Origin: Cyclobacteriaceae bacterium
Lineage (GTDB): Bacteria; Bacteroidota; Bacteroidia; Cytophagales; Cyclobacteriaceae
Direction: 5' to 3'
DNA length: 64,000 bases
Assembly (NCBI GenBank): GCA_019638395.1
Contig: JAHBTX010000004.1
Span: 62,001-126,000, forward strand
Part shown: one piece after another, positions 1-64,000 of the stretch
Layout: the number at the start of each line of letters is the position of its first letter
Numbering within the stretch: position 1 is the stretch's first letter
Notes under the pieces: generated by a model
The model's input: only the letters and a program-made list of their open reading frames with translations
The model's database searches: none
What the model was told of the DNA's origin: nothing
Made by a program: the position numbers and the translations under genes

Positions 1-2
1 TG

Positions 3-827
3 ATTACGCTTTCAGCCGGTAATTTTTCCGCAAATGTTGGTGCACGTTTTCAGTGGGAATTGAATGGCGATCCGCGCACGATTGGCGATCGGGTTGATTT
101 GATTACCAGGTTAGTCCCGGGCCGGTCGGGTATTCTGGGTGTTCAGTTGCATCGCGAAACAATTTCGCTCGGTATGTCTTATGATTTTCCGGTGTTTAGT
201 AATCCCTCCAATCAGGGAGCGCTGGAAGTGGGGTTGCAGGTTCGTAAGTTAGTAAAGACACGGTATCAGAAAATGCGCGAAAAGCGATTAGCAGAAGTAG
301 CCCGGAAAAAGGAAGCAAACAAAAAGCCTGTTGCAAAATCAAACATTACAGCAGTAGATTCAATCAAGTCTGCTACTCCGGTTGATTCCGCCATGCAAAC
401 AACCGCACGAGCGGATTCGCTTAAACAAACTACACCTAACCCTGTGGTTAATGTTGGGCCATTTGCACAGCAGCCATTGGTAGTAGAGCGCAAGGTGCTG
501 CATTTTAACTTTGAATTTAATTCGGCTGATCTGGATGAGGAAGCGGAAGACTTTTTAAAAAATCTTGCTCATACCCTTCAGCAAAACGAATTGTTAAACC
601 TTATAATTGAAGGCCACACCGATAATATAGGCAGCGATAAATTTAACCTGCGATTATCGCAAAGGCGTGCCGATGCCGTGAGGCATCAACTGATAAAAGC
701 TGGGATAAATCCAGGCCGCATAAAAAGTGAAGGAAAAGGCATGCGCGAACCACTGAATGAAAACCTGACAGATAAACAACGTGCTGAAAATCGCAGAGTG
801 GTATTAACGCTGGTTCAAGAGCAATAA
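3..827 (+). CDS. PorP/SprF-type T9SS barrel fused to OmpA domain (5' partial)
   Basis: The frame is open from base 3 with no stop before it, so the gene begins outside the window and only its last 274 codons are visible. The first ~85 residues end in strands of the kind that close PorP/SprF outer-membrane barrels (SLGMSYDFPVF, GALEVGLQVRKL). A Lys/Ala/Thr-rich linker follows, then an OmpA_C peptidoglycan-binding domain over the last ~115 residues with GHTDNIGSDKFN, LSQRRADAV and a terminal NRRVVLTL. In the known type IX system PorP is a separate protein linked to peptidoglycan through PorE; here the two functions appear to share one chain. Location (barrel in the outer membrane, OmpA part in the periplasm) is inferred. 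The OmpA half is certain; the barrel half rests on a short stretch. Confidence 0.8.
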   Translation: MTLSAGNFSANVGARFQWELNGDPRTIGDRVDLITRLVPGRSGILGVQLHRETISLGMSYDFPVFSNPSNQGALEVGLQVRKLVKTRYQKMREKRLAEVARKKEANKKPVAKSNITAVDSIKSATPVDSAMQTTARADSLKQTTPNPVVNVGPFAQQPLVVERKVLHFNFEFNSADLDEEAEDFLKNLAHTLQQNELLNLIIEGHTDNIGSDKFNLRLSQRRADAVRHQLIKAGINPGRIKSEGKGMREPLNENLTDKQRAENRRVVLTLVQEQ

Positions 828-830
828 GCA

Positions 831-1085
831 CTACTTAAATCGCAACTTGAAATATAAAAGTGAAGAAGCCAGCACCAGCGTAAGCATGTTGGCAACTATT
901 ACTGGTACATCGCCAATAATAATTCCATAAATCAACCACAACAGCACTCCAAAGCAAAAGAACGAAAACATCCCTAACGATAAATCTTTAGCCGAACCGC
1001 TTTTCCAGGTTTTAATTACTTGCGGCAAAAAAGCGATGGTTGTGCAGGAGCCCGCAGCCAATCCAAGCAATTGAGTAATATTCAT
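831..1085 (-). CDS. SemiSWEET-type sugar transporter (PQ-loop, 84 aa)
   Basis: An 84-residue membrane protein with three predicted helices (about residues 4-24, 36-56 and 60-79) and the PQ-loop signature FLPQVIKTWKSGSAKDLS in helix 1. The length and single triple-helix bundle are those of bacterial SemiSWEETs, which work as dimers and carry small sugars passively across the inner membrane. It converges on the preceding OmpA-fusion gene with 3 bases between the stop codons and has its own promoter box just upstream. The substrate cannot be read from the sequence. Confidence 0.88.
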   Translation of the reverse strand: MNITQLLGLAAGSCTTIAFLPQVIKTWKSGSAKDLSLGMFSFFCFGVLLWLIYGIIIGDVPVIVANMLTLVLASSLLYFKLRFK

Positions 1086-1103
1086 AGTTTTTATTTTTCA
1101 ATG

Positions 1104-1111
1104 CAAAGATA
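1104..1111 (-). promoter_or_regulatory. Bacteroidota -7 box (TATCTTTG) of the SemiSWEET gene
   Basis: Read on the minus strand this is TATCTTTG, an exact match to the Bacteroidota sigma-A -7 consensus TAnnTTTG. It lies 18 bases before the ATG at 1085, implying a very short leader. I could not see a convincing TTTG -33 element at the usual spacing. Confidence 0.55.
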
Positions 1112-1167
1112 CGGCTACGAAAGTAGCGGGTTGTGTGCGTGTAAGATTATTCGCTATGTAACTCAGT

Positions 1168-1505
1168 TCAATCGTTTGCTGAGTTTTTATTTGCTAACCA
1201 AATAAGTGAATTAAGAATTAATGTGTTCTGGTCTGAACTGGAAAATGTATTGGATAAGGTTCGGTTTGTGCCTCCTTCGTAATCCATATCATTATGGCCC
1301 ATGTTAAAATATATCATCCGATACCGGGTATTTGTCCACACAACAGGATAGTAACCACTATGCCAGATTTCGTGGGGCTTGGGGCCGGTGCCTACCGGAA
1401 AACTGGTTGAATCGATGGAAACAAGAATTTGAATGTTGGTATTGAGCCGTAGGTCATGTTGCCACCGATACCATTCGTTGTAGTAGTTTCAACATCAATC
1501 CAAAA
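1168..1505 (-). pseudogene. C-terminal relic of a ThuA-domain protein
   Basis: This fills most of the 437-base gap between the SemiSWEET and Gfo/Idh/MocA genes. On the minus strand 106 codons from 1488 to 1171 are open before a TGA at 1168-1170 and read as the end of a ThuA (trehalose-utilisation-like) domain: NEWYRWQHDLRLNTN, PHEIWHSGYYPVVW, MIYFNMGHNDMDYEGGTN, LILNSLIWLANK. The frame is closed upstream by TGA at 1489-1491; a short stretch in a neighbouring frame (WIDVETTT, from 1505) would join it by a one-base shift. No start codon or N-terminal half exists, because the Gfo stop codon lies only 17 bases further on. ThuA proteins often neighbour Gfo/Idh/MocA oxidoreductases, which fits an original pair in which the first half of thuA was deleted. 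Expression is unlikely. Confidence 0.8.
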
Positions 1506-1522
1506 TTATGAGTACCGATACT

Positions 1523-2878
1523 TTAATAATCATCGGTTAATGCAAATTCATTTTTTCGCTGCATCCATTTGCCTTGTGTAAAATCCGGAAACTCCACGCT
1601 CTCGCCACCTAATTGAATAGAAGATTCTGAAAGCGGGGTAATGGCGCTCCAAGTCACAGCATCATATACATCTTGTGGTGTATTGGTTTTCCGTTTTACC
1701 GATTCAATAAAGGCATGTAACACAAACCAATCCATGCCACCGTGCCCGGCCCCACTGGCATCGTTGCCATATTTTTTCCAGAGCGGATGATCGTATTTAT
1801 CCAACCACGCCTTGGCATCTTCCCATTGGTGTGGTTTGGGGCTTTGCCCTTCTATGTAAATAGATTTATTCACATCCATCCAAATGCCTTTGGTGCCTTG
1901 CACGCGAAACCCTAATGAATAGGGCCGAGGTAAGTTGGTGTCGTGTTGTAGTAAAATAGTTTCTTTGTTAGCGGTGCTGATCATGGTAGTAACCACATCG
2001 CCTAATTTGAAATTTACTTTTGCATTGGGGTGGTTGGCCCCACCCAATTTTACCACATGCTCATGCAAACCCTTTGCTTTGGTTGAGTACGAAACCAATT
2101 GTGTAAACCGATTGCCACGGTTAATATCAATCATCATGGCTACCGGGCCAATGCCGTGTGTCGGATATAAATCGCCATCGCGGTGCACAGAATGGTTTGT
2201 ACGCCATTGAGCTTCCGAAAAACCTTTCTCGCCAAACTCGGCACCACCACCGTACGGATTTTTGCCATCGTTAAATTTTACTTCGCGTAAATCGTGTTGG
2301 TAGCCACCTTGCAGATGAACAATTTCGCCAAACACATTTTGACGTACCATATTTAATACGGCCATTACATCGCGTCTGTAACACACATTCTCCAACATCA
2401 TTAGCGGCATGCCGGTACGTTCGCTGGTGTGCACCAGTTGCCAGCATTCTTCTACTGTCATGCCGGTAATTACTTCGCAGCCTACATATTTTTTGGCGTT
2501 CATGGCATCTAAGCACATTATGGTGTGCCATTCCCACGGAGTGGAAATGATAACCGCATCAATGTCTTTATTTTCTAAGAGTTTTTTGTATCCATAGGGT
2601 CCATCTATAATAACCTGTGGTTTTGGTTTGCCCGATTTTGTAACCAATGCAAGGCTCATGTCAATCATGCGTTGCTGTACATCGCAAATAGCCACCACCT
2701 CTGTATCAGCACGTTTCAATGCAAGATCCAGATGACCTTGCCCGCGTAAACCTACCCCAATAAAACCTACTCGTACTTTGGCAGCCTTGCTGTTTGCCAG
2801 CAGCACATTGGATGGCAGAATCGAAAAACCTAATCCGGCTGCAGCCGATGTTTTGATAAAATTTCTACGGGTAGTCAT
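1523..2878 (-). CDS. Gfo/Idh/MocA family oxidoreductase, Tat-exported, GH109-like
   Basis: A 451-residue NAD(P)-binding protein. Residues 4-5 are the twin arginines of a Tat signal (TTRRNFIKTSAAAGLGF), so it is probably exported after folding with its cofactor. A Rossmann motif GFIGVGLRGQGH follows at about residues 38-49, and AICDVQ ends the second strand. The motif DGDLYPTHGIGPV in the C-terminal part resembles the Tyr/His region of GH109 enzymes, which cleave N-acetylgalactosamine by an NAD-dependent redox mechanism; many relatives are uncharacterised. It starts 1 base after the Nudix stop codon, so the two are co-transcribed, and a ThuA relic follows. Family is secure; glycosidase activity is inference. 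Confidence 0.85.
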   Translation of the reverse strand: MTTRRNFIKTSAAAGLGFSILPSNVLLANSKAAKVRVGFIGVGLRGQGHLDLALKRADTEVVAICDVQQRMIDMSLALVTKSGKPKPQVIIDGPYGYKKLLENKDIDAVIISTPWEWHTIMCLDAMNAKKYVGCEVITGMTVEECWQLVHTSERTGMPLMMLENVCYRRDVMAVLNMVRQNVFGEIVHLQGGYQHDLREVKFNDGKNPYGGGAEFGEKGFSEAQWRTNHSVHRDGDLYPTHGIGPVAMMIDINRGNRFTQLVSYSTKAKGLHEHVVKLGGANHPNAKVNFKLGDVVTTMISTANKETILLQHDTNLPRPYSLGFRVQGTKGIWMDVNKSIYIEGQSPKPHQWEDAKAWLDKYDHPLWKKYGNDASGAGHGGMDWFVLHAFIESVKRKTNTPQDVYDAVTWSAITPLSESSIQLGGESVEFPDFTQGKWMQRKNEFALTDDY

Positions 2879-2879
2879 A

Positions 2880-3422
2880 TCAATTTAGTTTAAGTAACTG
2901 CGCTGTTTTTAAAATTCCAATTACACTCAGGCTGTCAGTAATCTTACCTTCCAAAACCATTTGGTATGCATCTTTAAATGGAAGTTTCCATGTTTTTAAA
3001 TCGGCTTCTGTTTCTTCTAAGTTATTTTTTTCTTGTATTAAGTCTTCGGCCAGAAAAATAAAACCTTCTTCATCGCTTACCGAGTTTGACAAATGTGTGC
3101 GTTGAATCATCGTCCAGGTTGTGGCAACCAAACCAGTTTCTTCCTGAAGTTCACGTTTGGCAGCTTCTAATGGATCTTCATTTAAAGGGCCACCGCCTTC
3201 CGGTATCTCCCAACTCCATTCATTTAAAGTATAGCGCCACTGCCCAACCAACCACGTGTTTCCATCGGCATCCACCGGCACCACACCAATGGCCTTGTTC
3301 TTAAAATGAACTTTACCATAAATGCCGTTACCGCCACCGGGGTTTATAACCTGGTATTCGGTTACGTTTATCCACCGGTTGTCATATTTTTCAGTTGCCG
3401 ATAATGTTTTCCACGGGTTCAT
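2880..3422 (-). CDS. Nudix hydrolase, ADP-ribose pyrophosphatase type
   Basis: A 180-residue Nudix protein. The Nudix box is complete: G-x5-E-x7-REL-x-EE-x-G spans GGGPLNE through REQEE-type residues (RELQEETGL), providing the glutamates that bind divalent metal. The layout, with MNPWKTLSATEKYDN at the start and WRYTLNEWSWEIPEGG before the box, is that of enzymes hydrolysing ADP-ribose and related nucleoside diphosphate sugars. I placed the start at the ATG at 3422 because MNPWKTLS is the usual N-terminus; an ATG nine codons upstream (3449) is possible. It is followed at once by the Gfo/Idh/MocA gene. The exact substrate is not determinable here. Confidence 0.85.
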   Translation of the reverse strand: MNPWKTLSATEKYDNRWINVTEYQVINPGGGNGIYGKVHFKNKAIGVVPVDADGNTWLVGQWRYTLNEWSWEIPEGGGPLNEDPLEAAKRELQEETGLVATTWTMIQRTHLSNSVSDEEGFIFLAEDLIQEKNNLEETEADLKTWKLPFKDAYQMVLEGKITDSLSVIGILKTAQLLKLN

Positions 3423-3523
3423 GGTGTTGTTAAAAAATTCAAAGTTCAAGATTGAAAATTTATTTCATTATTAGTGATGGATTACTTTGAATTTTAATTT
3501 CTGAATTTAGAATTTTGAATTGC

Positions 3524-4123
3524 ATGCTGATTTCTGCTTTTACTCCTGATCTGATTGAAGCTGGTTGCGATGAGGTGGGTCGCGGTTGCCTGGCAGGGCC
3601 GGTAGTAGCAGCAGCCGTCATTTTGCCGAAGCATTATCAACATGAATTGCTCAACGATTCCAAGCAACTCGGCAAGGAAGAGCGGCAACTACTTCAAACC
3701 GATATTACCCGCGATGCCCTGGCATGGGCAATAGCCGAAGTAAGCAATGAAGAGATTGATTCTATTAATATCCTAAATGCTTCGTTTAAAGCCATGCATC
3801 TGGCATTAGATCAACTGCAACTTAGGCCGCAATTTTTACTTATTGATGGCAATCGTTTTAAACCTTACGGGGACATTCCGTTTGAGTGCATTATAAAAGG
3901 CGATGGGGCATATTTGTCGATAGCAGCGGCTTCGGTACTGGCTAAAAATTACCGCGATGAGTTGATGAGTAAACTGGCCGATCAATACCCTGGTTATGGC
4001 TGGCATACCAATGTGGGTTACCCAACCGATGAACACCGCGATGGCATTCGTGCGTTGGGTATTACACCGTATCATCGAAAATCTTTTCAACTGCTGCCTT
4101 CGCAGCTTGAGTTATTTGAGTAA
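3524..4123 (+). CDS. rnhB: ribonuclease HII
   Basis: 199 residues, normal for RNase HII, which nicks the RNA strand of RNA-DNA hybrids and removes single misinserted ribonucleotides. Acidic active-site residues are visible: DEVGRG near the N-terminus with CLAGPVVAAAV after it, then LLIDGNRF and GDGAYLSIAAASVLAK. The C-terminal GYPTDEHRDGI is also typical. The ATG at 3524 is chosen over a TTG three codons earlier because it begins just before the first strand. It is followed after 8 bases by a DUF3667 gene. The upstream gap is AT-rich with iterated TTTGAATT-like words. Confidence 0.95.
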   Translation: MLISAFTPDLIEAGCDEVGRGCLAGPVVAAAVILPKHYQHELLNDSKQLGKEERQLLQTDITRDALAWAIAEVSNEEIDSINILNASFKAMHLALDQLQLRPQFLLIDGNRFKPYGDIPFECIIKGDGAYLSIAAASVLAKNYRDELMSKLADQYPGYGWHTNVGYPTDEHRDGIRALGITPYHRKSFQLLPSQLELFE

Positions 4124-4131
4124 TTTGGTTA

Positions 4132-5019
4132 ATGCCTTTTTCATTCTTTAAAAAGAAGCCCGATACGTTCGATTATGAAGAATCACGGATTTGCCGGTGT
4201 TGCAGCAACATGTTTAAAGGCCGATACTGTAACATTTGTGGTGAAAAGGTAATTGAACCCAGTGAGCGAACGTTTCTTGCTTTTCTTGATAATCTGTTGA
4301 ATGCTTTCACCTTTCTGGATGGAAAGTTTATTAAAAGTTTGAAGTTACTGATAACCCGACCGGGTCAGCTTTCGCGGAATATTGCTGATGGCTTGCGCGT
4401 ACCGTATATGAAAATGGTTTCGCTGTTTTTTGTAGCTAACTTCTTTTATTTCTTGTTTCCAATTTTTGATTCGTTTAACTCATCCTTGTATTCGCAAACG
4501 AATTTGATGGGTGAGCACAGCATTAAAGCCAAAGCCATTGTTGATCGTGAACTAAATAAGCGCCAGATTTCAATGGAAGAGTTTCAGGAAAAATACCAGG
4601 TACAATCCACCAATCTTTCGAAACTTCTGTTGGTAACATTAGTATTAGCTATGACCATCACCTACATGGTGATTAACTATTCGAAGAAAAATTATTTTTT
4701 TGATCATCTGTTGGTTTCATTGGAGTTCTACAGTTTTCATTTGCTGGTGAACATGCTCATGCTGCCGGCTATCACGCTGCTAGTTATAAAATTGGCAAGT
4801 TGGTTAGGCTGGGATTGGTCTGCTGTATTAACCGACAGAGTTTTTTCGATGCCAGTGTACGGATTGATTTTATACTTTTTATTCAGAGCCCAGCGCACAT
4901 TCTATAACCAAAAGTGGTATTGGGCTATACCTAAAGGATTAATGCTGTTTTACCTGATGACAGAAACTGTTCAGTTATATAGAAAGATGTTGTTTTATAT
5001 TACAGTTTGGACTATCTAA
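4132..5019 (+). CDS. DUF3667 membrane protein
   Basis: 295 residues. The N-terminus carries two Cys pairs, CRCCSNMFKGRYCNICG, which look like a small zinc ribbon, followed by ERTFLAFLDNLLNAFTFLDGKF and TRPGQLSRNIADG, the conserved core of DUF3667. At least four hydrophobic segments follow (about residues 100-118, 160-182, 198-225 and 238-255). The family is common in Bacteroidota and has no known function. It is spaced 8 bases after rnhB and 20 before the NRDE gene, so the three may share a transcript. Confidence 0.82.
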   Translation: MPFSFFKKKPDTFDYEESRICRCCSNMFKGRYCNICGEKVIEPSERTFLAFLDNLLNAFTFLDGKFIKSLKLLITRPGQLSRNIADGLRVPYMKMVSLFFVANFFYFLFPIFDSFNSSLYSQTNLMGEHSIKAKAIVDRELNKRQISMEEFQEKYQVQSTNLSKLLLVTLVLAMTITYMVINYSKKNYFFDHLLVSLEFYSFHLLVNMLMLPAITLLVIKLASWLGWDWSAVLTDRVFSMPVYGLILYFLFRAQRTFYNQKWYWAIPKGLMLFYLMTETVQLYRKMLFYITVWTI

Positions 5020-5039
5020 CGGCCGCAAAATTTTAAACC

Positions 5040-5816
5040 GTGTGTCTCGTCTTTATCGCCTTAAACTCTAATTCAGATTATAAAGTAATAGTCGCAGCAA
5101 ATCGCGATGAGTTTTATGCGCGCAAAACTGAGCCTGCCGCGTTTTGGAAAGATCATACGGAAATAATTGGTGGTCGTGATTTGGAAGCAGCAGGTACCTG
5201 GATGGCCATGAACACCCGTGGAAAGATTGCATTAGTTACCAACTATCGCGATCCGGCTGCTATTAATCCGCATGCACCTTCGCGCGGAAAGCTGGTATCT
5301 GATTTTTTAATAGGAGAGCACTCGGCTGAAGCCTATGTAAACGCAGTGAAAACAAAAGCAAGCCTTTACAACGGCTTTAACTTACTGGTGGCCGAGGTGG
5401 ACCAATGGTTTTATACATCTAACTACACCGATCAGGTTGAAATACTTCAATCAGGAATTTATGGTTTGAGCAACCACCTGTTAGATACACCCTGGCCCAA
5501 AGTTGAAAGTGGTAAAAAAAAATTTGCCAACATAATCAAGTCTGCTTTTGTGCCTGAACAATTATTTGAAATACTGGCTGATGAACAAATAGCCCACGAT
5601 AGCGATTTACCCGATACTGGAATTGGCTTGGAACGTGAGCGGGCTTTATCGGCCCGATTTATAAAAATGAAAGGCTACGGTACCCGCTGCTCTACTATTT
5701 TATTAATAGATTATAAAAACCGCGTGCAGTTTATTGAACGAACCTTTAACACTGAAACATTCAAATATCATACACGCGGTTATCGGTTTGGTATTATTGC
5801 ACCACCAACCGTCTGA
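5040..5816 (+). CDS. NRDE (TANGO2-like) family protein
   Basis: 258 residues starting MCLVFIALN, then AANRDEFYARKT, the signature NRDE block, IIGGRDLEAAGTWMAM and ALVTNYRDP. The family matches the eukaryotic TANGO2 protein; bacterial members are poorly understood, and the invariant Cys2 suggests an N-terminal nucleophile after Met removal. The start is GTG at 5040, fixed by the need for MC at the N-terminus. Its 3' end overlaps the convergent giant gene by 23 bases. Function remains unassigned. Confidence 0.85.
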   Translation: MCLVFIALNSNSDYKVIVAANRDEFYARKTEPAAFWKDHTEIIGGRDLEAAGTWMAMNTRGKIALVTNYRDPAAINPHAPSRGKLVSDFLIGEHSAEAYVNAVKTKASLYNGFNLLVAEVDQWFYTSNYTDQVEILQSGIYGLSNHLLDTPWPKVESGKKKFANIIKSAFVPEQLFEILADEQIAHDSDLPDTGIGLERERALSARFIKMKGYGTRCSTILLIDYKNRVQFIERTFNTETFKYHTRGYRFGIIAPPTV

Positions 5817-8800
5817 TTGTACCTGAAGCATTTTTTACGATGTAAACGCCAGGCGCCAGCGAGCTTGCGTCTAAACGGTTATCGTTTGTAATGCGCAGCA
5901 CCATTACACCCAGGTTGTTGTAAACCGCATAATCACCTTTTTTAGTAATAGTAACCGGTTCATGCCGGTTGGCCGGATTAGGATAAACAGTCCATTCTGC
6001 ATTCATATTTACCGCTACAATGTTTGAATAAGAAACGGTGCCATCATAATCAGTTTGCTTTAACCGGTAATAATTTATTCCTGCCAAGGGGTTAGTATCA
6101 ACAAACCGATAGGTGCTTGTACTATTTTTTGTGCCGTTGCCATCTACAGTGCCCAAACCAGTAAACTCAATGCCATCAGCCGAACGCTGAATGGTAAAGA
6201 AATCATTATTGAGTTCGGAAGCTGTTATCCAATCTAAGTTAACCCGACCATTATCAGCCTGTGCTGTAAAACTTAACAGTTCTACCGGTAGTGGGTTATC
6301 TAAACCTGAAGAACCCAAAGTAATAGGACTGAAACTGGTAATTACGCCTGCAGAAATTACAGTTCCATTTGTTGCATTACCTGTTGTGCCTCCGTTGCCG
6401 TGATTTACCCAAGCCGAACCATTCCAGCGTACTACGCGCAAGTTAGCAGGGTTGGTAATGTAAGGCCCCGTACAATCGGGGGTATTCCAACTTAAGGTTA
6501 CACTTACGTTCGATCCGCCCACAGCTGGATTGCGATCCAGCATCCAGTATTCGCACGAACTTACAGTAACTATACCTGTTGGATACGTGGTAGGCCCGCC
6601 AAATGCCTGACTTGCTTTAAAGTATTCGGCAGTAAAAAAATGTGCGGCATTACTAGGTGCTGAAATACTGATGGGCCTGTAGAAACCACCATCGCCCGTA
6701 GGAAAACTGAACGCATTCGTTCCTGTTTTTCGTACTGGGCCATCTACGTGGCTTGCATTTGAGCCTCCGGTTACCGTAGCTCCGTTGGCAAAGTTGAGGT
6801 AATTGCTGGCACTGGTAAATAACACACCATTTGTAAAGGTACCATTAGTGCTAATGGTTACATCGGTACCCAGCACGGCCAATCCACCGGTTTTATTAAT
6901 TGTAAACCTTCGGAAAACAGGAGAAGCTGCGCCAGATTTTATAACACTTTGAATGGCACCACCGGACATTACCAAAGTACCGTTGTTCGCACCAAAAGTA
7001 ATTGCGGCAGGTCCATCTACGGTAATGTTATTATAAAAATTACTGATTGAATTGTAAGCAGGTTGTAACGTACCGTTTGCCTGATTAAACGTAGCGTTGC
7101 CAATAAATTCATCAGTTGAGACATTACCCAATCTGAAAATGCCGGTGCCGGAATTGGTAAAGGTAGAGGCACCCCCGAAAACGTTACCACCGGTACTGCT
7201 ATCGGTTGAGGCTCCGGTTTTGATAAATGAGTTGGAGCCATTAAAAGAAGCACCATCCAAAAATAAGGTTGGTGCGGTTACAGATAAAGCGCCATTCCAG
7301 GTGGAGGAGGGGCCCGTTCTGAAAATAGAAGAACCGGTAAGCACCAGGTTTTGTGGTGTAGCACCAAATTGCGTAAACCGTTGCAAGCGTAGCTCACCTG
7401 CAGTAAAGCCTATGCCACCTATGCTAATGGTTCGGCCACTTGCCAGTGTGGCGGAGCCTGTTACACTTTCAGAGAAAATAATACCCACCCCATTGGTACT
7501 GTTTACTATAATATTCCCATTAAATGTGCTATTGCCAATGTAAGCCGGACGGATGTACGAGCTTCCGGTGTTGGTCATGGTAACATCGTTGTTGTAACTG
7601 CTGGCGGTAGCAAGCTCTAACAGCAGATCGTTCGAGCCATTATTAATAAGGTTAGTAACGCCATTAAAGGTATTGCTACCGTTGGTTCTTAAAAACCCGG
7701 AGCCACTTAATTGAATGGTGGTTGTACCGTTAAAAATTGTATTACCACTGCCGGTATTACCGGTTGCTCCGGTTTTTTCAAGGAATGCTGTTCCATTAAA
7801 AATTCCACCATTGATAAAAAGTTGTGGTGCGCGGAAATCAGCAGCACCATCAAATGAAATAGCAGGGCCTAAAACTAATGCAGCAGTTCCGGTTAACAAA
7901 AGCGTTTGTGGTGTTGCACCGGTTTGGGTAAACCTGCGCAACCGTAACTCACCTAAACTAAATCCAGTGCCACCCACTGAGATGGTTTTGCCTGCCGCAA
8001 GGGTAGCTGTGCCACCACCGCTTTCGCTGAAATAAATGCCACCACCAAAAGTGGAGTTAACAATTATGTTTCCGTTAAACGTTGTTCCGGGAATATTATC
8101 GGCCATGCGAATGGTAGATGAGCCCGTGTTGGTTAGTGTAAGATCGCCATTGAAGGTATCAAGTGCAGCTAATGCGAAGCGAAACCAGCCGCTGCCGGAG
8201 TTGGCGATGGTGGTGGTACCATTAAAGGTATTGCCACCATTGCTATCGTTATTGTTGGCACCGGTTTTTTCAAGATAGGTCGTGCCATTGTAAATCGCTC
8301 CTTCCAATGCAATTTGGGGTGATCGGAAATCCAGGGTACCATTAAATGTTGATGCAGGTCCGATTCGCAGCAAGGCAGTTCCGGTTAACAATAGTGTTTG
8401 AGGTGCTGTACCTATTTGGGTAAATCGTCTAAAACGTAATTCACCACTGCTAAAACCCAACCCGCCCACCTGCAGGCTGGCACCGGTTCCAAAAGTTGAT
8501 GTGCCTGTACCGTTATTGGAAAAGTAAACTCCACCGCTGCCTAAGGTTGAGTTAAAAGTAATGTTGCCATTAAATTGAGAGCCTGCAACGTTATGGGCAA
8601 GGTAAATAATATTAGAGCCAGTATTGGTTACGGTTAAGGCTCCATTAAAAGTATCGGGGGCTCCGTTGGCTGTTAGTAAATACCCGCTGCCAGAGTTCAC
8701 CAGCGTAGTGCTACCATTAAACGTATTTCCGCCTACGCCCGGGTTATCGATGGCACCCTTCTTTTCAATGTAAGCAGTACCGTTATAAGTAGTGCCATTC

Positions 8801-11800
8801 AAAAAAACTTGTGGTGCCCGGAAATCTACGTTGCCTCCAAAAGATGAGTTGGGGCCAAGTGTAAGAATAGCAATGCCACTTAAGTCAAGTGCCTGGGTGG
8901 TTGTTCCAACTTGTGTAAAACGAATCAAACGGATATCGCCACTAAGCACACCCGAACTGCCTACGCCAATGGTGCGGGTGGCAGCAAGGGTTGATGTTCC
9001 GTTAACGTTATTGCCAAAATAAATGCCCCCACCAAAGGTTGAGTTTAATTCGATGTTACCATTAAACTGATTACCGGCTGTGTTATCGGCTAAGCGGATA
9101 GTTGATGAACCAGAGTTGGTTACTATTAAGTTGTTGTTAAAAATATCGGGTTGCGTACTTGCGGTTAGCAAATAAGCACTGCCGGAGTTAACAATAGTGG
9201 TTGTTTGGTTAAAAATATTTCCCCCTTCACCATCGTTGTTGTTTGCCCCGTTCTTTTCAAGATAGGTAGTTCCATTATAAGTTGCGCCACTCAACAACAG
9301 TTGGGGTGAAACAAAATTCACGTTACCATCAAATGAAGAAACAGGCCCTATCCAAAGCCTGGCCGATCCCGTTAAGGTTAGGTTTTGATTAATCGCACCA
9401 GCCTGCGTAAACCTTCTTAACCTTAAATCACCTACAGAAAAACCACCGGCACCAACGGTAATGGTTCCGTTCGTAAACGTAGAAGCTCCGGTAGCATTAT
9501 TGGAAAAGATAATTCCATTGGCGCTTCCACTGTTGTTCACCGAAATATTATTGTTGAATTGATTACCCGCTACGTTGTGGGCCATGAAAATCCAGTTTGA
9601 GCCTGTATTGGTAATGGTAAGCGGTCCATTGAAAACATCAGGCGAAACATTGGCCATGTACACGGCACCACTGCTGCTGTTGGTTAATGAAGTTGTTCCG
9701 TTAAAAATATTTCCACCATTACTGGCATCGTCATTAGGCCCATTCTTTTCGAATGCGGCTGAGCCGTTATAAGTAGCACCATTCAGGAATAAGCGTGGAG
9801 AAACAAAATTTACATTACCACCAAATGCCGAGTTGGGTCCAACCCGCATAATAGAGGTTCCGGTTAGAGTTATGTTTTCAGGTAATGCACCCACTTGCGT
9901 GAAGCGATACAAGTTCAATGATCCGCTTGTGAAGGTGCCGGTTGTTATAACTCCGTTCAGCATAGAACTCGCAGCGGTTTGTCCATTGAAGGTTACACCA
10001 GCCGACCCACCTGAGTTTATTATGTGAATATTTCCGTTATAAGTTGTGGTTCCATTTTCGCCCATTTGAATAACTGTGCCAGGAGCTGTGTTAGTTATGT
10101 TAACGTTAATTGGGCCATTGAACAAGGCATTAGAACCGGCACCCTGTAACAAACGATGATTGCTTTGAATGGAACCACCTGCATTAATAGTAAATGTGCC
10201 TGCTACCGATAAACCTACGTTGGCTCCTTCACCAATAAAGAACGACCAGGCATCGGTACCACCTGTTTTGTTGCTGTTTAGTGTAAGATCGGAAGCAAAG
10301 GTTGTTGTTTGTCCGCCATGATTATGGGCAAAGTAAATACGGTAACTTCCGGTATTGTTAAAAGTGGTGGCGGCATTGAACTCATCGCGGTTGGTCCCTC
10401 CGGTAAGTAAATAGCCCGACCCCGAATTGGTTATGGTGGTTACTCCATTAAAAATATTCCCACCGGCACCGTAATCGTCTCCGGCACCATTCTTCTCAAG
10501 GTTCGCGCTACCAGAGTAGGTACAACCGTTTAAGAGTAAACGAGGTGCTGTAAAGTTTACGTTTCCGCCAAAAGCCGAAGCCGGCCCGATGATTAGTTGA
10601 TTACTTCCGGTAAACCCGGTTATTGTTTGTGGTGTTGCGCCAACCTGTGTAAATCTAGCCAGTAAAAGGTTTCCGCTAGAAAAACCAGAACCTCCAATGG
10701 ATATTGTATTGCCGGCTGCCAGTGTAGCCGTGCCGGCAACATTTTCGCAAAAAGTTATTCCAGTACCATCCATACTGCTAACGATAATGTTACCGTTAAA
10801 CGCGGAGTTACCGGTAAAGGCCATCCGGATATTGGATGTACCGGCATTTAATAAGGTAAGGGAAGAGTTATATGTACTTCCGGAGGTTAGTTCCAGCAAT
10901 ATATCACTTGTACTGTTATTGATTATTGAGGTTGGTCCATTGAAGGTATTATTGCCATTGGTTCTTAAAATACCACTTCCATTGTTAACAATGGTGGTGG
11001 TTGAACCAAATGTATTGTTACCGATGCCCGTGTTGTTATTACCACCTGTTTTTTCAACGTGGGCTGTTCCACCTATGGTAATACCATCCAGAAAAAGTTG
11101 TGGGGCCCGTAAATCGGCATTGCCACCAAAAGAAGTTGCCGGTCCCACACGTAACAAAGTAGTGGCTCCGCCCAGGTTTAGATTTAATGCACCAGTTCCG
11201 GGATTTGTAAAACGCTGAATGTTCAAACTGCCGGATGTAAACCCGCCCGCAATACTAAATGTGCCCGTTGCCTGCGTAGCATTGGCGGAAACTCCACTAT
11301 TAAACGTTACACCGTTTGAACCACCTGTATTGGTAAGTGTAATGTTTCCATTGTAAGTAGAGGTTCCGTTTACACCCATTGTAATAATAGTGCCCGAATC
11401 GGTGTTGGTGTTATTGATGATCAGGTTCCCGTTAAGGGTTAAGGTAGAGCCGGCCCCATTCAAAAACCGATGGTCGCTGCGTAAGGATCCAGCACAATTA
11501 ATAATCAGGTCTCCGCCAATCGATACATTACTATTTGCGTTTTCGCCCACCAGAAAAGACCATTGGTCAGTTCCACCCGACTTGTTTGAATTAAGTGTAA
11601 GGTTATTGGCAAACGTAGTTGTTGCACCATTGTGATTGAAGGCAATCCGGATTCTGAAACTTCCGGTATTGTTAAAGGTGGTTGCAGCATTAAACGTATC
11701 GGCAGCACCATTTCCAAAATAAATTTCATTCGAACCACTGTGGGTAATGGTAGTTACACCATTAAATGTGTTGCCCGAACTAGAATTATCAGTAGCCCCG

Positions 11801-13518
11801 GTTTTAGTTATAGATGCAGTTCCATTAAATGTACTGGATGTTAAAATAAATTGGGGTGAAATAAAAGTTACATTACCACCAATAGTTGAGTTAACCATAC
11901 GCAGTAACGAGTTGGCACCCGTAAGCGAAAGATTCATGGCTGTACTACCGGCTTGTGTAAAATTACGAATGGCTAATTCCGATCCGGTAAAACCACCAGC
12001 CCCAATGCTAATGGTATTTCCAGCCGACATGGTAGATAATCCGGAGCCTTGCATAATGGCAACTCTATCTGAACTCGTAATAGTAACATTTCCATTAAAG
12101 CTTACATCTCCGGCATTTCCAATCCAGTTTTCAACGTTGGTTACACCTGCGTTAGAATTTAAAATCAAGGGGCCATTGAAGGTAGTAGAACTTCCGGCAT
12201 CATAACTGATATGAATATCGCCACCGGGTGCATTGTTATTAAAAGTGGTGGTTCCGTTAAAGGTTACACTGGCTGTTCCAAAACGACTTATTTGAATTCT
12301 ACTTTGAATGTCGGTAGCACTCGTGTTGGTAAAGGTGGCATTGGCATTAAAAATATTACCGGCATTATCTTCACCTACCCGAATACGATTGCCACCGGTG
12401 TTAATAAAGAAAGCGTTGGCATTCCAGGTGTCGCCCGCATCGGCAGCGTTCGAACCCATTACAAAATCATTGCCCTGGTTGGTAACGGTCATCACCCCGT
12501 TAAAAGTATTGCCACCCCGGCTGTTATCAATTTGATTTCCTGTTTTGGTAACAGTAACAGCCTGAAACGAACTTGAATTGAAAATGATGGATGGGGTGGT
12601 TACAGTTAAAACTCCACTAAAATTTGATGCCGGCCCCAGAAATAAAATGGCGGTATCATTTCCAGCAAGCGCAATATTCTGTGCGGTGCCGCCAACTTGT
12701 GTTAATCGGGCTAACGATAAATGACCACACCCCGAAGCACCAAAACCAGCTACTGTAATAGTACGACCTGCTGCTAATATTGCTGTACCACCTCCTGCAC
12801 CAGTTGAAATAAGCCCGGTTGAATTATAGGTTACTGTTACATGATTGTTAATTTGATTGGCAGCAGAATTAAAAGCAATCTCAAGGGAACCTGTATTGCC
12901 GCTTACTAAAGCTAATGGTCCATTAAATATGTCGGGGTTGGTTCCTCCGAGTCGAAAAGGCCCCGTTGAACCATTGGTAAGGGTTACATTTCCTGAAAAG
13001 GTATTGCCTCCAGCACTCGTATCGTTGTTATTGGCCGTCTTGGTTACTGAAACTGTTCCATTAAATGTAGAACCGTTAAAAAATATTCTGCCGGTAGAAC
13101 CATTTACGTTTGCGCCAAAAGTAGTTCCACTAAAAGTGGAAGTGCCTGTGGTATTAAGCGTAACGGCTGCAGCACCACCGCCATTGTTAATGGTGCCACT
13201 AACAAAAGAGTTGGTTCCGGTAGTGGTAAGATTAAATCCATTTAAATTGATAATACCGGTATATCCGGTAACGGTAATTCCGGCTACATTTGGAGCAACA
13301 TCCAACGTACAATTACCAATACCATTGGCATTAAACGTTACAGCATCCGAAGGCCCCGGAACCGATGCCCCACCAGGCCCACCCGATGTGGTTGACCAGT
13401 TGGCGGTGTTGTTCCAGTTAGATGCTCCGGCAGCTACCCAAAATCGTTGGCCGAAGGAAAGTTGGGATGCAAGAAGTAGGGTAAGGAATGTTAGGTAAGA
13501 AAGTAATCGTTTATTCAT
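5794..13518 (-). CDS. giant repetitive secreted protein with T9SS type A sorting domain
   Basis: About 2574 residues. A signal peptide (MNKRLLSYLTFLTLLLASQ, cut before QRFW) is followed by a NWNNTANWST-type head and then ten related units rich in Asn, Thr, Ser and Gly, each marked by an LxRFTQ(V/A)G motif and GP.S.F.GN. These should form a long beta-helix. After the repeats come HVDGPVRKTG, FPTGDGGFYRP, PLPVELLSFTA, a fibronectin-like segment and a C-terminal domain with YPNPANR and a final RRLVVQ, the T9SS type A sorting signal that directs export through the outer membrane and surface attachment. The ATG at 13518 is preferred to a TTG at 13542, which overlaps the promoter box. The usual reading is a surface adhesin or matrix protein; no enzymatic motif is visible. 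Confidence 0.9.
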   Translation of the reverse strand: MNKRLLSYLTFLTLLLASQLSFGQRFWVAAGASNWNNTANWSTTSGGPGGASVPGPSDAVTFNANGIGNCTLDVAPNVAGITVTGYTGIINLNGFNLTTTGTNSFVSGTINNGGGAAAVTLNTTGTSTFSGTTFGANVNGSTGRIFFNGSTFNGTVSVTKTANNNDTSAGGNTFSGNVTLTNGSTGPFRLGGTNPDIFNGPLALVSGNTGSLEIAFNSAANQINNHVTVTYNSTGLISTGAGGGTAILAAGRTITVAGFGASGCGHLSLARLTQVGGTAQNIALAGNDTAILFLGPASNFSGVLTVTTPSIIFNSSSFQAVTVTKTGNQIDNSRGGNTFNGVMTVTNQGNDFVMGSNAADAGDTWNANAFFINTGGNRIRVGEDNAGNIFNANATFTNTSATDIQSRIQISRFGTASVTFNGTTTFNNNAPGGDIHISYDAGSSTTFNGPLILNSNAGVTNVENWIGNAGDVSFNGNVTITSSDRVAIMQGSGLSTMSAGNTISIGAGGFTGSELAIRNFTQAGSTAMNLSLTGANSLLRMVNSTIGGNVTFISPQFILTSSTFNGTASITKTGATDNSSSGNTFNGVTTITHSGSNEIYFGNGAADTFNAATTFNNTGSFRIRIAFNHNGATTTFANNLTLNSNKSGGTDQWSFLVGENANSNVSIGGDLIINCAGSLRSDHRFLNGAGSTLTLNGNLIINNTNTDSGTIITMGVNGTSTYNGNITLTNTGGSNGVTFNSGVSANATQATGTFSIAGGFTSGSLNIQRFTNPGTGALNLNLGGATTLLRVGPATSFGGNADLRAPQLFLDGITIGGTAHVEKTGGNNNTGIGNNTFGSTTTIVNNGSGILRTNGNNTFNGPTSIINNSTSDILLELTSGSTYNSSLTLLNAGTSNIRMAFTGNSAFNGNIIVSSMDGTGITFCENVAGTATLAAGNTISIGGSGFSSGNLLLARFTQVGATPQTITGFTGSNQLIIGPASAFGGNVNFTAPRLLLNGCTYSGSANLEKNGAGDDYGAGGNIFNGVTTITNSGSGYLLTGGTNRDEFNAATTFNNTGSYRIYFAHNHGGQTTTFASDLTLNSNKTGGTDAWSFFIGEGANVGLSVAGTFTINAGGSIQSNHRLLQGAGSNALFNGPINVNITNTAPGTVIQMGENGTTTYNGNIHIINSGGSAGVTFNGQTAASSMLNGVITTGTFTSGSLNLYRFTQVGALPENITLTGTSIMRVGPNSAFGGNVNFVSPRLFLNGATYNGSAAFEKNGPNDDASNGGNIFNGTTSLTNSSSGAVYMANVSPDVFNGPLTITNTGSNWIFMAHNVAGNQFNNNISVNNSGSANGIIFSNNATGASTFTNGTITVGAGGFSVGDLRLRRFTQAGAINQNLTLTGSARLWIGPVSSFDGNVNFVSPQLLLSGATYNGTTYLEKNGANNNDGEGGNIFNQTTTIVNSGSAYLLTASTQPDIFNNNLIVTNSGSSTIRLADNTAGNQFNGNIELNSTFGGGIYFGNNVNGTSTLAATRTIGVGSSGVLSGDIRLIRFTQVGTTTQALDLSGIAILTLGPNSSFGGNVDFRAPQVFLNGTTYNGTAYIEKKGAIDNPGVGGNTFNGSTTLVNSGSGYLLTANGAPDTFNGALTVTNTGSNIIYLAHNVAGSQFNGNITFNSTLGSGGVYFSNNGTGTSTFGTGASLQVGGLGFSSGELRFRRFTQIGTAPQTLLLTGTALLRIGPASTFNGTLDFRSPQIALEGAIYNGTTYLEKTGANNNDSNGGNTFNGTTTIANSGSGWFRFALAALDTFNGDLTLTNTGSSTIRMADNIPGTTFNGNIIVNSTFGGGIYFSESGGGTATLAAGKTISVGGTGFSLGELRLRRFTQTGATPQTLLLTGTAALVLGPAISFDGAADFRAPQLFINGGIFNGTAFLEKTGATGNTGSGNTIFNGTTTIQLSGSGFLRTNGSNTFNGVTNLINNGSNDLLLELATASSYNNDVTMTNTGSSYIRPAYIGNSTFNGNIIVNSTNGVGIIFSESVTGSATLASGRTISIGGIGFTAGELRLQRFTQFGATPQNLVLTGSSIFRTGPSSTWNGALSVTAPTLFLDGASFNGSNSFIKTGASTDSSTGGNVFGGASTFTNSGTGIFRLGNVSTDEFIGNATFNQANGTLQPAYNSISNFYNNITVDGPAAITFGANNGTLVMSGGAIQSVIKSGAASPVFRRFTINKTGGLAVLGTDVTISTNGTFTNGVLFTSASNYLNFANGATVTGGSNASHVDGPVRKTGTNAFSFPTGDGGFYRPISISAPSNAAHFFTAEYFKASQAFGGPTTYPTGIVTVSSCEYWMLDRNPAVGGSNVSVTLSWNTPDCTGPYITNPANLRVVRWNGSAWVNHGNGGTTGNATNGTVISAGVITSFSPITLGSSGLDNPLPVELLSFTAQADNGRVNLDWITASELNNDFFTIQRSADGIEFTGLGTVDGNGTKNSTSTYRFVDTNPLAGINYYRLKQTDYDGTVSYSNIVAVNMNAEWTVYPNPANRHEPVTITKKGDYAVYNNLGVMVLRITNDNRLDASSLAPGVYIVKNASGTIRRLVVQ
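7369..12697 (-). repeat. ten in-gene repeat units in three size classes
   Basis: Anchoring on the codon at the Gln of RFTQ, the ten units lie at about 12697, 11953, 11203, 10645, 9895, 9403, 8911, 8416, 7924 and 7369. The spacings are 744, 750, 558, 750, 492, 492, 495, 492 and 555 bases, all multiples of three. This gives units of ~164, ~186 and ~250 residues. The two ~186 units share a LELTSGSTYN/LELATASSYN segment. Two of the long ones share SFRIRIAFNH/SYRIYFAHNH and WSFLVGEGA-like blocks absent from the short units. Confidence 0.85.
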
Positions 13519-13539
13519 AAAAAATAATAGGCGAATCTT

Positions 13540-13547
13540 CAAAAATA
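13540..13547 (-). promoter_or_regulatory. -7 box (TATTTTTG) of the giant secreted protein
   Basis: On the minus strand TATTTTTG fits TAnnTTTG, about 21 bases before the ATG at 13518. Because it overlaps the alternative TTG start at 13542, it supports initiation at 13518. Confidence 0.5.
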
Positions 13548-13614
13548 TGCTTTTATCCCGCTTTGTTAATTACTGTAACATGTACTTTTTTTATATTTTT
13601 TTAACTTTTTTAAA

Positions 13615-14457
13615 TTGAAGAAGCAGATTCCGCTAGCACTTCGCTTTGTGCGTTGGTTTTTTCCAAAACTTGAAACAATCTCAAGCCGGCTTGCCGTTAG
13701 GTATTTCGATACGATTTTTTTCTCCCCGCTCCGGTATAAAATTCCCGAAAAGGAACAGGAATGCGAGAAGCAGGCAACGATGGATGTAATTGTTGCAAAT
13801 GGAATAAGAATTCAGACCTATGTCTGGGGTGAGGCAGATAAACCTTACATTTTACTAATGCACGGATGGGCCGGCAGGGCAACGCAGTTTCGAAAGTTTA
13901 TTCCGGAGTTTGTTATGGCTGGCTACCGGCTTATAGGTTTTGATGGCCCGGCACATGGCCGTTCTTCGGGCAATCGAACCAATATCTTAGAGTTTGAGAC
14001 CGCCTTAAAAATGGTGATTGGCCGCTGGGGCGAACCAGCCGGAGCAATTGCTCACTCGTTTGGTGGTGGAGCACTGCTTTATGCAATAATGAATGGCCTG
14101 CCGGTAAAAAAGCTCATCAATATCGCTTCGCCTACTATGGCCGATGAGATTATCAAATCCTATCTGCGTGCTGTAAATGGATCGTGGAAAACGGGTATGA
14201 AATTCAAAGAATTGATTCGAAAAAAATATAACCGCGATTTCGAAGAGTTTACAGCCAACTATTTTATTAAACACATAAAAAATTTAGACCTGATGTTGGT
14301 ACACGATGAAAGTGATACAGATGTGCCTATTATTCAAGCCGAGAAATTGGCAGAAAAATTCCCGGTTCAGTTTCTGAAAACTTCAGGCCTGGGCCATAAT
14401 CGTATTCTGAAAGACGAGGCTGTAATTAAGGCTTGCCTCGATTTTATCAAAAAATAA
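13615..14457 (+). CDS. alpha/beta hydrolase
   Basis: 280 residues with an alpha/beta-hydrolase core: LLMHGWAGRATQF supplies the oxyanion-hole region, FDGPAHGRSSG follows strand 4, and GAIAHSFGGGALL carries the nucleophile Ser in a H-S-F-G-G elbow. An Asp (DESDTDVP) and a His (GLGHNRIL) near the end complete a plausible triad. No signal peptide is obvious, so it is probably cytoplasmic. The start is TTG at 13615; the first in-frame ATG is 55 codons on and would remove the conserved MKKQIPLALRFVRWFFPKLE region. Substrate unknown. It diverges from the giant gene. Confidence 0.82.
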   Translation: MKKQIPLALRFVRWFFPKLETISSRLAVRYFDTIFFSPLRYKIPEKEQECEKQATMDVIVANGIRIQTYVWGEADKPYILLMHGWAGRATQFRKFIPEFVMAGYRLIGFDGPAHGRSSGNRTNILEFETALKMVIGRWGEPAGAIAHSFGGGALLYAIMNGLPVKKLINIASPTMADEIIKSYLRAVNGSWKTGMKFKELIRKKYNRDFEEFTANYFIKHIKNLDLMLVHDESDTDVPIIQAEKLAEKFPVQFLKTSGLGHNRILKDEAVIKACLDFIKK

Positions 14458-14638
14458 ACCATGGATGTAACTTACAACCACCAAACCCGTCTGAAAGACG
14501 AATACATAACCGTTCACAAAAACTAATCAGCCTTTTTAGGCGTTTTTTGAAACCAAAACCAAAATATCCAGTAAAAGACTAAGATTGTTCAACTATTCTA
14601 CTAATCGTACCATCCTTCTGCTTTAAATTCTTTTAACC

Positions 14639-15355
14639 ATGCCGAATATTATTAAGACCACCCACATTGCCCGCATGTATAAAATGGGTGATAACATTGT
14701 AAATGCCTTGCAGGATATTTCCATTTCGATTGAGAAGGGTGAGTATGTAGCATTTATGGGCCCTTCAGGTTCGGGTAAATCTACCTTAATGAATATTGTT
14801 GGCTGCTTGGATACACCCAGTTCGGGCGAGTATTGGCTTAATAATCAACTGGTAAGCGATATGACGGAGAATGAATTGGCCGTTGTTCGCAATAAAGAAA
14901 TAGGGTTTGTATTCCAAACCTTTAACCTGTTGCCGCGTGCTTCTGCTTTGGAGAATGTTGCGCTTCCGCTGATCTATGCCGGTTACAACAAAAGCGAACG
15001 CGAAGATATGGCGATGGCCGCGTTGGAAAGTGTAGATCTGGCTAACCGACATCATCATAAACCCAACGAACTTTCGGGTGGACAGCGCCAGCGGGTGGCA
15101 ATCGCCCGAGCGTTGGTAAACAACCCATCCATCATTCTGGCCGATGAACCAACCGGTAACCTCGACTCCAAAACTTCATACGATATCATGAACCTCTTTC
15201 AGGAGTTGCACGATAGAGGCAACACCATCATTATGGTAACGCACGAAGATGATATTGCACATTATGCACACCGCATCATTCGTTTAAAGGACGGTTTGAT
15301 TGAGTGGGATAGAAAGAATGAGCAAGTTACACGGGGCCAGGCAGTGCCAGCATAA
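14639..15355 (+). CDS. ABC transporter ATP-binding protein (LolD/MacB type)
   Basis: 238 residues with a complete nucleotide-binding domain: Walker [10 protein letters not shown] at about 40-48, Q-loop FQTFNLLPR, signature [15 protein letters not shown], Walker [14 protein letters not shown] and the H-loop VTHEDD. The [11 protein letters not shown] run places it with LolD/MacB/FtsE-like ATPases, which drive lipoprotein release, efflux or mechanotransmission rather than import. No permease is adjacent: the next gene is an adenosyltransferase, so its membrane partner must be encoded elsewhere. Fifty to sixty bases of AT-rich sequence separate it from that gene. Confidence 0.92.
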
Positions 15356-15415
15356 ATTTCATTTTGTTTTACCGCGTTCATTGAATCTTGAATATTAAAT
15401 CTTCAATTTTCCAAC

Positions 15416-15964
15416 ATGAAGATTTATACCAAAACGGGCGATCAGGGTTCTACATCCTTATTCGGAGGTAAACGGGTATTAAAATCAGACTTACGGATTG
15501 ATACCTATGGTACTGTTGATGAATTGAATTCATGGATGGGTGTTTTGCGCGATCAGCCTGTAAATCAAAGCCGAAGCTCTGTTCTGATCGAAATTCAGGA
15601 TCGGTTATTCACCATTGGTTCTATACTGGCCACAGAACCCGGCAACACAAAAGTTAAAATTCCTACTCTTACCGAAACCGATATTCAGTTGCTGGAAAAG
15701 GAAATTGATAGCATGGATACAGTATTACCACCCATGAAATTTTTTGTACTTCCAGGTGGACATCAGGCTGTTTCGTTTGGGCATGTTGCCCGTACCGTAT
15801 GCCGCAGGACCGAGCGTTTGGTAATTGCCCTTAACCAGATAGATCCAATCAATGAACTTGTAATCAAGTATTTAAATCGTTTGTCCGATTATCTCTTTGT
15901 GCTTTGCCGTGTAATGGCCAACGAGTTGAAGGCACCCGAAGCTCCATGGAAACCACGCATGTAA
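15416..15964 (+). CDS. pduO: PduO-type cob(I)alamin adenosyltransferase
   Basis: 182 residues of the PduO class, which transfers the adenosyl group from ATP to cob(I)alamin to make coenzyme B12. The ATP-binding N-terminus MKIYTKTGDQGSTSLFGGK is intact, followed by DTYGTVDELNSWMG and the helix HVARTVCRRTERLV with the conserved Arg-Arg-x-Glu. No other cobalamin gene lies nearby, as expected for a salvage or cofactor-conversion enzyme. Its stop codon lies inside a 16-bp sequence that is repeated 72 bases downstream, on the far side of a strong palindrome. Confidence 0.93.
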   Translation: MKIYTKTGDQGSTSLFGGKRVLKSDLRIDTYGTVDELNSWMGVLRDQPVNQSRSSVLIEIQDRLFTIGSILATEPGNTKVKIPTLTETDIQLLEKEIDSMDTVLPPMKFFVLPGGHQAVSFGHVARTVCRRTERLVIALNQIDPINELVIKYLNRLSDYLFVLCRVMANELKAPEAPWKPRM

Positions 15965-16037
15965 ATAAGACCTTCCAGGTCTTTAAGTTGACTTAATAAA
16001 GACCTGGAAGGTCTATAAAATAAACCACGCATGTAAA
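15950..16037. repeat. palindromic element between 16-bp direct repeats
   Basis: AAACCACGCATGTAAA occurs at 15950-15965, covering the last codons and stop of the adenosyltransferase gene, and again exactly at 16022-16037. Between the copies are 56 bases with an 18-bp perfect inverted repeat, AGACCTTCCAGGTCTTTA at 15968-15985 and its complement at 15997-16014. Each arm contains its own small palindrome, GACCT-TCC-AGGTC. The layout is that of a short non-coding element inserted with target duplication, and the hairpin could also stop transcription. Confidence 0.8.
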
Positions 16038-16127
16038 CTAACCGGATTTTAACCTAACATCTGTTAGTGGCTGGTGTTTTAATGTGGTATCTTTAACCGG
16101 TTTAGTTTTCATTTAAAAGAAGTAAGC

Positions 16128-17192
16128 ATGGTAGAAACAGAAAGCATTTCCATTACCCGCACTAAAAAATCGAGGTTGAGAAAAACCAACCTTACTAATC
16201 TTCCTTTCGGGAAATTTTTTACAGATCATATGTTTATGGCCGATTACCGCGATGGCCAATGGAAAAATCTTCGCATTGTTCCTTACGGAAATATTCAGAT
16301 TAGTCCGGCAACGCCAGCACTACACTATGGTCAATCCATTTTCGAAGGTATGAAAGCATATCGTGCAGCCGATGGCAAAGCGTTGGTATTTCGTGCAGCC
16401 GATAATTGGAAGCGCATGAATATTTCAGCCGAACGCATGTGTATGCCGGCACTGCCCGAAGATCTTTTTATGGATGCACTCTCAACAATTATCGATTTAG
16501 ATCGTGATTGGATTCCTTCGCAGGAAGGAAGTTCACTTTATATTCGCCCGTTTATGTTTTCGGCCGATGAGTTTATTGGCATCCGACCTTCCTTGGATTT
16601 TACATTCATGATTTTACTCTCGCCTGTTGGCCCTTATTATTCCACACCCGTGAAAGTTAAAATTGAAACCCATTATACCCGTGCGGTAGAAGGTGGCACT
16701 GGTTTCGCAAAAGCGGGTGGTAATTATGGTGGTGCAATCTATCCGGCAAAGTTGGCACAAGATGAAGGCTATCACCAACTAATCTGGACCGATGGAAAAA
16801 CACATGAATATGTGGAAGAAAGTGGTACCATGAACCTGATGTTTGTTATCAACAATACATTACTAACTCCGGCCCTTAGCGATTCCATTTTAGCTGGTAT
16901 TACCCGCCAGAGCGTGATTGACCTTGCTCGCCATTGGGGCATGAATGTAGAAGAAAGAAAAATTTCCATTATTGAATTAGTAGCCGCATTAAAGCAAGGG
17001 CGCGTGCAGGAAGCATTTGGAGCTGGTACTGCAGCCACTATTGCCCACATTGAGTTAATCGGTTACGAAAACGAAAAATTTCAATTACCCCCAATTGAAA
17101 CGCGTACGTTTTCCAACCGGGTTCTGAATGAGTTGGAAAACATAAAACGCGGTAACGTTCAACCACCGTTCGATTGGATTTCGAAAATTTAA
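16128..17192 (+). CDS. ilvE: branched-chain amino acid aminotransferase
   Basis: 354 residues, a fold-type IV PLP enzyme of the larger (eukaryote-like) BCAT group. It interconverts Leu, Ile and Val with their 2-oxoacids using 2-oxoglutarate. Visible signatures are ALHYGQSIFEGMKAYR, LYIRPFMF, the PLP lysine in GFAKAGGNYGG, EESGTMNLMFV and GAGTAATI near the end. It stands alone between the palindromic element and a strong terminator. An imperfect -7 box TATCTTTA lies about 40 bases upstream of the ATG. Confidence 0.95.
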   Translation: MVETESISITRTKKSRLRKTNLTNLPFGKFFTDHMFMADYRDGQWKNLRIVPYGNIQISPATPALHYGQSIFEGMKAYRAADGKALVFRAADNWKRMNISAERMCMPALPEDLFMDALSTIIDLDRDWIPSQEGSSLYIRPFMFSADEFIGIRPSLDFTFMILLSPVGPYYSTPVKVKIETHYTRAVEGGTGFAKAGGNYGGAIYPAKLAQDEGYHQLIWTDGKTHEYVEESGTMNLMFVINNTLLTPALSDSILAGITRQSVIDLARHWGMNVEERKISIIELVAALKQGRVQEAFGAGTAATIAHIELIGYENEKFQLPPIETRTFSNRVLNELENIKRGNVQPPFDWISKI

Positions 17193-17199
17193 TTTACTT

Positions 17200-17232
17200 C
17201 CGCCTCAAACAAATTTGAGGCGGTTTCTTTTT
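17200..17232 (+). terminator. intrinsic terminator after ilvE
   Basis: A 10-bp perfect stem CCGCCTCAAA/TTTGAGGCGG (17200-17209 with 17214-17223) around a CAAA loop, followed by TTTCTTTTTTT. It begins 8 bases after the ilvE stop codon. Confidence 0.9.
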
Positions 17233-17248
17233 TTCCGTTCTTGCCTGT

Positions 17249-17752
17249 ATGCGGTTTATAAGTTTAGGTTTTCTGTTTTGTGTGTTAGCATTTGCAACGT
17301 TTGGTCAGCAACAATTGGTATTGTTAAAGCGGGGCGAAGTTGTGGCGCGTTTTGAACAAGGTGACAACATAAAATGCAAACTGCGTAACGGAAAAACCAA
17401 AGAAGGTATGGCGCTTCGTTATACCGAGGTATCCGTGATTTTGCGGGGCGATACCATTATGTTTTCCGATATCTATAAAATTTATGCGAAAGGAAAACGC
17501 AAGGCCGACTTCCGGCAAAAAGTAGGCACCGTGTTAATGATTGGTGGAGTAGGTTACTTCGCTATCGATATGGTTAACACCCTGCTGTTTGTAGAAGGCC
17601 AGAGCGGTATTGATGAAGGTGTGGCAATTACAGCCGGTAGTTTGGCTGCAGTTGGTGCTGCGTTAACTTTTATCAGAAGCCCGTATATGAAAGTGCGAGG
17701 GCTGTCAATAAGAATGATTACACCAGAGTCGCGGTTTTATCGGTATGAGTAA
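17249..17752 (+). CDS. hypothetical exported or membrane protein
   Basis: 167 residues that I do not recognise. The N-terminus is a signal peptide (MRFISLGFLFCVLAFATFG, cut near QQQ). A soluble beta-rich region follows, with KRGEVVARFEQGDNIKCKL and GDTIMFSDIYKIY, then two hydrophobic segments (about 93-115 and 125-143). The first half resembles small Bacteroidota proteins that recognise their own signal and carry an Sm-like barrel, but this is a weak impression. It starts 17 bases after the ilvE terminator and is followed by prfB. Confidence 0.6.
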   Translation: MRFISLGFLFCVLAFATFGQQQLVLLKRGEVVARFEQGDNIKCKLRNGKTKEGMALRYTEVSVILRGDTIMFSDIYKIYAKGKRKADFRQKVGTVLMIGGVGYFAIDMVNTLLFVEGQSGIDEGVAITAGSLAAVGAALTFIRSPYMKVRGLSIRMITPESRFYRYE

Positions 17753-17807
17753 CAGCTATTATTTTTAATTGATTGGTGTTACCTTCGCGCCATAATTTTT
17801 TAAATCA

Positions 17808-18909
17808 ATGACTACCGAACAATTAAAGGATTTGAAAGTCCGTGTTGCCGCCCTCAGGCGGTATCTTTGACTACGATCGTAAAATCGTAGAAATACTAGA
17901 CGAAGAACGCATTACACACCAGGCCGATTTCTGGAACAAACCCAAAGAGGCCGAAGTTATTCTTAAAAATATTCGCACTAAAAAAGTATGGACCGATGCG
18001 TTTGCTGCTGTTAGCAAACAATTGGAAGATCTGGAAGTGTTGAACGAATTCCACGAAGCAGGCGATGCCAGCGAAGAAGAACTGGATGCCGAATACCAAA
18101 AGGCTGCTAAAGCCATTGAAGAGCTGGAGTTCAAGAAAATGCTGAGCAAAGAAGAAGATCAGTTGAGTGCCGTAATGGAAATTAATCCCGGTGCTGGTGG
18201 AACAGAAAGTAATGATTGGGCCGATATGCTCAACCGCATGTACATTATGTGGGGCGAAAAGAGCGGTTACAAAGTTTCGCAGATCGATTACCAGGCGGGT
18301 GAAGTAGCAGGAATAAAATCAGCTACACTGGAGATTGAAGGCCCCTTTGCGTATGGAAAACTAAAATCAGAAATAGGGGTGCATCGGTTGGTACGCATTT
18401 CGCCTTTTGATAGTAACCAACGCAGGCATACTTCATTCGCATCGGTGTTTGTATATCCAAAAGTGGACGACTCTATTGAGATTGAAGTAAACCCTGCAGA
18501 TGTAGAGATTCAAACTTCACGCTCGGGTGGTGCAGGTGGCCAGAATGTAAACAAAGTAGAAACCAAAGTGCAACTCACACACAAACCTTCGGGTATTGTT
18601 ATTGTGTGCCAGGTTGAGCGTTCGCAACATGCCAACCGCGAGCGGGCCATGCAAATGCTTAAATCTAAACTCTACCAGGTGGAAATGGAAAAACGTAACG
18701 CTGCACGCGATAAGGTGGAGGCTGGTAAAATGAAAATTGATTTTGGTTCGCAGATTCGGAACTATGTATTGCATCCTTATAAACTTGTGAAAGATGCCCG
18801 CACCAGTGTAGAGCGACACGATGCACAAAATGTATTGGATGGCGATCTGGACGATTTTATAAAAGCATATCTACTGGAAGATCAGGAGGCTGCTTCGGGT
18901 AAGCAGTGA
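17808..18909 (+). CDS. prfB: peptide chain release factor 2, programmed +1 frameshift
   Basis: RF2 ends translation at UGA and UAA. The first reading frame starts at ATG 17808, runs 20 codons and meets TGA at 17868-17870. The slippery site CTT-TGA-C (17865-17871) with the upstream internal Shine-Dalgarno-like AGGCGG (17856-17861) is the classic RF2 autoregulatory signal; shifting +1 at CTT puts translation in the frame that begins with GAC at 17869 and ends at 18909. The joined product is about 366 residues, the normal length. The stop-recognition motif SPF ([11 protein letters not shown]) and the catalytic GGQ ([10 protein letters not shown]) are present. Low RF2 raises frameshifting and so restores RF2. 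Confidence 0.96.
17856..17871 (+). promoter_or_regulatory. RF2 frameshift signal
   Basis: AGGCGG, then TAT, then CTT TGA C. The purine-rich hexamer sits three bases before the slippery CTT codon, as in the well-studied enterobacterial site AGGGGGTATCTTTGAC, and the in-frame UGA is the codon RF2 itself reads. Confidence 0.93.
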
Positions 18910-18990
18910 ATTGGTAATCGGTGATCAGAATTTCGGTATTTGGTAAATCGGTATTCGGTAATCAGTGGTCGGTAACAGTAATCAGTAAAT
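18910..18990 (+). repeat. left flank of S23 cassette: iterated CGGTAATC-like words
   Basis: The 80 bases between prfB and the four-helix-bundle gene consist of degenerate GGTAATC/GGTGATC/GGTATTC words. GGTAATCGGTGATCAG at 18913-18928 is exactly complementary to 19402-19417 on the far side of the gene, and GGTATTCGGT also recurs in inverted form. Confidence 0.85.
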
Positions 18991-19000
18991 TTTTAGGTTT

Positions 19001-19381
19001 ATGGATTATGTAGATAGTTTTAAAGAGTTAGCGGTTTACAGGGCAGCAAGGCAATTATCCAAAGAGATTTTTATACTAACGAAAAGTTTCCCGAAAGAAG
19101 AAATGTATTCGCTTACCGATCAGGTAAGAAGATCATCACGATCTATTGGGGCACAAGTTGCCGAAGCCTGGGCGAAGAGACGCTACGAAAAACATTTTGT
19201 AAGTAAACTAACCGATGCTGATGGCGAACAACAGGAAACCCAACATTGGATTGAAACTTCATTTGATTGTGGTTATATATCCAAAGAAGTAGCAGATCAA
19301 CTTTTGAGTCAAAGTAGTTCTATCGGAAAGATGATCAATTCCATGATTACCAAATCATCTTCTTTCTGTAAACCTAACTAA
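19001..19381 (+). CDS. four-helix-bundle protein, S23 / 23S rRNA intervening-sequence family
   Basis: 126 residues with the family pattern throughout: FKELAVYRAARQLSKEIF, FPKEEMYSLTDQVRRSSRS, AQVAEAWAKRRYEKHFVSKL, DADGEQQETQHWI and CGYISKE. The fold is a four-helix bundle forming a pentamer, known from a Bacteroides homologue and from Avd of diversity-generating retroelements; its basic face suggests nucleic-acid binding, and the cellular role of stand-alone members is unknown. The gene lies between inverted iterated repeats and has been placed between prfB and the MFS gene. No reverse transcriptase or variable repeat accompanies it here, so it is not part of a DGR in this window. Confidence 0.9.
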   Translation: MDYVDSFKELAVYRAARQLSKEIFILTKSFPKEEMYSLTDQVRRSSRSIGAQVAEAWAKRRYEKHFVSKLTDADGEQQETQHWIETSFDCGYISKEVADQLLSQSSSIGKMINSMITKSSSFCKPN

Positions 19382-19446
19382 TTACCATTAACCGATTTCC
19401 ACTGATCACCGATTACCGATCACCGATTAACCGAATACCTCACCAC
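19382..19446 (+). repeat. right flank of S23 cassette: inverted copy of the iterated words
   Basis: Reading CACCGATTACCGATCACCGATTAACC and similar words, this is the reverse-complement type of the left flank and includes the 16-bp exact inverted match at 19402-19417. It ends one base before the TTG start of the MFS transporter, so it replaces any normal leader for that gene. Confidence 0.85.
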
Positions 19447-19447
19447 T

Positions 19448-20602
19448 TTGCCCAAAACCTACAACACATCCTTCTGGCTTCTCTGCCTCAGCTCGCTGCT
19501 TTTCTTTGCAAGCTTTAACATGATCATTCCGGAATTGCCGGAGTATCTTTCTAAACTGGGTGGTGCTGAATACAAAGGGTTAATCATTTCGCTTTTCACC
19601 ATAACGGCTATGATTTCACGACCGTTTAGTGGAAAGTTAGCGGATAGTATTGGTCGCGTGCCGGTTATGATTTTTGGTGCTGTAGTCTGCTTGATTTGCA
19701 GTTTAATTTATCCACTCATCACCACGTTGATGCCTTTTTTTGTTCTACGTTTTTTTCATGGATTCTCAACGGGCTTTACACCTACTGGCAACACAGCTTA
19801 CCTGGCGGATATAATTCCCGCACAAAAACGAGGCGAGGCGATGGGCTTACTCGGCACAGCCGGAGCCATTGGTATGTCGGGTGGGCCTGCATTGGGGGGC
19901 ATGCTCAGCAACCAGTTTGGCTTGAAAGTAATGTTCTATGCATCGTCCATACTGGCATTGTTATCGATTCTTATTTTAATCCGCACCAAAGAAACACTTC
20001 AAACCAAACAGCGATTTACGTTCACACATTTAAAAGTAAAACGAACCGATTTTTTTGAACCGCTTGTGGTGGCGCCTTGCATTGTAATGGTTTTGGCTGC
20101 ATTTGCTTATGGTGCAGTGTTTACATTAATACCCGATTTTGGTCAGCACGTAGGTGTGCGCAATAAAGGTTTGTTATTTACCTACCTCACGGTAGCTTCG
20201 CTGGTAGTACGGTTGGTAGCAGGCAAAGCATCCGATCGGTACGGACGCCAACCCGTGCTGCTGGTAAGTACATCGGTTATTGTTGTATCCATGTTGGTGA
20301 TTGGTCTTGCTTCCACCAAACTGCAATTAATGATTGGTGTGGTGCTCTATGGATTTGCACAAGGCTCCACTTCGCCCACGCTGTTGGCATGGGCAACCGA
20401 TTTGAGCGACAATCGCTTTAAGGGCCGTGGCATAGCTTCGCTTTATATTTTTATGGAATTGGGCATTGGTTTGGGTGCGTTGATTTCAGGCTGGCTTTAC
20501 GCGAACGACACCAATTTATTCTTTCCGGTGTTTTCTGTTAGTGCAATACTTGCAGCCATTGCTTTTCTTTACCTACTTTCATTGCAACGATTAAAAGCAT
20601 GA
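19448..20602 (+). CDS. MFS transporter, drug or sugar efflux type
   Basis: 384 residues with twelve predicted helices. The motif-A loop after helix 2 is RPFSGKLADSIGRVPVMIFG, and a second copy follows helix 8 (GKASDRYGRQPVLL). GNTAYLADIIPAQKRGEAMG and GPALGGMLSNQFG are typical of the MFS efflux families. Substrate unknown. The start is TTG at 19448: the first ATG is 24 codons later and would cut helix 1, and a stop lies in frame at 19403-19405. The last 4 bases overlap the following lysoplasmalogenase gene (ATGA), so the two are coupled. The S23 cassette lies directly upstream. Confidence 0.9.
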   Translation: MPKTYNTSFWLLCLSSLLFFASFNMIIPELPEYLSKLGGAEYKGLIISLFTITAMISRPFSGKLADSIGRVPVMIFGAVVCLICSLIYPLITTLMPFFVLRFFHGFSTGFTPTGNTAYLADIIPAQKRGEAMGLLGTAGAIGMSGGPALGGMLSNQFGLKVMFYASSILALLSILILIRTKETLQTKQRFTFTHLKVKRTDFFEPLVVAPCIVMVLAAFAYGAVFTLIPDFGQHVGVRNKGLLFTYLTVASLVVRLVAGKASDRYGRQPVLLVSTSVIVVSMLVIGLASTKLQLMIGVVLYGFAQGSTSPTLLAWATDLSDNRFKGRGIASLYIFMELGIGLGALISGWLYANDTNLFFPVFSVSAILAAIAFLYLLSLQRLKA

Positions 20603-21255
20603 AAAGAGTAACGCTGATTTTATTTCTGGTAATAGCCATTTCAAATTTGGTAGCCGTAACTTTTAATATAACGTTGTTGAATCTTATCACCAAGCCTTTA
20701 TTAGTTCCGGCACTGGCCGTTTATTACCTCGTAGCAACTTCAGGAAAGAGTTATCTTTTTTTAGCTGCACTTTTTTTCTGCTGGCTGGGCGATGTATTGT
20801 TGATGTTGCAGCGCGATGAAATCTTTTTTATAGCAGGGTTGATCGCTTTTCTAACCGGCCATGTGCTATACATTATTTGTTACCGCAACTTCCGCAGTGC
20901 TGGCACCGGGTTAACAGGTACACAACGAATCCGATTTTCATTACCAATAGTTTTAGCGGGCACAGGTTTGGTTACCATTCTCTTCCCGCATTTGGGCTCC
21001 TTGCAAATTCCGGTAATGGTGTATGCGTTAGTGATTACAGTAATGGCGATGCAAGCGTTATTCCGTTATGGCCGCACCAACTCAAAAAGTTTTACGCTTG
21101 TGTTTGCGGGTGCTATCAGCTTTATGCTTTCTGATTCGTTATTGGCTATTAATAAGTTTATGCAACCGCTTCCACTTGCCGGGTTAGCGATTATGTTTAC
21201 GTATATACTTGCGCAGTATTTGATTGTGGAGGGAGTGGTGAGGTGTGAAGCTTAA
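20599..21255 (+). CDS. lysoplasmalogenase (YhhN/TMEM86 family)
   Basis: 218 residues with about eight short hydrophobic segments. LITKPLLVPALAVYY, FFCWLGDVLLML and FLTGHVLYIICYRNF match the YhhN family, whose animal member TMEM86B hydrolyses the vinyl-ether bond of lysoplasmalogen; LSDSLLAINKF near the end carries the second conserved acidic residue. The bacterial substrate may be another ether or lyso-lipid. Translationally coupled to the MFS gene by an ATGA overlap and ended by a bidirectional terminator. Confidence 0.87.
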   Translation: MKRVTLILFLVIAISNLVAVTFNITLLNLITKPLLVPALAVYYLVATSGKSYLFLAALFFCWLGDVLLMLQRDEIFFIAGLIAFLTGHVLYIICYRNFRSAGTGLTGTQRIRFSLPIVLAGTGLVTILFPHLGSLQIPVMVYALVITVMAMQALFRYGRTNSKSFTLVFAGAISFMLSDSLLAINKFMQPLPLAGLAIMFTYILAQYLIVEGVVRCEA

Positions 21256-21304
21256 ACACTGATGCATGTATCCAGTTCGCTAATATCTTAACCTCATACA
21301 TATT

Positions 21305-21335
21305 AAAAATGCCTCCCATTCGGGAGGCATTTTTT
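21305..21335. terminator. bidirectional terminator
   Basis: A 13-bp perfect stem AAAAATGCCTCCC (21305-21317) with GGGAGGCATTTTT (21322-21334) around ATTC. A/T runs on both sides serve the rightward lysoplasmalogenase and the leftward DUF2807 gene. Confidence 0.9.
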
Positions 21336-21358
21336 ATTATCAATTAAAAAAACTTCTC

Positions 21359-22171
21359 TTACATCTTTCTCACTTTTCCACTCCCTGATGAATGACTATT
21401 CACCGAGCTGGGATTACCACGATACGAAACACTACCACTGCCCGAAATGGTTGCGTCCAGTGTCTGCTTTACATTAATCTCTACATCGCCTGACCCAGAA
21501 ATCCGAACTTCGCATTTTTCAACTTCCAGGTCGGCAGCTTGCACTTCGCCTGATCCACTGATAGTGGTACGAATTTCTTTTGCAGTACCGCTTGCAATAA
21601 TCCGGCCCGAGCCCGATACATTCATATCGGCACGTTCGGTAATCGTAGCGGCTAATAATACTTTCCCAGATCCACTTACCTTACTTTCCAATGCCCGGCA
21701 GTTACCTTTCACCCGAATATCGCCCGAACCGCTTACATGAGCTTCCATATAGCCAGTTGCATTTACTTCAATTTCCATCGAACCCGATCCGCTTACACTC
21801 AGCACCATGTCGCCTGCTTTAATTACACCTTCACCAATCAGGTTGCCTGAGCCACTCACACTAATGCCTTCAATATTTTTTACCGTTACATAAGCAATAA
21901 TATGGTCGTTGTTTTCCCAGTTCCACGAGCGCCAATTGTTTTCGCGACCAATACTCAAACGGCCACCTGTAACTTCTGTCTCGATTTTAGCGAGTAAATC
22001 TTTGGGTCCTTCCAATACAACTTTTTGTTCGTTACCCTGGCGCAAGTATAGTTTGCCCGGCACGCGGAAGTTTACTTTTGTGAAAGTATCAACGTTTCGG
22101 GTTTCTTTGGTTTGAGCCCAAACCAGCACAAAGCCGAAAACAAACAAGAGGGTAATAGCGGTGCGTTTCAT
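21359..22171 (-). CDS. GIN-domain (DUF2807) exported protein
   Basis: 270 residues. A signal peptide (MKRTAITLLFVFGFVLVWAQ) is followed by TKETRNVDTFTKVNFRVPGKLYL and LYLRQG, the start of the head-GIN domain. The rest is a beta-helix in which nearly every turn carries SGSG: nine copies (VSGSGN, VSGSGS, VSGSGD, VSGSGK, VSGSGR, ISGSGE, ISGSGD, ISGSGS, SSGSGK). The family is abundant in Bacteroidota, exported, and of unknown role, perhaps adhesive. It shares a terminator with the convergent lysoplasmalogenase gene. Confidence 0.88.
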   Translation of the reverse strand: MKRTAITLLFVFGFVLVWAQTKETRNVDTFTKVNFRVPGKLYLRQGNEQKVVLEGPKDLLAKIETEVTGGRLSIGRENNWRSWNWENNDHIIAYVTVKNIEGISVSGSGNLIGEGVIKAGDMVLSVSGSGSMEIEVNATGYMEAHVSGSGDIRVKGNCRALESKVSGSGKVLLAATITERADMNVSGSGRIIASGTAKEIRTTISGSGEVQAADLEVEKCEVRISGSGDVEINVKQTLDATISGSGSVSYRGNPSSVNSHSSGSGKVRKM

Positions 22172-22349
22172 GTGTTATTGATTTTTTACGGGTAAATGAC
22201 AAGCCCAACTCAAAAGAGGTTGCTTGGTGATTGATTTTTTTAGTGGGATTTGATTTTACTTTATTAGGACGCAAAAAGCAGGTAGTACGTTGCAGCCTTG
22301 CGTTTTTTCTTTTCAAACAGTGTAAAAAATACTCCCGGTTGCGAAAATG

Positions 22350-22970
22350 TTAGTTGAGAAGCCCTTGTAGTTTATGATAAATCTCCAAACAAACCCAGGC
22401 ATCGGTAGCCGCATAGCTGATTTGTTTTTCATTTAATACATCGGCTTCCCAGTTGCTGGTTTGTGCACTTTTGGAAATACGGAACCCTAATAACAAGGCT
22501 GTAAGTTTTTTCACACTCTCCACTTGCAGCCCGGCTTGCTTGCTCAGCTCGGCCAACTCAATAAAGCCATTGGGTTCATACTGTTTTAATCGTTGCATGG
22601 CTTTGATGTCATCGCGTAAAGCCACACCAGCTTTCCGAATGTCATTGCTTTCCAAAAACTTAATGATGGAAGCATGCATACCTGTATATTTTACACGCAC
22701 CAGAAAAACTTTATCGGGTAGGGCTATTTGTATAAGTGAAACTTTATTTTGCTGCCCACGCACAAACACCGGTTTGGTTTCGGTATCGAAGCCCACTACT
22801 TTATGTTCGCGCACTTCATCAAATACACGGGATAAAAGTTTTTCTTCGGATATAACCAATACCTTACCCTCAAACGCACCCAGTGGCAGTTCATTTATTT
22901 CTTCGTTCGAGATGGTAACAGATAAATTATGCTTCGGTGGCATCCAACCTGCGGATTTTATAATTGACAT
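22350..22970 (-). CDS. DEDDy 3'-5' exonuclease domain protein
   Basis: 206 residues with the three exonuclease motifs of the DnaQ/RNase D superfamily: VGFDTETKP (Exo I Asp-Glu), KAGVALRDDI (Exo II) and YAATDAWVCLEIY (Exo III with Tyr and Asp, hence DEDDy). It lacks an HRDC domain, so it is a minimal domain like the WRN-exonuclease-type proteins. Two ATGs are possible, 22970 and 22943; the second (MPPKHNLSV) reduces the overlap with nhaC from 44 to 17 bases. The overlap implies co-transcription downstream of nhaC. The nucleic-acid substrate is unknown. Confidence 0.85.
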   Translation of the reverse strand: MSIIKSAGWMPPKHNLSVTISNEEINELPLGAFEGKVLVISEEKLLSRVFDEVREHKVVGFDTETKPVFVRGQQNKVSLIQIALPDKVFLVRVKYTGMHASIIKFLESNDIRKAGVALRDDIKAMQRLKQYEPNGFIELAELSKQAGLQVESVKKLTALLLGFRISKSAQTSNWEADVLNEKQISYAATDAWVCLEIYHKLQGLLN

Positions 22971-24372
22971 ACGCTTGCAGCACTGTCATAAACGGACTCA
23001 TGATACAAAAGAAACAGAAAGGTGCATACGCCATAGTAGCCACACCCAACACGTTGGCTTGTGTGGCTCCGCACGTATTCCAGGGAATTAATACAGAAGT
23101 TACTGTACCGGAATCTTCCAGCGTTCGGCTCAATACCTCCGGTTTTAATCCGCGCTTGCGAAACGTATCGGCATACATGCGCCCGGGCACAGCAATGGCC
23201 ATGTATTGATCGGATGCTGTGAAGTTGAAGAAAATACAGGTAACAGTAGTAGATGCCACCAACGAGCCGGTGGAATGTGCAAACTGAATAATTTTTTCGG
23301 CAATAATTTTAAGCAACCCGGCCGATTCCATTACACCGCCAAAAATCATGGCACATAGAATCAGCCAAATCGTATTTAACATCCCACTCATGCCTTTTGC
23401 TGTTAGTAACTCGCTAATCATAGGATCGGCCGTTTGAATGTGGATGGTGGTTGTCATGGCATTCATCACTGCAATAAAAGAGGCCTTCAGAAAGTTTCCA
23501 TCCACTTTTGAAATTTCTATCACCAGATCGGGTTGAAAAATAATGGCGGCAATGCCACCCAACAAGGCCCCCACTAAAAGTGCCGGTAGTGCTGGAACTT
23601 TCTTTACAATCATTACGATAACCAGAACCGGTACAATAAATAAGAATGGACTCAGGTTAAAACGCGATTCAATAGCCTTTAAAACTGCAGAACTATCGGT
23701 TGCCGCACCGGATGTATCTAACGTAAAACCCCAGATGAAAAAGATAACCAGGGTAATGGCTAAAGTAGGGAAGGTAGTGTACGTCATATACCGGATGTGG
23801 GTAAACAAATCGGTACCGGCCATGGCGGGTGCCAGGTTAGTGGTATCTGATAAAGGCGACATTTTATCACCAAAATAAGCCCCCGAAATAATGGCCCCGG
23901 CAATTACACCTTCGTGAATGTCCATTGCTTTTCCAATTCCCAACAAGGCAATGCCTACCGTAGCAACTGTGCTCCACGAACTTCCGGTAGCTACCGAAAC
24001 AATAGCGCACACTACGCAGGCAGCAAGCAGAAAAATAGTTGGGTTAAGAATTTTTAATCCATAATAAATCATGGAAGGTACTATACCACTCAACAACCAG
24101 GTGCCAGCTAACGAACCAATGGCCAATAAAATCAGCATGGCCCCCATAGCTGAGCTAATACTCTTTACAATACTGCCTTCAATGTGGTGCCAGTTGTACC
24201 CACATCTAAACGCAATAATGCCTGCAATACCCGAAGCCATCAGCAAAGCAATTTGATTAGCTCCGGTTATAGCATCGCTACCCAACACAATTACATTGAT
24301 GGTAAGCAGGCCAATCAGAACTACAATGGGAGTAAGCGCCTGAAGAAGCGAAGGTTTTTTTATTTCGGACAT
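22927..24372 (-). CDS. nhaC: Na+/H+ antiporter NhaC family
   Basis: 481 residues with about a dozen hydrophobic segments. Characteristic NhaC stretches are ATGSSWSTVATVGIALLGIG, GAYFGDKMSPLSDTTNLAP and the C-terminal DSGTVTSVLIPWNTCGATQ. Members exchange cytoplasmic Na+ for H+ and aid pH and salt balance, though some carry organic anions. The ATG at 24372 is chosen over a TTG two codons earlier. It diverges from the DUF4442 gene across 87 bases and overlaps the exonuclease gene downstream. Confidence 0.92.
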   Translation of the reverse strand: MSEIKKPSLLQALTPIVVLIGLLTINVIVLGSDAITGANQIALLMASGIAGIIAFRCGYNWHHIEGSIVKSISSAMGAMLILLAIGSLAGTWLLSGIVPSMIYYGLKILNPTIFLLAACVVCAIVSVATGSSWSTVATVGIALLGIGKAMDIHEGVIAGAIISGAYFGDKMSPLSDTTNLAPAMAGTDLFTHIRYMTYTTFPTLAITLVIFFIWGFTLDTSGAATDSSAVLKAIESRFNLSPFLFIVPVLVIVMIVKKVPALPALLVGALLGGIAAIIFQPDLVIEISKVDGNFLKASFIAVMNAMTTTIHIQTADPMISELLTAKGMSGMLNTIWLILCAMIFGGVMESAGLLKIIAEKIIQFAHSTGSLVASTTVTCIFFNFTASDQYMAIAVPGRMYADTFRKRGLKPEVLSRTLEDSGTVTSVLIPWNTCGATQANVLGVATMAYAPFCFFCIMSPFMTVLQAYVNYKIRRLDATEA

Positions 24373-24459
24373 TGGCAACGTGTAAAAGGGTGTAAGATAC
24401 TAATAATGCTTTAGCCTGTATATCTGTAAAAAATCGTAAATCGAAAATAAAAAGTAAGT

Positions 24460-24966
24460 ATGCAAGCCGAAAAAATTATAGTAAAAGCCCGGCACTCGGG
24501 TTTTTACCGTTGGTTGTTGAATGTAGCCTTGGATCGTATGATTCCCTTTAACAAACCACACGGGTTTAAGATTGTGGAGTTGGAAGAACACCGGCTTAAA
24601 ACCAGCATACCGTATAAGCGCAGCAACTTCAATCACATTCGCGGATTGCATGCGTGCGGGCTTGCAACCTTGTCGGAGTTTACAACCGGATTTTTGCTAC
24701 TCAGTGCATTGGGTATGAAAAAGTATCGCATTATTATGCAGCGGTTGGAAATGAACTACCACTATCAGGGTAAGATGGCCGCTACGGCCGAGTTTACAAT
24801 TTCAAAAACGTGGATTGAAGAAAAAATAGCAGTGCCATTGCAAACGCAGGAATCGGTAGTAGTACCATGCGAAATAAAAATTCACGATGTGAAGGGAAAT
24901 CACTTAACCACTGGTTTGGTGTATTGGCAATTTAAAGAGTGGACAAAAGTTAAAACCAAGGCCTGA
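24460..24966 (+). CDS. DUF4442 hotdog-fold protein
   Basis: 168 residues. The segment IPYKRSNFNHIRGLHACGLATLSEFTTG contains the N-H-x-G-x-x-HA region and central helix of the hotdog thioesterase superfamily, and DUF4442 is the closest family. Such proteins act on acyl-thioesters, but no substrate is established. It begins a three-gene unit: its TGA shares its final A with the ATG of the acyltransferase-like gene, which in turn overlaps the glycosyltransferase gene. Confidence 0.82.
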   Translation: MQAEKIIVKARHSGFYRWLLNVALDRMIPFNKPHGFKIVELEEHRLKTSIPYKRSNFNHIRGLHACGLATLSEFTTGFLLLSALGMKKYRIIMQRLEMNYHYQGKMAATAEFTISKTWIEEKIAVPLQTQESVVVPCEIKIHDVKGNHLTTGLVYWQFKEWTKVKTKA

Positions 24967-25892
24967 TGGCTGAGAAAACCAAACACCGGTCGGCTGTAAA
25001 TTTTTCCACTGAGGTTTTGTATGTGTATAACTCGCCTCGGCATTTGCAATTGCAAGCAAAAGCCGGCTGGATTGTTTTTGAACTAACGGGCCCCGCGCGC
25101 ACTGTGTTAGCCCGGATAAATGTAAATGTGAGGCAAAACAAAGCTATGAGTCCGGTACGGGCGCCTTTTGGATCGTTCGAAATTTATTCGCGACTTAGTC
25201 CTACTACTCTGCTTCAATTTATTCAGTTTGTGGAAGCCGCATTGGTGCAGAAAAAAATCAACTATCTGGTAATTAAAAACTGGCCATCCATTTACCAGCC
25301 TGAGCAAGCGAAGCAATTGTATAAGGTTCTGGTTAATAAACTACAATTTAAAGTTAGTGAAGAGGTGAGCAGCGTAATTCCGGTTAGTAACACACCCTTG
25401 CGTGTTCGCATGAAAATATCAGAACGGCAAAAGGCCAGAAAGGCAGAAAAGTTATTTTCATTTAGCATGTGTGGACTAAATGAATATAAAACCATTTATG
25501 ATTTTATTTTAACGTGCCGGCAAGAGCGTGAACAATCGCTTTCACTTTCGTGGAAAGAAATCCGAACAACAATTTCAAAACTTCCGGATTGGTTTATGTT
25601 CTTTAAACTTGCTGGTGCTACCGATATAGCGGCAGCAGCTATTGTTATCCGCGTAAGCGATAAAGTGTGGTACACCTTTTACTACGCGCATGCGGCTACG
25701 TACAATAAAGTTAGTCCGGTGGTGTATTTGCTGGAATGTATTTATAACCAAGCGGCCATTGAAAAAATTAAATTGATTGATATGGGTACATCGATGTTAC
25801 ACGATAAAATCAATAAATCATTAATGCACTTCAAAGAAAGTGTGGGCGCGGTAACGGGTTCTAAGTTTACGTTCAGCAAAATGTATGACTAA
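24966..25892 (+). CDS. GNAT/FemAB-like acyltransferase fold protein
   Basis: 308 residues. The chain reads like the double-GNAT FemAB/BioF2-like fold: SPVRAPFGSFEIYSRLS in the first half, then a second half with DIAAAAIVIRVSDKVWYTFYY, YNKVSPVVYLLECIYN and IDMGTSMLHDKINKSLMHFK, the pattern of an aminoacyl- or acyl-CoA-dependent transferase ending in a KESVGA-type segment. No signal peptide. FemAB relatives add amino acids or acyl groups to cell-wall and surface polymers, which fits its position between a hotdog protein and a glycosyltransferase. Acceptor unknown. Confidence 0.7.
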   Translation: MAEKTKHRSAVNFSTEVLYVYNSPRHLQLQAKAGWIVFELTGPARTVLARINVNVRQNKAMSPVRAPFGSFEIYSRLSPTTLLQFIQFVEAALVQKKINYLVIKNWPSIYQPEQAKQLYKVLVNKLQFKVSEEVSSVIPVSNTPLRVRMKISERQKARKAEKLFSFSMCGLNEYKTIYDFILTCRQEREQSLSLSWKEIRTTISKLPDWFMFFKLAGATDIAAAAIVIRVSDKVWYTFYYAHAATYNKVSPVVYLLECIYNQAAIEKIKLIDMGTSMLHDKINKSLMHFKESVGAVTGSKFTFSKMYD

Positions 25893-26745
25893 CCCAATAG
25901 TAACTATAATTTGTGTTTGCTACAATCAGGCGCGGTTTGTTGTCGAGGCTTTGGATTCGGTTGTTGCGCAAACCTATCAGCCTATCGAGTTGATTGTGAT
26001 TGACGATGGCAGCACCGATGGCAGCCCTGAAATTATCAAGCATTGGATAGCAGCACATCCGGAAACGGTTTTATTGCTTAACGCTACCAATCTTGGGTAT
26101 TGCAGAACGTTTAATAAAGCCGCAGCACTTTCAAAAGGAAAATACCTGATTGATCTTGCTGCTGATGATATCTTATTACCCAATCGGGTGGAAGTTGGTG
26201 TTACAACCCTGGAATCAACACAGCAAGCGGGTGTAACTTTTTCGGATGCTGAGCATGTGGATGAAGCTGGCGTTAAAATCAGTTTGCACTCCGATCGGTT
26301 TCCACATTACACCATTCCATCAGGCGATATTTATAAAGAACTTATAAGCCGTTTTTTTATTTGTTCACCTACCATGATGTTTTCCCGAGCAATGTTTAAT
26401 GATATGGCTGGATACGATGAGACTTTAATATATGAAGATTTTGATTTCTGGATCCGGTCGTCACGAAAGTGGCACTATGTATATACACCACAAGTGTTGG
26501 TAAAAAAAAGAAAAGTTGCGGGCTCATTATCCGAAAGGCAGTTTAAGATTCGTTCGGATCAGTCTTTAACAACCCTGCGTGTTTGTGAAAAAATTCTTCA
26601 ATTGAATGAAACAGAATCAGAACGTAAAGCTTTGAATTCCCGGCTTTGGTATGAAATGCGTGTAAATTTGCGGTTGCTTAATTTTAAAATCGCGTCAGAA
26701 TTTTTTAGGCTGTGGAAACGTAATAGAAGCAATCTTAAACTCTGA
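25885..26745 (+). CDS. glycosyltransferase family 2
   Basis: 286 residues of the GT-A fold. VTIICVCYNQARFVVEALDS opens the nucleotide-binding part, followed by VIDDGSTDGSPEII, the metal-binding region DLAADDILLPNR (DxD equivalent AADD) and YDETLIYEDFDFWIR, which carries the presumed catalytic Glu-Asp. No membrane helix, so cytosolic or peripheral. It overlaps the preceding gene by 8 bases. The sugar donor and acceptor cannot be deduced. Confidence 0.9.
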   Translation: MTNPIVTIICVCYNQARFVVEALDSVVAQTYQPIELIVIDDGSTDGSPEIIKHWIAAHPETVLLLNATNLGYCRTFNKAAALSKGKYLIDLAADDILLPNRVEVGVTTLESTQQAGVTFSDAEHVDEAGVKISLHSDRFPHYTIPSGDIYKELISRFFICSPTMMFSRAMFNDMAGYDETLIYEDFDFWIRSSRKWHYVYTPQVLVKKRKVAGSLSERQFKIRSDQSLTTLRVCEKILQLNETESERKALNSRLWYEMRVNLRLLNFKIASEFFRLWKRNRSNLKL

Positions 26746-26752
26746 TCAGAAG

Positions 26753-27670
26753 CTACTTCCGCGTATCTTCTCCGGTTACCATACTTACATAACTGTTGTA
26801 GCGGCTGGCGGCAATAGTTCTGTGTTCAACAGCATGCAATACAGCACACTTAGGCTCATTCATGTGCAGGCAGCGCGAACCAAACTTGCAATTCAATCGT
26901 AAGTCGCGCATCTCCGGGAAGTAATCTGAAATTTCCTGTGGCTCCATATCAACCAACCCCCACTCTTTGATGCCGGGGGTGTCAATAATAAAGGTACCTT
27001 CATTTACCTGAAACATTTCAGCAAAGGTGGTGGTGTGTGTTCCTTTTTCAGAATAATCTGAAATAGCACCGGTTGCAAGATTAAGTTCGGGTAGTAATCG
27101 GTTTAAGAGGGTTGATTTACCAACACCGGAGTGGCCGGCCACCAATGTAACTTTTCCTTGCAGGTGCGATTGTACTTTTTCCATTTCAGCATCATGCCGG
27201 GCTGAAATTAATAGTATGGTTGCGCCTATCTGTTCGTATAAGCGTGTCAACGCATCAAGTTCTGCAAACTCTTTTGCGGTAAGCAAATCTTTTTTATTGA
27301 AAGCAATTAGCTGCGGAATGCGAAATGATTCAGCAGAAACCAGCACGCGATCGATAAAGCCCAACGAGGTGCGGGGTTGTTTTAAAGTAGCCAAAACCAA
27401 TACCTGATTAACGTTGGCAGCCAACACACTGGCGTGGCCCGTTCTTTTAACAGACTTCCGCAACATGTGGTTTACGCGTGGTAAAATTTCGGTAATGATT
27501 CCCTCCTTCCCCAGGGCATCAAACTGCACTCGATCGCCCACGGCAATCGGATTACTTTCTTTAATACCTTCTAAGCGTAATTTACCCCGCACCCGGCAAG
27601 CGTAACGCAGTGCATCTTCACCTGCTACCTCGTACCACGATCCGGTAGATTTTAAAACGCGTCCAATCAT
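26753..27670 (-). CDS. rsgA: ribosome small-subunit-dependent GTPase A
   Basis: 305 residues. RsgA checks and releases factors during late 30S maturation. The order is OB-fold (MIGRVLKSTGSWYEV), a circularly permuted GTPase with G4 (NKKD) ahead of G1 (GHSGVGKSTLLN) and G3 (DTPGI), then a zinc motif with C-x5-C-x-H-x5-C (NCKFGSRCLHMNEPKC). The ATG at 27670 overlaps the TGA of waaA as ATGA, which fixes the start better than the TTG seven codons earlier. Confidence 0.95.
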   Translation of the reverse strand: MIGRVLKSTGSWYEVAGEDALRYACRVRGKLRLEGIKESNPIAVGDRVQFDALGKEGIITEILPRVNHMLRKSVKRTGHASVLAANVNQVLVLATLKQPRTSLGFIDRVLVSAESFRIPQLIAFNKKDLLTAKEFAELDALTRLYEQIGATILLISARHDAEMEKVQSHLQGKVTLVAGHSGVGKSTLLNRLLPELNLATGAISDYSEKGTHTTTFAEMFQVNEGTFIIDTPGIKEWGLVDMEPQEISDYFPEMRDLRLNCKFGSRCLHMNEPKCAVLHAVEHRTIAASRYNSYVSMVTGEDTRK

Positions 27671-28902
27671 GTGGTAAGTAGATTTTTGCAATAGGTGATT
27701 ATTTTATCAGTAGCACCCAGATGCTCGTGTATATAAGCTTTGGTTACTTCGCACGCTAATAAAAAATTCTCAGGCCTGCTCACCATTAACTCGTAATTAG
27801 CTTTCAGTTCGGAATAGTCGGCTACAGCAAAAGCCCCACCGCGCATAATCAATTCGGTAGCTTCTTTAAATTTCTCATAATTTTTGTTTCCAAAAAAAAC
27901 CGGTACTCCGTAGCATGCTGCTTCTAATATGTTGTGTAATCCTTTACCAAAGGCGCCACCTACAAAGGCAAATTCACCGTACCGGTAAAGTGCCGATAAC
28001 AACCCCACGTTATCAATAATTAAAACGGTAGCATCTAAGTCGGCAGGGTTTGAAAACCGGGTACACCTTACTTCTACACTTGCTTCAATTTGTTGTAAAA
28101 ATGGTTCTGAAATTTCGTGCGGTGCTATTATAAACTTGAGTGAATGTTGGTGCTCGTTAATAAATGGAGCAATTACTTCTAGGTCTTCAGGCCACAAACT
28201 ACCCACCACCAATACACGCTCGGTTCCTTTAAATTTTTCGGCAACTGCAATGGTTTTATTTTGTTGGGTAATAGCATGCACACGATCAAACCGTGTATCG
28301 CCCGCTAAGGTTACCGCGAAAATGCCAATGTTTTTTAATAACCTAACCGATTGTTCATTCTGCACAAAGAAGTGATGGAAGTTTTGAAGGATTTTACGGA
28401 AAATGCTACCGTACCACTTAAAAAATAGTTGGTTCTCTCTGAAAATACTGGAGATGGAAAGTATGGGTACCTGGTGTTGTTTTAATGTTGTAGTGTAATT
28501 ATACCAGAATTCGTATTTAACAAAAATGGCAAGTGCAGGTTTTGTTATGGCCACAAACCTGCGGGCATTGCGGTGTGTATCCCAGGGTAAATAAAAGATA
28601 AAGTCAGCACCGGCATAATTCCTTCGCACTTCATAACCGGAAGGCGAAAAAAAAGTGAGTAGAATTTTATAAGCCGGAAATTCTTTGCGAATCATTTCCA
28701 ACACGGGCCGGCCCTGCTCAAACTCACCCAGCGATGCACAATGCATCCAAATGAGTTTACCCGATTGGTTTGAAACAGCGGCATTAAGCCGGGTAAAAAT
28801 ATGCTTGCGCCCGTTTACAAAAAGTTTTGCTTTGGGATGAAACAACGCAGCCAGCCAATAAGCGAGGCGCAACAAATGAATGGCTAAAGAATAGAACCAC
28901 AT
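27667..28902 (-). CDS. waaA: 3-deoxy-D-manno-octulosonic acid (Kdo) transferase
   Basis: 411 residues, GT30. The enzyme adds Kdo from CMP-Kdo to lipid A precursors on the cytoplasmic face of the inner membrane. An N-terminal anchor (MWFYSLAIHLLRLAYWLAALF) precedes WMHCASLGEFEQGRPVLE, the acceptor-site Glu, and YLPWDTHRNARRF; VKYEFWYNY and VGGAFGKGLHNILEAACYG are the donor-site signatures. It forms a coupled unit with rsgA. The presence of waaA shows an LPS-bearing Gram-negative envelope. Confidence 0.94.
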   Translation of the reverse strand: MWFYSLAIHLLRLAYWLAALFHPKAKLFVNGRKHIFTRLNAAVSNQSGKLIWMHCASLGEFEQGRPVLEMIRKEFPAYKILLTFFSPSGYEVRRNYAGADFIFYLPWDTHRNARRFVAITKPALAIFVKYEFWYNYTTTLKQHQVPILSISSIFRENQLFFKWYGSIFRKILQNFHHFFVQNEQSVRLLKNIGIFAVTLAGDTRFDRVHAITQQNKTIAVAEKFKGTERVLVVGSLWPEDLEVIAPFINEHQHSLKFIIAPHEISEPFLQQIEASVEVRCTRFSNPADLDATVLIIDNVGLLSALYRYGEFAFVGGAFGKGLHNILEAACYGVPVFFGNKNYEKFKEATELIMRGGAFAVADYSELKANYELMVSRPENFLLACEVTKAYIHEHLGATDKIITYCKNLLTT

Positions 28903-29001
28903 GAGCCGCTAAATTACTTCTTAAAACCACAAATGTTGATGCGCCTGCCGGTTGGATTACGATAAATTAAATAACTTGCATAACCGTTTAAACTTAATTC
29001 T

Positions 29002-30009
29002 ATGAGAAAAGCCTGTATTCTATTTGTTGTATTCGCTGTTTCATTTGCCTCCTGGGCTCAGGATATAAACGACCTAATTAAAGGAAGCGTGGAAGATGCC
29101 AATAAGTTGGTGGAAGGCTATACAACCCCGGCATTAAAAGCTTTTGGTTACGGACTTAACCAGGGTTGGTATAACACCGCAAAACCTCACAAAACGCTTG
29201 GTATTGATCTTACATTTTCAGCATCTGCTGTTTACATCCCTAATTCAGATTTATTTTACAAGGTTGATAATAGTCAACTGCAAGAAGTTGAATTAGTAAG
29301 TGTGGGCGGGGTGCCCATAAGTAATTCAGGTGTGGGCAATGTGCCAACTATTTTTGGACCGGATGTAACACCTACTTATAATGCTACTAATGGGGCTGGG
29401 AATTTCGATGGCCCGGGCGGAGTGGATTTGAAAAAAGAGCTTGGCATACAAGCTATGCCAGTGCCTATTGCAAACCTCGGTATTGGTTTGCCAAAAGGTT
29501 TTGACCTTAAGTTTCGGTTTGTTCCAACGCTTCAAATTGGCGATGATGCCGAGTTTGGCCTCTTTGGAGTAGGTGTAATGCACGATGTAAAGCAGTATAT
29601 ACCCGGAATCAAAAACCTACCGTTCGACTTATCTGCGTTTGTTGGCTACACTAAAATGAAACTAACCACCGAATTAGATGTGCAATCGGGTAATAACCAG
29701 CGTGCAACTTTTGAAGCTTCCGCCACCACTATTCAAGGTTTGATTTCAAAAAAGATTTCGGTACTTACATTTTACGGGGGCGTTGGTTTTAATGTAGCGA
29801 ATACAAAGGTTGCCGTATTAGGAGATTACGACCTTGATGAAGACGGATATACCGATGTTACTGATCCACTCAGCATTAAAGCCGATGCAAATGGATTTCG
29901 TACTACCGTGGGTATGCGGTTAAAATTAGCCGTAATTACATTTCATGGAGATTATACGGTACAGAAGTACAACACCCTTACCGTGGGCTTTGGTATAAAC
30001 ATTCGATAA
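29002..30009 (+). CDS. DUF6588-like exported beta-barrel protein
   Basis: 335 residues with a clear signal peptide (MRKACILFVVFAVSFASWAQ). The rest alternates short hydrophobic beta strands and ends in a strand TVGFGINIR, the usual end of an outer-membrane barrel. YTTPALKAFGYGLNQGWYNTAKPHK near the N-terminus matches the family I know as DUF6588. Function unknown. It lies alone, diverging from waaA, with a terminator after it. Confidence 0.72.
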   Translation: MRKACILFVVFAVSFASWAQDINDLIKGSVEDANKLVEGYTTPALKAFGYGLNQGWYNTAKPHKTLGIDLTFSASAVYIPNSDLFYKVDNSQLQEVELVSVGGVPISNSGVGNVPTIFGPDVTPTYNATNGAGNFDGPGGVDLKKELGIQAMPVPIANLGIGLPKGFDLKFRFVPTLQIGDDAEFGLFGVGVMHDVKQYIPGIKNLPFDLSAFVGYTKMKLTTELDVQSGNNQRATFEASATTIQGLISKKISVLTFYGGVGFNVANTKVAVLGDYDLDEDGYTDVTDPLSIKADANGFRTTVGMRLKLAVITFHGDYTVQKYNTLTVGFGINIR

Positions 30010-30022
30010 TTACCTGAATAGA

Positions 30023-30053
30023 AAAAACGGCTCGCACCTGCGGGCCGTTTTTA
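30023..30053. terminator. bidirectional terminator
   Basis: A 13-bp stem AAAAACGGCTCGC / GCGGGCCGTTTTT (one G-T pair) around ACCT, with T runs on both strands. It lies between the convergent DUF6588-like and enoyl-CoA hydratase genes. Confidence 0.85.
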
Positions 30054-30072
30054 TTTTAAATGAGCTCAAGGA

Positions 30073-30846
30073 TTATTGCCCTTTAAACTCAGGCTTACGT
30101 TTTTCAACAAATGCCCTCATGCCTTCTTTTTGATCGGCCGAAGCAAACGTGAGGTAAAAATTTTTGCGTTCTAAGGTTAACCCTTCGTCTAAGTGTGTTT
30201 CAAAAGAACGGTTAATGGCCTCTTTTGCAAGTTGTACTGCTACGGGCGATAGCTGTGCAATTTCTTTGGCTAAGGTAAATGCTTCTTGAAGGTACATTTC
30301 TTTGGGTACTACTTTATTCACCAATCCATAAAAGTGTGCTTCCTCAGCCGATAAAAATCTGCCTGTTAAAATCAACTCCATTGCTTTGGCTTTGCCCACC
30401 GCTTTGGTAAGGCGTTGGGTACCACCGGCACCGGGTATCGTACCAATTTTTATTTCAGGCTGACCAAATTTTGCTGTTTCCGATGCAATCACCATATCGC
30501 ACGTCATCACAAATTCGCAACCACCACCTAACGCAAAGCCAGATACTGCGGCAATAATTGGTTTCTTTGTTTTACGAATTTGATCCCATGTAGTGAACTG
30601 ATCAAGCAACAACATATCTATAGCCGATTTGTCGGCCATTTGTTTAATATCAGCACCAGCCGCAAAGGCTTGTTCATTACCGGTAATGATAATTACCCGC
30701 ACGGCTTCGTTTTTATCCAGTGCCACCAGTGCATCACGTACCTCTTGCATTAATTGCGGGTTTAGTGCATTCAGTTCTTTGGGGCGATTAAGCTCAATCA
30801 GGGCAACGTGTGGTTCTTTTTGTTCCGTTACTTTAATCAGTTCCAT
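30073..30846 (-). CDS. enoyl-CoA hydratase/isomerase
   Basis: 257 residues of the crotonase family, which hydrates trans-2-enoyl-CoA in beta-oxidation. The oxyanion-hole segment AFAAGADIKQM, the first catalytic Glu region ALGGGCEFVMTCD and the second Glu in FGQPEIKIGTIPGAGGTQRL are all present, matching true hydratases rather than isomerases. No other beta-oxidation gene is adjacent. A terminator-like hairpin lies in its 5' region at 30917-30944. Confidence 0.92.
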   Translation of the reverse strand: MELIKVTEQKEPHVALIELNRPKELNALNPQLMQEVRDALVALDKNEAVRVIIITGNEQAFAAGADIKQMADKSAIDMLLLDQFTTWDQIRKTKKPIIAAVSGFALGGGCEFVMTCDMVIASETAKFGQPEIKIGTIPGAGGTQRLTKAVGKAKAMELILTGRFLSAEEAHFYGLVNKVVPKEMYLQEAFTLAKEIAQLSPVAVQLAKEAINRSFETHLDEGLTLERKNFYLTFASADQKEGMRAFVEKRKPEFKGQ

Positions 30847-30903
30847 AGTATTTTATCAGAGTTTATTTCAACCGTTAGCAAGGCAAAACTAAACTTTATA
30901 ACA

Positions 30904-30944
30904 GCTATAAAAAAGAAAGACCGCCTCACGTTTGAGGCGGTCTT
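30904..30944 (-). terminator. terminator-like hairpin in the leader of the enoyl-CoA hydratase
   Basis: A 12-bp perfect stem AAGACCGCCTCA (30917-30928) with TGAGGCGGTCTT (30933-30944). On the minus strand it is followed by TTTCTTTTTT, so it should stop leftward transcripts. It sits about 70 bases before the hydratase ATG, where an attenuator would be, or it ends a short unannotated transcript. Confidence 0.7.
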
Positions 30945-31084
30945 ATCTAACCAAAAGGCGGATAAAAAATGTGCTATGCGACTTTATATACAGCCGTAAA
31001 GTAGCTCGTAACCCCAATGGATGTTTAATTTTGAAAAATTGAGGTGAATGGGGTTTGATATATCCAAAATGTTTAAAATTTACT

Positions 31085-31546
31085 ATGAAAGTTCTTTTTG
31101 TTTGCCTGGGCAATATTTGCCGGTCGCCCATGGCCGAAGCCATTTTTAATCACAAAATCCAAAAACTGAATTTGCAGCATCTTATCTCGGCCGATTCGTG
31201 CGGAACCGGAAATTATCATATTGGCAGTCAGCCCGATCCACGTACTATAAAAACAGCAGAAAAGAATGGGGTAGAAATCTGGCACCAGGCCCGGCAACTT
31301 ACCACTGCCGACTTAGAAAAGTTTGATTACTTATTTGCGATGGATCAACAAAATCTGAAAAACATTTTGCGGCTACCCGATGCCGATAAGTATGCTCAGA
31401 AAATAAAATTGATGCGCGAATATGATCCGCAAGGGCCGGGCGATGTACCCGATCCGTACTATGGCACGCTGCACGATTTTCAATACGTGTTTGAAATGTT
31501 AGATCGCTCGCTGGATGAATTTATAAGTACAGAAATAAAATTATAG
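31085..31546 (+). CDS. low-molecular-weight protein-tyrosine phosphatase
   Basis: 153 residues. The P-loop CLGNICRSP (C-x5-R-S) at residues 7-15 holds the nucleophilic Cys and the phosphate-binding Arg; VPDPYYGT near the end holds the general-acid Asp. Such enzymes dephosphorylate tyrosines on bacterial tyrosine kinases linked to polysaccharide export, or other small substrates. The ATG at 31085 places the P-loop near the N-terminus; a start ten codons upstream is unlikely. It overlaps the convergent aspartokinase gene by 6 bases. Confidence 0.93.
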   Translation: MKVLFVCLGNICRSPMAEAIFNHKIQKLNLQHLISADSCGTGNYHIGSQPDPRTIKTAEKNGVEIWHQARQLTTADLEKFDYLFAMDQQNLKNILRLPDADKYAQKIKLMREYDPQGPGDVPDPYYGTLHDFQYVFEMLDRSLDEFISTEIKL

Positions 31547-32785
31547 TCGCACGAGTACTTGTAAAGTAGAGCGCGAGGATTGCTCTAATAAAACGCCTGG
31601 TTTATTGCGATACGTGTTAAAAGTAGTGGAGTCGTAATTCTTTACAGTGATTAGTGTTAAACCTGTATTATAATATACTTCAAAGTTTTTGCTCAAGGCT
31701 TCAATAAGGTGTAATGTTTTGGGTTCACGGTAATCCACACAAAATGAAAATGAGATGGCCGAGTTCTGCATTACGTTAATGCGTACATTGTGTTGCGTAA
31801 GTATGTTAAAGATAGTACCCATCTGTTGTTCGTTTACAAACGAGTAGTCAGTAACCTTGCACGAAATCAAACATTGGTTGTCTTTAAAAACAATGAGGGG
31901 TGGAAGCTTATCAAGCCTACAAAGATGAATGCGTGTGCCGGGCAACGATGGGTCGTCAAAGTTTTTTACCAATAAAGGTATGTTGGCATTGGCCAGGGGC
32001 TTAATGGTTTTAGGATGAATAACCGAAGCCCCGTAGTAAGTCATCTCGGCTGCCTCTTGGTAAGGTAGTTCATCAAACACAACAGCATCGGGCAAGCGCT
32101 TGGGGTCCGCACTCATCACACCGGGTACATCTTTCCAAATGGTAACCGATTCGGCATGGAGGGTAGCAGCAAAGATGGCTGCACTATAGTCGGAACCTTC
32201 GCGCCCCAGCGTGGTGGTTTGGCCTTCAGGTGTTGCGCCAATAAAACCCTGGGTTACGATAAGCTGGCTTTGCAGAATTTTTTTCAATCCCTGAACTTTT
32301 GATCGCGTTTGTTCCCAATTCACGTTGCCTTCGCGCCAGGAGCTATCAGTTTGAATATAATGGCGCGCATCTATCCAAGTTGCTGAAATTCCTTGCCGGA
32401 TTAAGAACTCACTTAAAATAAGTGAAGAAAGCAGTTCACCCTGGGCTACAACCTGATCATACACAAAATCATACGCACCGGTACTCGTAGCTGCGGCTGT
32501 CAGGTTTTCAACTTGTGTTGAAATGCGTGCAAGAAAAGCGGGAGTCTGGATTCCAAGTTGTTCAATTACCTGATGATGATAATCCTTTATTTCTTGTAAG
32601 GGAGCATCAAAGCTTTGCTGTGCCTGGGCCAATGAAATCACACGTTCAAGCGCATTGGTGGTTTTGCCCATGGCCGAAACCACAATCAAAAGCTGGTTTG
32701 CTTGGTGCTGGCGTACTATGGTGGCAACATTTATTATGGCGGCAGCATTTTTAACCGATGCCCCCCCGAATTTAAAAACCTTCAT
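31541..32785 (-). CDS. lysC: aspartate kinase
   Basis: 414 residues, monofunctional. The enzyme phosphorylates Asp, the first step towards Lys, Thr and Met. MKVFKFGGASV binds ATP and substrate, LIVVSAMGKTTNAL follows, and GREGSDYSAAIFA is the catalytic Gly-rich block (GRGGSD in most relatives; Glu replaces the third Gly here). The C-terminus carries paired ACT domains for allosteric control. It diverges from fbp and is not fused to homoserine dehydrogenase. Confidence 0.92.
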   Translation of the reverse strand: MKVFKFGGASVKNAAAIINVATIVRQHQANQLLIVVSAMGKTTNALERVISLAQAQQSFDAPLQEIKDYHHQVIEQLGIQTPAFLARISTQVENLTAAATSTGAYDFVYDQVVAQGELLSSLILSEFLIRQGISATWIDARHYIQTDSSWREGNVNWEQTRSKVQGLKKILQSQLIVTQGFIGATPEGQTTTLGREGSDYSAAIFAATLHAESVTIWKDVPGVMSADPKRLPDAVVFDELPYQEAAEMTYYGASVIHPKTIKPLANANIPLLVKNFDDPSLPGTRIHLCRLDKLPPLIVFKDNQCLISCKVTDYSFVNEQQMGTIFNILTQHNVRINVMQNSAISFSFCVDYREPKTLHLIEALSKNFEVYYNTGLTLITVKNYDSTTFNTYRNKPGVLLEQSSRSTLQVLVRL

Positions 32786-32882
32786 AAATGAAAATTATTG
32801 ATTTCAAACGTTTGCATAGCTATATTTCGCACGTTTTGCAAACCGGGGCCGAAGTTACTAAACCGGGTTAAACAATCTGCAC

Positions 32883-33890
32883 ATGGCTAGCTTTATGGAA
32901 TCATCGCGCATTGCTTTACCAATCGGAACGGCCCTCGACCGTTTCATTAAAAATAATCAAGACCAGTTTCAATATGCCAGTGGGGAGCTATCGCAGTTGC
33001 TGCGCGATATTGCGCTGGCATCGAAAGTAGTAAACCGCGAAGTAAACAAAGCGGGGTTAATTGACATTATGGGACCGATGGGTTCGCAAAACCCGGGTGG
33101 CGAGCAACAACAAAAGTTAGATGTGCTGGCTAACATTCGCTTTACGCGAGCACTTACTAAAGGAGGCGAAGCATGCGCTTTGATTTCGGAAGAAACCGAA
33201 GCGTATGTGGATTTGAATAATGCCGGTGGATATGTAATTGCGATCGATCCGCTGGATGGTTCTTCCAACATAGATGTGAATGTTTCGATCGGAACCATTT
33301 TTTCTATTTATCGAAGGAAGAGCGCCATCGGCAAACCCATTCAGGAAGAAGATATTTTACAAACCGGGGCCGAACAGGTTGCAGCTGGTTATATTTTATA
33401 TGGGTCATCGACTATGTTGGTTTATACAACCGGCCACGGAGTAAATGGTTTTACCTATGAAAGTACGTTGGGTGAATATGTACTCTCGCATCCCAACATG
33501 AAAATACCAGCCGATGGAAAAATTTATTCTATAAACGAAGGGTTAGCCAACTCATTTGCACCATCTGTATTGGATTACATTCAACATTGTAAAGATCAGC
33601 AATATACAGCCCGCTATATTGGTTCGCTGGTTGCCGATTTTCATCGCAACTTACTAAAGGGTGGCATTTACATTTACCCGGCAACAGGTAAAGATAAAAA
33701 TGGAAAACTTCGTTTGATGTACGAGTGTAATGCGCTTGCTTTTTTAGCTGAACAAGCCGGAGGTAGTGCATCGGACGGACAAGGAAGAATTCTGGAGATA
33801 AAACCGAAAGACCTGCATCAACGTACGCCTTTTTATGTAGGTTCAAGGAATATGGTACAGAAAGCGGTGGGGTTTGTGCATGCAAGTTGA
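32883..33890 (+). CDS. fbp: fructose-1,6-bisphosphatase, class I
   Basis: 335 residues. The gluconeogenic enzyme that hydrolyses fructose 1,6-bisphosphate to fructose 6-phosphate. The metal-binding block [20 protein letters not shown] is exact, SEETEA carries another metal-binding Glu, and [18 protein letters not shown] is the substrate-binding stretch. Cytoplasmic. It diverges from the aspartokinase gene across about 97 bases. Confidence 0.95.
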
Positions 33891-33949
33891 GGATTGTTAA
33901 TCTACATTATTGTTTGGCACATCAGTCAGAAACCAAAGTAAAATACATG

Positions 33950-34278
33950 TTAAAAAAGTAATAACGTAAGTATTATATTTTTATGCTCCCCTCTCTTCCA
34001 AATGATGATAGGTGGCAGATATCATCAAAAATGTAAAACTAATAATGGTAATTTTTAAGAAACATGTGGGGTAATGTGTGTATACTAAAGACAAGCAAGG
34101 TTAGCGTTCCTATTATTTCTGCCAACGCCAGACATTTGATCCATTGAGGTTGTATGTTTTCGAATCCAGTTATACCTTTTGCTGGTAAATCTTCTTTTGA
34201 TGTTAAAAGCTTAACGCCTCCTGTACACAAGAAAATTAATCCGAGTATTATTTGAAAACCTATCTTGGCAATATTCAT
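33950..34278 (-). pseudogene. DoxX-like membrane protein, broken by two frameshifts
   Basis: From ATG 34278 the frame reads MNIAKIGFQIILGLIFLCTGG ... IIGTLTLLVF, a DoxX-like N-terminal half, and stops at 34039 after 79 codons. The continuation is readable by changing frames twice: LKITIISFTFLMISATYHHLEE after a shift at the AAAAA run near 34056, then GEHKNIILTLLLFF after a shift near the GGGG run, ending at TAA 33950-33952. The rejoined chain of about 113 residues has the usual DoxX length, four helices and a YHHLxxGEHKN segment near the end. Both shifts fall at homopolymers, so real decay and sequencing error are both possible. Confidence 0.75.
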
Positions 34279-34381
34279 GGTTTAGAATTTTTTAGGGTTA
34301 GTGCCCTGTAGAGTGCGGTATGACTTTGCTAACAAGTATCCGCGCCTTTTTCGACAATATCCCACCGTTAAATTTTAAGTT

Positions 34382-34750
34382 TCATGTTTTAACTTTTACC
34401 TGTATCTGTGTGTTAATTTCTGCTACACGTGCCAATACCAGCTTCCTTATTAGCTTATCAGGTATTGGATGTTGTGGCGTGAATCGGATTACCGTTGATG
34501 AATAATTGTAACCTGACAAGGCTGATTTATGATTGTGCAATACATTGCCTTCCATGATGAAAAATGATAAGTGCGTCTTGGACGAACGAAACCCAACCGC
34601 TCTTTTCCCTTTGTAATAGAAGAAGGGAACACCCCTGCTTAGGCGCTCTTCAGCCCCAGGTATCAGGCTGCGGATATGCTTTCGGATATTTGCTAAGGTT
34701 ATTCGTTCATCTTTCGGAAGATTGCGGAGATAGTCTGAAACTTCGTTCAT
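34382..34750 (-). CDS. DUF1801 (YdhG-like) protein
   Basis: 122 residues. NEVSDYLRNLPKDERITLANIRKHI and GAEERLSRGVPFFYYKGKRAVGF match the DUF1801/YdhG family, of which Fra/YdhG-type members are proposed iron chaperones. No signal peptide. It follows the alpha/beta hydrolase gene by 4 bases in the leftward run. Confidence 0.85.
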   Translation of the reverse strand: MNEVSDYLRNLPKDERITLANIRKHIRSLIPGAEERLSRGVPFFYYKGKRAVGFRSSKTHLSFFIMEGNVLHNHKSALSGYNYSSTVIRFTPQHPIPDKLIRKLVLARVAEINTQIQVKVKT

Positions 34751-34754
34751 TGTA

Positions 34755-35531
34755 CTAACTCTTTAGAAAGTCGATGATGAATTTGGCAATATCATTGGGG
34801 GCGGCAATGTGTGCGGGCGCTTCCAACATTTCAATGTGACTATTTACCAGGTATTTGGCTGCATCCTGTGCAGCGGGTAGCCCATATTCAAATGTTAGTA
34901 GCAGTGTGGGCACCGTTATTTGCTTGAGCAGCGTGGCCGGTGTAGTTCCGTTTCCCAGTATGTCATAGTCGATCGGCAACGTGGGACTGATCTCAGCGGC
35001 TAATTGTCCACCTTCTGAAGCGATGAACCTATCTAGCTCTTCTTGCGTCATGCCGAAATCTTTCAGAAAATATCTAACTGCCCCTTCCTTATCTCCTTCG
35101 TTAATCAATCGTTTTATTTCTTCACGTTCCTGATCGTGCTGCTCTGCTGCTCTTTTGCTGTTTTCATCCAGAAGGGAGAAGGGAAGGTCTGCCAGAATGA
35201 GTTTCTTAATGTTCATGCCTTTAGCGGCAGCTCTTATCGCGAGGCCTGCCCCAGCTGAATGAGCGTACAGTATTTTTGGTTCATTGTCAATGTACATGAG
35301 TGTCTCTAAATCATTCAATTCTGTTTCCACACTATGGTTAGACGAAGTTCCACTCAGCCCCCTATTTCTGCGATCGTAGTTATACACCTTAAAGTGCTTT
35401 GCGAGTTCTAGTGCAAGCGGGTGATACATGTGGTGATCGGCCAGCGACCCGCCAATAATTATAAGGGCAGGGCCGTTTCCTAATTCCTCGTAGGCAATTG
35501 TCACGTTATCCGGTGAAGTAACTTTTCTCAT
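34755..35531 (-). CDS. alpha/beta hydrolase
   Basis: 258 residues. ALIIIGGSLADHHMYHPLA gives the oxyanion region, YNYDRRNRGLSG follows strand 4, and LYAHSAGAGLAI holds the nucleophile Ser in an AHSAG elbow; a late His lies in LEAPAHIAAPND. It may act on an ester or lactone. The ATG at 35531 (MRKVTSPDNVTIAYEEL) is preferred to a TTG two codons earlier. Member of the leftward block that diverges from the GlxA-type regulator. Confidence 0.85.
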   Translation of the reverse strand: MRKVTSPDNVTIAYEELGNGPALIIIGGSLADHHMYHPLALELAKHFKVYNYDRRNRGLSGTSSNHSVETELNDLETLMYIDNEPKILYAHSAGAGLAIRAAAKGMNIKKLILADLPFSLLDENSKRAAEQHDQEREEIKRLINEGDKEGAVRYFLKDFGMTQEELDRFIASEGGQLAAEISPTLPIDYDILGNGTTPATLLKQITVPTLLLTFEYGLPAAQDAAKYLVNSHIEMLEAPAHIAAPNDIAKFIIDFLKS

Positions 35532-35569
35532 GTTCAAATTGCTTTTTGAGTTCCGGAATGAAGCACGCG

Positions 35570-35980
35570 TTAGCGTATCACTTCACTAATAAAGATGATG
35601 GGGCTTGCGTTTGTGTAGTTCGGGAAATCTGATCGGATCGCCTCCCGGTTTGGTGCGATTGCCGCCTGGTAATCACTCAGACTTTTTACATAGAAGGTGC
35701 CAATGGCCATAAACGGCAAGGGTGTATTCGGAATACCACTGGCAACACCTTTTTCGATGGTGTATTTTACTAAGTTCGATCCTAACAGTGCGGCTACCAT
35801 TGGCATGTGCTTCGTTTCATAATACGCTATATCAAAAGTTTTGCCTTCTGCATAAGGATATATGATGGAAATTTTCGTTAATCCTTTTTCGATTACCGTG
35901 CTGTTGCCTTGATTTTCCTGGCTAAGGCCGATGTTACAAATAAACAGAAGTAATAGCGCTGCAAGTAATAAAGATTTCAT
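35570..35980 (-). CDS. EthD-family protein with signal peptide
   Basis: 136 residues: a signal peptide (MKSLLLAALLLLFICNIGLS) then a ferredoxin-like EthD domain with KISIIYPYAEGKTFDIAYYE, TKHMPMVAALLG and FMAIGTFYVKSLSDYQAAI. Most EthD proteins are cytoplasmic and act in degradation of ethers or polyketide chemistry, so export is unusual. Its function in this operon is unknown. Confidence 0.8.
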   Translation of the reverse strand: MKSLLLAALLLLFICNIGLSQENQGNSTVIEKGLTKISIIYPYAEGKTFDIAYYETKHMPMVAALLGSNLVKYTIEKGVASGIPNTPLPFMAIGTFYVKSLSDYQAAIAPNREAIRSDFPNYTNASPIIFISEVIR

Positions 35981-36057
35981 GATTGATTATTTTTTGTGAT
36001 TGGATTGTAAATGGGAGATATCAGTGTATAGATTTTTAGCTGGTCTTTTTTGAGAGC

Positions 36058-36552
36058 CTATGGGTTGCCTCGGTTATTCTTTAGCGTTACGTCTATCTCC
36101 ATGAACTTACTGCCTGCAATAGGATTGAATCGATAGGGCTCTATTTCTTTAAAGCCCACTTTTTGGTAGAGTCGAATGGCGGATGTCATGGAGGGCAACG
36201 TATCAAGTCGCATACATTGGTAGTTAAGTGCTGCTGCCTTGTCAATGGCGGCTTTCAACAATTTTTCACCCCATCCATTTCCTCTTGCTTCCCTTCGCAG
36301 ATACATCCGTTTGAGCTCGCAGGTACGGCTATCCATTTTTCTGATGCCGAAGCAACCCACAGGCTGGTTATTGTGATAAGCGATGACAAACGTTCCATCT
36401 GGTTCAGTATAGCGCGTTGCCACATTTTTCAATTCAGTTTCAAAATCCTGAAACGAAAGATCTACACCAATGTCAGCCGCATATTCTTTCATCAGCTTTT
36501 TGGCAAGCTCAAAATCCTGTTCGCTGGTGGCCGTGGTGATCGTGATCTCCAT
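36058..36552 (-). CDS. GNAT-family N-acetyltransferase
   Basis: 164 residues with the GNAT core: VGCFGIRKMDSRTCELKRMY ends strand 4 and REARGNGWGEKLLKAAI holds the acetyl-CoA pyrophosphate loop (R-G-N-G-W-G). YQKVGFKEIEPY is the late conserved strand-helix. Substrate unknown; small-molecule detoxification would fit the neighbours. It follows the DoxX gene by 10 bases. Confidence 0.88.
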   Translation of the reverse strand: MEITITTATSEQDFELAKKLMKEYAADIGVDLSFQDFETELKNVATRYTEPDGTFVIAYHNNQPVGCFGIRKMDSRTCELKRMYLRREARGNGWGEKLLKAAIDKAAALNYQCMRLDTLPSMTSAIRLYQKVGFKEIEPYRFNPIAGSKFMEIDVTLKNNRGNP

Positions 36553-36562
36553 TCGGAATTAT

Positions 36563-36961
36563 TTATTTGACTACCAGAATGCCTTTGTAGCTACCAAGGT
36601 TATTTACGATCAATATCATGTTGGCTACAAACAGGAACATGGCAACGGGTAAACCTTCGGGGGCCATAAATAAATGAATAGCCAAAATATTGACCACAAC
36701 AGGAAGGATAAGCAGCGCAGCCAACGCAACGAAGCGATTGAAAACGAAAAGTATGCCGCAGGCCAGCTCAATCCCCTTTACTAAGGGCATCAGGTATCCT
36801 GCCGCATCAAGACCCTCCGTGAAAGCTTTCATATTACCTTCCAGCGGAGGTGATGGCATCAGGTTTAAGAAATAGGCTATCGAAGCAAAAATCATCAATC
36901 CTCCGAACAGCACCCGGAACAATGAAGTGATAATGGTCATTATTTTTTCCTTGACAATCAT
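36563..36961 (-). CDS. DoxX-family membrane protein (intact)
   Basis: 132 residues, four hydrophobic helices. FRVLFGGLMIFASIAYFL, GYLMPLVKGIELACGILFVF and LILPVVVNILAIHLFM are typical of DoxX-family proteins, some of which are linked to sulfur or thiol redox stress. Two ATGs (36961 and 36940) are possible starts. A different subtype from the broken DoxX gene at the end of the same run. Confidence 0.82.
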   Translation of the reverse strand: MIVKEKIMTIITSLFRVLFGGLMIFASIAYFLNLMPSPPLEGNMKAFTEGLDAAGYLMPLVKGIELACGILFVFNRFVALAALLILPVVVNILAIHLFMAPEGLPVAMFLFVANMILIVNNLGSYKGILVVK

Positions 36962-36968
36962 AGCGAAC

Positions 36969-37391
36969 TCAGATTACTTGATTTGATTCCTTTCGTTTTC
37001 GAAACTTTTCAACGTCCAGGCATATGATACCCCACACGTGGCCATCGAAGTCTTCAATACTTCTGAGTTGCATAAATCCCTCATCCAACATGGGGTTAGG
37101 TTCGGAGCCACCTGCTCTCAAGCCTTCCTCCACGATTTGGTTCATAGTGTCAATGCTTTCAACGGGAAGCGTGAAGTTTGCCGTTGTGAAGTTCTTATCT
37201 GGGATCAATTTGGCATTCCATTTCACAAATTGTTCGTGTGTTATCAGCATCACGTAAATATGCTCACTCCACACCATGCATTTTTGCTGCTCATCGGTAA
37301 ACAGCGGATTGTTGACAAAGCCCAATTGGGTATAGAATTGCATAGACTTCTCTGCATCCTTTACGGGGAGATTGATGAATATTTGTTTCAT
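36969..37391 (-). CDS. VOC-family protein
   Basis: 140 residues. A single vicinal-oxygen-chelate domain: FINLPVKDAEKSMQFYTQLGF opens the first beta-alpha-beta module and IEDFDGHVWGIICLD closes the second. Relatives include glyoxalases, fosfomycin-resistance proteins and extradiol dioxygenases; the metal ligands cannot be assigned with confidence. First of three VOC genes in the leftward block, counting from the DoxX side. Confidence 0.87.
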   Translation of the reverse strand: MKQIFINLPVKDAEKSMQFYTQLGFVNNPLFTDEQQKCMVWSEHIYVMLITHEQFVKWNAKLIPDKNFTTANFTLPVESIDTMNQIVEEGLRAGGSEPNPMLDEGFMQLRSIEDFDGHVWGIICLDVEKFRKRKESNQVI

Positions 37392-37447
37392 ACCATTGAG
37401 CTTTCTGTTCCTACTTTTTGTTTAAGGCTAACCACTTCGTTGTTCAG

Positions 37448-37945
37448 TTATCTTTTGTTCTCCAACATTTCAGATGCTGTTTCGTTGCCCAGTTGTTCAG
37501 CTAATCCTATGAGTATCCCCTCTGTTCCACGTATGTAGCAGAGTCTATACATTTCTCCAAACTGAACCACCTCGCCAACCATTTTAGCATCGTGTTTCTC
37601 CAATCTAACCAAGAGTTCGTCCAGATTGTCAACTCTAAACATTATTCTTAAATAGCCAAGTGAATTGACGGGAGCAGTTCTGTGGTCGGTAATTGCTTCA
37701 GGCGTTATGAATCTTGAAAGTTCAAGTCGAGCGTGTCCATCTGGGGTAACCATCATGGCAATCTCCACCTGCTGATTACCCAGACCAGTTACGCGCCCCG
37801 CCCATTCGCCTTCTACCATCATTCGCCCTTCAAGTGTTAAGCCAATTTCTGAGAAGAATGCTATTGCATTGTCAAGCGATTCTACCACAATACCAATATT
37901 GTGCATTTCCATCAATTTACTTTTTGCTATACGCTTTGCGGTCAT
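37448..37945 (-). CDS. VOC-family protein
   Basis: 165 residues. MHNIGIVVESLDNAIAFFSEIG starts the first module and contains a His in the metal position; LGYLRIMFRVDNLDELL starts the second, and GEMYRLCYIRGTEGILIGLAEQ ends with the conserved Glu. This is the pattern of glyoxalase-like detoxifying VOC proteins. A start at the later ATG before MHNIG is possible. Confidence 0.87.
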   Translation of the reverse strand: MTAKRIAKSKLMEMHNIGIVVESLDNAIAFFSEIGLTLEGRMMVEGEWAGRVTGLGNQQVEIAMMVTPDGHARLELSRFITPEAITDHRTAPVNSLGYLRIMFRVDNLDELLVRLEKHDAKMVGEVVQFGEMYRLCYIRGTEGILIGLAEQLGNETASEMLENKR

Positions 37946-37972
37946 AAAATTCTGTTTGATGTTGGTATTCTT

Positions 37973-38347
37973 TTAAACCCATTCCACTAGTTGGATGATT
38001 ACGCCATTGGGATCTTTGACCATGAACAGTTTTTCACCCCACTCTTCCGTTTTCATGGGCAGGGCGATGGGAACGCCTGCACTCCTGAGACGTTCTTCTT
38101 CGCGCTCGATGTGGGTAGTAACAAAGGCCAATATGGTACCCGCGCTGGTTATATTTCTCATGAAGGCGGGGAGCACTTCTATCCCCTTTTGCAAATAGAT
38201 CACGTTAATGCCCGACTGCTCATGTTGAAGGGATGCAAAGCCCTCAGCGGCCATTTTTTCTACGAAACCAAAATGAGTGGTCAGAAACTTGCTGGAAAGA
38301 GTGACATTGTCTACAGTAAGCGATACGGTAAAGGAATTGATATTCAT
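37973..38347 (-). CDS. VOC-family protein
   Basis: 124 residues from ATG 38347 (MNINSFTVSLTVDNV), chosen because the upstream 33 codons are unlike the family and would run into the divergent regulator's promoter. LAFVTTHIEREEERLRSAG and VKDPNGVIIQLVEWV are the second-module signatures. First gene of the leftward run, with its start facing the GlxA-type regulator across 134 bases. Confidence 0.87.
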   Translation of the reverse strand: MNINSFTVSLTVDNVTLSSKFLTTHFGFVEKMAAEGFASLQHEQSGINVIYLQKGIEVLPAFMRNITSAGTILAFVTTHIEREEERLRSAGVPIALPMKTEEWGEKLFMVKDPNGVIIQLVEWV

Positions 38348-38481
38348 GGATTTAATGAATTGGCGATTTTGAGCGCACAAAGTTATTGGCAATGCCGCCT
38401 TGGAACCTGTAGTAAATGCGACATACGTACGGGTTGATTGCGACATTCCCTTGGCCTAACTTGGCTTGAAATTCCAGCATC

Positions 38482-39474
38482 ATGAAACATGTTTCGATAC
38501 TAGTGCCCAACGGTAGCCATAGTGTTGTTAATATCATGGGTACGCTGCAAATACTACAAGTTGCCAATGAAAGATTCGAAGAACTGTTTGGTCGAAAACT
38601 GTTCAATATAGATTTGGTAGGCTTTGCTGATTCGTACACGGCTGTGGCAGGTTCTGCGCAACCGATACCCACCAAACTGTGGATTGAAGTGAGCAAAACG
38701 GACATCGTCATTGTGCCAGCAGTCTATGATGATCCTGATGAAGCCATCCAAAAGAACCAGTCCATGCTTGCATTTTTAATCGACCAGTATAAAGGTGGTG
38801 CAACACTGGTAAGTATGTGTATTGGCACGTATGTGCTTGCGGCCACCGGGCTGTTGAATGGAAAAGTGTGTTCCACGCACTGGTTGCATGCGGGTCTATT
38901 GAAGGAAAAATTTCCCGGCCTGTTGGTGCGGGAGGAGAAACTGATTGCCGAAAGCGCAGGCATTATTACCTGTGGTGGTGCCTACGCATTTCCGAACCTG
39001 ATATTGTACGTGGTTGAGAAATTTGGTGGCCGGGAGTTGGCGGTGTTTCTTGCCAAGACGTTCATGATTGACTTGGACAGAACGCGTCAATCTCCTTACA
39101 TGATGTTTCAGGGACACAAAGAACATGCAGATGAAATGATTCTGAAAGTACAGGATTTCATTGAAAACAATTACGCTGAGAAATTTACAGTGGAAGATTT
39201 GGCGAGCCAGCATCATCTGGTAAGACGCACGCTGGAACGGAGATTCAAGGCAGCTACCGGATATTCTATTAATGAATATACCCAGCGGATTCGAATTGAA
39301 ACCGCCAAGAAAGATTTGGAAGTAGGAAGGAAATCAGTTACTGAAATTATGTACGATTGTGGTTATCAGGATTCCAAGGCATTCAGAGACGTGTTCAAAA
39401 AATATGCAGGTGTCAGCCCGCTTGAATACCGGCAGAAATATGCCAAGGAAGTGAGTGTATTACATGCCGTTTAG
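38482..39474 (+). CDS. GlxA-type transcriptional regulator (DJ-1/PfpI plus AraC HTH)
   Basis: 330 residues. Residues 1-190 form a DJ-1/PfpI-like domain (HVSILVPNGSHSVV, the elbow Cys in SMCIGTYVLAATGLL, CGGAYAFPNLILYVVEKFGG). The last ~100 are an AraC-family double HTH (FTVEDLASQHHLVRRTLERR, GYQDSKAFRDVFKKYAGVSP). The family senses small molecules and often controls the divergent detoxification genes, here the VOC/DoxX/GNAT/EthD/hydrolase run. Operator sites are not evident by eye. Confidence 0.9.
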   Translation: MKHVSILVPNGSHSVVNIMGTLQILQVANERFEELFGRKLFNIDLVGFADSYTAVAGSAQPIPTKLWIEVSKTDIVIVPAVYDDPDEAIQKNQSMLAFLIDQYKGGATLVSMCIGTYVLAATGLLNGKVCSTHWLHAGLLKEKFPGLLVREEKLIAESAGIITCGGAYAFPNLILYVVEKFGGRELAVFLAKTFMIDLDRTRQSPYMMFQGHKEHADEMILKVQDFIENNYAEKFTVEDLASQHHLVRRTLERRFKAATGYSINEYTQRIRIETAKKDLEVGRKSVTEIMYDCGYQDSKAFRDVFKKYAGVSPLEYRQKYAKEVSVLHAV

Positions 39475-39499
39475 TGGGTAGCTATTAAAATAACGTATC

Positions 39500-39910
39500 T
39501 TAAGATTTCTTCTGTTCAGTAAACACTTCGGGTGCTTGTTGAATTAAAATGCCATACCACTTCACCAGCTTTTTTATATCCGAAATGTACACGCGACTTT
39601 CATCAAAATCAGGCAATACCGATTTTAAGAATGCTTTTAATTCGCTGCCATCCGAATCGGCATCTACACCTAAATCATTTTTATACTCGTGGTTAATTTT
39701 TTTCAATACGTCTTCCAACGGCACGGTACCTTCTTTGGTAGTAGTATAGATAGAGATTTCACTTAATAACGATAATCGTTGGGTAGCATTGGCAACCATA
39801 CGGGTTTTGGTTGCATCGAGCGATTCCAGCAACACCCCTGACTTGCCCGGCTTTAATACTCTAAACAAACCTCCCTTACCACTTATCGATGCAATTTCAG
39901 ATAACTCCAT
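39500..39910 (-). CDS. DUF5606 protein
   Basis: 136 residues. ELSEIASISGKGGLFRVLKPGKSGVLLESLD and RLSLLSEISIYTTT match DUF5606, a small conserved Bacteroidota family of unknown function whose first half resembles a small beta-barrel. It lies leftward next to engB with 40 bases between them, an arrangement that may be conserved. Confidence 0.85.
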   Translation of the reverse strand: MELSEIASISGKGGLFRVLKPGKSGVLLESLDATKTRMVANATQRLSLLSEISIYTTTKEGTVPLEDVLKKINHEYKNDLGVDADSDGSELKAFLKSVLPDFDESRVYISDIKKLVKWYGILIQQAPEVFTEQKKS

Positions 39911-39950
39911 ATTGAATTTTATTTTTTAATGGGCGCAAAAGTAATCGATT

Positions 39951-40550
39951 TTAGTTTCTGGCTTTAAGTGCCGTTTCAATAAAATTAAGCATGGGGTTGC
40001 GGCCGGTTTTTTTCTCGGCCGAAGTAACAAAAATGGGTGGTAGCTCAGCCCAGGTTTTCAGAAGTTCCTTTTCAAATTGGTTTCGGGTTTTGGCTAACTC
40101 ACTTTGTTTTAGCTTATCTATTTTGGTAAAAACAAGTGCAATTGGAATTTCCAGTTGCCCCAAACGATTAATAAAATTTATATCGCTTGCCTGCGGTTCC
40201 AGCCGCGCGTCTATCAGAATAAAAGTACAGTACAGGTTATCGCGCAGCTTAAAATATTCATCAATCATGTGGCTCCAGTTTTCACGATTTGATTTGCTAA
40301 CCTGGGCATAGCCATAGCCGGGTAAATCCACCAGGTACCAGGCCTTGTTAATCATAAAATGGTTAATCGTTTGGGTTTTTCCCGGGGTTGAGGAGGTTTT
40401 GGCCAAATCTTTGCGATTGGTGAGCATGTTGATGAGCGATGATTTGCCTACATTCGATCGGCCAATGAAGGCAAACTCCGGTTTATCGGTTTGCGGGCAC
40501 TTGCTTACCTCGGTATTACTAATCACAAACTCGGCCTGAAGTATGTCCAT
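39951..40550 (-). CDS. engB: ribosome biogenesis GTPase EngB (YsxC/YihA)
   Basis: 199 residues. G1 GRSNVGKSSL, switch I TSSTPGKTQTINHF, G3 DLPGYGYA, G4 TKIDK and G5 TSAEK are all present. The TrmE-Era-EngA class GTPase assists assembly of the large ribosomal subunit. Divergent from the PorE-like gene. Confidence 0.95.
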   Translation of the reverse strand: MDILQAEFVISNTEVSKCPQTDKPEFAFIGRSNVGKSSLINMLTNRKDLAKTSSTPGKTQTINHFMINKAWYLVDLPGYGYAQVSKSNRENWSHMIDEYFKLRDNLYCTFILIDARLEPQASDINFINRLGQLEIPIALVFTKIDKLKQSELAKTRNQFEKELLKTWAELPPIFVTSAEKKTGRNPMLNFIETALKARN

Positions 40551-40696
40551 ATCACTAAACTATTGTTTGGCAAAGTAGTAAAATGTAATTTATGAGTACC
40601 TTATTCGGCTTTTTACAACTTTTGTTGCCAATGGTTTTAGATAATTTGCCGAAATTTTGAACTTGTTAAGTAGTTGCGATCCAACACTCCCTGTAC

Positions 40697-42679
40697 ATGT
40701 GCCTGCGTAAGATTTTATTTTTTGGTGTTTTGTTAACCGGTTGTGCCGTTCAGGCGCAGCAACAGGATAAAGAACAGGCCCGCCAATATTACGAAATGGC
40801 TACTGAAATTATGACCAGTACCCGCGCGGTAGATGATGCCCGCGAGTTAATGATAATTGCCGCCAATTTTGACACCACCAATCTGAAAGCCAATACCGAA
40901 GCCGGTATTATGCACATCCGCACCATTCAAAAGGAAGAAGGAGTTAAGTATTTACTTCGTGTGTATCGTCAAAACCCAACTTTCAGATTTGATCTGGAAT
41001 ACCAGATTGGCCTCAGCTACCAACATGGATTAAACTTCGATAAAGCCATTGAGTTTTTTAACAAGTATAAACTAAAGGCCAGTTACAATACCAGCTACAA
41101 AGGTAAAGACCGGGTTGAAGTAAAAGAGGTTACACGCAGATTGGAGGAATGTGCCAATGGTAAAGAGTTTGTGGCATCCGCCAAACCACTTGCCATTACC
41201 AACATTGGTCAGCAGATTAATTCAGAATTTGATGATTATGCTCCGGTAGTAAATGCCGATGAAACAGAAATGATTTTTACCTCGCGCAGGCGCGATGGTA
41301 ACCTGAACGAAAACGTAAGCGATGATAACCGCCCCTTCGAAGATATTTTTGTAAGTAAACGCGAAGCCGGAAGCTGGCAACCCGCACAAAACATTGGCAC
41401 TATTGTTAACACAAAACATAACGAATCCAACATAGCGCTATCGCCAAACGGCAATACCTTGTTTATATATAGAGATGGCGTGGGCGATGGTGATATTTTT
41501 ACAAGCACCCGCCAGCCCGATGGCACGTGGACTAAACCCGTTCCGCTTCCGGGCGCAATCAATTCGTCATTCCGCGAGTCGTCCATAACCATTAATAAAG
41601 ATGAAACCATGCTTTTTTTCGCAAGCGAACGGCCCGGTGGGTTAGGCGGAGTGGATATTTATTCTTGCATAAAAGATAAAAAAGGGCAGTGGACTGTTGT
41701 ACGCAATTTGGGGCCTGGTATTAATACCGAGTTTGATGACGATGGTCCGTTTATTGATTTTGATGGCAAAACCCTTTACTTCAGTTCTAAGGGTAGAAAG
41801 GGTATGGGCGGCTACGATATTTTCAAAGCTACTTTAATGAATCTTGAAAAACGGGAATGGACCGAGCCGGAAAACCTCGGCTATCCGATTAACACCCCCG
41901 ATGATGATATTTTTATAGTAGGTACGGCAACACCCAACCGATTCTATTACTCATCGGTACGCAACGGAGGTGTTGGTTATTCCGATATCTACCTGATTTC
42001 TGAAAAAGAAAATGCTCCGCAGCCCGAAACCATACCCGAGAAGAAAGGAATTCAACCTATAAAATTCATTCTGGAGATTGTAGATGCCGAAACCAAACAA
42101 CCTATCGAGGCTACTGCCCGCATGCGCGGTAAAGACAATACTGTAATTGGGTCGGCCAGTTTGGGTACCGGAGTTTATGAATTTGGTGTTATGTCAACCA
42201 TTCCAAAAGAATACACTGTTTCGGTTGAAATGGAAGGCTACATATTCGAAAATCTGAAAGTAATGTTGGGCCGCGCTACCGAAGAACCACAAACCATTAA
42301 CCGCAGGCTACTGTTGCGCAAAGTTGCCATTGGTGAAGTATCGGCCTTGCGCCATGTGTTTTTTGATTTTGGTAAAGCCACCTTGCAGGAAGCCTCGTTT
42401 GATGAACTCAATATGATGGTAACCATGATGAAGCAAAACGAGAGCATGCAGGTAGAGATTGGCGGCCATACCGATGATGTAGGCAGCGATGTGTTTAATA
42501 AAAAACTTTCGCAGCAACGGGCCGATGCCGTTAAGCGATACCTGACCGATAACGGAATTAACACCCGAAGAATTAAATCTGTTGGCTATGGCGAAGAACG
42601 CCCCATTGTTTCGAACGATGATGAGTCTGGAGGCCGGGAGATTAACCGCAGGGTAGAGTTTAAAGTAATTGCCAAGTAA
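40697..42679 (+). CDS. PorE-like lipoprotein: TPR, PD40 propeller, CRD, OmpA domain
   Basis: 660 residues. The signal peptide ends in a lipobox (VLLTGC), so it is probably a lipoprotein. Then follow a TPR-like region (EGVKYLLRVYRQNP to about 140), a PD40/WD40-like beta-propeller with repeats such as DDYAPVVNADETEMIFTSRR and ESNIALSPNGNTLF to about 440, a carboxypeptidase-like regulatory domain (EIVDAETKQPIEATARMR) and an OmpA_C domain with GGHTDDVGSDVFN and LSQQRADAV. This is the exact order in PorE, the peptidoglycan-bound T9SS component. Assignment is by architecture; some T9SS-linked relatives share it. Confidence 0.85.
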   Translation: MCLRKILFFGVLLTGCAVQAQQQDKEQARQYYEMATEIMTSTRAVDDARELMIIAANFDTTNLKANTEAGIMHIRTIQKEEGVKYLLRVYRQNPTFRFDLEYQIGLSYQHGLNFDKAIEFFNKYKLKASYNTSYKGKDRVEVKEVTRRLEECANGKEFVASAKPLAITNIGQQINSEFDDYAPVVNADETEMIFTSRRRDGNLNENVSDDNRPFEDIFVSKREAGSWQPAQNIGTIVNTKHNESNIALSPNGNTLFIYRDGVGDGDIFTSTRQPDGTWTKPVPLPGAINSSFRESSITINKDETMLFFASERPGGLGGVDIYSCIKDKKGQWTVVRNLGPGINTEFDDDGPFIDFDGKTLYFSSKGRKGMGGYDIFKATLMNLEKREWTEPENLGYPINTPDDDIFIVGTATPNRFYYSSVRNGGVGYSDIYLISEKENAPQPETIPEKKGIQPIKFILEIVDAETKQPIEATARMRGKDNTVIGSASLGTGVYEFGVMSTIPKEYTVSVEMEGYIFENLKVMLGRATEEPQTINRRLLLRKVAIGEVSALRHVFFDFGKATLQEASFDELNMMVTMMKQNESMQVEIGGHTDDVGSDVFNKKLSQQRADAVKRYLTDNGINTRRIKSVGYGEERPIVSNDDESGGREINRRVEFKVIAK

Positions 42680-42691
42680 ACGATTACCCGA

Positions 42692-42710
42692 TGCAACTAT
42701 TTTAGTTGCA
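42692..42710. other. 8-bp hairpin after the PorE-like gene
   Basis: TGCAACTA-TTT-TAGTTGCA, a perfect 8-bp stem with a 3-base loop, 13 bases after the stop codon and followed by GTTTATC. Too few T residues to be a confident terminator; it could be a binding site for the next gene. Confidence 0.4.
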
Positions 42711-42744
42711 GTTTATCTGTATCTAAACATAAAATCTGAAGGGT

Positions 42745-43860
42745 ATGCGCAGGTACAACCTCGATTGGTTACGGGTTATCGTTTTTGGATTACTGATATG
42801 CTACCACGTGGGTATGTTCTTTGTTCCATGGAGTTTTCACATTAAAAACAATACCATTTACCCTGACATTCGGTGGCCTATGCTGTTTTTAAATCAGTGG
42901 CGATTACCCTTATTATTTGTAATCTCAGGCATGGGTACATGGTTTGCCCTGTCAAAACGAAGTGGTTGGCAGTTTGCACGTGAGCGCGCCACACGGTTAC
43001 TCATTCCGCTAATAGTAGGAATGATTTTTATTGTGCCACCGCAGGTTTATTTCGAACGGTTGGCTAACGTACAAATATCAGGTAGTTATTTAGATTATTG
43101 GCCCGCCCGTGCATTCAGTGGAGTTTATCCCGAAGGCAACCTGAGCTGGCATCACCTCTGGTTTTTACCGTACCTGCTTGTGTTCTCGCTTATTCTTTTG
43201 CCGGTGTTTCTTTATCTGTGCAAGCATCCACAAGCTACCCTGCTTAATCAAATCAGAAAGTTAGCCGCCACCCCCTTCGGATTATATGCGTTTATTATTC
43301 CACTTTATTTTTGGGAGTCATTGCTCGAACCGTTTTTTTCTTCCACACATGCCTTAATTGGCGATTGGTTTAACCTTATCAACTTTGGCACTTTCTTCTT
43401 GTATGGATTTTTGTTGATTACCGTTGGCGATGATTTTTGGAAAACCGTGCAAGCACATCGTAGAAAGTATTTGTATTGCGGAATAATCGGGTTTAGTGGG
43501 CTAATGGGTATCTGGTTGTTTTTAGAAGATTCAACACTTGTTCATTTTATTGAGGCTCTTTTTAAAGTGTTTAACCTTTGGTCGTGGATAATATGCCTGA
43601 TGGGTTATGCCGCAGTTTACCTGAATAAGCCAAGCTCCATACTTTCGTACGCCAACGAAGCTGTGTATCCTTTTTACATAGTACATCAAACTATTACCAT
43701 TGCAATTGGCTATTACCTGATGGATCTTACCTGGGGTTTTTGGCCTAAGTTTTTAGTGATGGTATCAGGTACATTTGGTGGCTCGTGGTTTATCTATGAA
43801 TTTACAATCAGAAGATGGAGCTGGATACGGCCTTTGTTTGGATTAACCAACAAACGGTAG
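42745..43860 (+). CDS. acyltransferase family 3 membrane protein (MdoC/OafA-like)
   Basis: 371 residues with about ten hydrophobic segments. RYNLDWLRVIVFGLLICYHVGMFF includes the active-site His after the first helix, and RLPLLFVISGMGTWFALSKR plus REERATRLLIP-type sequence (FARERATRLLIPLIVG) are the acyltransferase-3 core. The GNLSWHHLWFLPYLL stretch fits glucan-modifying MdoC-like members. Acyl donor and acceptor are unknown. Next is a WYL-domain regulator. Confidence 0.87.
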   Translation: MRRYNLDWLRVIVFGLLICYHVGMFFVPWSFHIKNNTIYPDIRWPMLFLNQWRLPLLFVISGMGTWFALSKRSGWQFARERATRLLIPLIVGMIFIVPPQVYFERLANVQISGSYLDYWPARAFSGVYPEGNLSWHHLWFLPYLLVFSLILLPVFLYLCKHPQATLLNQIRKLAATPFGLYAFIIPLYFWESLLEPFFSSTHALIGDWFNLINFGTFFLYGFLLITVGDDFWKTVQAHRRKYLYCGIIGFSGLMGIWLFLEDSTLVHFIEALFKVFNLWSWIICLMGYAAVYLNKPSSILSYANEAVYPFYIVHQTITIAIGYYLMDLTWGFWPKFLVMVSGTFGGSWFIYEFTIRRWSWIRPLFGLTNKR

Positions 43861-43916
43861 TGCTGCCATAATAAGATTGTATTGTTTTAGATTTGTTTTG
43901 TTGAAATAACAAAGGC

Positions 43917-44591
43917 ATGAACCGGGTTGATAGGTTAATGGGCATACTTACTTTTTTGCAGGCGCATAAATATGTAATGGCCGAAAAACTGGCCTCCAGA
44001 TTCGACATCAGTGTTCGCACCGTTTACCGCGATATAAAAGCATTGGACGAAATCGGAATTCCGGTATCGTTCGAAAACAACAAGGGGTATTTCATTATGC
44101 AGGGTTATTTTTTACCACCTGTTTCATTAACCATGCACGAGGCTAACGCCCTAATATTGGTAAATGCCCTGGCCAACCGATTTACGGATAAAACAATTGC
44201 AAAGAACAGCCATAACGCCATTCAAAAAATCAGAACGGTATTGCGCCAGTCCGATAAAGACATTTCCGAACAACTGGAAGCCCGTGTAAGAGTTTTAAAC
44301 TCAAAACCGCAGTCCAATCATTTTTTATCCGATGTGCAGCAGGCAATTGTTGACCAGGTAATCTTAAAAATTGAATATACCGATAGTAAAGGGCAAACAA
44401 CCAAACGTGAAATTGAACCCATTGGAATAATCTATTATACCGAACAATGGCACCTGATTGCCTGGTGCTGGAAACGCCACGATTACCGCGATTTTATCAT
44501 GAGCCGCATCAACGCCTTATCCCTTACAGGTAAATCCTTCAAAAAGAAAAACCATATTAGTTTGGAAGAACACATGCTTACCTGGAATTAA
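43917..44591 (+). CDS. YafY-type HTH/WYL transcriptional regulator
   Basis: 224 residues. An N-terminal HTH_11 domain (LASRFDISVRTVYRDIKALDEIGIPV) precedes a WYL domain, with IEPIGIIYYTEQWHLIAWCWKRHDYRDF as its characteristic stretch. WYL domains sense ligands, often nucleic acid. It may control the neighbouring small genes or the acyltransferase. Confidence 0.9.
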   Translation: MNRVDRLMGILTFLQAHKYVMAEKLASRFDISVRTVYRDIKALDEIGIPVSFENNKGYFIMQGYFLPPVSLTMHEANALILVNALANRFTDKTIAKNSHNAIQKIRTVLRQSDKDISEQLEARVRVLNSKPQSNHFLSDVQQAIVDQVILKIEYTDSKGQTTKREIEPIGIIYYTEQWHLIAWCWKRHDYRDFIMSRINALSLTGKSFKKKNHISLEEHMLTWN

Positions 44592-44658
44592 TTTTTTCAC
44601 ACTGCCATAGGGTTGGCAGTGGGCCCTGTTTTATTTGTTGCAGCAAATACTTTTCAAC

Positions 44659-44874
44659 ATGGCAACTGCTAAACATACACCAACCCATTCAACCGCATTT
44701 ACCGAAGTAGAATTTCAGAAAATTAAGGCAGCTCTTCAATGCGCAGCAGAAAAGAACTGGCCAACATTTGAAATGCGTATTACCCGCACTGAAAATTTAA
44801 CGGTAACCAGTACTGAAATTAAGTCCACAGTACCTGTTAAAATTACAGTTGGTTTGTATGATCTGGGTTGGTAA
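44659..44874 (+). CDS. small hypothetical protein
   Basis: 71 residues from ATG 44659 (MATAKHTPTHSTAF). Acidic/basic mixed helix (FTEVEFQKIKAALQCAAEKNW) followed by strands (FEMRITRTENLTVTST, PVKITVGLYDLG). I do not recognise it. It overlaps the start of the next gene by 17 bases, suggesting coupling. It may be a real small gene or only an open frame; the composition looks gene-like. Confidence 0.5.
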   Translation: MATAKHTPTHSTAFTEVEFQKIKAALQCAAEKNWPTFEMRITRTENLTVTSTEIKSTVPVKITVGLYDLGW

Positions 44875-45598
44875 AAGCACGCAGCAGTTATTTTTTGTTC
44901 TACTAATTACACTGGGCCTTGGCAATGAAGCACACAGTCAGGATACAATGCGCACAGTTTTTAGAATAACCCCCCGTTTTAATACGGCTGGTCATTTTCC
45001 GTTTACAGGTTCGTTGCTGAACAACAACCTGAATTTTGATTTGAATTTTTTCTATGAGAAAAATAACTATGGTTTTTTCTTGTTTAAATCGATTGATTTG
45101 GAAGATGCCCGATCGTATATCAATTATCTTCAACCTGGAATTTTTAAAAAGTTTGATATAAGCACTCAACTGTACATGCGGGTATTTGTTGGATACCTTT
45201 TTTCGCAAACACGGGGTTTTGCAGATAAGGATTCTGATTATTATACGGCAGCAGCTTTTTATGGATCGTTGTCTCCCTCATTAAAAGTAGAACACACTGC
45301 TTTGCTTTTTGATTTGAGCCAATCGGTTAAACTCGCTAACCGCTTACTGTTATTTTACACGATGAAAAACTTTAAGATAGAACTATACCTTTGGCACAGG
45401 TGGGAGTTTGCAAAACAATTTAATGCTACTTCAGCCAGCCTGGCCCTTAATTTTCCAGCCGTTAAAATTTTTCGTGAAGTATCGATGCTCAATACAATCT
45501 CATATCAAGGTTACCTAAGTTCAAAGAAACCAGATTTTGCGCTACCAAAAGGTGTGCTCATTTCGGTGGCTTTTCCCATTAATGCCGATAAAAAGTAA
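44858..45598 (+). CDS. hypothetical exported beta-barrel protein
   Basis: 246 residues from ATG 44858, with a signal peptide (VGKSTQQLFFVLLITLGLG, cut near AHSQ). The remainder is a series of amphipathic strands, such as LNFDLNFFYEKNNYGFFLFKS and LYLWHRWEFAKQFN, ending in GVLISVAFPI, as in outer-membrane or periplasmic barrel proteins. No family recognised. A TTG three codons earlier is possible. Confidence 0.6.
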   Translation: MIWVGKSTQQLFFVLLITLGLGNEAHSQDTMRTVFRITPRFNTAGHFPFTGSLLNNNLNFDLNFFYEKNNYGFFLFKSIDLEDARSYINYLQPGIFKKFDISTQLYMRVFVGYLFSQTRGFADKDSDYYTAAAFYGSLSPSLKVEHTALLFDLSQSVKLANRLLLFYTMKNFKIELYLWHRWEFAKQFNATSASLALNFPAVKIFREVSMLNTISYQGYLSSKKPDFALPKGVLISVAFPINADKK

Positions 45599-45684
45599 GT
45601 CTGACAATCGGGTAACCAAATTTCTTTTTACTTGTTTTTCCAAATGCCAGGGTAATAAGTACCTATTGCCTGTTTTAAATTCAG

Positions 45685-45692
45685 TATTTTTG
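45685..45692 (+). promoter_or_regulatory. -7 box (TATTTTTG) upstream of menG
   Basis: TATTTTTG matches TAnnTTTG 22 bases before the TTG start at 45715, which helps to justify that start. A TTG at 45666-45668 could serve as part of the -33 element, with 16 bases between it and the -7 box. Confidence 0.5.
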
Positions 45693-45714
45693 ACGCTTTA
45701 ATTCATTTTTAGTT

Positions 45715-46437
45715 TTGACTGTAGTACCATATAAAGAAGATGATGCCGGCAAAAAGCAACAAGTTGCCCGCATGTTCGATTCCATCAGTGGCAAGTACGA
45801 TTTTCTCAATCACTTTTTAAGTTTAGGTATTGATATTCGCTGGCGCAAAAGAGCTGTAAAAATGTTGGCAGAAGTTAATCCCAAAATTATTCTGGATGTA
45901 GCCACCGGCACGGGCGATTTTGCTATTGAAACATTAAAGCTTTCGCCCACGCAGGTAATTGGTGTGGATATTTCGGAAGGCATGTTAGAAGTGGGTCGGC
46001 AGAAAATGAAAGCCCGTGGTTACGATCATATTATAGATATGCGGTCGGGCGATTCGGAAAATCTTCCATTCGAGGAAAATAAATTCGATGCGGTAATCGT
46101 TGCTTTTGGTGTGCGTAATTTTGAAAATCTGGAGCGCGGTCTTGCCGAAATGAAACGGGTGCTGCGGCCCGGTGGCAAAATGATTGTACTTGAATTTTCT
46201 AAACCCAGAGCATTTCCTTTTAAACAGTTGTATAACTTTTATTTTAAATTCATTTTGCCTAAAATCGGGCGATTGATTTCACGCGATAAGGCTGCATACA
46301 CGTATTTGCCCGAATCCGTGCAAGCTTTCCCCGATGGGCCTGAGTTCGTAACCATCCTAAACCGGTTAGGATTTAAACAAACGGCATGCAAGTCACTCAC
46401 ATTCGGAATAAGTTCGCTGTACTCAGCTACAAAATAG
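45715..46437 (+). CDS. menG: demethylmenaquinone methyltransferase
   Basis: 240 residues (UbiE/MenG). It methylates demethylmenaquinone using S-adenosylmethionine. SAM-binding motif I is LDVATGTGDFAIE, with FDSISGKYDFLNHFLSLG and VRNFENLERGLAEMKRVLRPGG characteristic of the family. The start is TTG at 45715; the first ATG is about 20 codons further and would remove VVPYKEDDAGKKQQV. The last 52 bases overlap porT, a pairing common in Bacteroidota. Confidence 0.93.
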   Translation: MTVVPYKEDDAGKKQQVARMFDSISGKYDFLNHFLSLGIDIRWRKRAVKMLAEVNPKIILDVATGTGDFAIETLKLSPTQVIGVDISEGMLEVGRQKMKARGYDHIIDMRSGDSENLPFEENKFDAVIVAFGVRNFENLERGLAEMKRVLRPGGKMIVLEFSKPRAFPFKQLYNFYFKFILPKIGRLISRDKAAYTYLPESVQAFPDGPEFVTILNRLGFKQTACKSLTFGISSLYSATK

Positions 46438-47123
46438 TTGTAGTTAGTGTGCTGCTGGCGGCACCCTTGTTAACACAAGCGCAGGCGTTTAAATGGGCAC
46501 GCCAGAATAATCCCAACTATGACGAGCGCCTGATAAGCTATGGATTTATGATTGGATTACACACCACGGCTTATCAGGTAAAGTATGCTCCTCAATTTAT
46601 AACGCAACAGTTCGATACAGTTCACTCGGTTATGCCGGAGTTCTCGCCCGGATTTTCACTGGGCTTTCTGGTAAACTATCGGGTAAATGAATTTTTGGAT
46701 TTGCGCATTATGCCCAAGGCCGGTTTTTATACACACCGGCTGCAATACAACTATACCGATGAAACCACCAAACAACAATTTGTAGAAACTACACATGTGG
46801 AGGTGCCCTTTCTTCTTAAATACAAATCAATGCGCAGAGGCAATGTGCGCATGTACATGGTTGGTGGCATTACACCCGGCTTTGAATTATCGGGTAAGAA
46901 TGATATTCAAGCCTCATCGGCTGTGTTGGATATTCGGAAGAATAACTTGCAATTAGAAGGTGGGTTGGGGTTTGATTTTTATTTTCCCTTGTTTAAGTTT
47001 TCCCAAGAGATACGTTTTGCGCGTGGCATTGTAAATATGTTGGGTAATAATTCAAGTATTTACAGCGATCCTATTCAGCGACTTAACACCAACACCATTG
47101 CGGTTTATTTTATCTTTCAATAG
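46386..47123 (+). CDS. porT: type IX secretion protein PorT
   Basis: 245 residues. A signal peptide (VVVSVLLAAPLLTQAQA) is followed by an eight-stranded-barrel-like body with RLISYGFMIGLHTTAYQVKY, SPGFSLGFLVNYRVNEFLDL and LRIMPKAGFYTHR, all conserved in PorT/SprT. It is needed for export of T9SS cargo such as the giant protein in this window. The overlap with menG supports the identification. Confidence 0.88.
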   Translation: MQVTHIRNKFAVLSYKIVVVSVLLAAPLLTQAQAFKWARQNNPNYDERLISYGFMIGLHTTAYQVKYAPQFITQQFDTVHSVMPEFSPGFSLGFLVNYRVNEFLDLRIMPKAGFYTHRLQYNYTDETTKQQFVETTHVEVPFLLKYKSMRRGNVRMYMVGGITPGFELSGKNDIQASSAVLDIRKNNLQLEGGLGFDFYFPLFKFSQEIRFARGIVNMLGNNSSIYSDPIQRLNTNTIAVYFIFQ

Positions 47124-47143
47124 GTATTTCATCTTATAGAGTT

Positions 47144-47899
47144 ATGTCTAAGCGTATTGCATTGATTACCGGAGCTACTTCGGGTATTGGCGAAGCCACC
47201 GCCCGCTTACTGGCAGTAAATAATTTTGATCTGATTCTGTGTGGCCGTAGAAAAGATCGCCTCCAAAAACTATCAGTAGAACTGGAATCGCTTACACGCA
47301 TTCATACGCTTTCATTTGACGTGCGCGATCAAAACGAAACCACTCAGCAAATTGCTTCCTTGCCGGTTGCCTGGAAAAATATTGATGTATTGATTAACAA
47401 TGCCGGCAATGCGCATGGGCTTGACCCGATTCAACAGGGAAGTGTGGAAGATTGGGATGCCATGCTGGATATTAATGTGAAGGGTTTGCTATATGTTACC
47501 AAAGCAGTGCTGCCGGTAATGGTGGCACATAATCATGGCCACATTATTAACATTGGATCTATTGCCGGTAAAGAAGTGTATGCCAATGGTAATGTTTATT
47601 GCGCCAGTAAGTTTGCGGTAGATGCCCTCACCAAAGGCATGCGTATTGATTTAAATGCACACAATATTAAAGTTACCGGTATTCATCCGGGTATGGTGGA
47701 AACAGAGTTTTCATTGGTTCGCTTTAAAGGCGATACTGATAAAGCCGTAAAGGTTTATTCCGGATTAACTCCTTTGCGTGGCGAGGATATTGCCGACCTA
47801 ATTCTTTTTGCGGTTACCCGCCCGGCACATGTGGTGGTGGCCGATTTGGTAGTATTACCTACCGCCCAGGCTAGTGCCACCGTGGTAAAACGCCAGTAA
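47144..47899 (+). CDS. short-chain dehydrogenase/reductase (YdfG-like)
   Basis: 251 residues. Cofactor motif ITGATSGIGEATARLL, structural NNAGNAHG, and catalytic S-x-Y-x3-K seen as GSIAGKEVYANGNVYCASKFA. RRKDRL after strand 2 suggests NADP. The family includes 3-hydroxy acid dehydrogenases acting on serine and its analogues. It follows porT by 20 bases. Confidence 0.9.
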   Translation: MSKRIALITGATSGIGEATARLLAVNNFDLILCGRRKDRLQKLSVELESLTRIHTLSFDVRDQNETTQQIASLPVAWKNIDVLINNAGNAHGLDPIQQGSVEDWDAMLDINVKGLLYVTKAVLPVMVAHNHGHIINIGSIAGKEVYANGNVYCASKFAVDALTKGMRIDLNAHNIKVTGIHPGMVETEFSLVRFKGDTDKAVKVYSGLTPLRGEDIADLILFAVTRPAHVVVADLVVLPTAQASATVVKRQ

Positions 47900-47930
47900 T
47901 TTTTTAAGTGTCCTTCATAGGAGAGACTAT

Positions 47931-47990
47931 AAATTGCGTCAGTTTGGTGACGGAATTTATATAAATTGCGTCAGTTTAGTGACGCAATTT
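47931..47990. promoter_or_regulatory. twin palindromes before the DUF4143 ATPase gene
   Basis: AAATTGCGTCA-GTTTGG-TGACGGAATTT (47931-47958, one mismatch) and AAATTGCGTCA-GTTTAG-TGACGCAATTT (47963-47990, perfect 11-bp arms). Their starts are 32 bases apart, about three helical turns, and the second ends 4 bases before the -7 box, as expected for a cooperative operator. Confidence 0.75.
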
Positions 47991-47993
47991 TAA

Positions 47994-48001
47994 TACCTTT
48001 G
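47994..48001 (+). promoter_or_regulatory. -7 box (TACCTTTG) of the DUF4143 ATPase gene
   Basis: TACCTTTG matches TAnnTTTG exactly and lies 5 bases before the ATG at 48007, so the message would be nearly or fully leaderless. The second palindrome covers the place of the -33 element. Confidence 0.55.
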
Positions 48002-48006
48002 CCAAC

Positions 48007-49146
48007 ATGGATTATCAACGAATTTTGACCAAGTTGATTCAAAAGGCTTTGGTTCCAGGCAAGGTGGTAGTATTGTTGGGTGCCAGGCGTACTGGTAAAA
48101 CCTTTCTTGTAAATCAATTGATTGAATCGGTAGGTGAGGCCGCGTGTTTACTTTTAAACGGAGAAGACATGTTGGTTCAACAGCAGCTTAGTCAACGTTC
48201 GGTTACAAATTATAAACAACTTGTAGCGGGCTATAAATACCTGATAATTGATGAAGCTCAAAAATTGCCGGATGCAGGTTTAATACTGAAATTGATGGTT
48301 GATGGATTAAAGGGCATTAGAATTTTAGCAACCGGCTCTTCCATATTTGATCTTAATAACAAGTTAGGCGAACCCTTAACAGGCAGAAAAACAGAATTCA
48401 GATTATTTCCGTTAGCGCAATTAGAGTACGCACAATATGAAGATGCGCTTAGCCGCCAAAAATTATTGGATGATAAGTTGGTATTTGGATGTTACCCTGA
48501 AGTATCCAACTTGCGCACTATTAAACAAAAACAAGATTATCTGCGCGAATTAACAAGTGCTTATTTATATAAAGATATTCTGGCACTCGAAAACCTTCGA
48601 AATGCTGATAAAATTTTTAGCCTCTTAAAATTAGTTGCGTGGCAGGTGGGGCACGAAGTGTCTTTGGAGGAGTTGGGCCGTAATCTTCAAATGAGTAAAA
48701 ATACAGTAGAGCGTTACCTCGATTTACTCACGAAAGTTTTTATCCTATTTAAGGTAGAGGGTTATAGTCGTAACCTGCGCAAAGAAATAGTAAAGACCAA
48801 ACGCTGGTATTTTCATGACAATGGTATTCGGAATGCGATTGTTGCAAACTTTACAACCTTTACACAGCGTGATGATGCCGGCTTGCTTTGGGAAAATTAC
48901 CTGGCCTCCGAACGATTAAAAGTGCTGCATTATCAACGCATACATGCTAACAATTACTTTTGGCGTACCCACGACAGGCAGGAAATTGATTGGGTGGAGG
49001 AACGAGCCGGAAAATTGTTTGGCTACGAGTTTAAGCTAAACAACAACAAGGTTAAAGCACCCAAGGCCTGGCGTGAAGCTTACCCAGATGCAAAGTTTTC
49101 TGTGGTGAATAAAGGAAATTTCGAATCGTTTGTATTCAAGAAGTAG
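48007..49146 (+). CDS. AAA ATPase with DUF4143 domain
   Basis: 379 residues. Walker A is GARRTGKTFLVNQL, Walker B is YLIIDEAQKL and GSSIFDLNNK is the sensor-like strand. The C-terminal DUF4143 part contains a helix-turn-helix-like stretch (LEELGRNLQMSKNTVERYL) and a restriction-nuclease-like core (QEIDWVEERAGKLFGYEFKLN, the D-x(n)-E-x-K arrangement). These genes are very common, often patchily distributed and of uncertain role. Its stop lies immediately next to that of the convergent redoxin gene. Confidence 0.9.
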   Translation: MDYQRILTKLIQKALVPGKVVVLLGARRTGKTFLVNQLIESVGEAACLLLNGEDMLVQQQLSQRSVTNYKQLVAGYKYLIIDEAQKLPDAGLILKLMVDGLKGIRILATGSSIFDLNNKLGEPLTGRKTEFRLFPLAQLEYAQYEDALSRQKLLDDKLVFGCYPEVSNLRTIKQKQDYLRELTSAYLYKDILALENLRNADKIFSLLKLVAWQVGHEVSLEELGRNLQMSKNTVERYLDLLTKVFILFKVEGYSRNLRKEIVKTKRWYFHDNGIRNAIVANFTTFTQRDDAGLLWENYLASERLKVLHYQRIHANNYFWRTHDRQEIDWVEERAGKLFGYEFKLNNNKVKAPKAWREAYPDAKFSVVNKGNFESFVFKK

Positions 49147-49713
49147 TTACTTCCTTCTGATCGTACACCCCGATGCCCGTTGATTGGCTACCTCAATTTT
49201 TTGACCAGCCAATAACTTTTCAATAGCATCTTTTAAAAAGGTTTGCTTTACATCCTTGGCTACTTGCGGATTATCGTCAATGGCACCACTGTAAACTACA
49301 TTCAGCTTTGCACCAGTGCTGGTAATCAAAAATACTTCGGTGCTCTTGCGGGCACCCAACGTTTCCATTGCAACCTGATCTTTATCGGCCAGATAGGGCA
49401 CGTTAATGTCTTTGTAGTGAATAGCCATTTGCTCTACACTCTCTTGCGCTTCCTGGTTTGAGTTAATCAACACAAACTGAATTTTACCAGCATATTGTGC
49501 TACCAGTTCCTTCAAACGTTCCTTGTAATAATTATCAAACGGACATTCATGACTGGTAAATACTACGGCTATTCCGGTGCCGGAACCCAAGCCCGAAAGA
49601 GTAATAGTCTTACCATCTTTTGTGTTGGTAAGTGAAAAGTCTTTTACTTCTTGTGCACTTACCAAAGTGGCAGCCAACAGTAAAATCAAAACCAAAACCA
49701 TCGGATTCTTCAT
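49147..49713 (-). CDS. exported thioredoxin-fold redoxin
   Basis: 188 residues with a signal peptide (MVLVLILLLAATLVSAQ). FTSHECPFDNYYKERLKELV carries a single redox Cys in place of CxxC, and the C-terminus ends GCTIRRK, whose Cys is the usual resolving or second conserved position in the PRX_like1 subgroup. Acts in the periplasm on thiols or peroxides (inferred). Confidence 0.82.
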   Translation of the reverse strand: MKNPMVLVLILLLAATLVSAQEVKDFSLTNTKDGKTITLSGLGSGTGIAVVFTSHECPFDNYYKERLKELVAQYAGKIQFVLINSNQEAQESVEQMAIHYKDINVPYLADKDQVAMETLGARKSTEVFLITSTGAKLNVVYSGAIDDNPQVAKDVKQTFLKDAIEKLLAGQKIEVANQRASGCTIRRK

Positions 49714-49719
49714 AACATT

Positions 49720-50343
49720 TTAAATTTTTGTGCAAACCAAAACATAATCGGGCTGAATGCGATACTCCAAAAATAATTGTCGCGAGAAGTCATCAACTTT
49801 AATACTTCCATGCAAATCGCCCATGCGCGCCAGGTTAAATGGTTTTACCTGTAAGTGAGCCGCAAAATGAAGGCCACGTTTTCCATACGATTTATATAAA
49901 GCCTCTTTGGCACACCAATATACACAGTGTTTCAGTATATCTTCTCCGGCATCGGCCAACTCGCCCGAAGCTAAAATGCGGGGTGCAATGTTCAACAACT
50001 TGGCTTTGGGTTGTTCCAGGTCGATACCTACTTCGGTGTGTAAATCAAGTTGTGCTGCTACATAGGGGAATGAATGGGATAGTGAAATGTGGTGTGGGTG
50101 TTTGAGTAGCAAAGGTTTACCAAACTCATTCTTTTCCAATCCATAAAACTCCAACCCACATTGTTCTACTAATTCCTTCAGCAACGATCTTCCAGCCAAC
50201 CATTCCAAACGCTTGGTATAACTGGCAATTGTATCATCCACCCGTGTACCACTTACTTGTTCAAGTTCTTGTTCGGTTTCGGTAATAAACCAAAGCGCCC
50301 ATCCACTTTGTGCATTGTCCTTCTGTAATTTCATCAGGGGCAT
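49720..50343 (-). CDS. 4'-phosphopantetheinyl transferase
   Basis: 207 residues, Sfp type. The metal-binding VGIDLE and the WCAKEALYKSYG motif that holds the second acidic residue are intact, and SLSHSFPYVAA precedes them. It attaches phosphopantetheine to carrier proteins. Two starts, 50343 and 50334, are possible. It is 6 bases ahead of the redoxin gene. Confidence 0.9.
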   Translation of the reverse strand: MPLMKLQKDNAQSGWALWFITETEQELEQVSGTRVDDTIASYTKRLEWLAGRSLLKELVEQCGLEFYGLEKNEFGKPLLLKHPHHISLSHSFPYVAAQLDLHTEVGIDLEQPKAKLLNIAPRILASGELADAGEDILKHCVYWCAKEALYKSYGKRGLHFAAHLQVKPFNLARMGDLHGSIKVDDFSRQLFLEYRIQPDYVLVCTKI

Positions 50344-50396
50344 TGGTTTGTCTCAGTTATTCATACAATTTTGGTAAAAAAATCGAAATCCACATC

Positions 50397-51314
50397 ATGT
50401 CGGCTGTTCAGGTTAATAAACTACACGCATTTACCGGCCATCACGATTGTGTTTACACGTTAGCGCCTGCCGATAGTAATTCAGTTTTTTTTTCGGGCGG
50501 TGGTGATGGTATGGTTGTAAAGTGGGATTTAACACAGCCCAACGAGGGTGATCTGATTGCGCGGCTTCCTAATTCGGTTTATGCCATTCATTACGATAAA
50601 AAATCCAACTTATTAATAGCTGGTCATAATTACGATGGTATTCGTGTATTGGATTGGCAGCAAAAAAGAGAAGTAGCATCCTTACAAGTTACATCGGCTG
50701 CTATTTTCGATATCACCACCATAGAAGATGATTTGCTGGTGGCAACAGGCGAAGGAATAATTGTAATAATAGATCGGATTAACTTCCGCATCAAAACCAG
50801 GTTAGCCCCATCCGAAAAGAATGCCCGCGTGTTTGCCATCAATCCAAAAAGCGGAGATGTAGCGATCGGTTTTAGCGATAGCTACATCCGGATTTTTTCC
50901 TTACGAGATTATAAATTGAAATACGAGTTTAAGGCGCATGCTAATTCTGTTTTTGCACTACGCTATACACCCGATAGTAATTTTTTAATTAGCGGCTCGC
51001 GCGATGCCCGGCTTAAGGCATGGGATGTACGCGCCAGCTATAACCAGGTGGGTGAGGTGGTGGCCCACCTGTTTGCCATTAATCATATTGTGTTTAGCCC
51101 TTCCGGGGAATATTTTGCTACTGCCAGTATGGATAAATCGATTAAAATCTGGACAACCCGGGAGTTGAGGTTACTAAAGGTTATTGATAAAGCCCGACAT
51201 GCCGGCCACGGCACATCGGTTAATAAACTGTTGTGGACATCGCACCAAAACCAATTGGTAAGTGCCAGTGACGACCGTAGTATTTCTGTTTGGGATCTAC
51301 GGTTTCTGTTGTGA
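50397..51314 (+). CDS. WD40-repeat beta-propeller protein
   Basis: 305 residues of seven WD40 blades, for example AHANSVFALRYTPDSNFLIS, SRDARLKAWDV, ASMDKSIKIWTT and ASDDRSISVWDL, sufficient for a single closed propeller. No signal peptide; a cytoplasmic scaffold is likely. The start at ATG 50397 (MSAVQVNKLHAFTGHHDCVY) is chosen because upstream codons run into the divergent PPTase gene. Partners unknown. Confidence 0.88.
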   Translation: MSAVQVNKLHAFTGHHDCVYTLAPADSNSVFFSGGGDGMVVKWDLTQPNEGDLIARLPNSVYAIHYDKKSNLLIAGHNYDGIRVLDWQQKREVASLQVTSAAIFDITTIEDDLLVATGEGIIVIIDRINFRIKTRLAPSEKNARVFAINPKSGDVAIGFSDSYIRIFSLRDYKLKYEFKAHANSVFALRYTPDSNFLISGSRDARLKAWDVRASYNQVGEVVAHLFAINHIVFSPSGEYFATASMDKSIKIWTTRELRLLKVIDKARHAGHGTSVNKLLWTSHQNQLVSASDDRSISVWDLRFLL

Positions 51315-51375
51315 AATGTATCCCGTTAAGGTAATTCTGATAAAAATTTATACATTTGGCTGTGGATTAACGTTA

Positions 51376-51412
51376 TAGCTATCAACAGATTAAGAATTGA
51401 TAGCCATTTTTT
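51376..51412 (+). terminator. probable terminator after the WD40 gene
   Basis: GCTATCAA (51378-51385) pairs with TTGATAGC (51397-51404) around an 11-base loop, followed by CATTTTTTAG. Confidence 0.65.
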
Positions 51413-51455
51413 AGACTGACACCATTTTTTAAACTTGTAATTAAACCACGCCTGT

Positions 51456-52169
51456 ATGAAAATCACACCGCTGGAAATCCGTCAGAAAGCTTTTGAAAAA
51501 GTACTTCGCGGCTATGACAAAGATGAAGTAAATGCCTTTTTGCTTACGCTATCGCAGGAATGGGAGCGTGTATTGGATGAGATGAAGGAACATCGAATTA
51601 AGTTGGAAGCTACCGAGCGCGAAGTTTCCAAGTTACGCGAAGTAGAAAGTTCACTTTACAAAACACTTAAGACTGCCGAAGATACAGGCGCCAGCGTAAT
51701 CGGGCAAGCAAACAAAACGGCTGAGTTAATTTTAAGGGAAAATCAGCTAATGGCCGATTCAATTTTGAATGAAGCCAAAACAAAAGCGAAGAATACTATT
51801 GAAGAAGCCGAAATGCTGTCGCGCCAGATGTTGGATGAAATGGAAGAACGCCTGAAAACATTGGGACAACATTACAAAACATTAGAACTCCATCGCGATA
51901 ATTTGCTTTCGGATTTAAAACGCCTTGCAGGTGAAACCATCGATCGTGTGGAGCGTGCTAAATCTGCGGCTCGCGATTTCGATCCTGATCAACACCTGGC
52001 ATTGGCCAAACGCGAAAGCAAAAAAGCATTGTTCCCCAATGCCGAACTTGAAAACGAAATTAAAAAATCGTTGCAGCAACCTGTGGCAACAGAAACTGTA
52101 AAGATGGTGGCAGTTGAAACAACGGTGGTGCAACAAACCCAACGTTCTTTCTTTGACGATATTCAATGA
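51456..52169 (+). CDS. DivIVA-domain protein
   Basis: 237 residues. ITPLEIRQKAFEKVLRGYDKDEVNAFL is the membrane-curvature-sensing DivIVA N-terminus, followed by a long coiled coil (to about residue 175) with EERLKTLGQHYKTLELHRDNLL. DivIVA proteins organise poles or septa in Gram-positives; a role here in envelope organisation is inference. The stop overlaps the start of folB by 4 bases. Confidence 0.88.
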   Translation: MKITPLEIRQKAFEKVLRGYDKDEVNAFLLTLSQEWERVLDEMKEHRIKLEATEREVSKLREVESSLYKTLKTAEDTGASVIGQANKTAELILRENQLMADSILNEAKTKAKNTIEEAEMLSRQMLDEMEERLKTLGQHYKTLELHRDNLLSDLKRLAGETIDRVERAKSAARDFDPDQHLALAKRESKKALFPNAELENEIKKSLQQPVATETVKMVAVETTVVQQTQRSFFDDIQ

Positions 52170-52528
52170 CCGGTAAAGTTGCGTTGGAGGGGCTCGAGTT
52201 TCATGCATACCACGGGGTATATCCGCATGAGCGATCTTCCGGAAATAAATTTGAAGTAGATGTAGTAGTGCAAACCGAATTTTCCGATTCGGCTTTTCAG
52301 GACGATCTGAGCGGAACCATCAACTACGAAAATCTTTATGCGATTGTAAAAGATGAAATGGCTAAGCCTTCCAAGTTGTTGGAAACAGTTGGCTATGCTA
52401 TTGCAAGCCGAACGCTGGAATCTTTTTACGAAGCACAACGTGTGGAGGTTCAGATCTCGAAATTTAATCCTCCTATTGGTGGAGTGTGTAAAAAAGCAAC
52501 GGTAACCGTTAGTAAAGCCCGCGATTAA
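52166..52528 (+). CDS. folB: dihydroneopterin aldolase
   Basis: 120 residues. FHAYHGVYPHERSSGNKFEVDV includes the conserved catalytic Glu, and INYENLYAIVKDEM and KFNPPIGGVCKKATV are typical. The enzyme cleaves dihydroneopterin to 6-hydroxymethyl-dihydropterin and glycolaldehyde in folate synthesis. Coupled to the DivIVA gene by an ATGA overlap. Confidence 0.93.
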   Translation: MTGKVALEGLEFHAYHGVYPHERSSGNKFEVDVVVQTEFSDSAFQDDLSGTINYENLYAIVKDEMAKPSKLLETVGYAIASRTLESFYEAQRVEVQISKFNPPIGGVCKKATVTVSKARD

Positions 52529-52566
52529 TTTCTAACCCTACTATTCATTCCCGGTAAGTAATCTTT

Positions 52567-53556
52567 ATGCCAAAACTTACCCTTATTATGCCGGCTTACA
52601 ATGCTGCCAGCTTTATTGAAGAAGCCATTGCAAGTTTGTTAGAGCAAACCTTTACCGATTTTGAATTGTGGCTGGTGGACGATGGCTCTACCGATGCCAC
52701 CCGTGCTAAAATGGAATTGTTTCAGGATTTACGCATTAAACGATTTTATTTTGATGAAAACCGGGGCCGCGTAGTAACCATGAATGAGATGGTTCAGTAC
52801 GTTGAAACAGAATATGTAACCATAACCGATGCCGATGATGTGTCGCATCCTACCCGAATAGAAAAACAAATTACATTACTCGATCAAAAACCAGAAGTAG
52901 CCATGTGCGGCACCTCCTATTGGGCAATGGATGAGAGCGGAATACTAATTAGAAGCATGAATCTTTCTGATGATTACAACTACATTCAGGAAGCCAATTT
53001 AGCAGTACCGCAGTTTCATGGGCCAACTTCTATTTTCAGAACCAGGTTGTTACGGGAGTTAACTGAATTTTACAGGCTTTACTTTAGAACTAACATGGCC
53101 GATACCGACCTGGCTGCGCGTGTGGTTGATAAGTTTCCATCGGTTAATCTAACCGAGCCACTTTACTTTTACCGGATAGTAAGAACATCTGTGTCCAGAA
53201 AAGAATTTTCTTTTCGCTTTGCATTGATTGATCGAACGATCAGCTTTTTATCAAAACAACGAAGAAGTTCTGGTTTTGATAGCCTTCAAAAACCGGATAG
53301 CAGTGAATTGGAAAAATTTATAAAAGATTGGGAAGTAGTGTATGCGGCCGATCCCGCACGCCTCCATCGCGAAGCGGCCTTTTATCATTTATATTGGAAG
53401 GTAACAGGCAGCGCGCTTGCCAGTGCCCGGCAGGCAATTTTGAAAAGGCCACTTGCTATTAAGAACTTATTTTGCCTGGCGTATTGTTCCGTGATGAGTT
53501 TAATTTATCGGGTTAACCGTTTAACTACCAAACATTATAGCGAGTTGATGAGATAA
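52567..53556 (+). CDS. glycosyltransferase family 2
   Basis: 329 residues. LTLIMPAYNAASFIEEAIAS, LVDDGSTDATRAKM and the DxD region TDADDVSHPTRIE define a GT-A family 2 enzyme; QFHGPTSIFRT and YRIVRTSVSRK follow. Only marginal hydrophobicity at the C-terminus, so probably peripheral. It follows folB by 38 bases. Substrates unknown; may act on surface polysaccharide. Confidence 0.9.
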   Translation: MPKLTLIMPAYNAASFIEEAIASLLEQTFTDFELWLVDDGSTDATRAKMELFQDLRIKRFYFDENRGRVVTMNEMVQYVETEYVTITDADDVSHPTRIEKQITLLDQKPEVAMCGTSYWAMDESGILIRSMNLSDDYNYIQEANLAVPQFHGPTSIFRTRLLRELTEFYRLYFRTNMADTDLAARVVDKFPSVNLTEPLYFYRIVRTSVSRKEFSFRFALIDRTISFLSKQRRSSGFDSLQKPDSSELEKFIKDWEVVYAADPARLHREAAFYHLYWKVTGSALASARQAILKRPLAIKNLFCLAYCSVMSLIYRVNRLTTKHYSELMR

Positions 53557-53570
53557 TCTTATTGGTTAAT

Positions 53571-53876
53571 CTACTTCCCCTGCTCCGCAAACATAAACCC
53601 CTTCGCATCGGCACCTTCATAAAAATCCACTTGCTTGCCAATCAGGTACATGGTGTGCTTTTTATCGATGTGAATGGTAATACCTTCAAGGGTATAAGTA
53701 AGGTCGGTTGGTTTTTCTTTATCGAAACCAATTATTAGGGCTACTCCCCCGCAACCACCTCCACGAATGCCCACCCGTAAACCATACTCAGCGGGTATGT
53801 TTTTGGTTTGCATAATCTTTCGTACTTCTGTTGCTGCCCGGGGTGTTAATCCTACCGGTTCAATTTTTTCAAACAT
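53571..53876 (-). CDS. IscA/HesB-like Fe-S protein
   Basis: 101 residues of the A-type carrier family: VGLTPRAATEVRKIM, GLRVGIRGGGCGGVALIIGFD and YLIGKQVDFYEGADAKGFMF. The first Cys is kept, but the C-terminal C-G-C pair found in canonical IscA is missing (chain ends GFMFAEQGK). Such short forms are frequent in Bacteroidota and probably do not bind clusters in the canonical way. Confidence 0.87.
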   Translation of the reverse strand: MFEKIEPVGLTPRAATEVRKIMQTKNIPAEYGLRVGIRGGGCGGVALIIGFDKEKPTDLTYTLEGITIHIDKKHTMYLIGKQVDFYEGADAKGFMFAEQGK

Positions 53877-53949
53877 CAGGCGTTAATATTATAAGGCAAC
53901 AGTCAAAATTATCTAAAAATTAAACACCTTTGAAACTCATTTAATTCCC

Positions 53950-54471
53950 ATGGAAGCTGTTATTGAATTTGGAAAAATCCTGATCCCCGCGGCATTGGTA
54001 CTGTATGCAGTTTACCTAACCGTTCGATCGTTTATTATCAAGGAAATTGAATTGAAGAAATTAGAAATACGCACCCGCAGTATTGAAACCATTTTACCCG
54101 CCCGGCTACAAGCGTATGAACGCATGACGTTGTTTCTAGAGCGTATTGCACCCCAGAACTTATTAATTCGGTTAAACAATCCGGGTTTTACCGCACGCGA
54201 TTTTCAACGGGTATTGTTGGATGAAATCCGCAATGAGTTTAACCATAACGTATCGCAGCAGGTTTACATGAGCGAAGAAGTTTGGAACCAGGTGCGTAAT
54301 GCCAAGGAAGACCTTGTGTTAACCATAAACGATGCTGCTTCCGTTTTACCAGCCGAAGCCACCAGCATCGAATTGTCGAAAAAGATTTTTGAAGCGATTA
54401 TGTCCAAGCAGGTTGACCTGATCGGGCTCGCACTTTCAGAATTAAGAAAAGAAATTCAGCAAACATTTTAA
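53950..54471 (+). CDS. conserved hypothetical membrane-anchored protein
   Basis: 173 residues. One N-terminal helix (FGKILIPAALVLYAVYLTV) then a soluble helical body with LEIRTRSIETILPARLQAYERM, ERIAPQNLLIRL and NEFNHNVSQQVYMSEEVWNQV. It looks like a conserved Bacteroidota family (possibly that called DUF7935) of unknown role. First of four overlapping genes: its TAA shares its last A with the ATG of the next gene. Confidence 0.68.
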   Translation: MEAVIEFGKILIPAALVLYAVYLTVRSFIIKEIELKKLEIRTRSIETILPARLQAYERMTLFLERIAPQNLLIRLNNPGFTARDFQRVLLDEIRNEFNHNVSQQVYMSEEVWNQVRNAKEDLVLTINDAASVLPAEATSIELSKKIFEAIMSKQVDLIGLALSELRKEIQQTF

Positions 54472-55112
54472 TGGCCCGTACCGCATTAGTAGCAGGAGCA
54501 ACCGGATTAATTGGCAACCAATTAGTACAGTTACTGCTGCCTGATGCGGCATATCAAAGAGTGATAGCACTTAGCCGCAAGCCGCTAGCTATTACTCATC
54601 CGAAGTTAGAAAATGTTTTACTGAACGTAGAGGAATGGGCTAAACTCAACAGCCTGCAAGCAGACGATATATTTTGTTGTTTGGGCACCACCATCAAACA
54701 AGCAAAAACCAAAGCAGCGTTTCGTAAAGTAGATTTTGATTACCCGGTTGAAGTAGCAAAAGCACTTAAACAAAATGGTGCTGAAAATTTTTTGCTGGTA
54801 TCAGCGCTTGGCGCGGATAAGAACTCACGTATTTTTTACAATCAGGTGAAGGGCGAGGTAGAGGCTGCAATTATAGAAATAAACTACCACGCTACGTATG
54901 TTTTCAGGCCTTCGTTGCTGTTGGGCGATCGCAAAGAGCAGCGCAGTGGTGAAGATGCAGCCAAGGTATTCTATAAAATTTTCGGAGCACTCATTCCACA
55001 AAAGTATAAAGGCATTGATGCACAAAAAGTAGCGCGTGCTATGGTAGCCGAAGCGAAGTCGGGAAAACAGGGGTTGCAGGTGTATGAATCGGCAGTATTA
55101 CAACAATATTAA
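54471..55112 (+). CDS. NAD(P)H-binding protein, HTATIP2/TIP30-like
   Basis: 213 residues. The nucleotide-binding motif TALVAGATGLIGNQLVQLL is followed by FCCLGTTIKQAKTKAAFRKVD and LLVSALGADKNSRIFYNQVKGE, where Tyr and Lys take the catalytic positions of an atypical SDR. Substrate unknown. Second gene in the packed operon; its end overlaps the next by 29 bases. Confidence 0.87.
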   Translation: MARTALVAGATGLIGNQLVQLLLPDAAYQRVIALSRKPLAITHPKLENVLLNVEEWAKLNSLQADDIFCCLGTTIKQAKTKAAFRKVDFDYPVEVAKALKQNGAENFLLVSALGADKNSRIFYNQVKGEVEAAIIEINYHATYVFRPSLLLGDRKEQRSGEDAAKVFYKIFGALIPQKYKGIDAQKVARAMVAEAKSGKQGLQVYESAVLQQY

Positions 55113-56283
55113 GCACAGTTTTATCTTTTGTGCAGCTTTGCTCGCCACCGTAGCAAGTGCGCAAGTCAATAAAATTTCCGGAACCATTACCGATGCCGAT
55201 TCGGGCGAACCCATTCCTTTTGCCAATGTATTTTTTGCCAGCACCAGTATTGGCATCAGCAGCGATATGGAGGGAAAGTTTGTGCTTCAGAAATTTCCAG
55301 ATGGCAAATATGATTTTACAGTTGCTTATGTTGGTTATGAACCCTTTCAGCAAGCCTTTGAATTTAATGGGTCTGAATTCAGGCTTACCATAAAACTTAA
55401 AACCCAGGAGGTTAAATTGAGAGAAGTAATTATAACAGCAGATACAGCGGGCTGGGCTCAGAACTTTGCCATCTTCAAACGAAGTTTTTTAGGAGAAACA
55501 GCAAATGCAGCTAATTGCACTATTCTGAATCCACGCGATATTCATCTTTATTTTGACAAACAGGCTCGCATATTAGTGGCACATGCCCGTAAACCCATTG
55601 TAATAGAAAACAAAGCGTTGGGTTACACCATTCAATGGTATATGCAAAAATTTGAGTTGAACTATTCAGAACAGCGATTGGAAGTTTTTGGCATTCCATC
55701 TTTTCAACAATTAACACCTAAGCACGATCGGCAGTTGAAACAATGGAGCAAAGAGCGGGAGCGTGCTTATCGTGGTTCTATCACCCATTTTATGCGTACA
55801 CTTTTGCGCAAAAATTGGATGGATGAAGGCTTTGAAGTGCGGTTAGTAAATCTGGTTCCTAATCCACAACGCCCTTCAAAAGAATTTCTGGATAAAAAGC
55901 TGACTGCACTGAAAGCAGATATAACTTCTTCGGGCGATAGTTTGAAATATTATTCGCGCCTGGCAGCCAAGCCTGAGCTGATTGAAGAAGTTTCGCGCGA
56001 GTTAGCCAATGCAGAGCAGATCATGAACGATCAAACACAAACTCTGTTTAAACGAACCCTTGCAGTACGCTACAAAAATGAAAAGCCGGCTTATCCGCCA
56101 ACGGTGGGCCGCACTACACGAAAAGTTCAGGATTCATTTCTTCGTATTTTTGATGAAATGAAAATTTATTCGAATGGATATTACGAACCGGTTCAAAATC
56201 TGTTTGTAGAAATGTATTGGGGCTGGTCTGAAAAAATCAGCGATATGTTGCCCCTGGATTATTTACCACCATCAGCAAAATGA
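55084..56283 (+). CDS. exported protein with carboxypeptidase-like regulatory domain
   Basis: 399 residues. After a signal peptide (IFCAALLATVASAQ), residues ~30-110 form a CarboxypepD_reg-like domain (GTITDADSGEPIPFANVFF, VGYEPFQQAFEFNG). The remaining ~280 residues match no family I can name but are present in Bacteroidota after such domains; no TonB plug follows, so it is not a receptor. Probably periplasmic or outer-membrane associated. Confidence 0.78.
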   Translation: MNRQYYNNIKHSFIFCAALLATVASAQVNKISGTITDADSGEPIPFANVFFASTSIGISSDMEGKFVLQKFPDGKYDFTVAYVGYEPFQQAFEFNGSEFRLTIKLKTQEVKLREVIITADTAGWAQNFAIFKRSFLGETANAANCTILNPRDIHLYFDKQARILVAHARKPIVIENKALGYTIQWYMQKFELNYSEQRLEVFGIPSFQQLTPKHDRQLKQWSKERERAYRGSITHFMRTLLRKNWMDEGFEVRLVNLVPNPQRPSKEFLDKKLTALKADITSSGDSLKYYSRLAAKPELIEEVSRELANAEQIMNDQTQTLFKRTLAVRYKNEKPAYPPTVGRTTRKVQDSFLRIFDEMKIYSNGYYEPVQNLFVEMYWGWSEKISDMLPLDYLPPSAK

Positions 56284-56732
56284 TTGCCGTTATTCAGCGT
56301 GTAGCGCGAGCGTCAGTAACCATTCATCAACAGCTTAAAGCAAACATGGGTTTGGGTTTGCTGCTATTGGTTGGAATTGAAGATGCCGATACACAGGAGG
56401 ATATTGATTGGCTGGCAGCCAAGGTTGTTAACCTTCGAATTTTTAATGACAGCGAAGGTGTAATGAATGTAAGTGTAAAGGATGCCGGTGGCGATATCAT
56501 AATCGTGAGCCAGTTTACATTACACGCCAGTACTAAAAAGGGTAATCGACCCAGCTACTTGAAAGCAGCAAAACCGGAGGTGGCAATTCCGCTGTACCAA
56601 AAGTTTATCGAGGCTGTTCAATTGGTGTTAGGCAAGCCGGTTCAAACCGGTGAGTTTGGTGCTGATATGAAAGTTGAGTTGGTAAATGATGGGCCTGTAA
56701 CCATTCTGATTGATACTAAGAATAAATTCTAA
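56280..56732 (+). CDS. dtd: D-aminoacyl-tRNA deacylase
   Basis: 150 residues. IAVIQRVARASV opens the chain, then SQFTLHAST and NDGPVTILIDT, the two motifs facing the active site (the latter with the Gly-Pro pair that gives chiral selection). The enzyme removes D-amino acids from mischarged tRNA. The start overlaps the preceding gene by 4 bases. Confidence 0.95.
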   Translation: MIAVIQRVARASVTIHQQLKANMGLGLLLLVGIEDADTQEDIDWLAAKVVNLRIFNDSEGVMNVSVKDAGGDIIIVSQFTLHASTKKGNRPSYLKAAKPEVAIPLYQKFIEAVQLVLGKPVQTGEFGADMKVELVNDGPVTILIDTKNKF

Positions 56733-56778
56733 AGTGATGTTTGTGTAGCGAAATTTCAATTTTGAGATTTTACTACTA

Positions 56779-57732
56779 CTAAATAATGGCAATCCCCACC
56801 AATATCAAGTTCAAAACGCCATATACCCATAACACAATGCGGGCGCCCACCTGATTTACCCGAACGGCTTTGTCTTTTTTTCCATTATCGTAATACCGTA
56901 AGGCTAAGGCCGAAACTACCAATGTTCCAAAAATTCCTAAGAAGGTAAGTGTGTGTAACGTATCTACCAATGTAAAGGCCGAAGTTTCGGGCAAGATGGA
57001 ATCGATAATGTATTTATTACCCACTGTAGCAAACAAGCCACCCACCGGTAAGCCAAAGCGTGGCTCAAGTTCTTGCACCTGAATTGTAAAACTGATAACA
57101 GAGATCAGAAATGCGATGTACATGCCGATAAAGATTTTAAGAAATAAGCCCCACGCATTTCTTTCAATATCCAGTTCAATAGCAAATGCCGAAAAATTCT
57201 GAAAGTCGCGATGAGGGCGGGGGTCTCCAAAGCCGGTTTCATAATCATTCAATACCGATGAAACCTTAAAGTTAGTTATGTCCCAGCCATCTAACGCCTC
57301 GGCTTTGTCGTACGTGCTTCCTTTCACATCGGGTTTAAACACTAAACTGTTAATATCAAACAGGGCGTTTTCTATCTGTACACGCAAGTGCTGTTTATCG
57401 AACGGAAAATCTGTTACCTGCCAGCTTTCTTTCATGGTGGCTTTCATTTTCATAATGGCCCAGGTTTTTCCATTTATGCTATCTAAAATTATTTCGGGTG
57501 CATCAATCGATTTGGCATTGGGAATATCTAACTGGGTGGAAAAATCAAAGGCGGGGTTGTCGTATAAAAACCACAACCAAAAACGCATGGTATATTCCTT
57601 ATCACGAAAGTTAATATCGTGCACACTAATCACATACGAACCTACCGTAACCGAATCGGGTTGGGCTTGTGCTTTTGTAATGATGAATGAAGATAGCAGA
57701 ATAAAAACCGGGAGGACACGGGGGAATTTCAT
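56779..57732 (-). CDS. prokaryotic pentameric ligand-gated ion channel homologue
   Basis: 317 residues from ATG 57732, with a signal peptide (VLPVFILLSSFIITKAQAQ) as in bacterial members. The extracellular (periplasmic) beta-sandwich has YTMRFWLWFLYDNP and the W-x-V-x(2)-FPFD-x-Q Pro-loop (WQVTDFPFDKQHLRV), without the two Cys of the animal Cys-loop. Four helices follow: GLFLKIFIGMYIAFLISVIS (M1), the pore-lining GLPVGGLFATVGNKYI (M2 region), LHTLTFLGIFGTLVVSALAL (M3) and IVLWVYGVLNLILVGIAII (M4). This is the GLIC/ELIC superfamily. Ligand and ion selectivity are unknown. Confidence 0.85.
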   Translation of the reverse strand: MKFPRVLPVFILLSSFIITKAQAQPDSVTVGSYVISVHDINFRDKEYTMRFWLWFLYDNPAFDFSTQLDIPNAKSIDAPEIILDSINGKTWAIMKMKATMKESWQVTDFPFDKQHLRVQIENALFDINSLVFKPDVKGSTYDKAEALDGWDITNFKVSSVLNDYETGFGDPRPHRDFQNFSAFAIELDIERNAWGLFLKIFIGMYIAFLISVISFTIQVQELEPRFGLPVGGLFATVGNKYIIDSILPETSAFTLVDTLHTLTFLGIFGTLVVSALALRYYDNGKKDKAVRVNQVGARIVLWVYGVLNLILVGIAII

Positions 57733-57795
57733 ACAACAGGAATGGGTAAACGAATGTAAGTAAAAATTCAGTCTTATATGAAACTGGTTAAAACC

Positions 57796-57826
57796 CAACA
57801 GGCAATCCAGATCGGATTGCCTGTTG
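57796..57826 (-). terminator. hairpin after the S9 peptidase gene
   Basis: A 13-bp perfect stem CAACAGGCAATCC (57796-57808) with GGATTGCCTGTTG (57814-57826). On the minus strand it is followed by GGTTTTAACC, a weak T run. It lies just after the leftward peptidase gene and before the leftward channel gene. Confidence 0.65.
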
Positions 57827-57850
57827 CTGTTGCTTGGCGTCTTGCGATAA

Positions 57851-60283
57851 TCAATACTTCATGTTCACCTTGGTATCTTTTGGTTTTTCGGTAGGATTCT
57901 TTACGTACGTATCTAACCAGGTATCCATTTCCCAAAGCGTGTGCATAATACTTTCCTTGGCGGCATAGCCATGACTTTCGTATGGTAATACTACGTAGCG
58001 CGCTGTGCCACCATGACCTTTAATGGCATTGTAAAAACGTTCGGTTTGAATTGGGAAGGTACCCGAGTTGTTGTCAGCCTCACCGTGTATAAATAAAATT
58101 GGTTCTTTCAGTTTATCGGCATATGAGAAAGGCGACATCTGGTAATACACTTCGGGTGCCTGCCAGTAGGTACGCTCTTCGGCCTGAAAACCGAATGGTG
58201 TTAATGTGCGGTTATAGGCACCACTGCGGGCAATACCTGCTTTAAAAATATCGGAATGTGCGAGCAGGTTGGCAGTCATAAACGCACCGTACGAATGCCC
58301 GCCAACCCCTACGCGGTTTGGATCAAGCACTCCCAACGCTGCACCATAGTCCACTACAGCTTTGGCACTGGCCACCAGTTGTGGAATATACGTATCATTT
58401 GGTTCGGTAGTGCCTTCGCCTACAATAGGCATCGAAGCATTATCAAACACAGCATAACCACGCATTACCCAATAAATGGGCCCGCCCCAACTTAAACGCG
58501 TAAAGGTATGCGGAGAGCCTTTCACCTGGCCGGCAGCATCGGCCGATTTAAATTCGCGCGGATAAGCCCACACAAATCCCGGTAACGGTCCGTCTTCTTT
58601 TTTATAACCGGGTGGTAAATACAAATCGGCAGTAAGTTCCACACCATCGGCACGTTTGTATTTTAAAACCTGCTTGGTAACGTCTTTAAGTTGTGGATAC
58701 GGATGCGGAAAAGCAGTTACAGGGCTAAGCTTGGTTGAACCAATTGTACGCGCATAATAATTCGGGTTTTCTGTATTCGATTCGCGCGAGGTAATAAAGG
58801 TTCCTTTCTTTGAATCGAGGAATGTGATAAACGTTTCGTAATACGGTGCGGCACATTGCCACTGGCGGGTTTTTTTTCCTGTATTCAAATCCATTTTATC
58901 CAAAAAGGGTAAATCACCGGCAGGCGAAGAACCGGCTCCGGTTAAGAATACAGTATTGTTGGTAATCGCCATAACGTTACGTCCATATTGATTAGGGGTT
59001 GTGATAACGGTACCCGGATCGTTGTATCCATCTTCGTAGTTGCGATCAAATACAGTTTTCTTAACTCCGGTAGCTGGGTTTACCTGATATACACGTTCTT
59101 TGCGATCGCTTGTCCAGCGCTCATACACCCAGGCTACATTATCGTTACCCCAACTAATCCGCGAGAAGCGAAGTGGTAAACTGATTAACTCTTTTGCATT
59201 GCCGCTGAAAGGATAATCCCACGTATAAACTTTATCGCGTATATCGGCTTTGGCTTTCGGATCGCCACCATCTTGTGCATGCGCCCACACTAAAGTAGCT
59301 GGTTTATCGGCACGCCAGTTATGTGCGCGTGGTTCGCGTTGGGTGGCATTAAACCCTGTGGGGATATAATCCAGCAATGGAATTTTTATTATCTCTTTCA
59401 CCAGCTTACCATCTAAATCAACCACGCTAACAGTGGTAGGAAATAAATAGGCTGGAACTAAGTAAGAGTAGGGCTTCTGAATAATTTCGGTTAGTATTAA
59501 TTTACCATCGGGCGATGGATTAAAACCAGCATGTATGGCTTTGGCATTAAGCGTTTTTTCAAGGCCGGTGATACTTTTCAGAACCAGATCGGATTGTGCG
59601 TAGTAATCGAAGGCAGCCTCATCATGTGGATTTTTTAATAAGTCCTGATATGTGCGCGAAGGTGCTTTCTTACCCAGGTTTTCTTCTACCACGGGGCCGG
59701 CTGGGATTCTCGATTTTTCAGGAAGTGGCTTTAAGTTTTCGGGTACGGCTGCAAACAGGATTTGTTCCGAATTGGAAAGCCACGTGTAGCCGCCCATTAC
59801 GTTGTTGATTTTGCGCTCGGTTAGTTTAGATGCAGCAAGTGTGGTAATATCAATCAACCAAAGTTCAATCTTATCCGGATTGTTTTGCAGGAAAGCAATC
59901 TTCTTGCTATCGGGCGAAAATGAAATGCTGCTTGCTGAAAGTGGATCGGGTAAATTTTTGATAGCTAATTCTTCGCCATCATTTAATCGTTTAGCCTTTA
60001 AGCCGATGGTATAGCTGCTGCGGCTGGGGCCAAAGTTTTGTGGATTGATGCGCAGCCCTGCAATCCGTAGCTCGGGCCGCGAAAGTTGTTCAATGGTTGG
60101 AAAATCAGAACGCTCCAGAAACAACATCCATTGTTTATCGGGCGAGAATGAAACAAACGGAGTAAGCGGTGCTTCCAGCAGTTTTGCAATTGCTTCGGGT
60201 GGGCGTTGATAGCCGAGGTTTTCCTGTGCAAATGTGCTGCAGGTAACAAAACAGAGCAGATAAAGTATTTTTTTCATAAGCAT
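57851..60283 (-). CDS. S9 family peptidase (prolyl oligopeptidase/glutamyl peptidase type)
   Basis: 810 residues. Signal peptide (MKKILYLLCFVTCSTFA), then a PD40-like beta-propeller with blades such as VSFSPDKQWMLFLERSD and ISFSPDSKKIAFLQNN, and a C-terminal alpha/beta-hydrolase domain. The nucleophile is in GVGGHSYGAFMTANLLA, the acid in LFIHGEADNNSG and the His in LPYESHGYAAKES. The closest known group is S9C/S9D, including chloroplast glutamyl endopeptidase. Periplasmic. A second ATG two codons in is equally possible. Confidence 0.92.
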   Translation of the reverse strand: MLMKKILYLLCFVTCSTFAQENLGYQRPPEAIAKLLEAPLTPFVSFSPDKQWMLFLERSDFPTIEQLSRPELRIAGLRINPQNFGPSRSSYTIGLKAKRLNDGEELAIKNLPDPLSASSISFSPDSKKIAFLQNNPDKIELWLIDITTLAASKLTERKINNVMGGYTWLSNSEQILFAAVPENLKPLPEKSRIPAGPVVEENLGKKAPSRTYQDLLKNPHDEAAFDYYAQSDLVLKSITGLEKTLNAKAIHAGFNPSPDGKLILTEIIQKPYSYLVPAYLFPTTVSVVDLDGKLVKEIIKIPLLDYIPTGFNATQREPRAHNWRADKPATLVWAHAQDGGDPKAKADIRDKVYTWDYPFSGNAKELISLPLRFSRISWGNDNVAWVYERWTSDRKERVYQVNPATGVKKTVFDRNYEDGYNDPGTVITTPNQYGRNVMAITNNTVFLTGAGSSPAGDLPFLDKMDLNTGKKTRQWQCAAPYYETFITFLDSKKGTFITSRESNTENPNYYARTIGSTKLSPVTAFPHPYPQLKDVTKQVLKYKRADGVELTADLYLPPGYKKEDGPLPGFVWAYPREFKSADAAGQVKGSPHTFTRLSWGGPIYWVMRGYAVFDNASMPIVGEGTTEPNDTYIPQLVASAKAVVDYGAALGVLDPNRVGVGGHSYGAFMTANLLAHSDIFKAGIARSGAYNRTLTPFGFQAEERTYWQAPEVYYQMSPFSYADKLKEPILFIHGEADNNSGTFPIQTERFYNAIKGHGGTARYVVLPYESHGYAAKESIMHTLWEMDTWLDTYVKNPTEKPKDTKVNMKY

Positions 60284-60431
60284 ATTGATTACTAAATAGT
60301 AACCGGAAATTTAAGGTATGCTGCTGCTTACTCGTTTATATTTTCCTTTAAGCCCCTAATTTTAGATTTAACTGGCCGGATAAGCGAAAAAACTTGGTAA
60401 TTTTCGGAGTAAAACGAATTAGATTTTAATT

Positions 60432-60890
60432 ATGACCGATTTATTGGTACTTACCCACTCCACCTTACGCTATTTTATACTGGTGTTTCTGTTGATTTTG
60501 TTGTTTCGCTCCTTTCAGGGCTGGCAACAGAAGCGGGCATTTACTGCTACCGATAATAAGGTGAGCCTTTGGTTATTTATTCTTACACACTCGCAATTGC
60601 TGATTGGGTTAATACTTTACTTCATCAGTCCGCTTGTAATATTTGACGGGGCTTCTATGAAAAATGCAGTAACCCGCTATTGGCTGGTAGAGCACATTAG
60701 CATGATGTTGATAGCAGTGGGTTTGATTACACTGGCCCGCACTACTTCCAAAAAGATGACTGATGCGGTAGCCAAACACAAACGCTTGTTTATCTTTAAT
60801 CTAATAGCATTTGTAATAATTCTGGTAGCTATAGCACAAATGGCTCGGGTTGATAGCAGCCGACATTTCTTTAGTTTACCAACATTGTAA
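60432..60890 (+). CDS. small four-helix membrane protein, cytochrome-b-like
   Basis: 152 residues with four hydrophobic segments (about 10-28, 44-64, 84-100, 118-136). Several His lie at helix ends (THSTLRY, LTHSQLLIG, LVEHISMML, KHKRLF), the arrangement of di-haem b-type membrane proteins. Database relatives in Bacteroidota are usually labelled cytochrome B, but haem binding is not proven here. Confidence 0.65.
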   Translation: MTDLLVLTHSTLRYFILVFLLILLFRSFQGWQQKRAFTATDNKVSLWLFILTHSQLLIGLILYFISPLVIFDGASMKNAVTRYWLVEHISMMLIAVGLITLARTTSKKMTDAVAKHKRLFIFNLIAFVIILVAIAQMARVDSSRHFFSLPTL

Positions 60891-60946
60891 AATTTCACTG
60901 ATCAAAAAATCGTAATTCGTAAATCATAGATTGCAAATTCTAAAAC

Positions 60947-62704
60947 ATGAAATACAAATTTGTCCTTATTGTCTGGTTGGCTTCCGTTTCAGTATGGGCT
61001 CAGGAAATCAGTTCGCGGTACGAACTGGTAAAGATGAACGATAAAATCAATACACTTTATCATCAGGTATCGCCTGTTATTTCTATAGATGGAACCAAGT
61101 TGTATTATTTTGTAAGCAACCATCCGCAAAATACGTTCGGTAAAGAAAACAGCCAGGATATCTGGGTTTCCACGCTGGATGATAAAGGCGAGTGGTCGGA
61201 AGGTAAACGCTTAGGGCCACCGCTTAATCAAAACCGCTACAACCAGGTGTTTAATGTTTTGCCCGATGGTTCGCTGTTTGTGCGTGGCGGGCGAGCCAAA
61301 AACTCAAAAGGGTTTTCAATTGTAAACACAGCAGGTGGCTGGACGGAATTAACTATTCCCGGTTTTGATGCAATGGATAAGGGGGTTTTTAATGGCGCCA
61401 CTATTTCTGCCGATGGCCAGCATCTGATCATTTATATGAGCGAAAAGCAAGGCGATAAGTTTAGCGATTTGTATATCTCCAATCAGGCTAATGGCCAATG
61501 GAGTAAGCCGGTGAAACTAAAAATCAGCTCGCCAGCCGATGAATACAGTCCGTTTCTCGCACCCGATCAAAAGACGTTGTATTTTTCCAGCGACAGGTTT
61601 TCAAAAGATAAAGTAGGTGGAACCGATATTTACAAGACAACCCGCTTGGACGATAGCTGGCAAAACTGGAGCGAACCTGTAAACCTGGGTAAAAATGTGA
61701 ACACACCCGTAGCGGATGCATATTTTTCAATTGATACACACGGAAACATTTTTACAGCACGCACAGGTGCCCGCATTGATGGTGGTAATTTTGATTTGTT
61801 TATTCTGAAACCCCGCAACTTCAAGATTCTACTTACCGGCACTACCTACAATCAAAAAACAAATCTTACAGTACAATCGCTGGTAGATGTTAAAATGAAA
61901 GATCAACAACCCGTTCATTTAAGAACCACACCCAACGGAATTTTTGAGACACGCGTTCCGGAAATAGATACTTATACATTAGATGTAGCCGCCACAGGCT
62001 TTATGCCGTTTACGCAAAGCTATAAGGTGCCACGCATCAACAGCGATACCACTATTCACGTGGATGTGTACCTTACTCCGCTAAGCAAACAATTGATATT
62101 GGCAGGCGATCTGATTGATAAGAAGACGGATCAGAAAATTAATGTGGGTAAGGTGGATATTGTGTACAAGCCCGATCGCTCGGTTAAATACAACCTGCCG
62201 GTAACTGTGGGCAAGTATCAGCAAAACATTGCCGGTTTGGGTTGGTATTTGTTTACAGCTTCAGCAGAAGGTTATTTGAATACAACGGATAGTGTGCAGG
62301 TAGAAAGCGCAGAAATTACACCTGTTATTAAAAATCTTTTTCTGGCCCCCATTGAAGTTGGATTAACCGTTCGGTTAAAAAATATCTACTTTGATTATGA
62401 TAAGACCACCCTTAAGTCCGAATCGTATGTGGAGTTAAATAAAGTGGTTGACTTTCTGAAACAGAACCCAACAGTATCAATTGAAATTGCAGGCCATACC
62501 GATAGCCGCGGCTCTGATACCTACAACCTGAACCTGTCACAAGGCAGATCGCAAGCCGTAGTGGATTATCTGATTAGCCAGGGTATTGATTCTTCCAGAT
62601 TGGAGGCACATGGTTATGGCGAATCGAAACCAATTGATACCAACAATACCGAGGCTGGTATGGCTAACAACAGAAGGGTGGAGTTTACCGTGTTGAAGAT
62701 TTAG
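60947..62704 (+). CDS. PD40-repeat OmpA-family protein without TPR
   Basis: 585 residues. Signal peptide (MKYKFVLIVWLASVSVWAQ, no lipobox), then PD40 blades such as VSPVISIDGTKLYYFVSNHP and DEYSPFLAPDQKTLYFSSDR, then beta-sandwich repeats from about 285 to 460 (TGTTYNQKTNLTVQSLVDVK, AGDLIDKKTDQKINVGKVDI), and a C-terminal OmpA_C domain (IAGHTDSRGSDTYNLNLSQ, NNRRVEFTVLK). A shorter cousin of the PorE-like protein 20 kb away. Confidence 0.88.
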   Translation: MKYKFVLIVWLASVSVWAQEISSRYELVKMNDKINTLYHQVSPVISIDGTKLYYFVSNHPQNTFGKENSQDIWVSTLDDKGEWSEGKRLGPPLNQNRYNQVFNVLPDGSLFVRGGRAKNSKGFSIVNTAGGWTELTIPGFDAMDKGVFNGATISADGQHLIIYMSEKQGDKFSDLYISNQANGQWSKPVKLKISSPADEYSPFLAPDQKTLYFSSDRFSKDKVGGTDIYKTTRLDDSWQNWSEPVNLGKNVNTPVADAYFSIDTHGNIFTARTGARIDGGNFDLFILKPRNFKILLTGTTYNQKTNLTVQSLVDVKMKDQQPVHLRTTPNGIFETRVPEIDTYTLDVAATGFMPFTQSYKVPRINSDTTIHVDVYLTPLSKQLILAGDLIDKKTDQKINVGKVDIVYKPDRSVKYNLPVTVGKYQQNIAGLGWYLFTASAEGYLNTTDSVQVESAEITPVIKNLFLAPIEVGLTVRLKNIYFDYDKTTLKSESYVELNKVVDFLKQNPTVSIEIAGHTDSRGSDTYNLNLSQGRSQAVVDYLISQGIDSSRLEAHGYGESKPIDTNNTEAGMANNRRVEFTVLKI

Positions 62705-62714
62705 TATTATTTAA

Positions 62715-62763
62715 TTCAAGATTCAAAATCAGGATCAACTAATCCGGAATCTTAAATCTTGAA
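62715..62763. repeat. imperfect inverted repeat of AATCTTGAA words
   Basis: TTCAAGATT (62715-62723) faces AATCTTGAA (62755-62763), with further partial pairing inside (AGGAT/ATCC). It lies between convergent genes and may act as a weak terminator. Similar AATCTTGAAT words occur in other gaps of the window. Confidence 0.55.
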
Positions 62764-62781
62764 TCTTTGAATGGCTCTACT

Positions 62782-63171
62782 TTAGTCAATTGATTCAAAC
62801 TCCCGCTTACAAGCCTGGCACCGATATACTTTCTTAACCGGTAGAAACAATCCCATCAGGATTTCAGCCATTACATACGTGGTTAAACTTTTGCGGCTGG
62901 GTTCAAATACAATTTCAGTTGATTGGCACACCGGGCATGCATGCTCAATGGAAATTTCATCCTTTAAAATTTCTTTTACCTGTGCGCGATCTTTTTCAAA
63001 AATGTGTAAGCGGATACCGGGGAATACCTCGTTACGGATAGGGTAGAGGCCTACAAAATTTTCATCCGTTAAAAAACAGGGAATGCCAAATGCATCCAGT
63101 TTAGTTTTAACAAGATTGGCAGCCACTACCGTATCGTACGCATCGAATACAATTATTTTGTCTTCGTTCAT
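62782..63171 (-). CDS. DUF2007 protein with C-terminal zinc ribbon
   Basis: 129 residues. DAYDTVVAANLVKTKLDAFGIPCFLTDEN is the DUF2007 core (a putative signalling domain with ferredoxin-like fold). After it come two Cys pairs, CPVCQSTEIVF and CQACKREFES, that form a zinc ribbon around a short hydrophobic stretch (TTYVMAEILMGLFLPV). Function unknown. It follows the amt gene on the same strand, 90 bases away. Confidence 0.85.
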   Translation of the reverse strand: MNEDKIIVFDAYDTVVAANLVKTKLDAFGIPCFLTDENFVGLYPIRNEVFPGIRLHIFEKDRAQVKEILKDEISIEHACPVCQSTEIVFEPSRKSLTTYVMAEILMGLFLPVKKVYRCQACKREFESID

Positions 63172-63261
63172 ACCGAAAGGTACGCGTTCTGTTAGTTTTT
63201 ATTTGATGCCAGGAGCTCAGAGTCATAAACTATCCACGGAAATCGCGCAATAAAAGCACCT

Positions 63262-64000
63262 TTACCGAGTAGATATTTTCATGGTTTCGGAATGCTGACT
63301 CAGATCAAGACCTACTTGTTCATCTTCAGGCGAAACGCGCAGTCGTGTAATCATGCCGGTAATTTTAAAGATTACATACGAGCCACCAAACGTAAATACG
63401 CCTACAATTACCAGCGCGAGTAAATGGTATTTAATGGTTTCGGTGTTGCCATTTATTAAACCCACATCGCTTGCAAACACGGCCGTAAGAATCATACCCA
63501 CAATCCCGCCAAGGCCGTGGCATGGAAATACATCTAAAGTATCATCCAACGAAGTTTTGTTTTTATAATAAACCGCCATGTTGCTTACAATAGCTGCCAC
63601 AAAGCCAATGAATATACTTTGACCAAGATTTACAAAACCGGCTGCTGGTGTAATTGCCACCAGGCCAACCACTGCACCAATGCATGCGCCCATGGCAGAA
63701 ATTTTTCGGCCTACCAAGGCATCGAACATAACCCAGGTAATCATGGCCGATGCGGAAGCCATGTTGGTTGTTGCAAAGGCCTGCACAGCCAAACCATTTG
63801 CGGCCAAAGCCGAACCGGCATTAAAACCAAACCATCCGAACCAAAGCATACCGGTGCCGAGGATGATGAATGGAATATTGGCTGGTTGATGTTGTTTTTC
63901 TTCGCGCTTGCCCAACACATACGCTCCTGCTAAGGCTGCAAAACCAGCCGACATGTGTACCACGGTTCCGCCTGCGAAATCGAGTACACCCCATACACGC
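63262..64000 (-). CDS. amt: ammonium transporter (5' partial)
   Basis: The frame stays open to the end of the window, so only the C-terminal ~245 residues are visible. It reads DFAGGTVVHMSAGFAALAGA, where the first pore His sits in VVHMSAG, then WFGWFGFNAGSAL and the second pore His in FPCHGLGGIVGM; the cytoplasmic tail is SPEDEQVGLDLSQHSE, where the DEQVGLD stretch is conserved in Amt proteins. It conducts ammonium through the inner membrane as a trimer. Its usual partner, glnK, is not in view. Confidence 0.93.
   Translation of the reverse strand, partial: RVWGVLDFAGGTVVHMSAGFAALAGAYVLGKREEKQHQPANIPFIILGTGMLWFGWFGFNAGSALAANGLAVQAFATTNMASASAMITWVMFDALVGRKISAMGACIGAVVGLVAITPAAGFVNLGQSIFIGFVAAIVSNMAVYYKNKTSLDDTLDVFPCHGLGGIVGMILTAVFASDVGLINGNTETIKYHLLALVIVGVFTFGGSYVIFKITGMITRLRVSPEDEQVGLDLSQHSETMKISTR

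Follow-up and report, generated by a model that had tools for sequence, protein, structure and literature searches.

An S23 gene between inverted heptanucleotide arrays in the prfB-MFS spacer of a Cyclobacteriaceae bacterium: a candidate small transposase-less element

INTRODUCTION

Part of the intervening sequences (IVSs) of bacterial 23S rRNA carry an open reading frame (ORF) for an S23 protein, and the IVSs are cut out by RNase III. As the part of PMC4990558 drawn on here describes them, S23-coding IVSs have inverted-repeat ends that pair into a long stem, occur sporadically and at preferred sites, and are suspected of mobility; their function and origin are called unclear. Heptanucleotide repeats have been described in other settings. 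The P6b stem of the Nostoc trnL intron is built of degenerate 7-nt repeats with the motifs TDNGATT and NNTGAGT (PMC4476775, in part), and TAACTGA heptamer repeats are found in Beggiatoaceae, Cyanobacteria, and some Bacteroidetes (PMC4679880, in part). Avd, an accessory protein of diversity-generating retroelements, is related to S23 in fold and in sequence family (PMC10053308, in part).

We analyzed a 64,000-nt stretch of DNA from a Cyclobacteriaceae bacterium (contig JAHBTX010000004.1, positions 62,001 to 126,000), referred to here as the window. In it, the spacer separating prfB from an MFS transporter gene is taken up by an S23 gene flanked on each side by an array of degenerate 7-nt words, the two arrays being mutually inverted. 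In REP/RAYT systems, inverted palindromic repeats flank a gene, many further palindromes without a gene are dispersed, and the RAYT protein is a Y1-type transposase. The window unit resembles them in its bracketed gene and in the dispersed gene-less palindromes, but Pfam finds no transposase domain in the ORF between its arms, the only matches being 23S_rRNA_IVP and bAvd. It also differs from Avd, as the window S23 protein scored 35.0 bits against NF033474 (cut-off, 80) and 36.4 bits against bAvd (cut-off, 40).

The unit is like a 23S rRNA IVS in having an S23 ORF and inverted terminal repeats that form a stem. It is unlike one in lying between two protein genes rather than in an rRNA gene, in having stems of iterated 7-nt words, and in occurring in several copies per genome, with gene-less copies elsewhere (PMC4990558, in part). 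Because it lies outside an rRNA gene, we do not file it as an IVS, though it may work like one. With the Nostoc P6b stem it shares a stem of complementary degenerate 7-nt words whose type changes between related strains; unlike S23 units, however, the P6b repeats sit inside a group I intron, and the part of that paper drawn on here does not mention an S23 gene (PMC4476775). Like TAACTGA repeats, the S23 units have 7-nt words, are largely intergenic and patchy, and are suspected of horizontal spread, whereas TAACTGA repeats consist chiefly of a single fixed word in direct array, and "S23" is absent from the text of that report as drawn on here (PMC4679880). Among the literature matches listed, with preprints and most subscription papers outside the scope, we recognized no publication joining S23 to heptamer inverted repeats.

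RESULTS

An S23 gene between inverted heptamer arrays

The features of the locus are collected in Table 1; gene calls are longest ORFs, made without a trained gene finder. An earlier note on this DNA had placed an S23 gene between prfB and an MFS gene, and profile matches bear this out for all three. The window S23 protein belongs to its family by both models, with 109.7 bits against PF05635 (curated cut-off, 33.8) and 103.5 bits against TIGR02436 (cut-off, 24). The 16-mer and its complement lie exactly where the note had them, and the 10-mer GGTATTCGGT at 18950-18959 does recur in inverted form, at 19430-19439. The S23 gene between inverted heptamer arrays is confirmed as an observation, and it is general. 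Two details changed: the words, given as 7 to 8 bases long, do form arrays, but their unit is 7 nt, and the cassette does not run to one base before the TTG start of the MFS gene, since the right array is recognizable to 19439, 8 bases before 19448.

Table 1. Features of the prfB-MFS locus, in window coordinates
Feature	Position	Strand	Evidence
prfB (release factor 2), frame after TGA; upstream neighbor	17842..18909	+	Pfam PCRF 4.2e-52, RF-1 6e-39
Left array, degenerate 7-nt words GGTAATC, GGTGATC, GGTATTC, AGTAATC	about 18910..18990	+	Read in sequence; direct repeats and inverted partners; periods 7 and 15
Exact 16-mer GGTAATCGGTGATCAG, left copy	18913..18928	+	Repeat search
S23 four-helix-bundle gene, 126 aa	19001..19381	+	PF05635 E 1e-31; TIGR02436 E 6.6e-30; dN/dS 0.09 vs relative G012
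Right array, left-array words inverted	about 19382..19439	-	Read in sequence; repeat and period search
Exact 16-mer GGTAATCGGTGATCAG, inverted copy	19402..19417	-	Repeat search
MFS transporter gene, TTG start; downstream neighbor	19448..20602	+	Pfam MFS_1 9.1e-55; orthologues in relatives

We scored the pairing of the two arms across each gene. The window S23 gene scored 29, the 62 other called window genes averaged 10.7 and peaked at 19, and none of 200 dinucleotide shuffles of the locus reached its score. With up to 2 mismatches allowed, the 16-mer matched the genome at 17 places and a reversed control at 1; of the 17, 4 lay at the window locus and 13 elsewhere, and by their coordinates none of the 13 was beside any of the genome's five S23 genes. 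S23 evolves under purifying selection, with a median dN/dS of 0.086 over the 21 pairs for which the ratio was computable (dS was saturated in the remaining listed pairs) and values below 0.5 in 20 of the 21.

Upstream, prfB begins with an ATG at 17808, meets an in-frame TGA at 17868 within AGGCGGTATCTTTGAC, and then continues in the +1 frame (17808-17876). We take this, from the motif, to be the programmed RF2 frameshift site.

Heptamer arms are common around S23 genes

At least one S23 match was present in 49 of 58 relatives and in 232 of 296 genomes drawn from Bacteroidota; the relative and phylum loci were chosen by top HMM score. Arms passed a score of 16, a threshold of our own choice, at 107 of the 141 S23 loci with usable flanks and fell below it at 34 (4 of 145 loci were dropped beforehand for short flanks). 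The set contains two probable duplicates, L017/L140 and L022/L127. At the 107 arm-bearing loci, periodicity was strongest at lag 7 (z = 52.8) and lag 14 (z = 29.8), followed by lag 16 (z = 3.3), and the best lag was 7 or 14 in 89; the words themselves vary from locus to locus. G exceeded C in the left arm at 95 of the 107, but an inverted repeat of this kind has its G-rich part at the 5' side whichever strand is read, so the bias gives no direction.

The arms are predominantly inverted. Across 35 loci from the window's own genome and its relatives, the mean arm score was 17.3 for inverted pairing, 12.0 for direct pairing, 10.7 when the partner arm came from another locus, and 10.0 for shuffled sequence. 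The inverted score exceeded every one of 200 shuffles at 15 loci and every mispair at 14, and at 6 loci it was no higher than the direct score. We also scored 75 named loci from many taxa (the best 80 of at least 580 confirmed, less 5 with short flanks). Here the means were 21.3 inverted, 15.5 direct, 12.4 mispaired, and 11.1 for pseudo-gene controls (n = 1194), and the 99th percentile of the controls was exceeded by 44 of the 75 inverted and 13 of the 75 direct scores and by 5.4% of mispairs. The arm score was also passed by 13 of the 15 loci with usable flanks that carry non-Bacteroidota labels, although the organism labels of MAGs may be wrong.

The phage collection gave no match. Plasmids gave 28 matching records, from which five cyanobacterial loci were inspected (arm scores 34, 28, 15, 13, and 11). 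Two had clear heptamer arms, one had short arms, and two had none; at the locus scoring 13, short heptamer-like stretches were visible, not arranged as inverted arms. On a Nostoc plasmid, an S23 gene with heptamer arms separates two ribonucleotide reductase genes and lies on the strand opposite to both (L355, 595-963); on a Pseudanabaena plasmid, another such gene separates cas6 from cas4 (L357, 601-960).

The units lie between co-oriented genes and can fold as RNA

At the 132 loci where both neighbors were called, both lay on the S23 strand in 118, they were mixed in 11, and both were opposite in 3; 13 further loci without a called neighbor stand outside this count. Ordinary window genes whose neighbors share a strand were oriented with them in 22 cases and against them in 9 (difference from S23, p = 3e-5). 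Among elements from the genus, both neighbors were on the S23 strand in 84 of 88, at recurrent, housekeeping-looking junctions (with the exception of prfB, MFS, and S23, junction gene names such as thlA, acdh, hcd, sufB, sufC, murD, ftsW, and metH are our reading of translated ends). For 51 genus elements, the median distance of the arms from the neighboring genes was -4 nt at the upstream stop codon and -6 nt at the downstream start codon. Because the arms fill the spacer and positions are blurred, an insertion end cannot be fixed. Neither a moving enzyme nor a target duplication was found in the unit or at the compared junctions, and there was no clean empty sister site among these junctions to define a duplication or the exact ends.

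An improbable alternative is that the unit acts in RNA, as a 23S rRNA IVS does: the arms would base-pair once the operon is transcribed, and cleavage of the panhandle by RNase III would leave the cistrons separated or differently stable, the unit being kept as a regulator. The shared orientation fits this idea, and so does folding. The window cassette RNA forms the panhandle that the earlier note had envisaged (z = -5.57; 0 of 100 shuffles). In 60 elements sampled from the 84 co-oriented genus elements, at least 10 pairs formed between the element's own flanks in 55, compared with 33 when another element's downstream flank was substituted (means, 29.0 and 15.4). However, selection on the RNA would give an excess of G:U-compatible arm mismatches on the sense strand, and none was found (181 versus 220; per element, 35 versus 42). 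This test thus gave a negative answer on selection for an RNA stem, and we prefer the idea that the unit is kept by its own spread; the panhandle stands as a fold. A scan for promoters and terminators was also at chance level (7 against 6.0 expected and 3 against 2.8 expected), Rfam gave zero matches at E up to 1 in the region 18700-19700, and on Nostoc edaphicum and Calothrix plasmids the S23 gene is opposite to both neighbors.

Arm words follow the S23 clade, and gene-less copies accompany it

We compared arm words between nonhomologous sites. The mean word cosine was 0.029 to 0.033 at S23 identities below 50% and 0.047 at 50 to 60%, rising to 0.168 at 60 to 75% (76 pairs) and 0.387 above 75% (4 pairs), with a permutation p of 0.0005 that is uncorrected for kinship. 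The neighbors of the leading word-sharing pairs were checked and are different genes. Since similar S23 proteins carry similar arm words at unrelated sites, gene and arms appear to travel together. GGTAATC-type words accompany the window's S23 clade at prfB-MFS, in the window's own genome (G000), in G012, and with a truncated gene in G008, and at other junctions with an intact gene in G024 and broken genes in G025 and G020; the exception is a clade member in G022 (61% identity) that has other words. Within a junction, an element's own arms matched better than a relative's in 92 of 97 pairs at 45 to 60% S23 identity, 77 of 103 at 60 to 75%, 25 of 49 at 75 to 90%, and 3 of 8 above that, a preference that either co-change of the arms or replacement of the whole unit would produce.

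The words also occur away from S23 genes, which the earlier note had named as a finding against it. Taken literally this counts against the note, yet such copies are commoner in genomes with the matching S23 clade: with S23 flanks removed, at least three gene-less word matches were present in all 7 genomes that have the clade but in only 5 of the 28 that lack it (Fisher p = 1e-4, rank test p = 6e-4, both uncorrected for kinship). A clear exception is G006, where 104 word matches were counted but the search found no member of the clade; G026, G013, G029, and G017 also have at least three matches without a clade member. At the neighboring junctions hcd-thlA and thlA-acdh, word sharing was 24.7 within and 19.7 between genomes (13 species, p = 0.002); the effect is carried mainly by G000, G008, and G031, and a genome's own pairing ranked first in only 2 of 13.

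We also noted other arrays. In the window itself, AT-rich 7-nt words (TTCAAGATTCAAAATC ... AATCTTGAATCTTTGAA) form an inverted array without a gene in the convergent spacer at 62705-62781, and at 47928-47990 a 32-nt palindromic unit, TATAAATTGCGTCAGTTTAGTGACGCAATTTA, occurs twice in tandem. At locus L053, the reading frame of a minus-strand ORF (3655-4338) stays open through a GGTAATC-type array (3926-3974), so a protein can be read from arrays of this kind.

It is distinctly unlikely, in our estimate, that the heptamer hairpins are host repeats grown in spacers by slippage and hairpin copying, with S23 genes merely lying among them. Gene-less arrays are indeed common, similar 7-nt words form the Nostoc trnL intron stems, and direct 7-nt arrays exist in other bacteria. 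Against this, none of the 62 other window genes is bracketed as the S23 gene is, and the words follow S23 identity across unrelated sites.

Turnover of the unit at junctions, and a prfB-MFS copy that looks inherited

Of 16 MFS loci examined, the window's own included, 14 had prfB adjacent. Two of these 14 junctions carry an intact S23 gene (the window and G012), one a truncated gene (G008), and 11 none; at some S23-less junctions prfB and MFS overlap by ATGA. With 11 of 14 junctions lacking S23, the objection that the prfB-S23-MFS arrangement might be conserved with no empty sites does not apply. At thlA-acdh, 30 genomes divided into 15 with an S23-sized insert, 8 with a gene-less hairpin (judged by eye), and 7 with a plain spacer. 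At sufB-sufC, again in 30 genomes, 7 had a full-sized insert, 3 a shortened one, and 18 a short spacer, with heptamer-like stretches in a few of the 18; 2 were unreadable. Decay is visible in S23 remnants kept at sufB-sufC in G031 and G017, as in the truncated gene of G008. The sufB-sufC spacer of G026 (L270) has inverted CGCTAAGACGCAAAG-type words, another word family, and no S23 gene.

In a tree of 87 S23 proteins from 12 junctions, the junction label changed 13 times (minimum, 11; shuffled, 55.8), with three changes each at two junctions and two at one. In the genus there is thus a nearly one-to-one match of clade and junction, and with clades almost tied to one junction, moves to new sites are rare. 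Among 13 species pairs with unsaturated flanks, S23 was discordant with its flanks in 7 (more diverged in 5, less diverged in 2) and did not differ from them in 6. At murD-ftsW (G024 and G009), pS was 0.15 for the flanks and 0.92 for S23, and at metH, in the same two genomes, it was 0.53 and 0.14. At prfB-MFS, one of the 6, pS between the window and G012 was 0.49 for S23 and 0.50 for the flanks; because S23 and its flanks are equally diverged, this copy looks vertically inherited, having decayed or gone missing in most relatives. The earlier suggestion of a compact mobile or domesticated unit without a transposase is largely supported, in that gene and arms are coupled and S23-less junctions exist, with the window copy itself looking inherited.

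That S23 is instead an ordinary resident operon gene of vertical descent, with repeats growing beside it, would suit the 6 pairs that do not differ, prfB-MFS among them, and the near one-to-one match of clade and site, but for the class as a whole this is already hard to hold and we give it very little weight, given the discordant murD-ftsW and metH pairs, the presence of a single clade, words included, at junctions that are unrelated to each other, and the many empty junctions.

DISCUSSION

We favor the reading, with a probability of roughly 0.6, that an S23 gene and its two inverted 7-nt arrays form one small transposase-less element, of a class found around most sampled S23 genes. The sequences show that arms and gene keep together across unrelated sites and that the unit usually occupies the spacer between two co-oriented operon genes. 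At a given junction, some species have the unit, others have a different S23 lineage in its place, and in still others it has decayed or is missing. The gene-less arrays probably derive from S23 cassettes, as a few junctions directly show decay in which the arms outlast the gene. The prfB-MFS copy looks inherited and is under purifying selection.

How such a unit might spread can be sketched from the protein family and the arms. Two solved S23 relatives, 2rld and 2gsc, have five chains each, and a title cited in PMC10053308, a source used here in part, describes Xcc0516 as having five four-helix bundles. As an oligomer with kinship to Avd, the S23 protein may recognize the hairpin formed by its own words, and that hairpin, as RNA or as single-stranded DNA, may be what host enzymes act on in copying or recombination. 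More tentatively, each S23 clade could be a dedicated partner that binds its own 7-nt hairpin and helps copy it into operon spacers, yielding both cassettes and gene-less swarms. S23 units would then make up a separate class of transposase-less mobile elements, with S23 IVSs and trnL intron stems as special cases; we regard this wider scheme as possible but doubtful.

The small element that we favor would tie S23 to a cognate, recognizable hairpin, which would make a direct binding and mobility assay feasible. S23 units are also a candidate origin for some of the iterated 7-nt repeats that spacers contain. With S23 in 232 of 296 sampled Bacteroidota genomes, these results point to a very small element that has repeatedly entered housekeeping operons.
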